A program made the translations under genes and the position numbers. 52,280 nt of DNA from an uncultured Coriobacteriaceae bacterium. GTDB lineage: Bacteria; Actinomycetota; Coriobacteriia; Coriobacteriales; Atopobiaceae. Position 1 is the first letter of the stretch; each line of letters starts with the position of its first letter. The DNA lies in NCBI GenBank assembly GCA_902773995.1, contig CACYGL010000022.1, positions 1-52,280 of the forward strand, given 5' to 3'. The notes below the pieces were generated by a model. It had not been told where the DNA came from. It saw nothing but the letters and a program-made list of their open reading frames with translations, and searched no databases. This document shows, piece by piece, positions 1 to 52,280 of the stretch.

Positions 1-37
1 CGGTCGGCGGCCCCGCAGGGCTGACAAGAAGATAGCC

Positions 38-55
38 CCCCGGCCGTCGCCGGGG
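38..55. terminator. GC-rich hairpin at window edge
   Basis: A 7-bp stem CCCCGGC/GCCGGGG with a 4-nt loop lies at the left edge. There is no clear T-tract on either side, so it is only a possible terminator of a gene outside the window. I see no supportable coding region in 1-153. Confidence 0.25.
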
Positions 56-153
56 CCATCAATCAGCCTACGGGAAACCGTCTCAGACTGTAATGGGGGT
101 TCACCTCAACGGCCTGTGCGAGAAGGAAGCCGCCGGCGCCCTGAGAGAGCCCT

Positions 154-190
154 GGAATGAGACAAAGGGACTGTCCCTTTGTCTCATTCC
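154..190. repeat. Perfect palindrome (GAGACAAAGGGA family), copy 1
   Basis: Perfect inverted repeat with 17-bp arms (GGAATGAGACAAAGGGA) around CTG. It overlaps the stop codon of the upstream-reading ABC exporter gene (TGA at 184-186), so the last codons of that gene lie in the palindrome and its transcript would end in this hairpin. The same core occurs at 4401-4431, 17942-17970 and 50508-50538. Confidence 0.85.
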
Positions 191-2076
191 AGCTCGCGGG
201 TGCCGGTCCAGAGCTGCCAGTACTCGCCGCGCTGCGCGAGCAGCTCCTCGTGCGTGCCACGCTCTACGATGCGCCCGTGCTCAAGCACCATGATCGCGTT
301 GGCGTTGCGCACCGTGGAGAGCCGGTGCGCAATCACGAAGACCGTGCGGCCGCGCATGAGGGCGTCCATCCCGCGCGCGATGAGCGCCTCGGTGCGCGTG
401 TCCACGCTCGAGGTGGCCTCGTCCAGGATGAGTACCGGCGGGTCGCTCACGGCCGCGCGGGCAATGGCGATGAGCTGCCGCTGGCCCTGGCTGAGGTTCG
501 CGCCGTCGGCCGTGACCAGCGTGTCGTAGCCATGCGGCAGGCGCGAGATGAACGAGTCCGCGTTTGCCACGCGCGCGGCGTGCCGCACCTCCTCGTCGGT
601 GGCGTTGAGCTTGCCAAAGCGGATGTTGTCGGCAATGCTCCCGCGGAAGAGGTGCGTGTCTTGCAGCACGATGCCCAGAGACGAGCGAAGCGAAGCCTTC
701 TTGATGTTGCGCACGTCGATGCCGTCGTAGGTTATCTTGCCCGAGCGCACGTCGTAGAAGCGATTGATGAGATTCGTGATGGTAGTCTTGCCTGCGCCCG
801 TGGAGCCTACAAAGGCGATCTTCTGCCCAGGCTTGGCAAAGAGCGAGAGGTTCGCCAGAACCGTCTGGCCTTCGTCGTAGCCAAAGGTGACGTTCTCAAA
901 GCGCACGTCGCCGGCGAGAGGGACCGTGGTGCCGTCCTCGCGACGCCACTGCCAGCCCGCGGCACCGGCCGCCATGCGGCGGGTGGAGCTGGCGGCGGCG
1001 TTCTCCGCTGCGGGGGCGTCGCCGTCCGCCTCCGCGTCGCCGCCCGCGCCCACGCGCTCCAGCGTGACCGTGCCCTCGTCCTTCTCGGCAGGCTCTTCCA
1101 TCACCGAGAAGACCCGCTCCGCACCGGCAAGCGCCGTGAGCATGAAGTTGCCCAGCTGCGTGAGCTGGTTGATGGGCATGGCCGCCTGTCGAACAAACAC
1201 CAGGTAGCTTGCCAGACTGCCCACGCCCATGTGGCCGCCTATGGCAAGTGCCGCGCCCACCACGGCCACCACGGCGTAGTTGGTGTACGAGATGGCCACC
1301 GTCGCCGGCACCATCGTCGAGGCGTAGGCCTGGGCGCCGGTGCCGCTTGTCCGCAGGTCCTCGTTGAGCGCCCGGAAGCCCTCGAGGTTCTCGCCCTCGT
1401 GGTTGAAGACCTTCACGACTTTCTGGCCTGCTATCATCTCCTCCACGTAGCCGTCAAGCGCGCCCAGGGTGCGCTGCTGCTGCGAGAAGAGCCGCTTGGA
1501 GCGCCTGCCCGAGAAGCGCACGTAGGCCACGATAATCGCGTCGCAGGCCAGCGTGATGAGCGTGAGCCGCCAGTCGAGGACCACCAGAAGAACGATGGTC
1601 CCCACGGTCTGGATGGCCGCCTGAACCATGTTGGCAAACCCGTTGTTGAGCGCCTCCGAGATGGTGTCCACGTCGTTGGTGAAGTAGCTCATCACGTCGC
1701 CGTTGCGCGTGTGGTCGAACCACGAGAGCGGTAGCGACTCAATGTGGCCGAGAAGGTCTCGGCGAATGTCAAAGACCACACGCTGCGCGGCGCGGACCAT
1801 GGTCTGGGTGTAGCCAACGCTTGCGGCCACGCCTGCCGCGTAGATGGCGGCAGTTAGCGCGACGAGATGGACGAAGCGCGTCCAGTCGCCGGCTCCCACG
1901 GCGTCTACCACGGGTTTTATCATGTACGTTCCGGCGAGGTTTGCCCCGCCTGTCACGCAGACCAGAACCGCCACGGCCAAAAGCTGCCAGCGGGCGTGGC
2001 CTAGGTACGAGAGGAACCTTCTCAGCGTGTGCCGCAGGTCCTTGGGGCCCGCGGGGGCGCCTCCTCTACCGGGCAT
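184..2076 (-). CDS. ABC multidrug-type exporter, ATPase/permease subunit (catalytic half)
   Basis: About 630 residues, a half-size ABC exporter: an N-terminal six-helix membrane domain followed by a nucleotide-binding domain. Walker A GSTGAGKTT, signature NLSQGQRQL, Walker B VLILDEATSS with the catalytic Glu, and the HRLST switch His are all present. An Ala/Gly-rich insertion of roughly 55 residues separates the two domains, longer than usual. The start was set at the ATG giving MPGRGG; the open frame continues further upstream inside the preceding gene. The first 11 bases overlap the 3' end of the partner gene, so the two are translationally coupled. Its partner has a degenerate Walker B, so the pair is best read as a heterodimeric exporter of the TM287/288 or LmrCD kind. 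Substrate unknown. Confidence 0.9.
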   Translation of the reverse strand: MPGRGGAPAGPKDLRHTLRRFLSYLGHARWQLLAVAVLVCVTGGANLAGTYMIKPVVDAVGAGDWTRFVHLVALTAAIYAAGVAASVGYTQTMVRAAQRVVFDIRRDLLGHIESLPLSWFDHTRNGDVMSYFTNDVDTISEALNNGFANMVQAAIQTVGTIVLLVVLDWRLTLITLACDAIIVAYVRFSGRRSKRLFSQQQRTLGALDGYVEEMIAGQKVVKVFNHEGENLEGFRALNEDLRTSGTGAQAYASTMVPATVAISYTNYAVVAVVGAALAIGGHMGVGSLASYLVFVRQAAMPINQLTQLGNFMLTALAGAERVFSVMEEPAEKDEGTVTLERVGAGGDAEADGDAPAAENAAASSTRRMAAGAAGWQWRREDGTTVPLAGDVRFENVTFGYDEGQTVLANLSLFAKPGQKIAFVGSTGAGKTTITNLINRFYDVRSGKITYDGIDVRNIKKASLRSSLGIVLQDTHLFRGSIADNIRFGKLNATDEEVRHAARVANADSFISRLPHGYDTLVTADGANLSQGQRQLIAIARAAVSDPPVLILDEATSSVDTRTEALIARGMDALMRGRTVFVIAHRLSTVRNANAIMVLEHGRIVERGTHEELLAQRGEYWQLWTGTRELE

Positions 2077-3868
2077 TGGGGGCCTCCTTCCTGGTGGCGG
2101 TTGCGGGCGCGACGGTCCCGGCGGGCACGACGGTCCCGGCTGCGGTCGCGGTGCCGCCCACCTGCGACTCATAGAGCTCGCGATAGATGTCGTCCGTCTG
2201 CAGCAGCTCCTCGTGCGTGCCCGTGGCGTGCACGCGCCCGTCCTCGAGCACCACGATCTGGTCGGCGTCCATGACGGAGGCCACGCGCTGCGCAATCACG
2301 ACCTTGGTGACGTCCGTGAGCTGGGCAAGGTTCTTACGTATGCGGGCGTCGGTGGCCATGTCGCACGCCGAGGTCGAGTCGTCGAAGACCAGCACGCGGG
2401 GGTGCTTGAGCAGCGTGCGAGCAATGCAGAGGCGCTGCTTCTGGCCGCCGGAGACGTTGCCGCCACCGTGGCCAAGGTCTGCGCCAAGCCCGCCAATGCG
2501 GTCCAGGAACTCGTCGGCGCAGGCCAGCTGACAGGCGCGGAGCAGCTCCTCGTCCGTCGCCGCGGCGTTGCCCCAGCGCAGATTGTCGCGGACGGTGCCC
2601 GTGAACAGGACGTTCTTCTGGAGCACAATGCCCACGCCATCGCGCAGCGCCGCAAGGTCGTACTGGCGCACGTCGTGGCCGCCCACCTCTACGCTGCCGG
2701 AGCTTGCGTCGTAGAGGCGCGCCATGAGCTGCACGAGCGAGGTCTTGCCGGAGCCCGTGGCACCCAGCACGCCCACGGTGGAGCCGGGGGCAAAGTGCAG
2801 GCTCACGTGCGAGAGCACGTTCTTCTCGGCCGTGGGGGAGTACTTGAAGCTCACGTCGCGGAAGGCTACGTCGCCGGTCTGCACGCGGTCGATGCCGTGC
2901 TCGGGACTCTCTATGGCGGGCTTCTCGCGCAGCACCTCGCTCACGCGGTGGATGCTCGTGACGGCGCGTGCCAGGAGGAGAAAGACGTTCGAGATCATCA
3001 TCAGCGAGTTCATGATGAGCAGGACGTAGCTCATGAATCCCGTGAGCGTGCCCACGCCCATCTCGCCTGCCATGATCATCTGGCCGCCAAACCACAGGAG
3101 CGCCACGCTGGCCACGTTCATCGAGAGCGTGAAGACGGGCGTGTTGATCACGGCGGTCCTAAACGTGCGCGTGGCGGCGTTTGCCAGACGCGCGTTGACC
3201 TGCTCGAAGCGCTCGGCCACGTAGCCCTCTCGCACGTAAGCCTTGATGGCGCGGATGGCCACGAGGTCTTCCTGGAGCGTGTCGTTGAGCTGGTCCATCG
3301 CGTGCTGCATGGTCCCAAAGAGCGGCGCCACGTGGTGCACGATAAGCGCCAGGGCACAGGCAAGCGCGGGCAGGATGACAAAGAAGACCACGGCAAGCTT
3401 GGCGCTCATGGTGCAGGCGATGATAAGGCCGCACACGAGCATGACCGGGCCTCTCAGCATGGGCCTAAAGCCCATCACGAGGGCGTTCTGTATCACGGTG
3501 ACGTCGGTGGTCATGCGCGTGACCAGGGAGGACGTGTCAAAGTCGTCGAGGTTCGAGAAGGCGAAGTCCTGCACGTGAGCGTATTCCGCCTCGCGGAGGC
3601 CGGCGCCAAAGCCCATGGCGACCTGGGCCGAGAAACGCGCGTAGCCCAGCCCCAGGGCACCGGCGACGGCTGCCAGCGCCACCATGCGGGCGCCCAGCGC
3701 AAGGACGAGCCCCATGTCGCCGGTGGTCACGCCCACGTTGACGATGCTGGCCATCACAAAGGGGATGCAGAGTTCGAGCGTGGCCTCGGTGAAGGCGCAG
3801 AGCGCGGCGAGCACGAATTGCCTGTGGTAGGGCTTGAGGTAGCGGGAGACGAGGGCGAGGTCGCTCAT
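2066..3868 (-). CDS. ABC multidrug-type exporter, ATPase/permease subunit (degenerate half)
   Basis: About 600 residues, same architecture as its neighbour. Walker A GATGSGKTS and signature NVSGGQKQR are intact, but Walker B reads VLVFDDSTSACD: the catalytic Glu is replaced by Asp. This is the known hallmark of the degenerate site in heterodimeric ABC exporters, so it probably pairs with the product of the next gene. The start is the ATG giving MSDLALVSR, preceded by a near-perfect Shine-Dalgarno AAGGAGGT; it overlaps the marR stop by 4 bases (ATGA). The gene order marR-ABC-ABC suggests drug- or metabolite-induced efflux under MarR control. Confidence 0.9.
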   Translation of the reverse strand: MSDLALVSRYLKPYHRQFVLAALCAFTEATLELCIPFVMASIVNVGVTTGDMGLVLALGARMVALAAVAGALGLGYARFSAQVAMGFGAGLREAEYAHVQDFAFSNLDDFDTSSLVTRMTTDVTVIQNALVMGFRPMLRGPVMLVCGLIIACTMSAKLAVVFFVILPALACALALIVHHVAPLFGTMQHAMDQLNDTLQEDLVAIRAIKAYVREGYVAERFEQVNARLANAATRTFRTAVINTPVFTLSMNVASVALLWFGGQMIMAGEMGVGTLTGFMSYVLLIMNSLMMISNVFLLLARAVTSIHRVSEVLREKPAIESPEHGIDRVQTGDVAFRDVSFKYSPTAEKNVLSHVSLHFAPGSTVGVLGATGSGKTSLVQLMARLYDASSGSVEVGGHDVRQYDLAALRDGVGIVLQKNVLFTGTVRDNLRWGNAAATDEELLRACQLACADEFLDRIGGLGADLGHGGGNVSGGQKQRLCIARTLLKHPRVLVFDDSTSACDMATDARIRKNLAQLTDVTKVVIAQRVASVMDADQIVVLEDGRVHATGTHEELLQTDDIYRELYESQVGGTATAAGTVVPAGTVAPATATRKEAPNAR

Positions 3869-4386
3869 TGCGCACCTCCTTGGGGGGCCGCGGGGTGCGG
3901 CGCGGCAGCGGGGTGCGTCGTGGTCGCCGGGGCCGCCGGGTGCGCCGGGGCGCTGGCGGTTGCGAGGTTCTCGTGCACGCGCGCGAGAAGGCCGGCAAGC
4001 GTCGCGCGCTCCTCGGCGGAAAGACCGGCGAGCGTGACGTCCTGCTCGCCATCGCAGATGCTGTCCCATGCGGCAAGCGCGCCGTGGCCGGTCGCGGTGA
4101 GCTCCACGGTCTTGGTGCGGCGATCTTGTCCGCGCGTGGTGCGCACAAGGCCCGCCTGGCGGAGCAGGTCGAGCATGCGCGAGATGGCGGCGTCGTCCAC
4201 CTCGAAGTACGTGGCCATCTCATGCTGGGTGCTTGTGCCGTGGACGGCCAGGTAGGCGAGGAGTTTGGGCTGGCCGGGGCCAAGGCCAAGGTGCGCCATG
4301 CGCGGCCGCAGGTAGTTTATCTGCGCGTGGTAGGCGCGATAGAGCAGCATGTGCATGTCGTCGAGGGAGCGTCCTTCCTGCTCCAT
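3865..4386 (-). CDS. MarR-family transcriptional regulator
   Basis: 173 residues. A winged-helix DNA-binding domain (about residues 35-110; recognition region TQHEMATYFEVDDAAISRM, then the RRTKTVELT wing) sits between dimerisation helices. The last 30 residues are Pro/Ala/His-rich and probably disordered. Shine-Dalgarno AGAGGAGAA precedes the ATG. It is the first gene of the operon with the two ABC exporter genes, the usual layout for local repression of an efflux pump. The intergenic region towards the divergent phosphatase gene has two near-identical dyads that could be its operators. The ligand cannot be deduced. Confidence 0.88.
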   Translation of the reverse strand: MEQEGRSLDDMHMLLYRAYHAQINYLRPRMAHLGLGPGQPKLLAYLAVHGTSTQHEMATYFEVDDAAISRMLDLLRQAGLVRTTRGQDRRTKTVELTATGHGALAAWDSICDGEQDVTLAGLSAEERATLAGLLARVHENLATASAPAHPAAPATTTHPAAAPHPAAPQGGAQ

Positions 4387-4400
4387 GGCGTTCTCCTCTC

Positions 4401-4431
4401 ATGAGACAAAGGGGCAGTCCCTTTGTCTCAT
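4401..4431. repeat. Palindrome (GAGACAAAGGGA family), copy 2
   Basis: 13-bp perfect arms ATGAGACAAAGGG around GCAGT, about 15 bases upstream of the marR start codon. It would form a hairpin in the marR leader just before the ribosome binding site. Together with copy 1 it brackets the marR-ABC-ABC operon. Confidence 0.85.
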
Positions 4432-4451
4432 TGATAAGGGAGAGCCCGTAT

Positions 4452-4541
4452 CTTGACGTATCAAGTAATCGCATTCAGCGTATCGCGTGTCGGCGTGGCT
4501 GCGACTGCTACCACGAGCCGTCACAAAGTTGACGCATCAAG
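4452..4541. promoter_or_regulatory. Two candidate MarR operator dyads
   Basis: CTTGACGTATCAAG (4452-4465) and GTTGACGCATCAAG (4528-4541) share the form TTGA-N4-TCAA and lie 76 bp apart in the divergent region between marR and the HAD phosphatase. Their repetition and position suggest binding sites for the adjacent MarR protein; this is inference, as I cannot test binding or find further copies by search. Confidence 0.4.
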
Positions 4542-4646
4542 GATTCACGAGTGGGGTGCGCGCCCGCCCTCAAGGCACCGCACGTGATAGGGTATGGGCG
4601 CACTTCTCGCCCTAGCGCCGGCCGGCGCCGTCTGCAAGGAGAATCC

Positions 4647-5441
4647 ATGCGCATACCCAAGCTCATTGCCAGCGACATCGATGGCACCATGCTCGTAAAC
4701 TGGTCGCCGCGCTTCTCGCCGCAGATGCTGGGGCTTGTCGAGCGCATTGTGGACGCGGACATCGTCTTTGTGCCCGCCTCGGGCAGGCAGTACACCAACC
4801 TGCGCCGTCTCTTCTCGCCCGTGGCCGACCGTATTCCGTATGTGTGCGAGAACGGCGCACTTGCCATTCTTGGCGACGAGCTGGTCTACCGTGCCACGAT
4901 GGACGACGGCCTTGCGCGTGAGATCATCGAGGACATGCTGGCCGACCCCGGCTGCGAGCCGGTGGTCTCGGGGATGCGGACGGTCTACGTGCGCACTGGC
5001 GCCCCCGAGCTGGTGGATCACCTTGTGAACGTGACGGGCTACAACGTGACCGAGTTGGATGACCTCACGCGCATTCCGGAGCCCTTTATGAAGGTCTCGG
5101 CGTACTGCACCGACGGCGTTCCGCGCAAGCAGCACTGGCACGAGCGCTTTGGCACGCGGTGCACGGTCAAGGTCACGGGCTTACAGTGGCTCGACCTCAT
5201 GCCCAATGGCGTCGACAAGGGCGTTGCCCTGTCTGCGCTGGCCAAGCGCCTGGGGATTGCGGCCGATGACTGCATGGCGTTTGGCGATGCCGAGAATGAC
5301 ATTGAGATGCTCGAGTGGGCGGGGTGTCCTATCACGATGGAGACGTCGCAGCCTTTGGTGCTGCCGCTTGGCCGGTACCGCACCGACACCGTCGAGCACG
5401 CGTTCGAGCGGATCTTGGACGGCTCTGGGTTCGACTGGTAG
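4647..5441 (+). CDS. Cof-type HAD-IIB family phosphatase
   Basis: 264 residues. HAD motif I is DIDGTM near residue 8 (two catalytic Asp), and motif IV is GDAENDIEML near residue 205; a type IIB cap lies between, with the sub-family motif PASGRQYTNLRRLF. Such enzymes dephosphorylate sugar phosphates, pyridoxal phosphate or flavin nucleotides in the cytoplasm; the substrate cannot be told from sequence. The start is the ATG giving MRIPKL, with AAGGAG 5 bases upstream; the open frame extends 32 codons further but without a ribosome binding site. Transcribed alone, divergent from marR. Confidence 0.88.
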   Translation: MRIPKLIASDIDGTMLVNWSPRFSPQMLGLVERIVDADIVFVPASGRQYTNLRRLFSPVADRIPYVCENGALAILGDELVYRATMDDGLAREIIEDMLADPGCEPVVSGMRTVYVRTGAPELVDHLVNVTGYNVTELDDLTRIPEPFMKVSAYCTDGVPRKQHWHERFGTRCTVKVTGLQWLDLMPNGVDKGVALSALAKRLGIAADDCMAFGDAENDIEMLEWAGCPITMETSQPLVLPLGRYRTDTVEHAFERILDGSGFDW

Positions 5442-5475
5442 CACGGCCACGTGGGGTCCGGCCTGAGGGGGGGAG

Positions 5476-5576
5476 AAACCTGCGACTTAATAGCAGTTAG
5501 CCATGTGCGCCGCTGAGAAAAGCCGCAGGTAGGGAGGTTGTGGCTTTTTGTCGGACTGCTATTAAGCCGCAGGTTT
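5476..5576. repeat. Nested inverted repeat, about 100 bp
   Basis: Outer arms of 22 bp with one mismatch (5476-5497 and 5555-5576; core CTTAATAGCAGT) enclose 57 bases that themselves contain an AAAAGCC/GGCTTTT pair. It sits between two convergent genes (the phosphatase and ygiQ) and could act as a bidirectional terminator; its size and nesting look more like a miniature mobile element. Confidence 0.75.
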
Positions 5577-5661
5577 CCTGGGGTAGCTGGCTCCTCTCGG
5601 CAAAACGACGTACGAGCAGCGATTTCCTACGCACTAGCTGCGGAAACGCGCCCTCCGGCGT

Positions 5662-7758
5662 CTAGCGCGCCCGGCGAGAACGTCGCTCGCCGCGACCTGC
5701 GTTCCCGCCGCCGCCCGCACGCCCGCCGCGACCCGCACCCGTCGCCCGCACCCGCGGCCGCTCGGGCCGCACCAGGCACTTGGGCCCGTAGCCGATGAGG
5801 TCCTCGCGGTGCGCGCGATGCAGCGCCTCCACCACCAGGTCGTAGTTCTTGGGGTCTCGGTACTGGATCAGCGCGCGCTGCATGGCCTTCTCGTGCGGAT
5901 TGGTGGGACAATAGACGTGCTTCATGGTGCGCGGGTCGAGCCCCGTGTAGTAAATGCAGGTGCTCACCGTCGATGGGGTGGGGTAGAAGTCGCTCACCTG
6001 CTCGGGGTTGTAGCCCAGGTCGCGGCAGAACTCCGCCAGTTTGACCGCGTCCTCCATCGTCGACCCGGGGTGCGAGCTCATGAGGTAGGGCACCACGTAC
6101 TGCTCCTTGCCGCATGCGCGCGAGGCCTTCTCGAACTCGTGGACAAATCGCTCGTAGACGTCGTTTGAGGGCTTGCCCATCACGCGCAGCACGTCGTCGC
6201 ACACGTGCTCGGGAGCTAGGCGCAGCTGGCCGGACGTATGGTACTCGGCCAGCTCGCGGATGAAGGTGTGGTCCTTGTCGTAGAGCGCGTAGTCAAAGCG
6301 GATGCCGCTGCGGATGAAGACCTTCTTGACGCCGGGGATCGCGCGGAGCTTGCGCAGCAGGCCCACATAGCGCTCGTGGGTCACGCGCAGGTTGGGGCAC
6401 GGCTCGGGCGCAAGGCAGCGCCGGTCGACGCATGCGCCGGCCTTGGCCTGTTTGGGGCAGGCGGGCTGCATGAAGTCTGCCGTTGGTCCGCCGACGTCGT
6501 TGATGTAGCCCTTGAAGTCGGGGTCGTGCGTCATGGCCGTGGCCTCGGCCACGAGCGACTCGTCGCTTCTCGCCTGGATGATGCGCCCCTGGTGGAAGTT
6601 GAGCGCGCAGAACGAGCATTCCCCCAGGCAGCCGCGGTTGCTTGAGAGCGAGAACTTCACCTCGGCAATGGCCGGGATGCCACCGGCCGCGTCGTACATG
6701 GGGTGCGCGGCGCGGGTGTAGGGCAGCTCATAGACCGCGTCGAGCTCCGGCGTGGTGAGCGGCTTTGCGGGCGGGTTCTGAATTACGTAGACGCCGTGCT
6801 CGTACTCCTCGACCAGCGGGTGCGAGAGGTACGGGTTGAGGTTTCTGCACTGGATGCCAAAGCTGCGCGCGTACTCGGTCTTGTCGGCGCGCATGGCCTC
6901 CCAGGTGGGAAGTGTCACGGGGTCCACGCACTGTTCGGTGGCTCTCGCCCGGTAGACCGTGCCGGCGATCCAGCTGATGTCGTGGACGTCCACGCCGCCG
7001 TCGAGCGCGTCTGCAATCTCGACGATGGAGCGCTCGCCCATCCCGTAGGAGATGATGTCGGCACCGGAGTCCAGAAGAATTGAACGCTTGAGCGAATCCG
7101 ACCAGTAGTCGTAGTGTGCAAGTCGTCGCAGCGATGCCTCGATGCCGCCCAGCACGATGGGCACGTGCTTGTACGTGCGGCGGATCAGGTTGCCGTAGAC
7201 CACGTCCGCATGGTCGGGGCGCAGGCCCATCTCGCCGCCGGGGGAGTAGAAGTCTTTGGGGCGGCGGTGCTTGGCCACGGTGTAGTGGTTGACCATCGAG
7301 TCCATGTTGCCGCTGCATACGAGAAACGCCAGGCGTGGCTCGCCCAGGACGGTGACGCTTGCCGGGTCGCGCCAGTCGGGCTGCGCGATGACGCCCACCT
7401 TGTAGCCGTGCGACTCCAGCACGCGCGTGATGATGGCGCAGGCAAACGACGGGTGGTCAACGTAGGCGTCGCCGCTCACAAAGACGAAGTCGCACTGGTC
7501 CCAGCCGCGCGCCGCCATGTCCTCGCGCGAGACAGGGAGAAAGGCCGAGCGGTCCGGGCCGTGGTGTGCCTGCGCCGAGACGGGCTTGCCGCCGTGGGCG
7601 CGGTGGGGGTCGTGCGTGCCGTGCGCGCCGCAGTGGCCGCCGTGACCACCTTGCGCGCCGCCGTGGCCGCCGTGGGTGCGATGGCCGCCGTGCGCGCCGG
7701 CGTTGCTCCGTGACCCGTCGTGCCCGCGCTGTTGAGACTCGCGCGTCTTCTCGTCCAT
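5662..7758 (-). CDS. ygiQ: YgiQ-family radical SAM protein
   Basis: About 698 residues, matching the UPF0313/YgiQ family. The radical SAM cluster motif CxxxCxxC is seen in NRGCLGECSFCALNFHQG, and family blocks such as LRLAPEHVCDDVLRVMGKP and SDFYPTPSTVSTCIYYTG are present. The reaction of this family is unknown to me. The start is the ATG giving MDEKTRESQ, with AAAGAGGA upstream; the open frame runs on but into the opposite-strand phosphate transporter gene. Unusual ends: residues 10-65 are His/Gly-rich (about 13 His plus one Cys), and the C-terminus is an Arg/Gly-rich tail. Both may be metal- or nucleic-acid-binding additions. Confidence 0.88.
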   Translation of the reverse strand: MDEKTRESQQRGHDGSRSNAGAHGGHRTHGGHGGAQGGHGGHCGAHGTHDPHRAHGGKPVSAQAHHGPDRSAFLPVSREDMAARGWDQCDFVFVSGDAYVDHPSFACAIITRVLESHGYKVGVIAQPDWRDPASVTVLGEPRLAFLVCSGNMDSMVNHYTVAKHRRPKDFYSPGGEMGLRPDHADVVYGNLIRRTYKHVPIVLGGIEASLRRLAHYDYWSDSLKRSILLDSGADIISYGMGERSIVEIADALDGGVDVHDISWIAGTVYRARATEQCVDPVTLPTWEAMRADKTEYARSFGIQCRNLNPYLSHPLVEEYEHGVYVIQNPPAKPLTTPELDAVYELPYTRAAHPMYDAAGGIPAIAEVKFSLSSNRGCLGECSFCALNFHQGRIIQARSDESLVAEATAMTHDPDFKGYINDVGGPTADFMQPACPKQAKAGACVDRRCLAPEPCPNLRVTHERYVGLLRKLRAIPGVKKVFIRSGIRFDYALYDKDHTFIRELAEYHTSGQLRLAPEHVCDDVLRVMGKPSNDVYERFVHEFEKASRACGKEQYVVPYLMSSHPGSTMEDAVKLAEFCRDLGYNPEQVSDFYPTPSTVSTCIYYTGLDPRTMKHVYCPTNPHEKAMQRALIQYRDPKNYDLVVEALHRAHREDLIGYGPKCLVRPERPRVRATGAGRGGRAGGGGNAGRGERRSRRAR

Positions 7759-7962
7759 GCGTCCTCTTTTCTCTGCGTATCCGCAACAAGTGTAGTAGAA
7801 AGGGCAGCTCAAGCGCCCGCAGGCACCGGCGGCGCCACGTCGCGACATTGCGTCATGAAATTGGCAGCGGAATGTCAGTAACGTGTAACCTGCCAGCGAG
7901 AGCGCCATATTTGGTTGCATCAGGTATGATGCTTGCGCAAACAATCGAAAGGTAACGCCTAC

Positions 7963-9009
7963 ATGGTCAGCTTCTCCCAGTTTGTCGCAGCCGTCCAGAC
8001 CAATCCGTTCCTCGCCTTGGTCATGGTCCTGGTCATCGGGACCATCTTCGTAAACGGCGCGACGGACGCCGCGAACGCCATCGCCGAGCCCGTTGGCACG
8101 CGTGCCATTGGCGTCAACCAGGCAATCACCATGAGCGTGATATGCAACTTTGTGGGTCTCATTGGCATGACGCTCATCTCCACGGCCGTTGCCAACACCA
8201 TGAGCGGCATGGTCGACTTTGGTGGCGACACCCATGCCGCCCTCATTGCTCTGGCGGCCGCAACCGTAGGTATCGTGACCTGGGCGTCTATCGCCTGGGT
8301 CTTTGGCATTCCCACCTCCGAGAGCCACGCCCTTATCGCCGGCCTCACCGGCGCCGCGCTTGCCGTGCACGGCGGGCTTGAGGGCGTGAACATGGGCGAG
8401 TGGGTCAAGGTCATCTATGGTCTGGTGCTTTCCTCGGTCCTGGGGTATGGAGCCGGCTGGATCATCGCCAAGGTCATCCCCATCATCTTCCGGCAGGCGG
8501 ACCGACGTCGCATGAACAGCATCTTCAAGAAGTGGCAGGTCGTGGGCGCCGCCGGCATGGCTACTATGCACGGCGCGCAGGACGGCCAGAAGTTCATGTC
8601 CACCGCCATGATGGCCGTGCTTCTCTCGCAGGGGATGTCCGTCGACGGCGCCCAGTTCCCGCTTTGGATTGAGGTCATCTGCGCCGCGGCCATGGCCATT
8701 GGCACCGCCATCGGCGGCAAGCGCATCATCAAGAAGGTGGGCATGGAGATGGTCTCGCTCGAGCAGTACCAGGGCTTTGCCGCCTCGGTGAGCGCCACGG
8801 CGTCGCTGCTCATCGCTACCCTCACGGGCCTTCCCGTCTCGACTACCCACACGTCCACCGCCGCCATGATGGGCGCCGGCGCGGCAAAGAACGTTCGCTC
8901 CGTCAACTGGGGCGTTGCCAAGGAAATGGTCCTCGCCTGGGTCTTCACGTTCCCCGGCTGCGGCCTTATTGGATACCTGCTCACCAAGCTTTTCCTCGTC
9001 GTTTTCTAA
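7963..9009 (+). CDS. pit: Inorganic phosphate transporter, PiT family
   Basis: 348 residues, strongly hydrophobic with about ten predicted membrane helices. The two inverted PiT signatures are visible: GATDAANAIAEPVGTRA near the N-terminus and GLPVSTTHTSTAAMMG near the C-terminus. PiT proteins are low-affinity symporters of metal-phosphate with H+ or Na+. The ATG giving MVSFSQF was chosen; GAAAGG lies about 10 bases upstream. The DUF47 gene follows after 9 bases with its own ribosome binding site, the typical pit-DUF47 pair. Confidence 0.93.
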   Translation: MVSFSQFVAAVQTNPFLALVMVLVIGTIFVNGATDAANAIAEPVGTRAIGVNQAITMSVICNFVGLIGMTLISTAVANTMSGMVDFGGDTHAALIALAAATVGIVTWASIAWVFGIPTSESHALIAGLTGAALAVHGGLEGVNMGEWVKVIYGLVLSSVLGYGAGWIIAKVIPIIFRQADRRRMNSIFKKWQVVGAAGMATMHGAQDGQKFMSTAMMAVLLSQGMSVDGAQFPLWIEVICAAAMAIGTAIGGKRIIKKVGMEMVSLEQYQGFAASVSATASLLIATLTGLPVSTTHTSTAAMMGAGAAKNVRSVNWGVAKEMVLAWVFTFPGCGLIGYLLTKLFLVVF

Positions 9010-9018
9010 GGAGAACCC

Positions 9019-9639
9019 ATGCCCCGTGCCAAGAAAGAGGACATCTTCTACACCCTGCTCAAGGACTTTGCCGCGCGTATCGAGGACGCGGCCGTGGAGT
9101 ACGTGAAGGTCATCACGGACTTCCCCGAGACCACGTCCGAGATTCCGCAGATGAAGGTCTACGAGAACAAATGCGACGAGAAGGTCAAGCACATCATGGA
9201 GGAGCTGTACTCGTCCTTCGTGACGCCCATCGAGCGCTCGGACATCAACGACCTCGCGCTTGCCATGGATGACATCGTGGACTACATGAACGCCATTGCC
9301 TCAGGGCTGGACCTCTTTAACGTGAACGAGATGCGCAAGGAGGGCCCACAGATGGCCAACCTTACGCTGACTGCCGTCAAGGACATCCACGTGATGATCG
9401 ACCATCTGCCCGACTACAAGAAGGACACGCTGGTCATGGAGAAGGCCATCGCCGTGGGCCACATCGAGGACGAGGGCGACCTTGTCTACCAGAACGCGCT
9501 GCGGCGCCTCTTCCTGGAGGAGCCCAACGGCCGCTACACCGTCACGTGGACGCGCCTTTTCGACCAGATGGAGAACCTGCTTGACGCGTGCGACAACACC
9601 GCCGGCGTCGTGCGCTCCGTGGTGCTCAAGGGCGCATAG
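9019..9639 (+). CDS. DUF47 / PhoU-like phosphate transport regulator
   Basis: 206 residues, all-helical, matching the DUF47 (PhoU-like, PitA-associated) family: MPRAKKEDIFYTLL start, repeated acidic Glu/Asp-rich helices (for example SDINDLALAMDDIVDYMN) that in PhoU folds bind metal clusters. Proteins of this family are thought to modulate the adjacent PiT transporter. Shine-Dalgarno AAGGAGAA precedes the ATG. Co-transcribed with pit (9-base gap), and followed by a hairpin terminator. Confidence 0.92.
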   Translation: MPRAKKEDIFYTLLKDFAARIEDAAVEYVKVITDFPETTSEIPQMKVYENKCDEKVKHIMEELYSSFVTPIERSDINDLALAMDDIVDYMNAIASGLDLFNVNEMRKEGPQMANLTLTAVKDIHVMIDHLPDYKKDTLVMEKAIAVGHIEDEGDLVYQNALRRLFLEEPNGRYTVTWTRLFDQMENLLDACDNTAGVVRSVVLKGA

Positions 9640-9669
9640 GCTTCGTTTCATTCCCTAGGCTGAGCTTTG

Positions 9670-9704
9670 GCGGCTGACGTTTCACGAATGTGGGCGTCAG
9701 CCGC
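9670..9704 (+). terminator. Hairpin terminator of pit-DUF47
   Basis: A perfect 10-bp stem GCGGCTGACG/CGTCAGCCGC with a 15-nt loop, followed by TTGTTGTG. The T-tract is weak, so termination efficiency is uncertain. Confidence 0.6.
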
Positions 9705-9754
9705 TTGTTGTGCGGCCGTTCGCAAATTCGAGTGCCAAATAGACTTGCCTAAGT

Positions 9755-9996
9755 GCGCCGAACTTGCCTCCGTTGCACGGTTTTCGCCCGTTCTGCGCCG
9801 AACTGCCTTTCGTTACACGTGGTTTTAGGGCTATGCCAGGTATCAGGGGCTCATGGCATACTACATATTGTGTTAGTGATTGAAAGATGCCCTATATATA
9901 CCAGTGTCTACTTTGAGGGTTGCAATAACTACGTGTAACGAAGGGCAGTTCGGCGCAGCGAACTGGAATTTTGTGTAACGAAGGCAAGTTCGATGC
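9755..9996. repeat. Long inverted-repeat miniature element, copy 1 (242 bp)
   Basis: About 70-bp imperfect terminal inverted repeats flank an AT-richer core of about 100 bp. Each arm has two copies of a CGTTACAC-type motif (outer arm: GAACTTGCC...CGTTGCAC; inner arm: GCGCCGAACTGCC...CGTTACACG). A related element of 244 bp is at 35837-36080. No open frame of note lies inside. It fills most of the 9640-10191 gap upstream of nadA. Confidence 0.8.
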
Positions 9997-10119
9997 AAGT
10001 CGTCCCATCGGCTGCGCCGAAATCGGGCTCGGCGGTTCTTTGTCTGCCCCTTCTTGCGAATTGATCGCTGCTCTGGATATCTCCATTGGCCTAGATGCCA
10101 TGCAATGTGCTTTCAAAAA

Positions 10120-10143
10120 CTGTCTTGTCAGATGGCAAGACAG
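10120..10143. promoter_or_regulatory. Candidate NiaR operator upstream of nadA
   Basis: A perfect dyad CTGTCTTG-N8-CAAGACAG lies 49 bases before the nadA start. A NiaR-type regulator is encoded at the end of the same operon, so this is the obvious candidate for its NAD/nicotinate-responsive operator. The match to a NiaR consensus was not checked against any collection. Confidence 0.6.
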
Positions 10144-10191
10144 AGTGCCATACTGTCGCACCAGTGGCCACGCCAACCAAGGGGGAGCATC

Positions 10192-11130
10192 GTGGAGGAA
10201 GACCAAACCAGGCGCGACGGCACGCTTGCCGAGAAGGTCGAGCGGCTCAAACGCGAGAGGGGCGCCGTGGTTCTGGCGCACTACTATGTCCCTGCCGAGA
10301 CCCAGCGTCTCGCGGACTACGTGGGCGACTCGTTCTACCTGGCCCGTCTTGCAAAGACCCTCGATGTACCGGTCATCGTGCTGTGTGGCGTCTCGTTCAT
10401 GGCCGAGAGCGTGAAGCTCCTTAACCCCGCGCGCCGCGTCCTCATGCCGGAGCCCGCCGCGGACTGCCCCATGGCACACATGGTGCGTCAGGAGGACGTG
10501 GACCGCGTGCGCGCCGAGGTCCCCGACCTTGCCGTCGTGGCCTACGTGAACACAACGGCCGAGGTCAAGCGCTGGGCGGACGTCTGCGTGACCTCCTCAA
10601 ACGCCATCAAGGTTGTGCGCGAGCTGCCCGAGAAGAACATCCTCTTCATCCCCGACATGAACCTCGGCCGTTACGTGGCAGAGCAGGTGCCCGAGAAGCA
10701 CGTGATCTTAAACCGCGGCTACTGCCCAACGCACAACAAGATCGGCCTTGCGCAGGTTGAGGCGCTGGAGCTGGCGCACCCGGACGCGCTGATTCTGGCT
10801 CACCCAGAGTGCACACGCGAGGTTCTCGACGAGGCGGACTTCATCGGCTCCACCAAGCAGATCATCGAGCGCGTCGCCACGGGCGAGGAGCGCGAGTACA
10901 TCGTGCTCACCGTGGTGGGCGTCGCGGACCAGATTGAGCGCCGCACCGAGGGCCAGGGCAAGCGCATCTACTTCCCCGAGCCCGCGCCTGTGTGCCCCAA
11001 CATGGCCATGGTCACGTCCGAGAAGCTCTTGGCCTGCCTGGAGAACATGACGGGCGAGGTCGCGCTGCCGGAAGAGCCGCAGCGCGCAGTCGAGCCGCTC
11101 GAGCGCATGCTCGAGCTGGCGGGGAGATGA
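10192..11130 (+). CDS. nadA: Quinolinate synthase A
   Basis: 312 residues. Condenses iminoaspartate with dihydroxyacetone phosphate to quinolinate in de novo NAD synthesis, using a [4Fe-4S] cluster. Family blocks are clear: VVLAHYYVPAETQRLADYVG (substrate site), CGVSFMAESVKLLNP, YCPTHNKIG, HPECTREVL and PVCPNMAM; cysteines in three of these are the expected cluster ligands. The start is GTG, chosen because GGGGGAG lies 5 bases upstream and the protein then begins just before the conserved region; the ORF extends upstream through non-conserved sequence and the operator. The nadB gene follows directly. Confidence 0.95.
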   Translation: MEEDQTRRDGTLAEKVERLKRERGAVVLAHYYVPAETQRLADYVGDSFYLARLAKTLDVPVIVLCGVSFMAESVKLLNPARRVLMPEPAADCPMAHMVRQEDVDRVRAEVPDLAVVAYVNTTAEVKRWADVCVTSSNAIKVVRELPEKNILFIPDMNLGRYVAEQVPEKHVILNRGYCPTHNKIGLAQVEALELAHPDALILAHPECTREVLDEADFIGSTKQIIERVATGEEREYIVLTVVGVADQIERRTEGQGKRIYFPEPAPVCPNMAMVTSEKLLACLENMTGEVALPEEPQRAVEPLERMLELAGR

Positions 11131-11135
11131 GCGAC

Positions 11136-12377
11136 ATGGCACCAACTGCAACAGTGGAAAGGCCTGCCCAGGTGGCCGTCGGGGCGAAGGCCTCGCAGCC
11201 GCGAGCGCTCACGAGCGACGTCGTGATCGTGGGATGCGGCGTGGCCGGGCTCTACTCGGCGCTCAACCTGCCGCGCGCGCTGCGCGTGACCATGATCTGC
11301 AAGGAGGACCTCGAGAGCTGCGACTCCATGCTTGCGCAGGGCGGCATCTGCGTGATGCGCGACCCCGACGACTACGACTCCTGGTTCGACGACACCATGC
11401 GCGCCGGTCACGGCGAGTGCCGCGCGCAGAGCGTGGACACCATGATCTGGTCGAGCCGCGACGTGATCCGCGACTTGGTGCGCTTGGGTGTCGACTTTGA
11501 CCGCACGCCTGAGGGTGGCTTCGACTACACCCGCGAGGGCGCCCACTCGCGTCCGCGCATCCTCCACCACGCCGACGTCACGGGCAAGGAGATCACCACC
11601 AAGCTGCTCGCGCAGGTGCGCCGCCTTGACAACGTGGAGATCCACGAGCACGTATGCATGGATGACCTTCTCGTCGAGAACGGCTCCTGCGTTGGCATTG
11701 TGGCGCACGACTCGCGCGGCCGGCGCCTTGAGCTGCGCGCACGCGACGTCATTCTCGCCACGGGCGGCGTCGGCGGCCTCTACGAGCGCTCGACCAACTT
11801 CCCGTGCCTCACGGGCGATGGCTGCCGCGTGGCGGCGGCGCACGGCGTGGCGCTCGACCACATGGACTACGTGCAGATACACCCCACGTCGCTCTACACC
11901 GAGAAGCCCGGTCGCGCCTTCCTCATCTCCGAGAGCTGCCGTGGCGAGGGCGCCATTCTTCTCAACTCCGCCGGCGAGCGCTTCTGCGACGAGCTCCAGC
12001 CGCGCGACGTGGTCTCGAAGGCCATCTACGACCAGATGGAGCGCGAGGGCTCGCGCTACGTGCGCCTTTCGTTCGAGCGCGTGTCCGAGGACGTGATCTG
12101 CGGGCACTTCGCTCACATTTGGCAGCGCTGCCTCGAGGAGGGCTACGACATTCGCCGCGAGCCCATCCCCGTTGTGCCGGCGCAGCACTACCTCATGGGC
12201 GGCATCCACGTGGGCGCGAACTCCGAGACCACCCTGCCGCACCTCTACGCGGCGGGCGAGACAAGCTGCAACGGCGTGCACGGCGCAAACCGCCTGGCGA
12301 GCAACTCGCTTCTCGAGAGCCTCGTCTTCTCTCGGCTCGCCGCGCGCGACATCGTACGAGAAAGGCACGCCTCATGA
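11136..12377 (+). CDS. nadB: L-aspartate oxidase
   Basis: About 413 residues. FAD enzyme oxidising L-aspartate to iminoaspartate for NadA. The dinucleotide-binding motif VVIVGCGVAGLYSAL is near residue 25; SMLAQGGIC, the HTRPRILH-type block (HSRPRILHHADVTG) and HGANRLASNSLLESLVF at the C-terminus are typical. It stops right after that motif, so the C-terminal helical domain of long NadB proteins is absent, as in some short clostridial-type homologues. Two starts compete: ATG at 11127 overlaps the nadA stop (ATGA) but has no spacing from GGGGAG; ATG at 11136 has a 9-base spacing and was preferred. The nadC start overlaps its stop. Confidence 0.92.
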   Translation: MAPTATVERPAQVAVGAKASQPRALTSDVVIVGCGVAGLYSALNLPRALRVTMICKEDLESCDSMLAQGGICVMRDPDDYDSWFDDTMRAGHGECRAQSVDTMIWSSRDVIRDLVRLGVDFDRTPEGGFDYTREGAHSRPRILHHADVTGKEITTKLLAQVRRLDNVEIHEHVCMDDLLVENGSCVGIVAHDSRGRRLELRARDVILATGGVGGLYERSTNFPCLTGDGCRVAAAHGVALDHMDYVQIHPTSLYTEKPGRAFLISESCRGEGAILLNSAGERFCDELQPRDVVSKAIYDQMEREGSRYVRLSFERVSEDVICGHFAHIWQRCLEEGYDIRREPIPVVPAQHYLMGGIHVGANSETTLPHLYAAGETSCNGVHGANRLASNSLLESLVFSRLAARDIVRERHAS

Positions 12378-13237
12378 ACTCAGTGACACTAAAACTGCAG
12401 GCAGAGCCGCTGATCCTCTCGGCGCTGCGCGAGGATATCACCAGCGAGGACGTAACCACGGCGTCAGTGATTGGCGAGAAGGCCACGGGCGAGGTGCGCC
12501 TCATTGCCAAGGAGGACGGCGTCATCTGCGGGCTGGACGTGTTCGCGCGCACCTTCGAGCTGCTTGACCCTACGACCACCTGCGAGTTCTCGGTCGAGGA
12601 GGGGGCCGACGTCACCGCCGGCCAGGACCTTGGCTGCGTGCGCGCCCACGTGCGGGCGCTCCTCTCGGGCGAGCGGGTCGCGCTCAACTACCTGCAGCGC
12701 ATGAGCGGCATTGCCACGGCAGCGCGCCGCATGTCCGCGCTCTTTGCCGGCACGCGCACGCGCCTGGTGGATACGCGCAAGACCTGCCCCAACATGCGCG
12801 TCTTCGAGAAGGAGGCCGTCCGCGTTGGTGGCGCGGGCAATCACCGCTACAACCTCTCTGACGGCGTGCTGCTCAAGGACAACCACATCGACGCCGCCGG
12901 CGGCGTTGCCAAGGCCGTTGCCGCCGCGCGCGCCTACGCGCCTTTCGTGCGCAAGATTGAGGTTGAGGTCGAGACGATCGAGCAGGTCAAAGAGGCCGTC
13001 GCCGCTGGCGCCGACATCATCATGCTCGACAACATGGACCTGGATGCCATGCGCGAGGCCATCCGCGTGATCGACGGCGCGGCCGAGGTGGAGGTCTCGG
13101 GCAACGTCACGATGGAGCGCGCCGCCCGTCTCGCCGACCTGGGCGTGGACTACGTCTCTTCCGGCGCGATCACCCACTCCGCGCCCATCCTTGACCTCTC
13201 GCTCAAGCACCTCACCGTGACCTCGAATCCATGCTAG
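12374..13237 (+). CDS. nadC: Nicotinate-nucleotide pyrophosphorylase (carboxylating)
   Basis: 287 residues. Converts quinolinate and PRPP to nicotinate mononucleotide, CO2 and PPi. Blocks seen: REDITSEDVTTASV near the N-terminus, ERVALNYLQRMSGIAT, the DTRKTCPNMRVFEKEAVRVGG substrate region (Arg/Lys/His phosphate ligands), LLKDNHI, and IMLDNMD. The ATG overlaps the nadB stop by 4 bases (ATGA), so translation is coupled. Followed after 10 bases by niaR. Confidence 0.96.
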   Translation: MNSVTLKLQAEPLILSALREDITSEDVTTASVIGEKATGEVRLIAKEDGVICGLDVFARTFELLDPTTTCEFSVEEGADVTAGQDLGCVRAHVRALLSGERVALNYLQRMSGIATAARRMSALFAGTRTRLVDTRKTCPNMRVFEKEAVRVGGAGNHRYNLSDGVLLKDNHIDAAGGVAKAVAAARAYAPFVRKIEVEVETIEQVKEAVAAGADIIMLDNMDLDAMREAIRVIDGAAEVEVSGNVTMERAARLADLGVDYVSSGAITHSAPILDLSLKHLTVTSNPC

Positions 13238-13247
13238 GCTGAGGGGC

Positions 13248-13778
13248 ATGAGCGGAGAAGATCGCAGAGCAAAGATCGTGGCGCTCCTCGGCAGTGCCGG
13301 GGAGCCCATTTCCGGTGGACAGCTGGCGCACGAGCTTGGCGTGAGCCGGCAGGTCATCGTGCAGGACGTGGCGCTCCTCAGGCGCAGCGGCGTCGAGCTG
13401 GAGTCCACGCACCGCGGCTACGTGGTGCGCCGGCACAACATGCCGCGGCGCATCTTCAAGGTGCACCACACCGAGGAGCAGATAGAAGACGAGCTCAACC
13501 TGATTGTCGACCTCGGCGGTACCGTCGAGGACGTGGTGGTGAACCACCGCACCTACGGGGTCATATCCGTGCCGCTCAACGTCTCGAGCCGGCGCGACGT
13601 CGAGCGCTACCTTGCCGACATTGCGTCGAGCAGGTCGACGCCCCTCTCGCGCGTGACTTCCGGCTACCACTTCCACCATGTGAGCGCCCCCACCGAGGAG
13701 GCGCTGGACGAGATAGGCGCGGCGCTCGCGGCGCGCGGGTATCTCGTGGACCGCCTGCCGTACGAGACCGTGGAGTGA
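13248..13778 (+). CDS. niaR: NiaR-type NAD biosynthesis repressor (HTH + 3H domain)
   Basis: 176 residues. N-terminal helix-turn-helix (about residues 5-60; GGQLAHELGVSRQVIVQDVALLR) and a C-terminal 3H domain with its three conserved His segments: FKVHHTEEQ, VVNHRTYG and GYHFHHV. This is the architecture of NiaR/YrxA, a nicotinate-responsive repressor of NAD synthesis. It is the last gene of nadABC-niaR (10-base gap, GAGGGG before the ATG), and a perfect dyad upstream of nadA is the likely operator, giving autoregulated control. Confidence 0.92.
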   Translation: MSGEDRRAKIVALLGSAGEPISGGQLAHELGVSRQVIVQDVALLRRSGVELESTHRGYVVRRHNMPRRIFKVHHTEEQIEDELNLIVDLGGTVEDVVVNHRTYGVISVPLNVSSRRDVERYLADIASSRSTPLSRVTSGYHFHHVSAPTEEALDEIGAALAARGYLVDRLPYETVE

Positions 13779-13971
13779 CGCCTGGTGATTCCGCCGTGGC
13801 GCGTGTCTCGGCACGGCTCTTGGTTGTGCCGCGTATTCTCGCCATTTAGGATTTTTCCGAACGTTTAGGGCACCCTAAACGGCGAAATCCTGCGGCATCG
13901 CAGGAAGTGCCGCGGAATCCGAACGTTTAAGTCGTCCTAAACGGCGGAATTCTGCGGCATGGCGCGCCCTC
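13779..13971. repeat. Tandem 62-bp CCGAACGTTTA repeats, cluster 1
   Basis: Two units starting at 13856 and 13918 (period 62) begin TCCGAACGTTTA, continue CTAAACGGCG and end in TGCGGCAT; a decayed half-unit precedes them. Each unit can fold (GTTTAGG/CCTAAAC). The same family occurs at 51637-51913. Nothing else is seen between niaR and ilvE. Confidence 0.7.
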
Positions 13972-14124
13972 TACCTTGCCCGCGCTCTTCTCGCCCTACC
14001 GTGTTGGTCCTCTGTTGGCTTTGTTACAAGCTCCGCAATGATTGCGACCAGCTGGTTTCAGCGTCCTACTCTGGTTGAACGCACGCTCGCACCTGCGCGC
14101 GATACGGATGAGAGGGGAATTCCA

Positions 14125-15162
14125 ATGGAGAAGAAGGACATCGACTGGGGTAGTCTCGGTTTTGCCTACATGCATACCGACTACAGCTACGTCTCGAACT
14201 ACAAGGACGGTGCCTGGGACGAGGGCACTCTGACGCCTGATCACACCGTTACGCTCTCCGAGTGCGCCGGCCTGCTCCACTATTGCCAGGAGGTCTTCGA
14301 GGGGCTCAAGGCATACACCACCAGGAAGGGCGACATCGTCTGCTTCCGCCCGGATCAGAACGCCGAGCGCATGTACAACTCCGCCAAGCGCATTTGCATG
14401 CCGCCGTTCCCCAAGGATCGTTTCGTGAAGGCCGTCGAGGAGGTCGTCAAGGCAAACGCTGCCTACGTCCCGCCCTTCGGCTCTGGCGCTACCCTCTACA
14501 TCCGCCCGCTCATGTTCGCGACCGGCGACGTCATTGGCGTGAAGCCTGCTGACGAGTATCAGTTCCGCATCCTCGTGACGCCCGTTGGCCCGTACTACAA
14601 GGGCGGCGTCAAGCCCGTCAAGCTGCAGGTCTCCAAGTATGACCGCGCAGCGCCCCACGGCACCGGCAACATCAAGGCCGGCCTCAACTACGCCATGAGC
14701 CTCTATCCCAGCGTCGAGGCGCACAGCAAGGGCTACGCGGACAACATGTTCCTCGACCCCAAGACCCGCACCTACGTTGAGGAGTCCGGCGGCGCCAACA
14801 TCCTCTTTGTTAAGGAGGACGGCACCCTCGTCGTGCCGCAGTCCTTCACCGACTCCATCCTGCCTTCCGTCACGCGCCGCTCGCTGGTCGACGTGGCCGA
14901 GAAGATGCTGGGCATGAAGGTCGAGCAGCGCCCCGTCAAGTTCCAGGAGATCCTGGACAACGAGTTCGTCGAGGCCGGTATGTGCGGCACCGCCGCCGTC
15001 ATCTCGCCCGTGGGCGAGGTCGACAACGACGACGTCCACTACGTCTTCAAGAGCGGCATGGAGAACGTTGGCCCCGTGATGAAGAAGCTGCGCGAGACGC
15101 TCACCGGCATTCAGTCCGGCGAGATCGAGGACCAGTTTGGGTGGGTCCACAAGATCTGCTAG
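14125..15162 (+). CDS. ilvE: Branched-chain amino acid aminotransferase
   Basis: 345 residues. PLP enzyme of fold type IV that interconverts leucine, isoleucine and valine with their 2-oxo acids. Blocks seen: YCQEVFEGLKAY near residue 50, YIRPLMFATG, the PLP-lysine region HGTGNIKAGLNYA (Lys about residue 180), YVEESGGANILFV and the C-terminal FVEAGMCGTAAVISPVG. Length fits the eukaryotic-like/bacterial class II group. The start is the ATG giving MEKKDIDWG with GAGAGGGGA upstream. Single gene with a strong terminator. Confidence 0.95.
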   Translation: MEKKDIDWGSLGFAYMHTDYSYVSNYKDGAWDEGTLTPDHTVTLSECAGLLHYCQEVFEGLKAYTTRKGDIVCFRPDQNAERMYNSAKRICMPPFPKDRFVKAVEEVVKANAAYVPPFGSGATLYIRPLMFATGDVIGVKPADEYQFRILVTPVGPYYKGGVKPVKLQVSKYDRAAPHGTGNIKAGLNYAMSLYPSVEAHSKGYADNMFLDPKTRTYVEESGGANILFVKEDGTLVVPQSFTDSILPSVTRRSLVDVAEKMLGMKVEQRPVKFQEILDNEFVEAGMCGTAAVISPVGEVDNDDVHYVFKSGMENVGPVMKKLRETLTGIQSGEIEDQFGWVHKIC

Positions 15163-15180
15163 TCACGAGCTACGGTAGGC

Positions 15181-15242
15181 GAGGGCCCTGTTCCCCACGA
15201 GATGCGCGCTTTGCGGAGTGTCTTGTGGGGAGCAGGGCCCTT
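15181..15242 (+). terminator. Terminator hairpin of ilvE
   Basis: Long imperfect stem AGGGCCCTGTTCCCCAC (15182-15198) against GTGGGGAGCAGGGCCCT (15225-15241) 20 bases after the stop. No strong T-tract. Confidence 0.65.
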
Positions 15243-15296
15243 GGCGTAGCTAAGCGGGATTGAAATGCCGGGGAGATAAATCCCGCGGTACAAAAA

Positions 15297-15326
15297 ATCC
15301 CCCGGCGATGCGAGTCGCCGGGGGAT
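15297..15326 (-). terminator. Intrinsic terminator of gpmA
   Basis: Perfect 12-bp stem ATCCCCCGGCGA/TCGCCGGGGGAT with a 6-nt loop; on the minus strand it is followed by TTTTTTG, a classic rho-independent terminator 24 bases after the gpmA stop. Confidence 0.92.
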
Positions 15327-15350
15327 ACTGGGCTGCACTAACAGCCGGTC

Positions 15351-16016
15351 TTACTTCTTGGCCTTGCCCTGGTTGGCAACGGCGTTGATCTTTGCCTCGA
15401 TGGTGGCAGGGTCGCCGATGTAGTGCTTGTCGAGGATGTTCCAGTCCTTGTCAAAGGTGTAGGAGCAAGGAACGCCCGTGGGGATGTTGACCTTGAGGAT
15501 CTCCTCGGGGGTGAGGTGCTCAAGCTGCATCACAAGGGCGCGCAGCGAGTTGCCATGGGCGGCGATAAGAACGCGCTTGCCGCTCTCGAGCTGCGGCTTG
15601 ATCTCCTGCTCGAAGTACGGCCACGCGCGGGCGATGGTGTCCTTCAGGCACTCGGTGTAGGGGAGGTCCTCCTGCGGCACGTCGCCGTGCTCCTCGGCGG
15701 CCTTGGCCTTGTTGAGGCCCTGGAGCGCGCCGTAGTGACGCTCGTTGAGGCGCCAAGTCTTGTGGACGGGCAGCCACGCGCGGTCCATCTCGTCAAGGAC
15801 GATGTTCAGCGTGTGGATGGCGCGCTTGAGCAGCGAGGTGTAGCAGACGTCAAAGTCGAAGCCCTGCTCCTTCAGTGCCTTGCCGCCGGCAGCCGCCTCC
15901 GCGCGGCCGGTGTCGGTGAGGTCGACATCGGTCCAACCGGTGAAGAGGTTGAGCTTGTTCCACTCGGACTCGCCGTGACGAATGATCACGAGGTGCATGT
16001 TCTGGTCGTCAGCCAT
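15351..16016 (-). CDS. gpmA: 2,3-bisphosphoglycerate-dependent phosphoglycerate mutase, shortened
   Basis: 221 residues; the usual bacterial enzyme is about 245-250. Interconverts 3- and 2-phosphoglycerate in glycolysis. The phosphohistidine is His14 ([10 protein letters not shown]); [30 protein letters not shown] and the second catalytic His in [11 protein letters not shown] are present. Between EEHGD and [12 protein letters not shown] about 30 residues are missing compared with the common form, including the expected WRRS(Y/F)DVPPP block. Compact yeast (S. pombe) dPGM lacks a similar segment, so activity is possible. The start giving MADDQNM has AGAAGGGAAG upstream. The frame is intact across the junction. 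Confidence 0.88.
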
Positions 16017-16129
16017 GGGCTTCCCTTCTCTTGGGCTTTTTCGTGCGCTTCCGCACACCTGTAGATAGTATGACGCAAAAGGGTATAGTTGACACGGGTT
16101 AACTTGAAGCTTGCATGAGGGAGGCAGCT

Positions 16130-16345
16130 ATGAATCCCCTTGATGTTGTCATTGTCCTTGCGGTGGCCGCAATGGTGGCGCTGTGCGTGCGCTCGATTGC
16201 CCGTGGTGAGACAAGCGAGTGCAGCACCTGCGGTGATGCCGGCTGCACGGCGCGCTACTCCGGTGGGCACTGCCGAGCCGCCGACGACATGCTCCGCCGC
16301 GCGAACGAGGCGCTTGACAAGCCGGCGCACCACAGGGCTGGATAG
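16130..16345 (+). CDS. Small Cys-rich membrane protein (FeoB-associated type)
   Basis: 71 residues: one N-terminal membrane helix (about residues 4-22, PLDVVIVLAVAAMVALCV) followed by a short cytoplasmic tail with CSTCGDAGC and a further Cys. This resembles the small FeoB-associated Cys-rich membrane proteins, but no feoAB genes are nearby, so the assignment is tentative. AGGGAGG lies 6 bases before the ATG, and a TTGACA hexamer at 16091 could be part of its promoter. It is divergent from gpmA. Confidence 0.6.
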   Translation: MNPLDVVIVLAVAAMVALCVRSIARGETSECSTCGDAGCTARYSGGHCRAADDMLRRANEALDKPAHHRAG

Positions 16346-16515
16346 GCACCACAGCGCTGGATAGTTCGCCAAATAGGGGCCGCTGTGGTTGCCCCAACGT
16401 GTCTCCCACGTCATAATTCCCTCCGATGGGAAGGTGGAAACAGGCACGAAATACGGTTGTGGGAACGTAGGTATGATTGAGCAGTACCTGCGCCCGTGCC
16501 GTCGGGAGGAGACCC

Positions 16516-17856
16516 ATGAGCACCGAGAAGGACATTGATTTCGTTCTGCGCACCGTTGAGGAGCGCGACATTCGATTCGTTCGCCTGTGGTTCACAGACG
16601 TGCTTGGCACGCTGAAGTCGTTCGCGATCTCGCCGGAGGAGCTCGAGGAGGCCTTCGAGGAGGGCATTGGCTTTGACGGCTCGTCGATTGACGGTTTTGC
16701 TCGCCTCGAGGAGTCGGACATGCTTGCCTTCCCCGATGCCGAGACGTTCCAGCTTCTGCCTTGGCGCCCCACGGAGAGCGGCGTGGCGCGCGTGTTCTGC
16801 AACATCTGCACGCCTTCGCGCGAGCCGTTTGCCGGCGACCCGCGCGGCTGCCTCGAGCGCGTCTTCGAGCGCGCCGATCGCGAGGGCTACGTCTTCAACG
16901 TTGGCCCCAAACTCGAGTACTTCTACTTCGACAACGACGTGGATCCCGTGCCTCTCGACACCGCCGGCTACTTCGACCTCACGCCGAGCGACGTGGCCAA
17001 CGACCTGCGCCGTCAGACCACGCTCACGCTCGAGAAGATGTCCGTCCCCGTGCAGTACTCCTTCCACGGCGGCGGTCCGTCCCAGAACGTCATCGAGCTG
17101 CGCTTCACCGAGGCCGTGAGCTGCGCCGATAACATCATGTCTTCTCGCCTGGTCATCAAGCAGGAGGCGGCGGCCGAGGGGCTGTTCGCGTCGTTTATGC
17201 CCAAGCCCCTCTCGGATGCGCCGGGCTCCGCCATGTTCCTGTACCTCTCGCTCTTCGACCACGACGGCGAGAACCTCTTCTGGGCGCCCAAGACCGAGCA
17301 CCCCGCGCACCTCTCCGAGCTGGCGCAGCACTTTGTGGCGGGCCTTCTCCGCTACGCGCCCGAGTTCACGCTGGTCACCAACCCCACGGTGAACTCGTAC
17401 AAGCGCTTCATCACCTCCGGCGAGGTCCCCAACTACGCCACGTGGGGGCGCAAGAACCGCTCCGCGCTGGTGCGCATTCCTACGCACAAGCCCGGCAAGC
17501 ACGTGGCAACGCGCGTCGAGCTGCGCAGCGCCGACAACACCGCCAACCCGTACCTTGCGCTGGCCGTTACGCTGGCTGCGGGCCTCAAGGGCATCGAGGA
17601 CGAGCTTGTGCTTCCCGAGGAGGCTACGGTTGACACCTTCTCGCAGAGTGAGCGCGAGCTTGCTGCCAAGGGTATCGAGCGTCTGCCGCGCACGCTGGGC
17701 GAGGCGGTCGATCGCTTCGAGGAGTCAGAGCTCATGCGCGAGACGCTGGGCGAGCACATCTTCAACTACCTCGTGGAGAGCAAGCGCCGCGAGTGGGAGG
17801 AGTTCTGCACTACCGTTACCGACTGGGAGCGCGTCCACTACTACGGCGGCGTGTAG
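16516..17856 (+). CDS. glnA: Glutamine synthetase type I homologue with altered active site
   Basis: 446 residues, full length for a GSI-alpha enzyme. Conserved parts: GFDGSSIDGF and EESDMLAFPD (beta-grasp), PKLEYFYF, NPTVNSYKR, RKNRSALVRIP, RVELRSADNTANPYLAL. Highly unusual: the block normally reading like HHE..PSQHEI reads SFHGGGPSQNVI (residues 182-193), so the two metal-ligand Glu are Gly185 and Val192, and the usual GSGMH.HQSL block reads GSAMFLYLSL (237-246), losing the catalytic His. On established GS structure-function knowledge it should not make glutamine. It may be a regulatory pseudo-enzyme or act on another substrate. ATG chosen after GGGAGGAG. Confidence 0.85.
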   Translation: MSTEKDIDFVLRTVEERDIRFVRLWFTDVLGTLKSFAISPEELEEAFEEGIGFDGSSIDGFARLEESDMLAFPDAETFQLLPWRPTESGVARVFCNICTPSREPFAGDPRGCLERVFERADREGYVFNVGPKLEYFYFDNDVDPVPLDTAGYFDLTPSDVANDLRRQTTLTLEKMSVPVQYSFHGGGPSQNVIELRFTEAVSCADNIMSSRLVIKQEAAAEGLFASFMPKPLSDAPGSAMFLYLSLFDHDGENLFWAPKTEHPAHLSELAQHFVAGLLRYAPEFTLVTNPTVNSYKRFITSGEVPNYATWGRKNRSALVRIPTHKPGKHVATRVELRSADNTANPYLALAVTLAAGLKGIEDELVLPEEATVDTFSQSERELAAKGIERLPRTLGEAVDRFEESELMRETLGEHIFNYLVESKRREWEEFCTTVTDWERVHYYGGV

Positions 17857-17894
17857 GCCGCGGCCTTCTCGCCGAGAGCCGTGTTGGATGTTGC

Positions 17895-17923
17895 GGCGTC
17901 CGCTGGGGAATCCAGCGGGCGCC
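17895..17923 (+). terminator. Terminator of the GS-like gene
   Basis: Stem GGCGTCCGCTGG/CCAGCGGGCGCC with a short AT loop (GGAAT), followed by TTTCTCG. Confidence 0.75.
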
Positions 17924-17930
17924 TTTCTCG

Positions 17931-17970
17931 TGAGACAAAGGTGAGACAAAGGGACAGTCCCTTTGTCTCA
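17931..17970. repeat. Palindrome (GAGACAAAGGGA family), copy 3, with half-arm duplication
   Basis: Perfect 13-bp arms TGAGACAAAGGGA around CAG (17942-17970), followed by TTTTT, so it could also terminate plus-strand transcription. Immediately upstream a second, partial left arm TGAGACAAAGG (17931-17941) is duplicated in tandem. Confidence 0.85.
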
Positions 17971-18120
17971 TTTTTGGCGCCGCGTTCTTGAGCGAGGGCA
18001 GGCTTCTTCAGCACGAGAAGGGCGTTTCGGCTTCCCGGTATCCCGTCGGGGGCTTCGACCCGTCCTCTCAGGACTTGGGCTTCCCTCCCTTCCCTCCTCC
18101 TTCGACGTCTCCGACGCGGA

Positions 18121-18195
18121 TTATTGCGCGTTATTCCCGCGAATTCATTGCTCAACTGGCCTTATGCCGCTTCGGCGAGAAATAACGCGCAATAA
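18121..18195. repeat. 75-bp TTATTGCGCG miniature inverted repeat, copy 1
   Basis: Perfect 15-bp terminal inverted repeats TTATTGCGCGTTATT/AATAACGCGCAATAA around a 45-bp centre. Copies of the same length class lie at 24170-24245 and 43713-43788. Confidence 0.82.
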
Positions 18196-18917
18196 ATTCG
18201 GCGGATAGGGCGGGTCGCGTGGGTAGAGCGGCAGTGCTGGCGGTGCGGGATGCGCCAGCTCTTGGGTCCTTCAATCACCTTCGATCGGAGATTAGCCCCC
18301 TTTCTTAGAACGGGTTCGTGGCAACTGGGCAAACATCGAAGTCGTTTAAGAAATAGAGCTAAACTCTGCGGACACGCGGCGCAAGCTGGAGGACGGTGGC
18401 CGCCAGCGGCGTTGTTTGATAAGCGAGAGGGGTGCGGCGTCTCGGCTCGTCTCAGCACTTCAGGTTGGCAGCAGTTTTGGTTGAAACCCTTATGTGACCG
18501 TGCAAATATAGCAATTCGCTGACCTGCGGTTTATCAATACTCGAACTACTCGATACTCGGGGGTACCACGAAAAACCGTATCCCAATCGTCAATGTCTGC
18601 CAACTCGACCACGCGGGCTCAGTGGAGCCTCGTCGCTCCTGCCGTCACACACGCGTGCCCAGAGACTCCATTTATGCGCTTTGTTGCATAGGAATTCAAT
18701 GACCCATACAGATAATGGTCAGAATATTCCATAGAATGGCATAACAATAGATAATAATGCATAAATTGTCGAAAAACAGCAGCTCACTCTTTGTCAATCT
18801 TGTTAAGAAACCGCGCCGCACCGCCGTTCGCGGAGCCGTTGAGCCAAACTACTTGACCAACGGAGGGGTGGTATCAAGGCCGTAATGTTCCCCTCACGTC
18901 AGAGAGAAGAGCATCTC
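18196..18917. other. Long non-coding stretch upstream of amino acid ABC operon
   Basis: No convincing gene. The stretch 18660-18790 is clearly AT-richer than its surroundings and holds small dyads (for example TGACC...GGTCA, CCATAGAATGG, and AATGCATAA), probably the promoter/operator region of the binding-protein operon. I cannot name a regulator. Confidence 0.4.
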
Positions 18918-19778
18918 ATGAAGCAGCTCGCGTCACTCACGCGCCGCGATTTTCTCGCGTGCGCAATGGCAGCCATGGGCACGGCGGCACTCGCCGGATG
19001 TGGCTCCGCGTCGTCCTCAACGGGCACCTCTAGCACCTCTACCAGCGCATCAACAACATCAGCCTCGCAGGACACCTACACCCTGGTGAAGGATGGGCAG
19101 CTCACCATTGCCTCCGACCTCGCCAACCCGCCGCTTGACTACACCGACACCTCGTCCAACGAGCCTGCGGGCTTCGAGGTCGAGCTCATGCAGGCCATTG
19201 GCGAGAAGCTCGGCCTTGCGAGCGTGTACCTCTCGCCCATGAAGTTTGACACCATCATCCCCACCATCAAGCAGGGCGGCACGGCCGACGTGGGCGTCTC
19301 CAACTTCACCATCACCGACGAGCGCAAGCAGGAAATCGACTTCACCGACCCCTACCTTGACTCCAACCAGGGCCTTGTGACCGCAAAGACCGCCACCAAG
19401 ACCACGCAGGACGACCTCAACTCCGCAGATGTCAAGGTGGCCGTGCAGGCCGGCACCACCGGCGAGTCCTGGGTGCAGGAGAACCTCCCCAACGCCACCC
19501 TGGTCTCGCTCGATGACCCGGTCGTGGCACTCACGGGCGTCCAGTCCGGCCTCTACGACGCGGCCGTGGCCGACCTCCCCGTGGTCCAGTACCTCGTGAA
19601 CAACTCCTTCACCGACTGCCAGGTCTCCATCGAGATCCCCACGGGCGAGCAGTACGGCATCGTTGTCTCCAAGGACAACCCCGCGCTCACGAGCGCGATC
19701 AACGACGCGCTGGCTCAGCTCGACCAGGACGGCACGCTGAAGGACCTCAAGACCAAGTGGTTTGGCTCTGACCTGTAA
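18918..19778 (+). CDS. Polar amino acid ABC transporter, substrate-binding lipoprotein 1
   Basis: 286 residues. Twin-arginine-like signal (LTRRDFLACAMAAMG) ending in lipobox LAGC (Cys about residue 26), then a Ser/Thr-rich linker and a family 3 solute-binding domain: FEVELMQAIGEKLGL, DVGVSNFTITDERKQEIDFTDPYL, GTTGESWVQENLP, GEQYGIVVSKDNPAL. Binds a polar amino acid outside the membrane and delivers it to the permease. The ATG giving MKQLAS follows AGAGAGAAGAG. Closely similar to the next gene, so they arose by tandem duplication. Confidence 0.9.
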   Translation: MKQLASLTRRDFLACAMAAMGTAALAGCGSASSSTGTSSTSTSASTTSASQDTYTLVKDGQLTIASDLANPPLDYTDTSSNEPAGFEVELMQAIGEKLGLASVYLSPMKFDTIIPTIKQGGTADVGVSNFTITDERKQEIDFTDPYLDSNQGLVTAKTATKTTQDDLNSADVKVAVQAGTTGESWVQENLPNATLVSLDDPVVALTGVQSGLYDAAVADLPVVQYLVNNSFTDCQVSIEIPTGEQYGIVVSKDNPALTSAINDALAQLDQDGTLKDLKTKWFGSDL

Positions 19779-19870
19779 CGGTATGTGTCCACCGCCTGTA
19801 ACGTTGTGCGGCAACAATAGGGGACATGCACTGCCCGTCATCGGACGGGGGAAAGGAAGAAGGGAACACC

Positions 19871-20728
19871 ATGAAGAATTCCATGAGCAGGCGTCAGTTC
19901 ATTCTCGCTGCAGGTGCCCTTGCGGGCAGCGCGGTGCTCGCGGGTTGCGGTGGCAGCTCCACCAGCAGCTCCAGCACGTCTACCAGCGCGGACTCGTCTT
20001 CGAGCAGCGCGTCCTCGAGCGACGACTCCTACACGCTCGTGAAGGACGGCACCCTGACCGTCGTGGCCGAGCTGGGCTTTGCCCCGTTTGAGTACATGAA
20101 CGACAAGACCGGCGACCCTGAGGGCTTCGACGTCGACGTCATCAACGCCGTCGCGGACAAGATGGGCCTCCAGTGCGAGTACCTGCCCAACCAGAAGTTC
20201 GACACCCTGGTGCCCCTCATCAAGCAGGGCGGCAAGGCAGACGTCTCCATCGCAGCCATCACGATCACCGACGAGCGCGAGGAGTCCGTCGACTTCTCCG
20301 AGCCTTACCTCGACTCCAACCAGGCTATCGTTGCCATCAAGGGTTCCACCGAGACCGAGGCGACCCTGAACGACGCCTCCAAGCAGGTTGTCTGCCAGGG
20401 CGGCACCACCGGTAACGACTGGATCACCGAGAACCTCCCCAACGCCACGTGCGTGCCGGTCGACGATGTCACAGCCGCCCTCACCGGCGTCCAGACTGGC
20501 CTCTACAACGCCATGGTCGTCGACCTCCCCGTTGCCAAGTACATGCTCACCAACTCCTTCTCTGATCTGGACATCATCGAGGAGATTGCAACGGGCGAGC
20601 AGTACGGCATCGCGATCTCTAAGGACAACCCCAACCTCACGAAGGCCGTCAACAAGGCGCTCGAGGACATGAAGAGCGACGGCACGATGGACTCCATCGA
20701 GACCAAGTGGTTTGGCTCGACCATCTAG
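19871..20728 (+). CDS. Polar amino acid ABC transporter, substrate-binding lipoprotein 2
   Basis: 285 residues, a paralogue of the preceding protein: Tat-type signal SRRQFILAAGAL, lipobox LAGC, Ser-rich linker, then PEGFDVDVINAVADKMGL, DVSIAAITITDEREESVDFSEPYL, GTTGNDWITENLP and GEQYGIAISKDNPNL. The two differ in ligand-contact regions, which suggests different or differently tuned amino acids shared by one permease. GAAAGGAAGAAGGG precedes the ATG. A GC-rich hairpin follows before the permease gene, likely lowering expression of the downstream membrane components. Confidence 0.9.
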   Translation: MKNSMSRRQFILAAGALAGSAVLAGCGGSSTSSSSTSTSADSSSSSASSSDDSYTLVKDGTLTVVAELGFAPFEYMNDKTGDPEGFDVDVINAVADKMGLQCEYLPNQKFDTLVPLIKQGGKADVSIAAITITDEREESVDFSEPYLDSNQAIVAIKGSTETEATLNDASKQVVCQGGTTGNDWITENLPNATCVPVDDVTAALTGVQTGLYNAMVVDLPVAKYMLTNSFSDLDIIEEIATGEQYGIAISKDNPNLTKAVNKALEDMKSDGTMDSIETKWFGSTI

Positions 20729-20755
20729 CAGGCACTATCAGGCACGGAAGCGACG

Positions 20756-20775
20756 GCGGGGCCACACGGCCCCGC
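20756..20775 (+). terminator. Attenuating hairpin between binding protein and permease
   Basis: Perfect 8-bp stem GCGGGGCC/GGCCCCGC with ACAC loop and TTTCC. Such hairpins commonly stabilise the binding-protein message or partly stop transcription so that binding protein exceeds permease. Confidence 0.6.
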
Positions 20776-20797
20776 TTTCCAGTCAGGAGCAATTACC

Positions 20798-22268
20798 TTG
20801 TCACACATGCATGAGAACGCCATGACGAGAGGGGAGAGCCACCACACGCGGCGCGTGCCCGCGCTCGCCCTCGCGCTTTCGGCTGTGCTCGTCCTTGTCG
20901 CCACCCTGGCGCTTCTCCCCGTGAGCGCGCTTGCCATGACCACCAACAAGGCCACGGCACGTCCCAACGAGGACGGCGGCTCCGGAGTCATTGGCGCCAT
21001 GGACACGCGTCTCACCTGGGAAGGAACGGTCGGCGACGACGAGGAGGTCTCCTCGATCACGCTGAGTCTCCCCGAAGGCGCGACCTTTGACCACGCGAGC
21101 ACCCGCATCACCGTGCTCGACGGCCTCAACCGCACGAGCATCGATGGTACCGCCACTTCGTCGGGCAACTCGGTGGACGTGCAGTTCTCGGAGGGCATTC
21201 CCGCGGGCTCGCTCGTGCGCCTTGAGATTACGAACATGCAGTTCCCCGCCGACGGCGGTGACTACGTAGTCTCGGGCAGCTACACCACCGCGGACGGCCA
21301 GTCGCATGCGCTTGACGACTCCGCTGCCATCTCGGTGATCGCCAACACGCCGCTACAGGCGGCCGTCAGCTGGCTTGACGCGCAGCCCTGGGTCGCGGCG
21401 TGGAACTCCAACCCGTTCCTCGGCATGTTCTTCAAGCCCCAGCTGCTCCTGACGTCGTTTGCGTCGCTCTTCCCCGGCTGGCTCGTCTGCCTGGGCATCG
21501 TGCTCGTCTGCTACCCCTTTGCCATCGTGCTCGGCCTGGCATTTGCCATGCTCAAGACCAGCCGCCACAAGGTGCTGCGCGCCATCGCCATCTGCTACAT
21601 CAACCTTTTGCGCGGCACGCCGCTCTTCCTGCAGATCTACATCATGTTCTTTGGCCTGCCCATGGTGGGCATAAACATTGACAACAACGTTTTGGGCGTC
21701 ATTGTGATGGCCGTGAACTCCTCGGCGTACCTGGCCGAGATCTTCCGCGCGGGCATCCAGTCCATCCCGCAGGGCCAGTACGAGGCTGCCGCCTCGCTGG
21801 GCATGAACGGCTTCCAGACCATGACCTCCATCATCCTGCCGCAGACCGTGCGTCGCGTCATCCCCACGGTTACCAGCGACTTCATCACGTCATACAAGGA
21901 CACGTCGCTGCTCTCCTCGGTGGGCGTCATGGAGCTCATGATGTTCTCGAAGAACCTCACCACCACGACGGGTAACATCACGCCGTACATGGCTGCCGCC
22001 ATCTACTACCTCATTGTGACGCTGCCGCTCATCAAGGTTGTTGGCATCATCGAGAACAACATCGCCCGCTCCGAGCGCGGCGGCGGCCCCAGGCCCAAGC
22101 GCCGCGCCGTGGCCGGCGCGTCCCAGGAGTCAGAGGAGGCCAAGGAGGAGCTTGCCACCTCTGCCGAGGTCTCTCACACCGAGGAGGCCAAGCCTGCTAC
22201 CGACGTCTTTGCGGCCCTCTCGGCGCCTTTTGTCTCGCATCCCACCGTTGACCTTGGAGGTGTCGCAG

Positions 22269-22279
<11 letters not shown>
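20798..22279 (+). CDS. Amino acid ABC permease with N-terminal extracytoplasmic domain
   Basis: 493 residues. Residues about 20-45 form a signal/anchor helix; about 46-185 are a polar, beta-rich domain outside the membrane ([20 protein letters not shown]..., [21 protein letters not shown]); about 225-430 are a standard HisM/GlnP-type permease with the EAA loop ([24 protein letters not shown]). The C-terminal 60 residues are acidic and probably disordered. Most permeases of this family have no such ectodomain. The start is TTG, 7 bases after AGGAGC; an in-frame ATG nine bases later has poor spacing. The ATPase gene overlaps its end by 11 bases. Confidence 0.88.
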
Positions 22280-23081
<802 letters not shown>

Positions 23082-23127
23082 CCGAGGGCTCGCACCGAGG
23101 CTGTCGTGGCCTGCTCATATTGGCGTT

Positions 23128-23161
23128 TTAGGGACAATGTTTGCCTTAAACTGTCCCAAAG
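23128..23161 (+). terminator. Terminator of amino acid ABC operon
   Basis: Imperfect inverted repeat with GGGACA/TGTCCC core and flanking TTT/AAA, 47 bases after the stop. The rest of 23162-23343 holds no gene. Confidence 0.55.
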
Positions 23162-23343
23162 ATATGTGCACAGTTTGTGAGTTGGGGGCGTCGCATCGGC
23201 TGCAGCCGCGTGCGGCGCCCCCTTCTAGCTGCGTCTCGTTTGGATTTTGTTGAGGCTCGCTAGCCACGTGCGCGGCTGTGCTACTCTGTTTTCTGGACTA
23301 TGAACAAGTTGCAATAGCTTTGACCAACCGGCAGGGGGCTAGA

Positions 23344-24018
23344 GTGCATCACAAGAACATCCTGCTCATATCTGGTACCACGCGCCTGCACGACCGCATG
23401 CGCGAGCTTTCCCACGCCATCGACGTCTCCATTGCCCTTGCAAACGAGGAGACCTTCTCGCAGGCAGTTTCTTCTGGGCACGAGTTTGACCTCGTCATTC
23501 TCGACGCGGACGGCATGTCTCAGGACACCCTCAACGCCGTGGACTCGTTTGTCGCCGAGAATGGCTTTATCCCCATGCTGCTGGTGCAGGACCCGGACAA
23601 GCTCTCCACCATGCGCATGCCCACGCAGGGCAAGAACGACTTCATCCTCTCCACGGCCGGTGTAGACGAGCTTGAGGTGCGCTGCTCGCTTCTCCTGTGG
23701 CCGGGCGAGGAGAGCGCGCCCGCGGATATCGTGACCGTGGACAACATGACCATCAACCTTGCCACCTATCAGGTCTACATTGACGAGAAGCCCGTTGACC
23801 TCACGCTCATGGAGTACTCGCTCCTGTCGTTTCTGGCCACGCACCCGTCGCGCGCCTACTCGCGCGAGACGCTGCTGCACCGCGTGTGGGGCTTCGAGTA
23901 CTGTGGCGGTACGCGTACCGTCGACGTGCACATTCGTCGCGTGCGCTCCAAGGTTGGCCCGCAGGTCGCGGCGCACATCGTGACCATCCGCGGCGTGGGG
24001 TACCTCTTCCGCGTGTAG
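23344..24018 (+). CDS. OmpR/PhoB-type regulator with degenerate receiver domain
   Basis: 224 residues. The C-terminal winged helix (about 125-224; LMEYSLLSFLATHPSRAYSRETLLHRVWG, RTVDVHIRRVRSKVG, IRGVGYLFRV) is canonical for OmpR-family DNA binding. The N-terminal receiver keeps a candidate phospho-Asp (LVILDADG, Asp54) but the acidic pair normally near residue 10 reads LLISGTTRL, and the conserved Thr/Ser and Lys positions are also not recognisable (MLLVQDPDK, DFILSTAGVDEL). No kinase gene is adjacent. It probably works without phosphorylation. The start is GTG, 5 bases after AGGGGG, because the upstream frame lacks a ribosome binding site. Confidence 0.85.
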   Translation: MHHKNILLISGTTRLHDRMRELSHAIDVSIALANEETFSQAVSSGHEFDLVILDADGMSQDTLNAVDSFVAENGFIPMLLVQDPDKLSTMRMPTQGKNDFILSTAGVDELEVRCSLLLWPGEESAPADIVTVDNMTINLATYQVYIDEKPVDLTLMEYSLLSFLATHPSRAYSRETLLHRVWGFEYCGGTRTVDVHIRRVRSKVGPQVAAHIVTIRGVGYLFRV

Positions 24019-24050
24019 GCGTGGTTGCTTGGAAATAGATTGAGTTGCCA

Positions 24051-24078
24051 GGGGCTGCCTTTGGGCGGCCCCTTTTTT
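24051..24078 (+). terminator. Intrinsic terminator of the OmpR-type gene
   Basis: Stem GGGGCTGCC/GGCGGCCCC with a TTTG loop, followed by TTTTTT. Strong rho-independent terminator. Confidence 0.9.
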
Positions 24079-24098
24079 GTGCGCGGGTGCGATCCTCT

Positions 24099-24150
24099 GC
24101 GACCCGCCGCGAGTCCGCGACCCGCCGCAAGCCCGCGACCCGCCGAGCGG
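24099..24150. repeat. 18-bp tandem repeat
   Basis: Three units of about 18 bp beginning GCGACCCGCCGC at 24099, 24117 and 24135, the last one cut short. Non-coding. Confidence 0.7.
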
Positions 24151-24169
24151 CGGCTTGTCTCGTCTCCAG

Positions 24170-24245
24170 TTATTGCGCGTTTTTCCTAGCTCAAATGGTA
24201 TTTGACCAGTTGATACTCTGTTCATAAAGAAATTTCGTGCAATAA
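24170..24245. repeat. 76-bp TTATTGCGCG miniature inverted repeat, copy 2
   Basis: Left end TTATTGCGCGTTTTTCCTAG, right end AAATTTCGTGCAATAA. Its two different ends match those of the 43713-43788 copy in the opposite orientation, while the centres differ. Confidence 0.8.
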
Positions 24246-24388
24246 ATTACTGAGAGGACCTAAGGACCTACTGTCTGATGGGGGAACCTCGCAATTTGCC
24301 GAGAAGACCTGCCAGCTGGCGGGACCCGACACCTCGAGATGACGCTGCGAGGAGAGCCGGATCGCTCACCCCCTCCTACCCCCAGCTG

Positions 24389-24467
24389 TTCTTTAGCGGT
24401 ATTTGAGAACCGGACTCGACATTTCCGCAGGTCGCTAGAATTGCCGTTCTCAAATACCGATAAAGAA
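24389..24467. repeat. 79-bp inverted repeat with CGGTATTTGAGAAC arms
   Basis: Arms of about 24 bp with two or three mismatches (24389-24413 and 24443-24467; perfect core CGGTATTTGAGAAC) around about 30 bases. Single copy in this window. With the repeats above it occupies the 24019-24664 gap before htrA. Confidence 0.75.
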
Positions 24468-24664
24468 TGCAGGAGCGGATGCCGCAAGAGGGCAGAGAGG
24501 GACAAAGTTCCTTGCCACGAGGGGCTTTCAGGAACACAAAAGACTTGTTGCGCAGGCGTGGCGATGCCGCGCCCCGCGCGGCACCCTTGTCGTATCGGGG
24601 TACATTCACAGACGTAAGCAGGACGGCCCGGTGGGCCGCCACAGATGAAGGGTGGGACGTTTCC

Positions 24665-26338
24665 ATGGCAGACTATTCCACGGGCGAGCCTGGTGGGGGC
24701 ATGACCGGCGCCGGCTCGACCCCTCAGCAGACCCAGGGCGCCGAGCCCACGCAGGCCCAACCTACGCAGGCCCAGCCCACGCAGAGCTACGACTACGCAA
24801 ACTATGGCGGTAAGGGTGCGGCGTACTCGCCAAGCGCCGGCTATGTCAACGCTAGCCAGCAGCAGTATGGCTCGCAGCCGGGGCAGACTACGCAGCAGCC
24901 CCAGCCCGTGCAGCCCGCAGCGGGCGGCAACGGCGGCTCGGGCAACGGCGGAGATAAGCCGAGCAAGGACAGGAAGGGCGGCATGAGCAAGCCCATTGTT
25001 GCCGGCGCAATCTCCGGTGTCATGGCGACGCTCGTCGTGGTGCTCGTACTAAGCCTCACGGGCTTCTTTGGCAAGTCCACCACAGCCACGGGCTTCAGCT
25101 CCTCCTCGGGCAGCTCTAGCTCGAGCAACGGCACCATCAACATCACCTCGAGCGATACCGACGCCTCGACGGCTGAGGCTGTGGCCGCGAAGGCCATGCC
25201 TTCCGTTGTCTCGGTGAATGTCACCACCGATAGCGGCGAGGGCCTTGGCTCTGGCGTCATTCTCGACACCGATGGCGACATCATCACGAACTACCACGTG
25301 ATTGACGGCGCGACCTCCATCAGCGTGACCATCGACGGCAAGAGCTACGAGGCCAGCGTGGTTGGCTCCGATTCCTCATCCGACCTTGCTGTCATTAAGG
25401 CCGATCTCAACGGCGACTCCGTGACCCCCATCGAGGTGGGCGACTCCTCCCAGCTCAACGTTGGTTCCTGGGTCATGACCATCGGCAGCCCGTTTGGCCT
25501 TGACCAGTCCGTCTCCGAGGGCATCGTCTCTGCGCTGTACCGCAACGAGCTCCTGCAGTCCAGCTCGGGCGACACCATCTACACCAACCTCATCCAGGTT
25601 GACGCTGCTATCAACCCCGGCAACTCCGGCGGCGCGCTCGTGAACGACCAGGGCCAGCTTGTGGGCATAAGCACGCTTTACTCGTCCTCGACTGAGTCCT
25701 TCGCGGGCATCGGCTTTGCCATCCCCGGCAACTACGCCATCAAGATTGCCGACAAGATCATTAGCGGCGAGGAGGTCACCCACGCCTACATTGGCCTCTC
25801 GATGCAGACCGTGAACGCCCAGAACGCACGCTCCAACGGGCTCTCTGTGAACCAGGGCGCCTACGTGGCCGAGGTCGTCTCCGGTGGCCCTGCAGACCAG
25901 GCCGGCATCCAGAAGGGCGACATCATCGTTGCCATGGACGGCGAGGAGATTACCTCTGCCGACGGCATGGTCCTAGCGGTGCGCTCGCATGACATTGGCG
26001 ACACCGTCACCGTAACCGTTGTGCGCGGCACTGAGACCAAGGACCTTACGGTGACGCTTGGCTCCGACGAGGCGCTGCAGGCCCAGCGCGAGCAGGAGAA
26101 CTCCTCCACCAACAGCACCACGGGCAACGGCACCGGCCTGAATGGCGACAGCACCGGCCTGAACGGAAACGGTACCGGCACCAACGGCACCACTACGCAG
26201 GATGAGCTCGAGCAGTGGATTGAGCAGCGCATGCAGCAGCGTCAGAACTCCACTGGCTCCTACACCACTGGCAGCGGCGCGAGCTACTCGACCGATGGTG
26301 AGGCGACCGTCCTCTCGGCGGAGGGCTGGGCTGCCTAG
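24665..26338 (+). CDS. htrA: HtrA/DegP-type membrane-anchored serine protease
   Basis: 557 residues. A disordered Gln/Gly/Pro-rich cytoplasmic N-terminus (about 1-110, with TQAQP repeats), one membrane helix (about 112-138), a Ser-rich linker, a trypsin-like protease domain and one PDZ domain (about 385-480), then an Asn/Gly/Thr-rich repetitive tail. The triad is His211 (TNYHVID), Asp240 (SSDLAVIK) and Ser321 (GNSGGA). It degrades or refolds damaged proteins at the outer face of the membrane. The only in-frame ATG before the conserved part gives MADYSTGEP, with AGGGTGGG upstream. Single gene with its own terminator. Confidence 0.93.
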   Translation: MADYSTGEPGGGMTGAGSTPQQTQGAEPTQAQPTQAQPTQSYDYANYGGKGAAYSPSAGYVNASQQQYGSQPGQTTQQPQPVQPAAGGNGGSGNGGDKPSKDRKGGMSKPIVAGAISGVMATLVVVLVLSLTGFFGKSTTATGFSSSSGSSSSSNGTINITSSDTDASTAEAVAAKAMPSVVSVNVTTDSGEGLGSGVILDTDGDIITNYHVIDGATSISVTIDGKSYEASVVGSDSSSDLAVIKADLNGDSVTPIEVGDSSQLNVGSWVMTIGSPFGLDQSVSEGIVSALYRNELLQSSSGDTIYTNLIQVDAAINPGNSGGALVNDQGQLVGISTLYSSSTESFAGIGFAIPGNYAIKIADKIISGEEVTHAYIGLSMQTVNAQNARSNGLSVNQGAYVAEVVSGGPADQAGIQKGDIIVAMDGEEITSADGMVLAVRSHDIGDTVTVTVVRGTETKDLTVTLGSDEALQAQREQENSSTNSTTGNGTGLNGDSTGLNGNGTGTNGTTTQDELEQWIEQRMQQRQNSTGSYTTGSGASYSTDGEATVLSAEGWAA

Positions 26339-26370
26339 GCCAGCATCTGCACAAGCACCGCCACATCACA

Positions 26371-26400
26371 CGCGGCGAGGGCCCCTGGGCTCCCGCCGCG
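26371..26400 (+). terminator. Terminator of htrA
   Basis: Stem CGCGGCGAGG with CTCCCGCCGCG around a C/T-rich loop, then TTCCTTTG. Confidence 0.7.
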
Positions 26401-26469
26401 TTCCTTTGTCTCGCTGTCTCGCTTTGTGCGGCCGTGCGGAGCCCCTTGAGGCTGCTATTGCAACCGTTG

Positions 26470-26633
26470 TTACCGGGCCGTAGGGAGAAATCCTTGGGTC
26501 CTGCGGAAACTTCTCCGCCAGTCTACGGGCCGGTAATAGGGGGGTGGTCAGCTGTCCTTGTTGTTACCGGGCCGTTGAGCAGTGCGGGCATTTGGCCAGT
26601 TGGCGAGAGAAGCTTGCCACGCGCCGGTAACAA
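26470..26633. repeat. Two tandem TTACCGG inverted-repeat elements
   Basis: Element 1 (26470-26536, 67 bp): arms TTACCGGGCCGTAG and CTACGGGCCGGTAA, one mismatch. Element 2 (26561-26633, 73 bp): arms TTGTTACCGG and CCGGTAACAA. They lie back to back between htrA and the DUF2130 gene; nothing else is seen in this gap. Confidence 0.75.
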
Positions 26634-26724
26634 GCCGCGGATCCTGGCATGCTTCTCTGTCTCGCTAAATAATGTCGCGCGGGCCGTGTACCCTTTATGC
26701 AGGAACATCGCCAAAGGAGGTCCC

Positions 26725-28188
26725 ATGGCCGAGATTAAGTGCCCTAACTGCGGGAAGGTCTTCCAGGTGGACGAGGCGGGCTACGCGCAGATTCTGCAGC
26801 AGGTGCGTGACGCCGAGTTCAAGCGTCAGCTGGACGAGCAGCGCGCCCTCATGGAGCAGCGCGAGGCTGCCGCTGTGGAAGCGGCGCGCGCCAAGGCCGA
26901 GGAGGCCCTGCGTGCGGAGGTCGCCAAGCTCTCCTCGCAGCTTGAGCAGACGCAGGCTGCGGCCAAGGTACAGCAGGCCACTGCCGAGAAGAGCGCGCAA
27001 GAACGTCTTGCGCAGGCGCAGGACGCGGCGGCGCAGAAGCTTGCTGTCGCGCAGCGGGAGTCCGCAGAGCAGCTTGCTCAGAGGGACGCTAGCATCGCGC
27101 GCCTTACCGAGCAGTTGCGGGCGCAGGAGGAGAAGGCCAAGGGCGCCCAGGAGCTTGCCGTGACGCGCGCCACCGTCGAGCGCGACCGCCGCTTGGTCGA
27201 GCTGCAGTCGCAGGTGCAGGAAGTCTCGGCCAAGAAGGACCAGGAGATTGCCGTTCTCAACCAGCGCTTGGTTGAGCAGGAAAAGTACAAGGACCAGGAG
27301 ATCCGCGACCGCGATGACGAGATAGAGCGCATCAAGAACCAGCGCTCGCGCCTCTCGGTCAAGCTCATTGGCGAGACCCTGGAGCAGCACTGCGAGTCCG
27401 AGTTCAACAAGGTACGCATGATGGCGTTTCCGCGCGCGGAGTTCCACAAGGATAACGACGTGGTCGACGGCAGCAAGGGAGACTACGTCTTTAGGGAGTG
27501 TGACGAGTCAGGCACGGAGATCGTCTCGATCATGTTCGACATGAAGAACGAGGACGACAACTCCGTCAACCGCAAGCGCAACGAGGACCACTTCGCCAAG
27601 CTCGACCGAGACCGCCGCAACAAGCACTGCGAGTACGCCGTGCTCGTCTCAACGCTCGAGCCCGAGAGCGAGCTCTACAACGCGGGCATCGTGGACGTCT
27701 CGTACCGCTACCCCAAGATGTACGTGGTGCGCCCGCAGTTCTTCCTGCCCATCATCAGCCTCTTGAGGAACGCCGGCCTGAACGCCGTCTCGGCGCGGCG
27801 CGAGCTTGCCGAGGTGCGCCAGCAGAACCTCGACGTCACCAATTTTGAAGAGAAGCTCGAGAAGTTCAAGCAGGGCTTTGGGCACAACTACGAGCAGGCC
27901 TCCAAGCGTTTCTCGGAGGCGATCGAGCAGATAGACAAGTCGATTGCCTCGCTCCAGAAGGTGAAGGAGAGCCTCACCAAGTCCGAGAACCAGCTGCGGC
28001 TTGCCAACGACAAGGCGGAGGACCTCACCATCAGACGCCTTACCCGCGGCAACAAGACCATGAAGGCGGCGTTTGAGGAGGCCGCGCAGGCGCGAGTGGG
28101 GGAGGGCTCCGTCGGCCAGGAAGCGGCTCCTGCGGCGCACGACGCGGGAGATCCAGCCAACGCCGTCGAGCCGGACTCGGTGGAGTAG
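26725..28188 (+). CDS. DUF2130 coiled-coil protein
   Basis: 487 residues. A short N-terminal zinc-ribbon-like motif (IKCPNCGKVFQVDE), a long Gln/Ala/Glu-rich coiled coil (about 30-215), then the conserved DUF2130 domain (about 216-400: GETLEQHCESEFNKVRMMAFPRAEFHKDNDV, FDMKNEDDNSVNRKRNEDHFAKLDRDR) and a helical C-terminus. The function of this family is not established; the conserved acidic/Lys pattern (KNEDD...NEDHFAKLDRDR) has been noted as nuclease-like by its appearance, which is my inference. Shine-Dalgarno AAAGGAGGT decides the start. Monocistronic. Confidence 0.85.
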   Translation: MAEIKCPNCGKVFQVDEAGYAQILQQVRDAEFKRQLDEQRALMEQREAAAVEAARAKAEEALRAEVAKLSSQLEQTQAAAKVQQATAEKSAQERLAQAQDAAAQKLAVAQRESAEQLAQRDASIARLTEQLRAQEEKAKGAQELAVTRATVERDRRLVELQSQVQEVSAKKDQEIAVLNQRLVEQEKYKDQEIRDRDDEIERIKNQRSRLSVKLIGETLEQHCESEFNKVRMMAFPRAEFHKDNDVVDGSKGDYVFRECDESGTEIVSIMFDMKNEDDNSVNRKRNEDHFAKLDRDRRNKHCEYAVLVSTLEPESELYNAGIVDVSYRYPKMYVVRPQFFLPIISLLRNAGLNAVSARRELAEVRQQNLDVTNFEEKLEKFKQGFGHNYEQASKRFSEAIEQIDKSIASLQKVKESLTKSENQLRLANDKAEDLTIRRLTRGNKTMKAAFEEAAQARVGEGSVGQEAAPAAHDAGDPANAVEPDSVE

Positions 28189-28236
28189 GACGGTTTGGGC
28201 CGCGCGGGAGTTGGGGACGCCGGCGGTACGTGCGCT

Positions 28237-28299
28237 ACACATTCGGGTCCGAACATGTGACCCGTACAGGTCGATACACAATCGGCGTCCGAATGTGTA
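28237..28299. repeat. Two ACACATTCGG dyads, cluster 1
   Basis: ACACATTCGG-GT-CCGAACATGTG (28237-28259) and TACACA-N13-TGTGTA (28275-28299) share the plan CACATTCGG...CCGAATGTG. A larger cluster of the same dyads is at 32470-32614. They lie just upstream of the csoR promoter. Confidence 0.65.
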
Positions 28300-28324
28300 G
28301 CGGCCGCAATCCCGCTATTCTCGT

Positions 28325-28383
28325 TTGACTAGTACCCTAAAGGGGTATATCCTCTCGTAACGAAATATGCCCCAGGGGAGTAT
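28325..28383 (+). promoter_or_regulatory. csoR promoter with two CsoR-type operators
   Basis: A -35 TTGACT (28325-28330) and -10 TATCCT (28348-28353) are spaced 17 bases. Between them lies GTACCCTAAAGGGGTATA (28332-28349), a TACCC-N4-GGGGTA dyad typical of CsoR operators; a second G/C dyad ATGCCCC-A-GGGGAGTAT follows at 28366-28383. Copper-responsive autoregulation of csoR-copA is the likely role. Confidence 0.65.
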
Positions 28384-28417
28384 CTATCCCCCAGCACGTA
28401 CAGGAAGGAAGGCCAGC

Positions 28418-28771
28418 ATGGAGACAACCGCGCAGAACGGCTCCGAGAAATGCGCTGAGAAATCCGCCGGGACAAGCGCCGAGACGTGCGTTCACATGAA
28501 GCAGACGCCGCGCTCCGAGGAGCTCAAGCACGACGTCACGTGCCGCATCAACCGTGCCATCGGGCAGCTCAACGGCGTCAAGTCCATGGTCGAGGAAGAT
28601 CGCTACTGCGGTGACGTCCTGACGCAGCTCGCGGCCGTGGAGTCCGCGGTGAAGGCCGTGAGCCGCGAGATCATGCAGGACCACCTCGAGACATGCGTGG
28701 TCGAGCGCATCCAGGCGGGCGACACCGAGGTCGTGGACGAGGTCATGCGCCTCTTCAAGAAGTTCATGTGA
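28418..28771 (+). CDS. csoR: CsoR-family copper-sensing repressor
   Basis: 117 residues. DUF156/CsoR helical core (about 28-117): VTCRINRAIGQLNGVKSMVEEDRYCGDVLTQLAAVESAVKAV and DHLETCV. The Cys-His-Cys Cu(I) ligand set is visible as the Cys in DRYCGDVL, the His in QDHLETC and the Cys that follows. An extra 27-residue N-terminal segment has further Cys and His. GGAAGGAAGG precedes the ATG. It precedes copA and has operator-like dyads in its promoter, so it represses the copper-export operon in the absence of copper. Confidence 0.92.
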   Translation: METTAQNGSEKCAEKSAGTSAETCVHMKQTPRSEELKHDVTCRINRAIGQLNGVKSMVEEDRYCGDVLTQLAAVESAVKAVSREIMQDHLETCVVERIQAGDTEVVDEVMRLFKKFM

Positions 28772-28862
28772 GTCTCGCGTACAGCGAGGTCAGACAGCAT
28801 TTCCCTGCTCCCAGGGACGCAACAGCGAAGGGAACCAAGCACTATGAAGCAAACGTTCGACA

Positions 28863-31373
28863 TTGGAGCTCGACTACGACGGCAATCCCAAGACGGCACA
28901 GGCCGTGGTTGCCGCCATCGAGGAGGCAGGCTACGGCGCGTCTCCGCGTCAGGAGGCGGCTGGCGCCGCCTCGCACAGCTCGTTCGTCGACCCCAGGGAG
29001 GGCGCCCAGAAGGCGATAGATGCCAAGCAGAAGCAGCTTGTCTGGTCCATCGTCTTTGGCGTGCCGCTCTTCTACCTGGCCATGGGCCCCATGCTCGGCT
29101 GGCCGGAGGTCCCGGGCCTTGCTGGCATGGAGGGCATGATGGCATCCGCGGTGACGCAGCTCCTTCTCGCCACCTGCGTGCTCTTTGTCAACCGTAGCTA
29201 CTTTGTCATGGGCTTCAAGACGCTGGCGCACCTCTCGCCCAACATGGACTCGCTCATCGCCATTGGGTCTGCGGCGAGCTACGCCTACAGCCTTGTGGGG
29301 GTCTACCAGATGGCACTGGCACTTGGCGCCATGGACCTCGAGGGCGCCCACTACGCCATGATGCACTCACTGTATTTTGACTCGGCCGGTACCATCCTTG
29401 TGCTCATCACGCTGGGCAAGTACTTCGAGGCCCGTGCCAAGGGCAAGACGACCTTGGCCATCAGCGCGCTTATGGACCTTGCGCCCAAGACGGCGCGCGT
29501 GCGCCGTAACGGCCAGGAGGTCGAGGTGCCCACCGAAGAGGTGCGCGTGGGAGACTTTGTGGTGGTTCGCGCCGGCGAGTCCGTGCCGGTCGATGGCGTC
29601 ATTCGCGAGGGCTCTGCCTCGATCGACGAGTCCGCCATCACCGGCGAGCCGGTTCCTGCCGAGAAGGGCGTGGGCGACCGCGTGACCGGCGCCACCGTGA
29701 GCCAGCGCGGCTGGTTTGCCATGGAGGCCACTGCCGTTGGTGACGACACGGCGCTTGCGAGCATCATCCGCCTCGTGGACGAGGCCACCAGCTCCAAGGC
29801 GCCCATCGAGCGCCAGGCCGACAAGATCGCTGGCGTCTTTGTCCCGGTGGTCATGGCGATAGCGGCCGTCACCTTCCTGGGCTGGATTGCCATCTTTGCC
29901 CCTGGTGACTTTGCAACCGCGTTCAACCATGCCGTCTCGGTGCTGGTTATCTCGTGCCCCTGCGCGCTTGGCCTGGCCACGCCCACGGCCATCATGGTGG
30001 GCACGGAGCGCGGCGCCAAGGTGGGCATCCTCATCAAGAGTGCCGAGGCCCTGGAGGGCGCCTGCGACCTGGACACCGTGGTGCTCGACAAGACCGGCAC
30101 CATCACCGAGGGCAAGCCGCGCGTGACCGACGTGCGCCTTGCCTCCGGCGTGGACGAGGGAGAGTTGGCACGCGTTGCCGCCGCGCTCGAGCGCAAGAGC
30201 GAGCATCCGCTGGCGCAGGCTGTCTGTGACTACGTGGACGAGTCCCACGCCGGTGCGGATGCGTCCGTTGACGCGGCCAACTTCGAGCAGGTCGCCGGCG
30301 GTGGCGTGCGCGCCACGATCGACGGTGCCCCCGCCATCGCGGGCAACGCCCGTCTCATGGCGTCCGCCGGCGTGGATGTCTCGGCGCTCGCCCCGCAGGC
30401 AGACGAGCTTGCTGCCCAGGCAAAGACGCCGCTCTACTTTGCGCTTGATGGCCGTGCGCTGGGGCTTCTCGGCGTGGCAGACGTGGTGAAGGAGACCTCC
30501 GCCTCGGCTGTGGCACGTCTGCGCCGTATGGGCGTGCGTACCATCATGCTCACGGGCGACCAGGCCAAGACCGCCGCGGCCGTGGCACGCCAGGTGGGCG
30601 TCGACGAGGTCGTTGCCGGCGTGCTGCCTAGCCAGAAGGAGCAGAAGGTTCGCGAGCTGCAGGGCCAGGGCCACAAGGTGGCCATGGTGGGCGACGGCAT
30701 CAATGACGCCCCGGCGCTTGCCCGTGCTGACGTGGGCATTGCCATTGGCGCCGGCACCGACGTTGCCATCAGCTCGGCAGACGTGGTGCTCATGCACTCC
30801 GACCCGGCAGACGTTGCCACCGCAATCGAGCTGAGCCACGCCACCATGCGCGACATCCGCCAGAACCTGTTCTGGGCGCTGTTCTACAACGCGATCTGCA
30901 TCCCCGTGGCCATGGGCGTGCTCTCGCCTCTGGGCGTCACGCTCAATCCCATGGTGGGCGCGGCGGCAATGGGCTTCTCGTCCGTGTTTGTGGTATCGAA
31001 CGCGCTCAGGCTCTTTGCCTGGAAGCCCAGCCAGGCCAGCGAGGATAACGTTGCGCCTGTTGACACCAAGGTAATTCCGGCCGTCGCGGAGCACGATCCC
31101 GCAGCCACGGCCGAAGTCAGGAATGCGGCCGCCGCAGGTGCGACCACTAACGAGAGGAGCACAGCTATGGAGAAGAAGCTCAACGTCGAGGGCATGATGT
31201 GCGAGCACTGCGTTGCCCACGTAACCAAGGCCCTCGAGGGTGTCCCGGGCGTGAGCTCGGTCAAGGTCTCGCTTGCGGACAAGGACGCCGTGGTCGAGGC
31301 GGCGCCTGAGGTTACCGATGAAGCGCTTGTCGCTGCCGTGAAGGATGCCGGCTACGAGGCAACGGTGGCGTAG
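28863..31373 (+). CDS. copA: Copper-exporting P1B-type ATPase, first metal-binding domain lost, C-terminal HMA fused
   Basis: About 836 residues in frame. Eight-helix P1B ATPase: TGE loop ITGEPVP, CPC in [13 protein letters not shown], phosphorylation site [17 protein letters not shown], and hinge [10 protein letters not shown]. The N-terminus is abnormal: the natural start is surely ATG 28844 (MKQTFDI, with a ribosome binding site GAAGGGAA), but after seven codons the frame breaks and the rest resumes with [25 protein letters not shown], the end of an HMA domain; the CxxC part is missing. A TTG at 28863 is the only start left nearby and has no ribosome binding site. After the last helix a linker leads to a second HMA domain ([12 protein letters not shown]) read in the same frame. 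Confidence 0.85.
31167..31373 (+). CDS. copZ: Internal CopZ-like copper chaperone start within copA
   Basis: Inside the copA frame, ATG 31167 is preceded by GAGAGGAGCACAGCT, a good ribosome binding site, and opens a 68-residue HMA domain with the MxCxxC motif (MMCEHC). Free chaperones of this size (CopZ) usually sit next to copA. So the chaperone can probably be made separately although it is also fused to the ATPase. Whether both forms exist cannot be told from sequence; the fusion may be an ancestral stop lost in the linker. Confidence 0.6.
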
Positions 31374-31439
31374 CACATCGCGTCGCTCCAGCCGCACCGC
31401 TCGCGTGTGGTGTTTCTCGGCAGTAAGTTCATGCCGTTC

Positions 31440-31473
31440 AAGGGTCTCGCTGGTATTCCGCCGCGAGGCCCTT
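31440..31473 (+). terminator. Terminator of csoR-copA
   Basis: Stem AAGGGTCTCGC/GCGAGGCCCTT with one mismatch, followed by ATTCTGT, about 67 bases after the stop. Confidence 0.7.
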
Positions 31474-31546
31474 ATTCTGTAAATCAGATATGTCTAATTT
31501 GGCGGGCGTTCAGGATGCGCCCGTCGGCGGACGAACGGGGGATGGC

Positions 31547-32428
31547 ATGGCAAGGATTGGCGCGCTCGAGGCTGGTGGAACCAAGATGGTCCTCTCCGTG
31601 GGGACCCCCGAGGGAGAGGTCCTCGAACGCGAGGAGATCCCTACCCAGGGGCCGCATGACTGCGTCGACCGCATGGTGGAGTGGTTTGGCTCGCACAATA
31701 TCGACGCGCTTGGCATTGGCGCCTTTGGCCCCACCGGCGTGAACCCCGCGCTGCCCAGCTACGGCAAGATCCTCGAGACGCCCAAGACCGCGTGGCGTCA
31801 CTTCGATTTCTTGAGCGCCTTCAATCCGCTGGACATTCCTATTGGCTACGATACCGACGTTAACGTTGCCTGCCTGGGTGAGGTCACGTACGGCTCGTGC
31901 AAGGGCCTCGACACCGTGGTCTACCTCACGATTGGCACGGGCATTGGCGCGGGTGTCATGGTGAGCGGGCAGCTCCTCCACGGCATGCTCCATCCCGAGG
32001 CAGGCCACATTCTGCTCGAGGTCCAGCCGGGCGACGAGGGCAACTGCGTGTGCCCGTACCACGACCGCTGCTTTGAGGGCCTGGCAGCTGGACCCTCGAT
32101 CGAGCACCGCTGGGGCAAGAAGGGCTTCGAGCTGGCCGACCGCCCGGAGGTCTGGGACCTCGAGAGCACCTACCTGGCCGAGGGCATTGCCACCTACGTG
32201 CTGTGCTACTCGCCGCAGCGAATCGTGCTTGGCGGCGGCGTGATGAAGCAGACCCAGCTCTTCCCGCTGGTGCGCAAGAAGGTCCTCGAGAACCTGAATG
32301 GCTACCTCGTGACCCCCGAGCTGGCGGACATCGACTCCTACATCGTGGAGGCCGGCTGCAAGGGTGACCAGGGCGTCCTTGGCTGCATCGAGCTGGGTCG
32401 CCGCGCGCTGGAGGCTGCCCGCGCGTAA
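31547..32428 (+). CDS. ROK-family sugar kinase (fructokinase-like)
   Basis: 293 residues. N-terminal ATP motif IGALEAGGTKMVLSVG, then GIGAFGPTGVNP, DTDVNVACLGE (catalytic Asp region), TIGTGIGAGVM, and the ROK zinc motif HPEAGH...CVCPYHDRCFEGLAAGPSIE with its Cys/His ligands. The pattern LEAGGTK and GAFGP..NP fits bacterial fructokinases of the ScrK/Gmuk type. The ATG giving MARIGALEAGG lies after ACGGGGGATGGC. Phosphorylates a hexose in the cytoplasm. No transporter gene is adjacent. Confidence 0.88.
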   Translation: MARIGALEAGGTKMVLSVGTPEGEVLEREEIPTQGPHDCVDRMVEWFGSHNIDALGIGAFGPTGVNPALPSYGKILETPKTAWRHFDFLSAFNPLDIPIGYDTDVNVACLGEVTYGSCKGLDTVVYLTIGTGIGAGVMVSGQLLHGMLHPEAGHILLEVQPGDEGNCVCPYHDRCFEGLAAGPSIEHRWGKKGFELADRPEVWDLESTYLAEGIATYVLCYSPQRIVLGGGVMKQTQLFPLVRKKVLENLNGYLVTPELADIDSYIVEAGCKGDQGVLGCIELGRRALEAARA

Positions 32429-32469
32429 GGGCAACAATCTTCTCGTTAGGACTTGCCGCAAGTTCTCCT

Positions 32470-32614
32470 GGGCTCGCCACGCATTCGGGTGCGATTGAGT
32501 GGCGAGCCCAGCTTGATACACGTTCGGGCATCGAATGTGTATCCGCTTGCCACACGTTTGGGTGTCGAATCTGTGACGTCCTGCGCGGGTCACACGTTCG
32601 GGTACGAACCTGTA
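32470..32614. repeat. Four ACACGTTCGG dyads, cluster 2
   Basis: In order: a perfect 11-bp hairpin GGGCTCGCCAC/GTGGCGAGCCC enclosing GCATTCGGGTGCGATTGA (32470-32509); GATACAC-N15-GTGTATC (32515-32543); CACACGTTTGG...CGAATCTGTG (32551-32575); CACACGTTCGG...CGAACCTGTAG (32591-32614). All contain (C/A)(G/A)TTCGGG-N3-CGAA. They fill the gap between the ROK kinase and ligA. Confidence 0.65.
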
Positions 32615-32738
32615 GCGTGCAACGAATCCGTAGCGCACCGCAGGCTTAGGGCGCCCGCGCCCTGCCCCCGCATGCGTCTGTGCCCTTCTCGGCGCTGCCT
32701 CAATTCCGCTGGCTGTTTGCGCTACCCTAGCTTGGTGA

Positions 32739-34991
<2,253 letters not shown>

Positions 34992-35010
34992 ACCATTCGG
35001 CGCGGATTCC

Positions 35011-35195
35011 GCAGGTTGCCAAAACTCCCCCTTGGGCGTCATCTTGATGCCCAAGGGGGAGTTTCCGACAGGATTGCGTATGAATGGACAGCTCCGGCGT
35101 CATTTTGACGCCCGAAGGCACGTTCTCGCAGCTATTACGTATGAAAGTCCCTCTTGGGCGGCGTTTTCTCGCCAGAGCGCAAGTTTCTGCGGGGA
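35011..35195 (+). repeat. Three tandem ~60-bp units, first forming the ligA terminator
   Basis: Unit 1 (35011-) has a perfect 16-bp stem AAACTCCCCCTTGGGC/GCCCAAGGGGGAGTTT (35022-35064, 11-nt loop). Units 2 (35069-) and 3 (35129-) share CAG-N5-CGTATGAA and shorter hairpins (GGCGTCA/TGACGCC; GGCG/CGCC). Period 58-60 bp. Confidence 0.7.
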
Positions 35196-35349
35196 TGGCA
35201 AAAGCGCAGCTTCCTCCCTATCACACTAATTTCTTAGTATCCCACCTTGACGAGGCTTTTGCACGACTGAGTCCGTCGCGGACAATAGAGGACCGTCTGC
35301 GGCACAGGTGCGCCTCGAGGGGTTTAACGCCTCTCGGATTGGCTATAAA

Positions 35350-35775
35350 GACAGTGACTAAAGGGAGTCGCCCGGCAAGGACGACCGAGGTAGGAGGTGC
35401 ATTCCGATGGGCAGTGACGAGAGTTCAACCAAGCGCCTGCCTTTGGATGCATGAATTCACCCCTGAGGCGGTGGCAGATCCCTCGCAACGTCAAAGTCGA
35501 TACGGTGGCACCGCGAATACGCTGATTAGACAGCGACGTGAATCACAAACAGGGCAGGCGCATCTTTTTCTCCGGTCGGTGAAGAACCGACACCCCCAGA
35601 CAGGTTCCTAACACCACGAGAGGAACGGAGAACGGGTTCGCACCAAGCGAGCCATTAACGATAGCACGTGCTTATCACCTTTGTCGCATCCCGTGCGGGA
35701 GCGACCTCCCTAAGGGGGAGAGTCCAAAGTATCACGTAGGTGGGCGGGCGCTCGAAAGGGCGTCCGCCCTTTTGT
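35350..35775 (+). ncRNA. Candidate large structured RNA with loop pseudoknot
   Basis: About 420 bases without a conserved gene but with dense pairing. Seen: stem 35421-35427/35452-35458 capped by CCAA/TTGG, whose whole loop GCGCCTGCC (35433-35441) pairs perfectly with GGCAGGCGC (35553-35561); hairpins CGCTG/CAGCG, GTCGGT/ACCGAC, GTTCC/GGAAC, GGTTCGC/GCGAGCC, GTCGC-CCC/GGG-GCGAC and CTCCC/GGGAG in series; the 5' GTGACT..GG can pair with 3' CC..AGTATCAC, closing the domain. It ends in an intrinsic terminator (GGGCGGGCGC/GCGTCCGCCC, TTTT). A TATAAAG at 35344 may be the -10. A T-box-like GGTGGCACCGCG lies at 35504-35515. I do not recognise the class. Confidence 0.6.
35742..35773 (+). terminator. 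Intrinsic terminator of candidate ncRNA
   Basis: 10-bp stem GGGCGGGCGC (35742-35751) with GCGTCCGCCC (35760-35769), one G-U pair, 8-nt loop, then TTTT. Confidence 0.85.
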
Positions 35776-35836
35776 GTCTTCGATCGATGCCCGTTTTGCT
35801 CGATGCGATGCATTAAGGCCTCGGCTGGGCCATTCC

Positions 35837-36080
35837 TGCATCGAAACCTCCTTCGTTACACAAATTGCCGATCTTTTGCGCCGAACTGCCCTACTTTACA
35901 CATAGTTTTGGCATAACCCCGAGTATCAGTTACAACATATTGATAAATAAGAGCATTCAAATACCACATATAGTATACAGAGGAGCCTCGCTACTTTGTC
36001 GGACCGAAAAACCATGTGTAACGGAGGGCACTTCGGCGCAGCGAGGATCGAATTTGTGTAACGAAGGGCGGTTTGATGCA
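35837..36080. repeat. Long inverted-repeat miniature element, copy 2 (244 bp)
   Basis: Same plan as 9755-9996: arms of about 70 bp with two CGTTACAC motifs each (outer TGCATC(G/A)AA...CCTTCGTTACACAAATT, inner GCGCCGAA(C/G)TGCCC) and an AT-rich core of about 100 bp. It lies between the candidate ncRNA terminator and the ndpA-like gene. Confidence 0.8.
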
Positions 36081-36280
36081 CTTCCGCCTGCAGCACTAGA
36101 CATCCGTGACAGCTCTTTCGCCGTTTCCCCTGCATTCCAAACACCGAGAAGTTCGCGGAGAACCTTCTGACCATTCCGCGTGGGCCGCGGGCCTCCTGTT
36201 TCCCACCTGCGGTATCCTTGTTGGTCGCGACGGGCCCGCATGGGGCGTGCGCCGCCGCGCCCCAAGGAATGCGAGGTCAC

Positions 36281-37333
36281 ATGCTCAGGATCGGTCACGC
36301 CATACTGCACGTCTTTGACTTCGAGAGCGGCAGCACGTTCTTCTCCGAGCGCGAGCTCGACCTCGACAACCGCCAGACCCGCTCATACGTCACGCGCCGG
36401 CTGCGCCGCATCCGCTCGAGCGCCGAGAGCAAGCACGGCACCTTTGCCCCCGAGAGCAACTTTGCCTCCGGCCTCAAGGAGTACCTTGCCGGCCAGGTGC
36501 CGTTCGTGGACTTCTCGGTGCAGATAGCCCAGTGGTTCTGGGAGGAGCTGCGCCGCGCCGAGGATCTCGAGCAGTGCGACCTCCTCGTGGCGGACTTCAC
36601 GGACACCGGCGAGATGCGCGCTTCCGAGAATGCCGACGAGGACAAGGTCGCGGATGCTTACGAGTCCGAGGGAACGCGCCTCTTTGCCGTGGTGCTTCTC
36701 CCCAGGAAGCAGGCGTTCATCCACGAGGTGGACGAGAACGGCAACGAGATCGCCCGCCAGGACGCCACGCTTCCCAACCCCACGCAGAAGGTCGACACCT
36801 ACGTCCTCATTGACGCCGACACCCTTGCTATCGACTTCCACGACAAGGAGCGTAGCGTGGCCGGCGAGTCGCGCCAGATCATCCCCGAGCTCTTCCTGCA
36901 GTGCTCGCAGGAGGCGTCGAGCCACGAGGTCATCGACGAGGTCACGAGCATTGTGGAGGACCTCTCCGAGGAGTATGGCCTCACACCGGCCGTAGAGGTT
37001 TCGCGCGCGAAGGCGGCGCTTGCCCGCCACGCGGATACCGACGAGGCCATCCAGCCCGCAGATGTGGGCCGCGAGGTCTTTGAGGACAACCCCGAGATGG
37101 CGCAGCGCTTCGAGGAGCGCACCCGCGAGCGCGACCTGCCCGAGGAGGTGCCGGTGCGCCGCGGTGCCGCCAACCGACTCACCCGCACGCATCGTATTCG
37201 CACCGACACGGGCGTTGAGATTGCATTCCCCTCGGAGCTCGCCGAGCGCCCGGGCTACATCGAGTTCTCGCACCAGGAGGACGGCAGCATCTCGATTGTG
37301 ATCAGCAACGTTGCGCGAATCGAGAACCGCTAG
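36281..37333 (+). CDS. 37-kDa nucleoid-associated protein (NdpA/YejK family)
   Basis: 350 residues. The start MLRIGHAILHVFDF, the conserved FFSERELDLDNRQTRSYVTRRLRRI, and later the DxTLxIDFHDKE and AVEVSRAKAALA segments fit the NA37 (NdpA) family, proteins found bound to the nucleoid in other bacteria with unclear role. ATG 36281 was chosen with AAGGAATGCGAGG upstream. Rich in Glu/Asp. Transcribed alone as far as visible; the upstream gap holds repeats and the candidate ncRNA. Confidence 0.8.
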   Translation: MLRIGHAILHVFDFESGSTFFSERELDLDNRQTRSYVTRRLRRIRSSAESKHGTFAPESNFASGLKEYLAGQVPFVDFSVQIAQWFWEELRRAEDLEQCDLLVADFTDTGEMRASENADEDKVADAYESEGTRLFAVVLLPRKQAFIHEVDENGNEIARQDATLPNPTQKVDTYVLIDADTLAIDFHDKERSVAGESRQIIPELFLQCSQEASSHEVIDEVTSIVEDLSEEYGLTPAVEVSRAKAALARHADTDEAIQPADVGREVFEDNPEMAQRFEERTRERDLPEEVPVRRGAANRLTRTHRIRTDTGVEIAFPSELAERPGYIEFSHQEDGSISIVISNVARIENR

Positions 37334-37488
37334 GAAAACGCTGGTTGCCGCGGTGCCGTCGCAGGGTCGCCGCAAGTGCCTTCGGCCGCTGGCCGTCTGC
37401 CCCATGTGTTTTTCGTCCGTCGTGTGGCGAACGAGTAGAATGGCATGCGTGACCTTTAACGTAACCCATCCGTACTCTAGGAGGCCCC

Positions 37489-38727
37489 ATGCAGACTAGC
37501 GGCACCAGCAGCCAGCGTGCGTCCAACGCACTCGCTCCCGCGCGTACCGTCACGCGCAGGGATGCCTTCAGGCTGCTCATTGGCGCGGGTGTGCTTGCAT
37601 TTGCCAGCCCCGTCGCCGCCTTCGCCACCTCTCAGTCGGACATTGACGCCGCGCAGTCGGATGCCGATGCCGCGCAATCTCAGCTCGACCAGATCAGCCA
37701 GGAGGTCTCTGACCTCTCCGCGCAGCTCTCGGACACCGTCGGCCAGATCGATGACGTCTCGGCGCAGATTGACCAGACCCAGGCTGACATCGACGCCAAA
37801 GAGGCGGACATCGAGAAGAAGCAGCAAGACATCGACACCAAGCAGCAGGAGATCGAGCAGAAGCAGGAGGTCTTGGGCCAGCGCATGTCCGCTGCCTTCA
37901 AGTCCGGTAACGCCAGCACTCTCGATTTGCTGCTCTCCTCGGCCTCGTTCGAGGAGCTTACGTCCAACATCTACTACCTCGACAAGGTGTCCGAGCAGGA
38001 CAACTCCATGATCGAGGAAGTCAAGAGCCTGAAGGCGGACCTCGAGACGCAGAAGGCGCAGCTCGAGGACGACAAAGCAACGCTTGAGTCCAAGCAGGCT
38101 GACCTTACGTCCCAGAAGGACCAGCTCAACCAGCTCAAGAGCGAGCAGGAGTCCCAGCTCGCGGACGTCCAGGCAAAGCAGGACGAGGCCCAGACCCTCG
38201 TCGACCAGCTCAACTCCAACGTCCAGAGCCTCATCGACCAGCGCAACGCCGAGCTTCTCGCCGCCCAGGAGGAGGCCCGCCGCATGGCTGCGAGCAGGAG
38301 CTCGAGCAGCTCAAGCAGCACGGTGACCATCGTCTCCGGCGCCTCTGGCTCCCAGGCGGCAGTCATCGCCGCCACGTACAGCACCGGCTCCACCGGCGCG
38401 GGCTACTGCGCCGCGTGGGTCTCCAACGTCTTTGCCAACGCTGGCGTGGGCTCGTTTGGCGGTAACGCCTGCGACATGTACTGGTCGTACTGCTCGAGCT
38501 CGGACAAGTCGTCCATCCAGCCGGGCATGATCATCGCCGTTCCCACCGAGCCCTACTCCGCCGCCGCGCGCCTGTACGGCCACATTGGCATCTACGTGGG
38601 GAACAACACCGTCAGGCACTGCCTGAGCGGCGTGATCACCACGCAGAGCCTGGACTCCTGGATTAGCCAGTTTGGCGTTACCGCCACTCCGCGCTGGGGC
38701 TGGTTGGGTGGCGTGGCTCTTGCGTAG
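37489..38727 (+). CDS. Secreted coiled-coil cell-wall hydrolase (PcsB-like, CHAP/NlpC-type)
   Basis: 412 residues. Tat-like signal (VTRRDAFRLLIGAGVLAFASPVAAFA), then a long coiled coil (about 45-265) of Asp/Gln-rich heptads with a PcsB/CwlO-like hinge (AFKSGNASTLDLLLSSASFEELTSNIYYLDKVSEQD), a Ser-rich linker and a C-terminal Cys peptidase/amidase domain of about 125 residues with catalytic Cys in GAGYCAAWVSN and His in YGHIGIYVGNN. Such proteins cleave peptidoglycan and are often regulated by FtsEX; no ftsEX is here. AGGAGG 4 bases before the ATG. Confidence 0.9.
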   Translation: MQTSGTSSQRASNALAPARTVTRRDAFRLLIGAGVLAFASPVAAFATSQSDIDAAQSDADAAQSQLDQISQEVSDLSAQLSDTVGQIDDVSAQIDQTQADIDAKEADIEKKQQDIDTKQQEIEQKQEVLGQRMSAAFKSGNASTLDLLLSSASFEELTSNIYYLDKVSEQDNSMIEEVKSLKADLETQKAQLEDDKATLESKQADLTSQKDQLNQLKSEQESQLADVQAKQDEAQTLVDQLNSNVQSLIDQRNAELLAAQEEARRMAASRSSSSSSSTVTIVSGASGSQAAVIAATYSTGSTGAGYCAAWVSNVFANAGVGSFGGNACDMYWSYCSSSDKSSIQPGMIIAVPTEPYSAAARLYGHIGIYVGNNTVRHCLSGVITTQSLDSWISQFGVTATPRWGWLGGVALA

Positions 38728-39715
38728 GCTGGCTGGCGAGAGGGACGAGGTTGCCTCGGTCCCGCAGACCCCCGCGCAGGTGACGCTCGGCGTTGTCTCG
38801 GCCGTCATGGCCATTCTTGGCGCCGTGGTGCTGCTCGCGGGCGGACTGGTGCTCTTTGCTGCCGTGACGGGCCAGGCGGACGCCTCGGATTCCGGACTCA
38901 CCATTGCAGGTATCACGCTCTCCGGCTGGTCTCCCATGGGCCTTGCCGTAGTCACGCTCGCCGCCGGCGCGCTGCTCTGCCTTACGGCCTGGTTGGGGTA
39001 TGCCGCCTCGCGCGACTCCGGTCGCGTGGGGCCGTACCGTTTCCTCTGCTACCTGGTTGGCCTGGTGCTTCTCGTTGCTATCCTCTGGAGCTGGGGCGCA
39101 GGTACCATCCTCATCTTCAACCCCATCGTGCTCTCCGCCACCATCACGTACGTGGTGGTGTGTTCGTCGCTTGCCGACCGCGTGCAGCGCGAGCACGACG
39201 AGGGAGTGCGCGGCGAGTCCTTCATGCTCGATGGCCACCAGCGCGCGCTGAGGCTCATCTCGCAGGTCATGATTGTGACCGCAGTTCTCAACGTCGTGAT
39301 CACCATGGTTGTGTGGTATGCCGTCTCCCAGATGGACCCCACCACGCGGGTCACCCTTGCCCAGGCGCGCTACAGCGCCGGGGAGTTCTCGGGCATCGTG
39401 CTTGCCTGGGGCCTGGCGTCTGCCGGCGTCAACCTTCTGGTGGGCATCCTTGGCCTGCGTGGTGCCAACCAGCCCGAGAAGATCCGGCCCTTCCTGTGGG
39501 TCTCGGCAATCTCCTTTGGCTACGCGGCCGTCCAGCTGGTGCTGGGCATTGTGACCGCGGGCAGCATGGGAAGCGTGCAGTCTAGCTCTATCACTGATGC
39601 CCTCTTCTACGGCGCCTGCACGTACTTGAGTGCAAAGATTCGCCGCCAGCCGCGTGACCACGAGGGTCAGGCAACTGACGGCGAGGCGGGTAACCAACCG
39701 CTTGGCGCCAACTAG
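38720..39715 (+). CDS. Multi-pass membrane protein, unknown function
   Basis: About 331 residues with seven or more hydrophobic segments (for example LGVVSAVMAILGAVVLLAGG, LVGLVLLVAILWSWGAG). The family is not recognised. The start is uncertain: the frame overlaps the 3' end of the wall-hydrolase gene, no ATG exists before the first helix, and the only possible starts there are TTG 38720 or GTG 38780, neither with a good ribosome binding site; a GAGAGGGACGAGG stretch lies between. A lost start region is possible. Its stop TAG overlaps the stop of the convergent pepV gene in a shared CTAG. Confidence 0.7.
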   Translation: MRRLAGERDEVASVPQTPAQVTLGVVSAVMAILGAVVLLAGGLVLFAAVTGQADASDSGLTIAGITLSGWSPMGLAVVTLAAGALLCLTAWLGYAASRDSGRVGPYRFLCYLVGLVLLVAILWSWGAGTILIFNPIVLSATITYVVVCSSLADRVQREHDEGVRGESFMLDGHQRALRLISQVMIVTAVLNVVITMVVWYAVSQMDPTTRVTLAQARYSAGEFSGIVLAWGLASAGVNLLVGILGLRGANQPEKIRPFLWVSAISFGYAAVQLVLGIVTAGSMGSVQSSSITDALFYGACTYLSAKIRRQPRDHEGQATDGEAGNQPLGAN

Positions 39716-41157
39716 GCCGTGGGCTCGGTGAGCTCCAGCTCCATGAGACGCGCGATGCTCACGATGTAGATCTTGAGCGCGCGGCGCAGGCTCTCCTCCG
39801 AGACGGCCTCGTCGGGACCGTGCTCGATGCCCACCCACGAGGGCTCCTTCGCGTACGGCTCGTGCGGGCCAAAGGCGCAGGCGCGGCGAAAGTGGCGCGC
39901 GTAGGTGCCGCCGCCAATGGTGAACGCCTTGCCTTCGCGGCCGGTGTACTCGGCGTAGGTCTCAAGCAGCGTGGTGATCTCCGGCGAGCTGGGGTCGATG
40001 TAGAAGGGCTCCACGTCGCGGCCCTCTTCGAAGTTCGCGTTGAAGCGCGTGGCAAAGCGCCTGAGCTCCACCGTGATGCGGCTGCCCGATGTCGAGGTGG
40101 GGTAGCGCGCGTCGATGGTCTGGACAAAGCGGTCGCCCTTTGTGCGTACGGTGCCGCCAATGCAGGTGAGCGCGCCAAACTTGTCGTCTGCGGCGGCGAT
40201 GCCCAGCGGCTTGCCGTCGCTGGCGTGGCAGACCTCGTGCTCCAGGTGCAGCCAACGCTTCTCGGTGTCCGTGAGGCCGGGGACGTTGGCGAGAAGGTAG
40301 TCGGCAAGCACGCATATGGCGTTCACGGTGCCGGCGGGCATGGAGGCATGGCCGCCCTTGCCGTGTGCCGTCACGCGGGCAAGCCCCTCGCCTGCAGGTT
40401 CGACGTCTACGTGCGCTGCAGCGGGGAGCTTCTCGGCGTCAACGCGCACAAGGGCAGTGGCCTGGCCGGGGATCGCGTTGGAGACGGTGCCGCCGTCGAG
40501 TTCCTCGATCACGCCGCCCATCATGGGCTCGGAGGTGAAACTGCCGCCAAAGAGGCCCTTCTCGCCGCAGATGAGCGGGAAGTCGGCGTCGGGTGAGAAG
40601 CAGAAGGCGGGCTCGGGGCAGCGGTCGAGGTAGTGCTCGACGTCTGCCATGTTGGTCTCCTCGTTGTTGCCAATGATGCAGCGGAGGGCGTAGGGGAGCG
40701 GCTCGCCGGTCTCCTTCACCTGGAGGGCAAAGAAGTGCGCAGCCCAGAGCGAGAGGACTAGCGGACCCTTGTCGTCGAGCACGCCACGGCCCATGAGGTA
40801 GCCCTCGCGGCGCGTCACGTCGAGCGCGGGGACGGTCCAGCCAAGGCCCACGGGGACGATGTCAGAGTGGGCTATGGTCGCCACGTAGGGCGCGCCCTCC
40901 CTGCCCGCGACCTCGCCGTAGCCAATGCAGCCGTCGAGGTCCGTGACGGCAAGGCCCAGGCGGCTGGCAATGCCCTCTGCTGCCACCAGGGCCTCGTTTG
41001 CCTTGGGGCCATAGGGCTTGCCCGGCTCGGCGGCCGAGAGGTCCTCGACCGACTCTATTCTCACGAGCGTACGGATGTCTTCGACAACGTTCTCCCAGAC
41101 CTCGTCGACGTATGCGTCGACCTTGGCCTTGAGCTGGTCGTCGTTGGTCTGTGCCAT
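39712..41157 (-). CDS. pepV: M20-family dipeptidase PepV
   Basis: 481 residues. Zinc dipeptidase of the M20 family: VATIAHSDIVPVG (metal His), RGVLDDKGPLV (bridging Asp), IIGNNEETNMADV (catalytic Glu), DADFPLICGEKG (PepV hallmark), a lid domain and GGGTYARHF near the C-terminus. It hydrolyses Xaa-dipeptides in the cytoplasm, feeding amino acid use. GGGAGG precedes the ATG giving MAQTNDD. Complete in frame. Convergent with the membrane-protein gene. Confidence 0.94.
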   Translation of the reverse strand: MAQTNDDQLKAKVDAYVDEVWENVVEDIRTLVRIESVEDLSAAEPGKPYGPKANEALVAAEGIASRLGLAVTDLDGCIGYGEVAGREGAPYVATIAHSDIVPVGLGWTVPALDVTRREGYLMGRGVLDDKGPLVLSLWAAHFFALQVKETGEPLPYALRCIIGNNEETNMADVEHYLDRCPEPAFCFSPDADFPLICGEKGLFGGSFTSEPMMGGVIEELDGGTVSNAIPGQATALVRVDAEKLPAAAHVDVEPAGEGLARVTAHGKGGHASMPAGTVNAICVLADYLLANVPGLTDTEKRWLHLEHEVCHASDGKPLGIAAADDKFGALTCIGGTVRTKGDRFVQTIDARYPTSTSGSRITVELRRFATRFNANFEEGRDVEPFYIDPSSPEITTLLETYAEYTGREGKAFTIGGGTYARHFRRACAFGPHEPYAKEPSWVGIEHGPDEAVSEESLRRALKIYIVSIARLMELELTEPTA

Positions 41158-41340
41158 GCTTCCTCCCAATGGGTTGGTAAATCGTGCCCCACCATCTTAG
41201 ACGCTTGCGCTGGGACGTGGCGGCGGGGTCGCTCGCGGGGTACCGCGCGGCGCTGGGGGCAAGTGGTGTCACAATGGCACGTGATGCTGCGTGGTGCCTA
41301 CGCAGCGCCGGAGGTGCGGTGTTGACCGGAGGGGGTTTCC

Positions 41341-43029
41341 ATGGCTGGTGACGAGTGGTACAAGGACGTGGTGTTCTACCAGATCTGGCCGCGCAGCTTT
41401 GCCGACGGCAACGGTGACGGCATTGGCGACCTCTATGGCGTCTACGAGAAGCTCAACTACGTGAAGTCGCTGGGCGTGGGTGGTATCTGGTTCTCTCCGC
41501 TGTACGTCTCGCCCAACGCCGACTTTGGCTACGACATTGCTGACTACCGGCGCATCTCGCCGGACTATGGGGACGAGAAGATCTTCCGCCGCGTGCTCGA
41601 CCGCGCACATGAGCTGGGCCTCAAGGTCATCATGGACCTGGTGATAAACCACACCTCGAGCGAGCACGAGTGGTTCCGCAAGGGTATTGACCCCACAAGC
41701 CCCTACCATGACTACTACATCTGGCGTGACCCCGCGCCGGACGGCGGCGTTCCCAACAACTGGCAGAGCATGTTCGGAGGTCCCGCCTGGACGTACAACG
41801 AGGAAAACGGCCAGTATTATCTGCATCTCTTCTCGGCAGGCCAGCCCGACCTCAACATGGACAATCCGCGCGTGCGCGACGAGGTCAAAGACGTCATGCG
41901 CTACTGGCTGGACATGGGCGTCGACGGCTTCCGCGAGGACGTGATCACCCTTATCTCCAAGGCGGAGGGCCTGCCCAACGACCGCGGGCCCCTCTCGCTT
42001 CCCAAGGGCAGACAGTACTACGACTGCGGGTCGCACCTCGCGGACTACCTGGGCGAGTTCCGTCACGACGTGCTGGCGCGGCGCGACTGCTTTGTGGTGG
42101 GCGAGGCACCCTTCGTGGATGTGGAGAAGGCGCGCATGCTCACGCAGGGGCCGCGCGAGAAGCGCCTGCTCGACATGGTCTTTAGCTTCGAGCACATGGA
42201 GGCGGACTGTCTCTTTACGGAGTACATCCCTCTGCCGTTTAGCCCCAGGCGCTTCATGCGCGCGCTCTCGCGCTGGCAGGATGGGCTGCACGGCGTGGGC
42301 TGGAACGCGCTTTACCTCGAGAACCACGACCATCCGCGCGTGATCAGCCGCTACGGGAGCGAGCGCTACCGGCGCGAGAGCGGCTCGATGCTTGCGTGCG
42401 CGTACCTCTTCCTCGAGGGGACGCCCTTTGTCTACCAGGGGCAGGAGATTGGCATGACCAACATCTCGCTGCCGTCCATCGAGGACTACCCAGACTGCAT
42501 TGCGCAGGCCAACTATCGCTCCTACGTGGGGAAGATGGGGGAGGAGAAGGCGCTTGCCCGCGTGCGGCGGGCTACGCGCGACAACGCCCGCACGCCCATG
42601 CAGTGGGATGCCACCCCCAACGCCGGCTTTAGCACGCACGAGCCGTGGTTTGCCGTGAACCCCAACTACTGCGAGGTCAACGTGGCCGTGCAGGGCAATG
42701 ACGAGAACTCGCTCCTCAACTTCTACCGTCGCGCCATCGAGCTTCGAACCAAGAGTGCCGCCGTTCGCTGGGGCGAGTACCACGAGTTCCTCCGTGCGAA
42801 CGGTAGCGTGTACGCGTACTCGCGCGAGTTCGCGGGTGACGAAGAGCACGAGGCCGAGACGCTGCTCGTGGTGTGCTGCTTTGGCAAGGGCGGGCACCGC
42901 GTGGGGCTGCCGGGTAAGTTCCGGGGCCGCCCGCACGAGGTCCTTCTCGCCAACTATCCCGTGGAGGACGCCAGCGCTGACTCGTTTGTCGCGCGGCCGT
43001 ATGAGGCGCGGGTGTATAGGGTGCAGTAG
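41341..43029 (+). CDS. GH13 alpha-glucosidase (oligo-1,6-glucosidase/trehalose-6-P hydrolase type)
   Basis: 562 residues. Family blocks: WYKDVVFYQIWPRSFADGNGDGIGDL at the N-terminus, DLVINHTSSEHEWF, catalytic nucleophile Asp in GVDGFREDVI, acid Glu in VVGEAPFVD, and transition-state Asp in YLENHDHPRV. The Arg-Glu-Asp in place of the usual R-M-D next to the nucleophile is slightly unusual. Enzymes of this group release glucose from isomalto-oligosaccharides, maltose or trehalose-6-phosphate; the exact substrate cannot be assigned. GACCGGAGGGGG precedes the ATG. No sugar transporter is adjacent. Confidence 0.92.
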   Translation: MAGDEWYKDVVFYQIWPRSFADGNGDGIGDLYGVYEKLNYVKSLGVGGIWFSPLYVSPNADFGYDIADYRRISPDYGDEKIFRRVLDRAHELGLKVIMDLVINHTSSEHEWFRKGIDPTSPYHDYYIWRDPAPDGGVPNNWQSMFGGPAWTYNEENGQYYLHLFSAGQPDLNMDNPRVRDEVKDVMRYWLDMGVDGFREDVITLISKAEGLPNDRGPLSLPKGRQYYDCGSHLADYLGEFRHDVLARRDCFVVGEAPFVDVEKARMLTQGPREKRLLDMVFSFEHMEADCLFTEYIPLPFSPRRFMRALSRWQDGLHGVGWNALYLENHDHPRVISRYGSERYRRESGSMLACAYLFLEGTPFVYQGQEIGMTNISLPSIEDYPDCIAQANYRSYVGKMGEEKALARVRRATRDNARTPMQWDATPNAGFSTHEPWFAVNPNYCEVNVAVQGNDENSLLNFYRRAIELRTKSAAVRWGEYHEFLRANGSVYAYSREFAGDEEHEAETLLVVCCFGKGGHRVGLPGKFRGRPHEVLLANYPVEDASADSFVARPYEARVYRVQ

Positions 43030-43157
43030 GACGGCGCGTGTGCGACCAGTGCGGCTTGCGTGCCGCCGGTGCGCGGCGCGGCGCCTTCGCGAGGCCTCCA
43101 TGCCTTCCGACTACAATGCCACCTCCTGCTACCGATACGTAAGGGAGGTCCGGGGCA

Positions 43158-43619
43158 ATGAAGGTCGCCATGAGAAGGGCCGTGCTCGTCGCTGTCATCT
43201 GCTTTGCCGTCGCGCTCGTCGTGAGCGTTGCGTTTCTCGTCTGGTTCAACGCCGACCCCGACACGAACATCACCGCGATTCTCTCCAGTCTGCCACTGAG
43301 CTACCTATACGCGATTTCGTCCGACCTTGCCGCGTTTTCCGTTGGAGCGCTAGTCGCGCTTGTGGCGGGGTCTCTCGCACACCTGCGCATGCCCAACCTG
43401 CCGCGCGTGGTCTTTTCCGCGCTGGGCTGGGTTGTGCTGGGTTTCCTGCTGCTCGCACCCGTTGTTGCGACGATGGTAACAAGCTCGGCGGCCATCATGT
43501 TTGCGCTGGTTGTGTATGCCGCGATCAAGGTCCCGGTGGTCTTTTCTGCGTTTGGACTGCTGCTGGGTCTGGGCTTTGCCGAGAAGCGCGGCGCTGCGGA
43601 GCCTGACGACCGCGCGTAA
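43158..43619 (+). CDS. Small four-helix membrane protein, unknown function
   Basis: 153 residues with four hydrophobic segments (about 8-30, 48-70, 80-105, 112-145) and short charged ends; N-terminal MKVAMRR positive, C-terminus acidic. No motif recognised. AAGGGAGG 8 bases upstream of the ATG and a good terminator downstream support it as a real gene. It follows the glucosidase after 128 bases. Confidence 0.75.
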   Translation: MKVAMRRAVLVAVICFAVALVVSVAFLVWFNADPDTNITAILSSLPLSYLYAISSDLAAFSVGALVALVAGSLAHLRMPNLPRVVFSALGWVVLGFLLLAPVVATMVTSSAAIMFALVVYAAIKVPVVFSAFGLLLGLGFAEKRGAAEPDDRA

Positions 43620-43639
43620 CGCGCATCTTTTGGAAATGA

Positions 43640-43685
43640 AGGCTGGACAGGTGGGGTTTGGCCCTCCTGCCCAGCCTCTTTTTTT
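43640..43685 (+). terminator. Intrinsic terminator
   Basis: Stem AGGCTGG/CCAGCCT (43640-43646 and 43671-43677) with inner GGTGGG/CTCC pairing, followed by seven T. Confidence 0.85.
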
Positions 43686-43712
43686 GAGACAGTGGGCATT
43701 TCTCGGCCCCAT

Positions 43713-43788
43713 TTATTGCGCGAAATTTCACGAGAAGTAATCAGCCAACTCGAGAAACGTCCGTCTTGCTAGGAAAAACGCGCAATAA
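43713..43788. repeat. 76-bp TTATTGCGCG miniature inverted repeat, copy 3
   Basis: Inverted orientation relative to 24170-24245: here the right end reads CTAGGAAAAACGCGCAATAA and the left end TTATTGCGCGAAATTTC. Confidence 0.8.
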
Positions 43789-43814
43789 TGGCGAGCAACA
43801 CAGTTAGCATTGCC

Positions 43815-43863
43815 TGGCGTTTGGCGTTTGGCGTTTGGCGTTTGGCGTTTGGCGTTTGGCGCT
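43815..43863. repeat. Heptanucleotide tandem repeat (TGGCGTT)6-7
   Basis: Six perfect TGGCGTT units and one TGGCGCT variant, ending 36 bases beyond the stop of the hydrolase-like gene. Not coding. Confidence 0.9.
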
Positions 43864-43899
43864 TGGCGGCGCCGGGCCCAGAGGCGCGACGCTCGGAGC

Positions 43900-44610
43900 C
43901 TAGGCCTGGCGAATAAACTGGACCACCTCGTCCACGGCGTGCGAGAGCCACATGGCCTCGCCCACCACGCGAGGCCCCTCGCCAAGCGTGACCAGCCGCG
44001 CGTGGGGAAACTCCTCCGCGGCCCGCCGGGCGTCGTCAAAGGCGCGATGGCTTGCGCCCTCGCTGCGGCACACCAGCACGGGTCCGTGGAAGCGGCGCAT
44101 GTCCCCCCAGATGCTGCCCGCGTCCTGGCCGCCGTCCGTGGTGTGCTCGGCAGAGAAGTCAGGCGAGAGTAGCACCAGCCCGGACACGTCATGGGGGTGC
44201 CGGGCTGCCGCGAGCGTCGCCACCACGCATCCGTGCTCGGCGCCGGCGAGAAACACGCGGCAGTTGTCGATCAGGTCCAGGCGCCCCACGGCGTCGGAGG
44301 CGGCCTCGAGGTCTTCGAGTGCCCGCGACACCTCCGGCACCGTGCCGGCAGCAGGACCGCTATCGCTCACCACGCAGCTTGCAACCCCATGCGCCGCAAG
44401 CTCCTCAAGCGGCAGCTTCACTGCCACGTCGTCCCCGCCTGCCCACATAATCGCCGGCAGGGGACCGGGGTCGTTTGGGGCAAGGAGGCGCACCCGCACC
44501 TCTCGCCCGTCCCGCTCGCAGCGAACGGGCAGCTCGTGCCAGCCAACGCCGCCAAGGACCTCCTCGGCCTCGCGCTCCGCGCGCTTTTCTCCGTGCCTGA
44601 AGATGCCCAT
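43900..44610 (-). CDS. Alpha/beta-hydrolase-like protein without catalytic Ser
   Basis: 236 residues. Hydrolase fold features: LPAIMWAGGDD, strand-turn VFLAGAEHGCVVATLA, LVLLSPDFS, and PVLVCRSEGASHRAFDDA near the C-terminus with a candidate His. In the nucleophile elbow GxSxG the Ser is Glu (GAEHG), so ordinary esterase chemistry is not expected. It may be a binding protein or use other residues. The ATG giving MGIFRHGEK follows GAGGTGGAC; the frame extends upstream into pepD but without conservation. It lies 58 bases downstream of pepD on the same strand, probably one operon. Confidence 0.78.
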   Translation of the reverse strand: MGIFRHGEKRAEREAEEVLGGVGWHELPVRCERDGREVRVRLLAPNDPGPLPAIMWAGGDDVAVKLPLEELAAHGVASCVVSDSGPAAGTVPEVSRALEDLEAASDAVGRLDLIDNCRVFLAGAEHGCVVATLAAARHPHDVSGLVLLSPDFSAEHTTDGGQDAGSIWGDMRRFHGPVLVCRSEGASHRAFDDARRAAEEFPHARLVTLGEGPRVVGEAMWLSHAVDEVVQFIRQA

Positions 44611-44668
44611 GTCCACCTCGACTGCCCTTCTCGCCGCCCGTTCGCCTGCGTCTGTGAACTCCTCGCTC

Positions 44669-46195
44669 CTACGCGTCCGACCGCGCGAAGCGGTTCGCCA
44701 TGTGCATGCTGCGCTCGTAGAGCACCTTGGCGAGAAGCTCGTCGGTCTTCTCGCGCGCGTAGTCTGCCACGTGCTGGTTGGCCTCCTCGAGAAGGTCCTG
44801 CGCCGCCTCGGCGCCAAGGCCCTGCTTGGCCACGAGCGCATCCGTTGCCGCCAGCACGCGCTCGCCCTCGGAGCCAAGATCAAGCTGGTAGGCCTCGATT
44901 GCGGGCACGCACTCCGCGTAGTTGGCGTCTGCCATGGCGGCGATGAGGCGGTTTGCCCAGTAGAAGCTCTCGGTCGAGACGCGCTTGGGATCGGTCTGCT
45001 CGAGGTAGGCGGGTGTCTGGGTCACGCTGGCGTAGAACGGCAGCAGCGCGTTGAACGGGTTGGAGCCAAAGGCCAGCCACTGCACGCAGCGCGTGGCCTC
45101 GGGGCCGTACGGGCGCGCCTGCAGCACGGAAAGCTGGCTGTTGCGGTTGATGCCAATGGGACGGTAGTGGCCGCGCGTGGCCTCCGTTCCAAACTTGCCG
45201 TACGGGTCGTAGGCGGTTCCCTGGTAGTGGAGCGAGAGGACGTACTTCACGTCCTCGATGGTCATCTTACGCTCGGGGACGCTTGCCCAGGGGAGGTCGT
45301 TCGCCTCGGGGCCCATGGGTGCCTCGGGGGAGTCCCAGCTCTGGGCGTGCGGGTTGAGGAAGCGCTGCATCGACCAGGCACGCGGCGTGTTGTAGAGGTG
45401 GTCCTCGTCGGAGTGGCTGCCAAAGGCGTCACGCGGGTTGAAGACCTTCTCGCTCTCGCCCTCCGTGCGCAGCGTGAGGTCAAGGTGGTGGGCATCCATC
45501 CACTCGGCAAGGTCGGGCGAGCACATGTGCTCGGTCTGCTCGCCCAGGGCGTCTGCCAGGTCAAAGGAGTCAATCCCCAGCTGGTTGGGCATCGTAACGT
45601 AGCAGTCGTCCGGCACGCGCTTGGCGATCCAGTGATGGCCGCCCACGGTCTCCAGCCACCAGATCTCGTCGACGTCCGAGAAGGCAATGCCGTTCATCTC
45701 GTAGGTGCCGTAGCGCTCGAGGAGCTCACCAAGGATGCGCACGCCGTCGCGTGCGGAGCGCGCATAGGGCAGCACCAGCGTGACCATGTCCTCCTCGCCA
45801 ATGCCGCCGGGCTGCTCGGGCTCATAGTCGTCGCTACCGGGCGTCCCCTTGGCGGGCCGATAGACAACCATGGGGTCCGCGCCCAGGACGCGCTCGTTGG
45901 AGGTGAGGGTCTCGGTGGCGCTCATGGCAACACCGCGTGCCGAGAAGCCCGCCTCCTCCCAGAGGCCCTGGGAAAGGTCCGCGTTGGGGACGGCCGTGTA
46001 GCGCACGCCGTCCTCGGCAGGCAGCGGCACCGTGAGGTGCGAGATCTTCGAGGTGTAGCTAGTGCGTCCCTCGGGGTCCACAACGCAAAAGCGCTTGGGA
46101 TTGAACTCGCCGTTGGCGGAGTCCTCGTTTCTGGCGACGATGGTCGACCCGTCGTAGCTGGCGTTCTTGCCAACCAGGATGGTGGTGCAGGGCAT
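44669..46195 (-). CDS. pepD: C69-family dipeptidase PepD
   Basis: 508 residues. The N-terminal nucleophile Cys3 in MPCTTILVGKNASYDGSTIVARNEDS is typical of C69 (PepDA) enzymes, which are Ntn-hydrolases maturing by removal of the first residues. Further blocks: NERVLGADPMV, EMNGIAFSDVDEIWWLETVGGHHWIAKRVPDD. Cleaves many dipeptides. Ribosome binding site CAAGGAGG 5 bases upstream. With pepV it indicates peptide/amino-acid-based metabolism. Confidence 0.95.
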   Translation of the reverse strand: MPCTTILVGKNASYDGSTIVARNEDSANGEFNPKRFCVVDPEGRTSYTSKISHLTVPLPAEDGVRYTAVPNADLSQGLWEEAGFSARGVAMSATETLTSNERVLGADPMVVYRPAKGTPGSDDYEPEQPGGIGEEDMVTLVLPYARSARDGVRILGELLERYGTYEMNGIAFSDVDEIWWLETVGGHHWIAKRVPDDCYVTMPNQLGIDSFDLADALGEQTEHMCSPDLAEWMDAHHLDLTLRTEGESEKVFNPRDAFGSHSDEDHLYNTPRAWSMQRFLNPHAQSWDSPEAPMGPEANDLPWASVPERKMTIEDVKYVLSLHYQGTAYDPYGKFGTEATRGHYRPIGINRNSQLSVLQARPYGPEATRCVQWLAFGSNPFNALLPFYASVTQTPAYLEQTDPKRVSTESFYWANRLIAAMADANYAECVPAIEAYQLDLGSEGERVLAATDALVAKQGLGAEAAQDLLEEANQHVADYAREKTDELLAKVLYERSMHMANRFARSDA

Positions 46196-46447
46196 GGTGC
46201 CTCCTTGGTCTGGTGTGCGGTGCCGGCAGCTCGCGCCGGCGCATTCTCACATGCCATAGTATGCCCACCTGCCGCGGCACCTGCATGCAGGCTTGTGCGC
46301 ATGTTACGGAAGGCGCACGAGTGGACCGTCGCCGCCGTGTTCCGGGCGAAATCCCCGTCATACTGTGGTGGCACAAAACGCGGTCTCCCCGGTGGCATTT
46401 CTTGCCGGGTGTGCCGCCTGCGAGTTAGACGAGAGGAACCACGTACC

Positions 46448-47429
46448 ATGACCATGACCTTCAAGCGCCGTCTGCCCATCCCCATGGAGATCCGCGAGGA
46501 GATGCCCCTCTCCGCGGACATGGCGGCGAGAAAACCCGCCTTCGACGCCGAGGTGGCGGCCATCATTCGAGGCGAGTCCCCGCGTCGCCTGCTTGTGATT
46601 GGGCCCTGCTCGGCCGACCGCGAGGACTCGGTCCTCGACTACGTGACGCGCCTTGCCAAGCTTGCCGACGAGGTAAAGGACAAGCTCCTCGTGGTGCCGC
46701 GCGTCTACACCAACAAGCCTCGCACGCGTGGTACCGGCTACAAGGGGCTTCTCCACAACCCCGACCCCGAGGCGCCGGCAGACCTCCTCGAGGGCGTGAA
46801 GGCCATCCGCCGCATGCACTTGCGCGTTGTGGAGGAGACCGGCATGTTCACGGCGGACGAGATGCTCTACCCCGCCAACTTCCAGTACCTCATCGACCTT
46901 CTCGCCTATGTGGCCGTGGGCGCGCGCTCGGTGGAGAACCAGGAGCACCGCCTGGTGGCGAGCGGCGTCCCCATGCCCGTGGGCATGAAGAACCCCACGG
47001 GCGGAGACCTTCATCTTCCGCAACTGGGAGGTCGATACCACCGGAAACCCGCTGGCACACGCCGTGCTTCGCGGCTATGTGGGGCCGGACGGGGCAACGT
47101 ACCCCAACTACCACTACGAGTACCTCGAGCGCCTGGCAGACAGGTACGACCCCGAGAAGTTCGAGTACCCCGCCGTCGTTATTGACTGCAACCACGACAA
47201 CTCCGGCAAGCGGCCGCTTGAGCAGGCCCGCATTGTGGACGAGGTGCTTGACTCCGTGCGGCGCTCCGAGCGCATCGCGGGGCTCTTCCGCGGCTTCATG
47301 GTGGAGTCCTACCTGGTTGACGGCAACCAGCCCGTGGGCGGCGGCGTGTACGGGCAGTCCATCACCGACGCCTGCATTGGCTGGGAGGGCACGGAGCGCC
47401 TGGTGCGCGACATGGCCGAGCGCCTGTAG
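46448..47429 (+). pseudogene. aroG: DAHP synthase (type I), internal deletion and frameshift
   Basis: First enzyme of the shikimate pathway (PEP + erythrose-4-P). Residues 1-187 read normally (LLVIGPCSADRED, PRVYTNKPRTRGTGYKGL, GARSVENQEHRLVASG, PVGMKNPTGGD) in one frame; from about 47007 the conserved sequence continues in another frame (TFIFRNWEVDTTGNPLAHAVLRGY, VIDCNHDNSGK, GFMVESYLVDGNQPV, YGQSITDACIGWE). About 16-17 residues expected between them (the LSVMLN..AAQ..H block) are absent. In the first frame translation runs into non-conserved sequence and stops at 47185. As written the gene cannot make an enzyme. GAGAGGAACC precedes ATG 46448. Confidence 0.85.
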
Positions 47430-47501
47430 TGGCGCCGGCGACGCGCGTGGCGTGTCGCGTGTCGCCAATAGCCTCCATTTGGAGCGTTTTGCAACGCAGA
47501 A

Positions 47502-47534
47502 GGCCTTCCGGAGACAATTTGTCGCCGGAAGGCC
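47502..47534 (+). terminator. Hairpin after aroG
   Basis: GGCCTTCCGG-A-GACAA/TTTGTC-G-CCGGAAGGCC nearly perfect stem, then ATTTCT. A related half-site CTCCGGCGACAATGCG follows at 47564. No gene is seen in 47430-47754. Confidence 0.7.
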
Positions 47535-47754
47535 ATTTCTGGTGAGTTTTTCAACAGTATCGGCTCTCCGGCGACAATGCGTCCTCCCCGCGGCTTTCAG
47601 AAAACCCCAACTTCTTATTAAGTTCCCGTCGAGCGTTGCGCTCCCTCCGTGTGACTTGGGCCGCTTTGGGTCCCTTAACGCCCCTGCTTCAGCGGCGTTT
47701 AAGCCCCGCGTCTTACCTTGGAATTCAAGGTAGCTGAACGAGAAAGGGGCCACC

Positions 47755-48802
47755 ATGAGTCTCACGAGAAGGCAGTTCTTGCGGGCTGGCGCCATCACCT
47801 GCGCATCGGCAGCAGCTCTCGCGGCAATTGGTACGGCAGATTCCGCCTCGGCAGGCGAGGCTGGCCTCATGCTCAAGCCGCTCGCGGATGCCGCGCCCGT
47901 CGCCGAGGGAACATACGGTTCGCTCGTCTCGTCCTTCGCGGTCATGAGCGACACGCACGTGGACGACGATGCGCCAGACTACGACAACAACCTCGGAAAC
48001 GCGCTCGACGACATCGTACAGAACTGGGACGCGGTGGATTCCATCGTGGTCAACGGGGACATGACCAACAACGGCTACCAGTACCAGTACGACATCTTCG
48101 AGCAGCGCGCGAAGGCCGCGGGCCTCTCGTTTCCCGAGTCCTTTACCTGCGTGATGGGCAACCACGAGCAGATGGGTGACGGCACCCACACGCAGGAGAG
48201 CGTCGAGAACCTGCACGCCAACTTCCTCGAGCGTACCGGCGCAAGCTCCATCTACTACGACCGCTACGTGGGCGGATCGCACGTGGTCGTCCTTGGCCCG
48301 GACGAGTACGTCTCGCCCTATGACGTCACCTCAACGGACACCTTCAAGCTCAGCACCGCCCAGCTTTCATGGCTCTCGAGCCTTCTCGACGAGGACCGGT
48401 CCGCGGCCGTGCCCTCCTTCGTCTTTGTGCATGAGCCGCTCAAGTACACGGTCACGGACTCCTACCCCGGCGGATGGGGCTACGAGAACTCCCTTGAGGA
48501 CGACGATGACCTGCGCTCGGTCATCTTCTCTCACCCGGGCGCCATCCTCTTTAGCGGACACACCCACTCCTACCCCGACGTCGTGCAGCGCGTCCCCGGC
48601 GCCAACCTCTTTGTGGGCAACGGGGTCCGTGGCATACGCATACGCCCAGGGCGAGACCTACCTCACCGACGATGGCAGCTATGACTCCTTTGGCTGGCTC
48701 GTTCGCCATCACGAGAAGGCCATCGAGTTCTGCATGCGCGATTTTCTCAGCCGCCAGTGGGTCGCTGGGTCCCACTACGTCTGCCAGCTGGGGCCGCGCT
48801 AG
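47755..48802 (+). pseudogene. Tat-secreted metallophosphoesterase, one-base frameshift
   Basis: About 349 codons when the frame is corrected. Signal LTRRQFLRAGAITCASAAAL (Tat type), then calcineurin-like phosphoesterase motifs in order: SDTHVDD, NGDMTNNG, MGNHEQM, FVHEP, SGHTHSYPD, covering all metal ligands. At about 48622-48625 a run GGGG (AACGGGGTCCGTG) shifts the frame by one; in the first frame the protein ends after 309 residues with VRGIRIRPGRDL..., in the other the family-like C-terminus SVAYAYAQGETYLTDDGSYD continues to 48802. A G-run indel may be a sequencing error, so the gene may be intact in the cell. GAGAAAGGGG precedes the ATG. Confidence 0.8.
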
Positions 48803-49815
48803 GCGCGCACTGGTCGAGAGGCCTCCGGCTGCCGGGTGTCCGCGCCCGTTGCACGCAGGCCGTTCTCGTCAGCTTGCGGCGTGAACGTGCGCGAGAACAC
48901 CCGTCCAAAGACGGCGGCCAGGAACTGGTTGAAGAGCGTTCCCGTCATCACGGGGAACATGGTCGCTGCGGGGAAGTACGCCTGTGCGATGACGGCGCCG
49001 GCCGAGATGTTTCTGAGCGCCGAGCAGAATGTCAGCGTCACAGCCTGCTCGCGACCAAGGTGCATGAGGCGCGTGGCCGCAAAGCCCCAGATGTAGCCCG
49101 AGGACGCCATGAACGCAATGAACACCAAGACGCCGGCTAGCTCCGGAGTGAGGTTGAAGATGAAGTCATGCAGGCTTGTCGAGTTGGTCGTGATGACGAG
49201 AATCACAAAGATGCGGGCAAGCGGGGCCAGGGCGGGGGAGAGGCTCGTCTTCACGCGCCCCTGCGTGGCCTGGTTGAGCGCCGTGGCGGCAAAGGCCGGC
49301 AGAGCAATCATGACGAGCATGTCAAAGAACATGCCGGCAGCGTCTACCTGCACCGTGGCGCCTACCAAGATTCTGAGCGTGGTGGGGATGGTCACGGTCG
49401 AGATGAGCGTCGAGATGAGCAGCGTGCCCAGCGCAAGCGACATGTCGCCAGCGTAGATGCCTATCCACATGGTGGACGTTACGGCGATGGGTACCGAGTA
49501 CTCAAGGACGATCCCGGCCACGATGTTTGGGTCCGAGAAGAGAAGGCCACCCAGCACCCATCCCATGAGCGGCATGAGGACCTGCGAAATTGCGATGGCA
49601 ACGAGCATGGGCGCGGGTCGCCTGAAGGTCCTAGCCAGGTTGGAGAAGTTGTTCCCCAAAGAGCCCTGGAAGGTCACGAAGGCGAACATGGACGTGACCA
49701 GGGGCTTGAGCGCGGCGAACGCGTCGGGCAGGCAAACACCCAGCACCAGGCAGAGGGGGACGATAAACACCATGTTGTGGGCAATGAGCTCGCCCACGCG
49801 CCTCCACGATGCCAT
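48799..49815 (-). CDS. BASS-family (bile acid:sodium symporter-like) transporter
   Basis: 338 residues, about ten membrane helices. The pattern with N-terminal VFIVPLCLVLGVCLP, FVTFQGSLGNNFSNL, a broken-helix region VLEYSVPIAVTSTMW and the second repeat TFCSALRNISAGAVIA fits the bile acid:sodium symporter superfamily. Members carry organic acids such as pantoate, pyruvate or bile salts; substrate unknown. The C-terminal 30 residues are polar. GCAGGAGGAGAG precedes the ATG. Its stop shares CTAG with the convergent phosphoesterase gene. Confidence 0.85.
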   Translation of the reverse strand: MASWRRVGELIAHNMVFIVPLCLVLGVCLPDAFAALKPLVTSMFAFVTFQGSLGNNFSNLARTFRRPAPMLVAIAISQVLMPLMGWVLGGLLFSDPNIVAGIVLEYSVPIAVTSTMWIGIYAGDMSLALGTLLISTLISTVTIPTTLRILVGATVQVDAAGMFFDMLVMIALPAFAATALNQATQGRVKTSLSPALAPLARIFVILVITTNSTSLHDFIFNLTPELAGVLVFIAFMASSGYIWGFAATRLMHLGREQAVTLTFCSALRNISAGAVIAQAYFPAATMFPVMTGTLFNQFLAAVFGRVFSRTFTPQADENGLRATGADTRQPEASRPVRA

Positions 49816-50002
49816 GCGACTCTCCTCCTGCCCGGCGGGCCAACCATGGGCTTAACCTGTCTGTTAAAACGCTGAACAGGCTATGCGCCGAGTGTTTCCT
49901 CGCAGCGTCAGGACTGCTAATGCTAGAAATCAGCGCAATAACACCACGGTGCAGCGTGCGAGAACGACCCGCGTTGCCGCGCCCCCCGCGGTCGACGGTG
50001 GC

Positions 50003-50407
50003 CTAGTCCTTCTCGTCGGTGTAGTGCAGCAGCTTTTCCAGGCGCTCTCGGTTGATCCACGCGTGGGCCAGGGCACAGAGCAAAAAGAGCATGGCACCGC
50101 AGGCGTGGGCGACAAAGGCCGGCGTCCCAACGGTGTCATCGAAGCTCAGGCCCTCTGCCATACGCGCGTGCATCAGGCTCCCGCCGCTTACGAGCACGAT
50201 GGCGAGAAGCACCACCATGGCAAGGCCCAAGCAGCAGTCGATGCGTGCCTCCCTGCTCATACCCTTGCAAGCAACATGCCTGGTTGTCTGGGCAATCTTT
50301 CTGTGGCTCACCACGCCGTGCGCCACCAGAAGGACCACAAAGAGCAGGCTAACGAGGGCGTGAACGTGCGGGTCGGCGTGACCGGTCACGTAGCAGGCAA
50401 CAAGCAC
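50003..50407 (-). CDS. DUF4405-like membrane cytochrome-type protein, start uncertain
   Basis: 134 residues from GTG 50407 (ACGGAGCG upstream). Three or four membrane helices with His at helix ends: HADPHVHALVSLLFVVLLVAHGVVSHRK and AHACGAMLFLLCALAHAWINRERL, the latter typical of DUF4405/cytochrome b-like domains. Coding-like sequence (WRHAVVSLGLYLT) continues upstream of the chosen GTG with no ATG/GTG/TTG start until it runs into the palindrome at 50508-50538, so the natural N-terminus may have been lost. Role unknown, perhaps electron transfer. Confidence 0.65.
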   Translation of the reverse strand: MLVACYVTGHADPHVHALVSLLFVVLLVAHGVVSHRKIAQTTRHVACKGMSREARIDCCLGLAMVVLLAIVLVSGGSLMHARMAEGLSFDDTVGTPAFVAHACGAMLFLLCALAHAWINRERLEKLLHYTDEKD

Positions 50408-50507
50408 ACGGGGCCTGCGCTCCGTCAGGTATAAGCCAAGGCTAACAACCGCGTGCCGCCAGAGACCCGCTTCGCGCCGTCTACAAGAAAAGAGAAAATA
50501 CCTGCAA

Positions 50508-50538
50508 ATGAGACAAAGGGACAGTCCCTTTGTCTCAT
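50508..50538. repeat. Palindrome (GAGACAAAGGGA family), copy 4
   Basis: Perfect 14-bp arms ATGAGACAAAGGGA around CAG, about 100 bases before the start of the DUF4405-like gene. The remainder of 50539-50709 shows no gene. Confidence 0.85.
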
Positions 50539-50709
50539 GCCTCTCCCAGGTGGTCAATTTGCGTAGGCCAACAATTCCGAGAAAATGCAGCCTTCGTTGC
50601 CGCAATAATGAGGTGCTTCTAAAGGAAACGGTGTGGCAATTCCCAGCCCACGGGCACGGACTTAAGGGGCTACGGCCCTCACATCACGCAAGACAGGAGA
50701 AATTTGTAC

Positions 50710-51525
50710 ATGGCCACAAGAGCAGAGATCATGGAGAAGCTCGGCGAGGTCCAGCACATGCTGAACATTGCTCGCCACAACCGCAAGGAGCAGGAGGAGG
50801 CCACCGACGCCAACGTCGCGCGTGCGCTTGCGCTCCTGCGTCTCAAGAGCGAGATTTCCGTCGAGGAGATGTCGACAGTCCTCGGCATTGGTGCGGACGC
50901 ACTCGGAACTACGCTTGGAAACATGGCTAACGATGACCTCGTCGTTGTCACTAAGGACGAGGATGACAACATCCAGTCTGTCACGCTTGGCGAGAAGGGC
51001 CAGGAGGAGCAGCCCAAGCCGCGTGACCTCCAGAACGTTGCACTCGACGGCTTCACGGACGATGAGGTAGACGTGCTTGCGTCGTTCCTCGATCGCATTG
51101 AGGCTGGCGTCGCAACCGAGATTGGTGAGGACTGGAAGGAGCGCGAGCAGGAGCGCCTTGCCAAGAAGCGCGATGATCGCGATGACCGCAAGTCTTTCGG
51201 CCGCGGAGACCGTGGAGATCGCGGCGGTCGTGGCGGCAACGACCGCGGCGGCTATCGCGGTGGCAACGACCGCGGCGGTTTCCGTGGTGGTAACGACCGT
51301 GGTGGGTACCGCGGCAACTCGGATCGTGGCGGCTACCGTGGCGGCAGCGACCGCGGTGGCTATCGCGGTGGCAACGACCGCGGCGGGTATCGCGGTGGTA
51401 ACGACCGTGGTGGGTACCGCGGCAACTCGGATCGTGGCGGTTTCCGTGGCGGCAGCGACCGTGGCGGTTTCCGTGGCGGCAACGACCGCGGTGGCTATGG
51501 TCGCAGCTACCGCAACGAGGACTAG
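50710..51525 (+). CDS. MarR-like winged-helix protein with RGG-repeat tail
   Basis: 271 residues. Residues 1-155 look like a MarR-type fold: N-terminal helices, a winged helix (ALALLRLKSEISVEEMSTVLGIGADALGTTLGNMANDDLVVVTKDEDDNIQSVTL) and C-terminal dimer helices (DDEVDVLASFLDRIEAGVATEIGEDW). A basic Lys/Arg stretch leads into about 100 residues of RGG repeats: nine complete (N/S)DRGG(Y/F)RG(G/N) units plus a partial one. RGG/RG tails bind RNA or promote condensates in other proteins. ATG chosen with AGGAG 10 bases upstream. Strong terminator downstream. Target unknown. Confidence 0.85.
   Translation: MATRAEIMEKLGEVQHMLNIARHNRKEQEEATDANVARALALLRLKSEISVEEMSTVLGIGADALGTTLGNMANDDLVVVTKDEDDNIQSVTLGEKGQEEQPKPRDLQNVALDGFTDDEVDVLASFLDRIEAGVATEIGEDWKEREQERLAKKRDDRDDRKSFGRGDRGDRGGRGGNDRGGYRGGNDRGGFRGGNDRGGYRGNSDRGGYRGGSDRGGYRGGNDRGGYRGGNDRGGYRGNSDRGGFRGGSDRGGFRGGNDRGGYGRSYRNED
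51238..51498 (+). repeat. In-frame 27-bp tandem repeat
   Basis: Nine 27-bp units exactly in phase from 51238 to 51480 plus a partial unit. Units 3-6 and 7-10 form a higher-order repeat of four units, showing recent internal duplication. Confidence 0.92.
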
Positions 51526-51569
51526 TTCTTTCTCGCACGCGCTTCGCACTATATATAGGTATGAAAGAA

Positions 51570-51599
51570 GGGGGCAACGATATTCCGTTGCCCCCTTTC
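51570..51599 (+). terminator. Intrinsic terminator of the RGG-protein gene
   Basis: Perfect 10-bp stem GGGGGCAACG/CGTTGCCCCC, 6-nt loop, then TTTCT. Confidence 0.92.
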
Positions 51600-51636
51600 T
51601 CTATGTAGGGTATGCCGTTGCGGCGTTGTCGCGGAT

Positions 51637-51913
51637 ATCGAACGGTTGGGTGCCGTTAAACGGTGGGTACAGGCGGCATGTACGGGCAGCATCAGAGAAG
51701 TACCACAGATTCCGAACGGTTAAGCCCCTCTAAACGTTCGGGAAATTACCAAATAGCGAAATGGCGCGGCATCGTAGTAGCGCCGCTGATTCCGAACGGT
51801 TAAGTCACTCTAAACAACGAAATGGCGCGGCATCTCGGTGATGCCGCGAAATATTGACGGTTAGACCTCCCTAACCGTTCGGAAAATTCCTAAACAGCGA
51901 AATGGCGGGGCAT
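51637..51913. repeat. Tandem CCGAACGGTTA repeats, cluster 2
   Basis: Four degenerate units starting near 51637, 51711, 51791 and 51853. Shared parts: CCGAACGGTTA, CTAAAC, AGCGAAATGGCG(C/G)GGCAT. Units 2 and 4 contain a stem between CCGAACG and CGTTCGG. Related to 13856-13971. Confidence 0.75.
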
Positions 51914-52280
51914 GGGCGAGCAGGGCCAGCCGGCTTTTCGCTGGAGGGCAGGCGTATCTCCGGAGAGCGCTATTTGATTGCAGCTCTTGCTAAAGGGGAC
52001 CTCCAGCGACGGCGAACCCTCAGAGAGAGGTTCGTGAGTACGAACGGGCAGTTCCTAAAACCGGGTATCAAGGATTCAATGTGCGAGAGGCATGTTACCC
52101 AGACCCGTGACCTGCGATAACAGTCCACTTATGTAGGAAACATGGAGGAAACAAACGAGACTTCCCAGGCGGGTGTAAGGCGCGTATATTACTACCTCGC
52201 GCGGCGCACGCCCCACACGGGAGGGCGCCGCGGGGCACCCTGAGAACCGGATACCGTGTCCGAGAGATCGGACGACGAAG
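51914..52280 (+). promoter_or_regulatory. Probable rRNA operon leader (16S gene beyond window)
   Basis: No gene. Near the end CCTGAGAACCGGATACCGTG resembles the antitermination/leader box (TTGAGAACTCAATAGTG-like) that precedes 16S genes in actinobacteria, followed by a perfect hairpin GTCCGA-GAGA-TCGGAC (52258-52273) and preceded by GCGGCGC/GCGCCGC (52201-52231). TATATT at about 52186 may be a -10. The 16S gene itself is not in the window. Confidence 0.4.

Follow-up and report, generated by a model that had tools for sequence, protein, structure and literature searches.

Within the window, i.e., the whole analyzed stretch of 52,280 nucleotides, a structured RNA sits between ligA, which ends at 34991, and a gene for the 37-kDa nucleoid-associated protein NA37 (Pfam). 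We predict from its sequence features an independent RNA gene of ~420 nt at 35356–35775 on the + strand (Table 1). The TATAAA of the −10 element is kept in 8/8 genus sequences and reads TATTAT in L009, a locus from another genus; because the promoter scan of the window region gave no full sigma-70 match, the element was graded as weak. The + strand between 35340 and 35776 folded with a z-score of −3.65 (0/100 shuffles as good) and, with the terminator excluded (35356–35738), with a z-score of −3.32, compared with −1.38 for the − strand. The high degree of structure described in the earlier note was thus borne out against shuffled sequence. The intrinsic terminator proposed there is present as a hairpin with a T-tract, but the terminator scan alone was not significant (2 sites in the region vs. 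1.7 in shuffles); terminator-like hairpins following the 3′ element were seen by eye in many relatives.

Table 1. Predicted features of the RNA, in window coordinates
Feature	Position	Strand	Remarks and basis
−10 element TATAAA	35344..35349	+	Probable, weak; transcription start predicted near 35356
5′ hairpin H1	35367..35385	+	Immediately upstream of the Shine–Dalgarno sequence; arm-pairing test
Shine–Dalgarno AGGAGGTG	35392..35399	+	Putative live initiation site; family consensus GGAGGNGANNCC before the start codon
sORF MGSDESSTKRLPLDA	35407..35454	+	15 codons + TGA; ATG at 35407, stop at 35452–35454; frame conservation
Long-range helix, 5′ strand	35433..35443	+	Within sORF codons 9–13; pairing test
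Long-range helix, 3′ strand	35551..35561	+	Pairing test; counterpart in alignment A5 is a 12-pair helix
Hairpin before 3′ element, GTCGC...GCGAC	35683..35705	+	Found in 8 genus sequences but not in L009
3′ initiation-like element GGGGGAGAGTCCAAAG	35714..35729	+	Shine–Dalgarno-like sequence with AAG at the start-codon place; motif counts
Predicted intrinsic terminator	35742..35773	+	12-pair hairpin + TTTT; terminator scan

A longer ORF runs across the RNA (35084–35611, 175 aa); it contains no Pfam domain, and one-base indels were seen in relatives over its region. Phage and plasmid records gave no match to the window's copy of the RNA at E 1e-5, and a mobile element was dismissed on this basis. 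Repeats flank the gene on both sides. Downstream, an inverted-repeat element (35837–36080) with arms of 30–33 nt that are 87–88% complementary has many partial copies in the genome and looks like a MITE-type repeat. Upstream, a repeat at 35091–35180, of which the genome has at least 15 further partial copies, is adjoined by a near-perfect inverted repeat (35022–35064).

Distribution of the RNA and comparison with known classes

BLASTN recovered the stretch in 9/60 genomes searched, comprising the window genome, seven other genomes of the same genus (79–98% identity), and L009, where the core matches, the neighbors are different and the order of parts is kept. A weak match in family f10 (L033) led to 17/65 f10 genomes with the RNA. 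Judged by eye, the predicted RNA of Collinsella-type members is shorter than in the window, at roughly 290 nt. A covariance model of the RNA's 5′ third (R1; 90 positions, 22 sequences) matched 127/396 Coriobacteriia genomes at E ≤ 0.01, i.e., 81 in f1, 37 in f10 and 9 elsewhere. The best of these nine reached E 5.8e-5, and the three loci inspected among them (L197, L198, and L199) were judged non-members; the weak f1 matches were inspected in part. In a phylum-wide draw, 19/396 genomes matched R1 at E ≤ 0.001, including 16 from f1 or f10 and three weak matches from outside (E 9e-5 to 7e-4). Strong matches are confined to the two families f1 and f10, which we infer to be Atopobiaceae, the family within Coriobacteriales that includes Tractidigestivibacter, and Coriobacteriaceae, respectively, the latter because the sORF of the Collinsella record L088 is identical to that of L129, an f10 genome.

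From 101 R1-matched rows, 78 were used, and 66 non-redundant members remained after filtering. The dropped rows comprise 11 close duplicates (L006, L007, L049, L051, L061, L064, L129, L135, L140, L141, and L149), six judged non-members (L037, L156, L159, L197, L198, and L199; E 2e-6 to 1.4e-4), three extra copies (L173 at 3150 and 9773, L176 at 395), and three partial matches to the 3′ element (L171, L175, and L180). L037 carries a Shine–Dalgarno sequence and a 15-codon frame, the rest of the RNA not being seen there. Since the members were collected with a model covering the start region, the conservation seen in that region is in part a result of how they were selected; R1 does not extend to the stop codon, to the distant strand of the helix or to the 3′ element.

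The window's own genome holds a second, divergent member (L200:3063-3155, contig C29) with the sORF MGSEDEIHSDLSAAANPRHARL, a 3′ element and a terminator-like hairpin; its candidate helix at the equivalent place (CTGTCTGCGG/TCGCAGGCAG) was scored equally high by 2/20 shuffles. L173 and L176 each carry three R1 matches, within ~11 kb and ~19 kb, respectively; some of these matches are degenerate, which suggests local duplication and decay. At L028:1500-1656, in another genus, a rubredoxin-like gene (Pfam) opens with the same SD-MGSEE module (R1, 46 bits) and is preceded by a hairpin seen by eye; here, a protein gene may have taken over the initiation site of the RNA. In L048 and L050, the RNA is followed by a gene that looks by eye like an RsmJ-type 16S rRNA methyltransferase and that was not seen after the RNA in the window.

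Neighboring genes were clustered over flanks of up to ~3 kb at the 78 loci. The largest cluster comprised at most 14/78 loci and downstream clusters at most 8/78, and a conserved neighbor gene was rejected accordingly. We read the largest clusters as frames that run over the RNA, as reverse frames of genuine genes, or as synteny shared by one genus or family. This bears on the idea of a cis-acting leader, whether attenuator or T-box-like, of the downstream gene. The succession of Shine–Dalgarno sequence, short ORF, structures and terminator does look like a leader-peptide attenuator, and GGTGGCACCGCG at 35504–35515 presumably resembles the T-box motif. T-box riboswitches carry a conserved antiterminator motif; however, GGTGGCACCGCG, found in the 8 genus sequences, is replaced by GGTCGCATCGCG in L009, and the Rfam T-box model had no match, so that a T-box riboswitch was rejected. 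As the downstream genes also differ (NA37 in the window, a murC-like gene by eye after L009) and recur so rarely, we consider a cis-acting leader very improbable.

None of the families in Rfam 15 gave a gathering-level match in the window or in the loci of 15 relatives, and the models that the earlier note had named for checking (RNase P, 6S, T-box, raiA, OLE, and ROOL) found nothing at the locus, so its suggestion of a known large class such as raiA, OLE, ROOL or T-box was not supported. A permissive search (E ≤ 10) yielded eight sub-threshold matches in the window region; sub-threshold matches there include sobemo_FSE on the terminator hairpin (E 0.51), PhotoRC-I (E 2.8), and MIR6140 on the downstream repeat (E 0.016). 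L20_leader overlaps the 3′ part of the RNA (35651–35781; 15.9 bits vs. a cut-off of 58.7, E 5.1). The same kind of search in five relatives' loci (E ≤ 1) gave mir-641 and mir-6134 in L183, and ncS54 in L053. All are far below their cut-offs and were set aside as chance, simple hairpins or unrelated models. RNase P RNA is encoded elsewhere in 5/5 genomes searched, including the window's own, and a 6S-like match occurs elsewhere in 8/8 genomes, above the cut-off in two. A tmRNA above the cut-off was found elsewhere in 3/5 genomes, the exceptions being the window's own assembly (G000), where it may simply be missing from a 90.8%-complete assembly, and G258; ARAGORN found no tmRNA in the window. 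We therefore rejected tmRNA, RNase P RNA and 6S RNA, which match elsewhere in the genomes and gave no covariance match at the locus, as well as Collinsella-1 (RF01700), which matched none of 15 loci and, permissively, none of 5. Size, structure and the L20_leader overlap are what speaks for a divergent copy of a known large RNA (raiA, OLE, ROOL, tmRNA, RNase P, 6S, or Collinsella-1). Against the search results from window and relatives, and with RNase P, tmRNA and 6S-like RNAs placed elsewhere, we regard such a copy as extremely improbable.

Among the literature titles listed on coriobacterial structured RNAs, on Olsenella or Collinsella motifs, and on dual-function or ribosome-binding RNAs, none describes the family, and a search for Collinsella-1 RNA found no paper. 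A prediction study reports 3161 candidate structured RNAs from human microbiomes; its main text names one Collinsella candidate, located upstream of L7/L12, and parts of the coriobacterial family may be among its supplementary candidate models (PMC8040213). Two RNAs covered in PMC2864571 are among the nearest comparisons. The cyanobacterial Downstream-peptide/Yfr6 RNA is likewise a conserved structured RNA by a short ORF with synonymous changes, and its conserved part is described as a 5′ UTR (PMC2864571). In our family, the conserved structure involves the ORF as well as the sequence that follows. Collinsella-1 (RF01700) is comparable as a structured RNA listed for Actinobacteria and the human gut (PMC2864571). 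RF01700 matches none of the loci searched.

Small open reading frame, long-range helix and 3′ initiation-like element

The earlier note had stated that no conserved ORF covers the RNA. This does not hold, as the 15-codon sORF at 35407–35454 has a strong Shine–Dalgarno sequence and is kept in frame: frame 0 ends after 15–26 codons in 65/66 members and after 32 in one. A stop before codon 15 occurs in frame 1 in 49/66 and in frame 2 in 23/66 members, a control that we weight less because many of these early stops are a few conserved words (GTGA and GATAG). Start codons are ATG (39), GTG (24), and ACG (3) among the 66 members, and stops are TAG (42), TAA (14), and TGA (9) among 65. ACG is a poor bacterial start codon; in a subgroup of f10 (L049, L050, L051, and L052) it replaces ATG at the sORF start and the frame is kept. 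The duplex of the 5′ Shine–Dalgarno sequence with the 3′ tail of 16S rRNA had a mean energy of −22.2 compared with −13.5 kcal/mol for shuffled sequence (n = 66, one shuffle each), the tail sequence having been located in 4/7 genomes searched and not in the window's own assembly.

A long-range pairing connects the sORF with a segment further downstream. The two complementary segments described earlier, GCGCCTGCC (35433–35441) and GGCAGGCGC (35553–35561), are present in the window. Pairing was scored as the best match between sORF positions +18 to +44 and +115 to +165 in the 66 non-redundant members, with the helix pairs picked by eye before the permutation test was run. Pairing with the own partner had a mean score of 24.3, compared with 17.3 for swapped partners (sd 0.49, maximum 18.9), and none of 2000 permutations reached it; in 21/66 members the score was below 20, so that these have a weak or misplaced helix or none. 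Example strands are GCGCCTGCCTT/AGGGCAGGCGC in the window, GCCGGCGGG/CCCGCCGGT in L088, and GTCCTTGGATCCGC/GCGGATCCAAGGAT in L060. In alignment A5, for which 31 sequences were chosen and the window's genus, the GIASPV-type subfamily and L058 were left out, 94.0% of cells in the corresponding 12-pair helix are paired and seven pairs show two-sided change; sliding the columns by 1–3 lowered the paired fraction of the entire structure from 93.6% to 30–49%. The covariation check proposed for the long-range pairing thus came out in its favor. The accompanying picture of a loop-based pseudoknot was not supported: in 45 members, shuffling the flanks of the 5′ strand gave flanking stems of about the same length, and in the window the stem is CCAA/TTGG only (35429–35432 with 35443–35446). 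Since the further hairpins H2 and H3 lie inside the helix in A5, the helix can be represented as closing a multiloop, and a pseudoknot is required by nothing seen in the predicted fold. Taken with the missing Rfam match and the varying neighbors, the strong covariation of this helix supports the earlier proposal of an independent, unrecognized structured RNA.

The arms of H1 paired with a score of 14.83 vs. 12.85 after permutation (0/2000, n = 66), and 96.1% of its cells are paired in A5, with pairs that hardly vary. A pairing of the 5′ and 3′ ends, also put forward earlier, appears in the lowest-energy fold; comparative support for it is absent, and it competes with the supported H1. The hairpin preceding the 3′ element was considered as a second H1 and discarded, as its support is weak (8/2000 permutations reached its own pairing; 45 members). 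For the remaining hairpins, many pairs are conserved within the genus of the window with hardly any variation, and therefore count neither for nor against these hairpins.

Close to the 3′ end of the RNA, the initiation context recurs as GGNGANUCCA-NNG, mostly 154–311 nt downstream of the start codon. The strict motif was found in 42/66 members, compared with a mean of 0.12 (maximum 2) in 50 dinucleotide shuffles. A looser motif, with G fixed at the third codon letter and T barred at the first, so that AAG, ATG and GTG are all admissible, and with the first place taken where several fitted, was found in 45/66: AAG in 34, CCG in six, and GGG, CAG, ATG, ACG and GTG in one each. The other 21/66 members lack even this motif. 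In the L176 copy at 19072, the element reads ATGAACAGCTAA. Its duplex with the 16S tail reached −16.0 vs. −11.3 kcal/mol for shuffled sequence (n = 42, one shuffle each). Both duplexes, and the retention of GGNGANUCCANNG but not AUG in the 3′ element, would fit a ribosome-binding RNA that holds or titrates 30S subunits through a live and a dead 16S-tail site, with the sORF serving mainly for loading. However, any ordinary Shine–Dalgarno sequence pairs with the 16S tail, and the 5′ element has one extra base relative to the perfect complement and C for U at one position in 25/66 members. We consider this reading distinctly unlikely.

The amino acid sequence of the sORF provides evidence for a further alternative. 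Third positions are the most variable in codons 2–7 (entropy 1.36 vs. 0.97 and 1.02) and not in codons 8–15. In 26 members of exactly 19 codons, which do not include the window's genus, synonymous one-base codon differences in frame 0 were 2.46-fold over expectation for codons 2–6, 1.91-fold for codons 7–12, and 1.12-fold for codons 13–19, compared with 0.38- to 1.06-fold for codons 2–12 in shifted frames, the pair counts not being independent. Because of the excess in codons 2–12, the first dozen amino acids are probably under selection together with the helix in this 19-codon subfamily. Such constraint, together with the conserved frame, argues for an mRNA whose product is a peptide of 15–26 residues and whose structured part is a stabilizing or regulatory 3′ region, the main rival of a translation-gated switch. 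Several observations count against it. Across subfamilies, the peptides share only about five N-terminal residues, largely M/V-G/N/Y-S/T-E/D-E/D, and codons 13–19 show no clear constraint; in L183, L193 and L196, the frame slips relative to nucleotides that stay alike. Moreover, the long-range helix and the 3′ element are left unexplained. Altogether, we judge a small-protein mRNA to be unlikely. A universally open frame is disfavored by two of the extra copies: at L173:9773 the frame is closed after 8 codons, and at L176:395 no start was recognized.

A possible ribosome-gated mode of action

We tentatively favor, at a little less than even confidence, a reading in which a ribosome translating the sORF opens the long-range helix and thereby switches the fold of an independent RNA. 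Codons of the sORF would pair with the segment ~100 nt downstream to form the helix. Where the helix is clear (45 members), its 5′ strand starts 18–32 nt after the first base of the start codon, and the sORF stop lies 8–31 nt beyond the end of the strand in 45/45. Given the ribosome footprint, a ribosome at initiation would just avoid the helix, and elongation would require unwinding it. From this spacing, initiation would leave the helix intact, elongation would open it, and a ribosome at the stop codon would already have passed the strand. As the helix would open only to an elongating ribosome and the stop lies beyond the strand, the fold would report how readily ribosomes initiate. The 3′ element would make contact with the 16S tail, or with any other reader of the 5′ site, in competition with the live site. 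The output would be exerted in trans, on an RNA, the ribosome or a protein partner, since downstream genes are not widely shared and the RNA is followed by a terminator-like hairpin. The members with a weak helix, those starting with ACG, those lacking the looser 3′ motif and the two extra copies lacking an open sORF count against the switch. A pure switch needs no selection on the peptide, so the synonymous excess in one subfamily counts against the simplest form of the ribosome-gated reading; in the subfamily that keeps the amino acids of codons 2–12, the peptide itself may have a further function.

The putative mode of action is of the dual-function or attenuator type. Dual-function sRNAs such as RNAIII-hld, SgrS-SgrT and SR1 are independent RNAs with a Shine–Dalgarno sequence and a short translated ORF, and the window RNA resembles them in its Shine–Dalgarno sequence and its conserved, translated-looking short ORF. 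Unlike in these sRNAs, the sORF codons form one strand of a covarying long-range helix, the peptides diverge across subfamilies, and a second Shine–Dalgarno-like element, mostly with AAG for AUG, lies near the 3′ end. In leader-peptide attenuators, passage of the ribosome over a short ORF decides between folds. Ribosome passage would choose the fold here as well, and a terminator-like hairpin lies downstream, whereas no downstream gene is widely shared (≤ 8/78 loci) and the output would be in trans. To our knowledge, no described RNA has both overlapping constraints on coding and structure and a duplicated initiation site. A more far-reaching version is that an RNA with a live start site and a dead copy (AAG for AUG), both fitted to the 16S tail, and with the live sORF's codons wired into a long-range helix, senses free initiating ribosomes and passes this state on in trans, which would make it a new class of ribosome-operated RNA; this we hold to be rather doubtful.

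By comparative sequence analysis, the coriobacterial RNA family is real and widespread, with constraints on coding and structure that overlap. Rfam has no entry for this large family, whose relatives occur in two families of coriobacteria. If the ribosome-gated reading is true, the RNA would sense translation initiation as a free-standing element, and what it controls could be tested directly in culturable species, e.g., Tractidigestivibacter scatoligenes.
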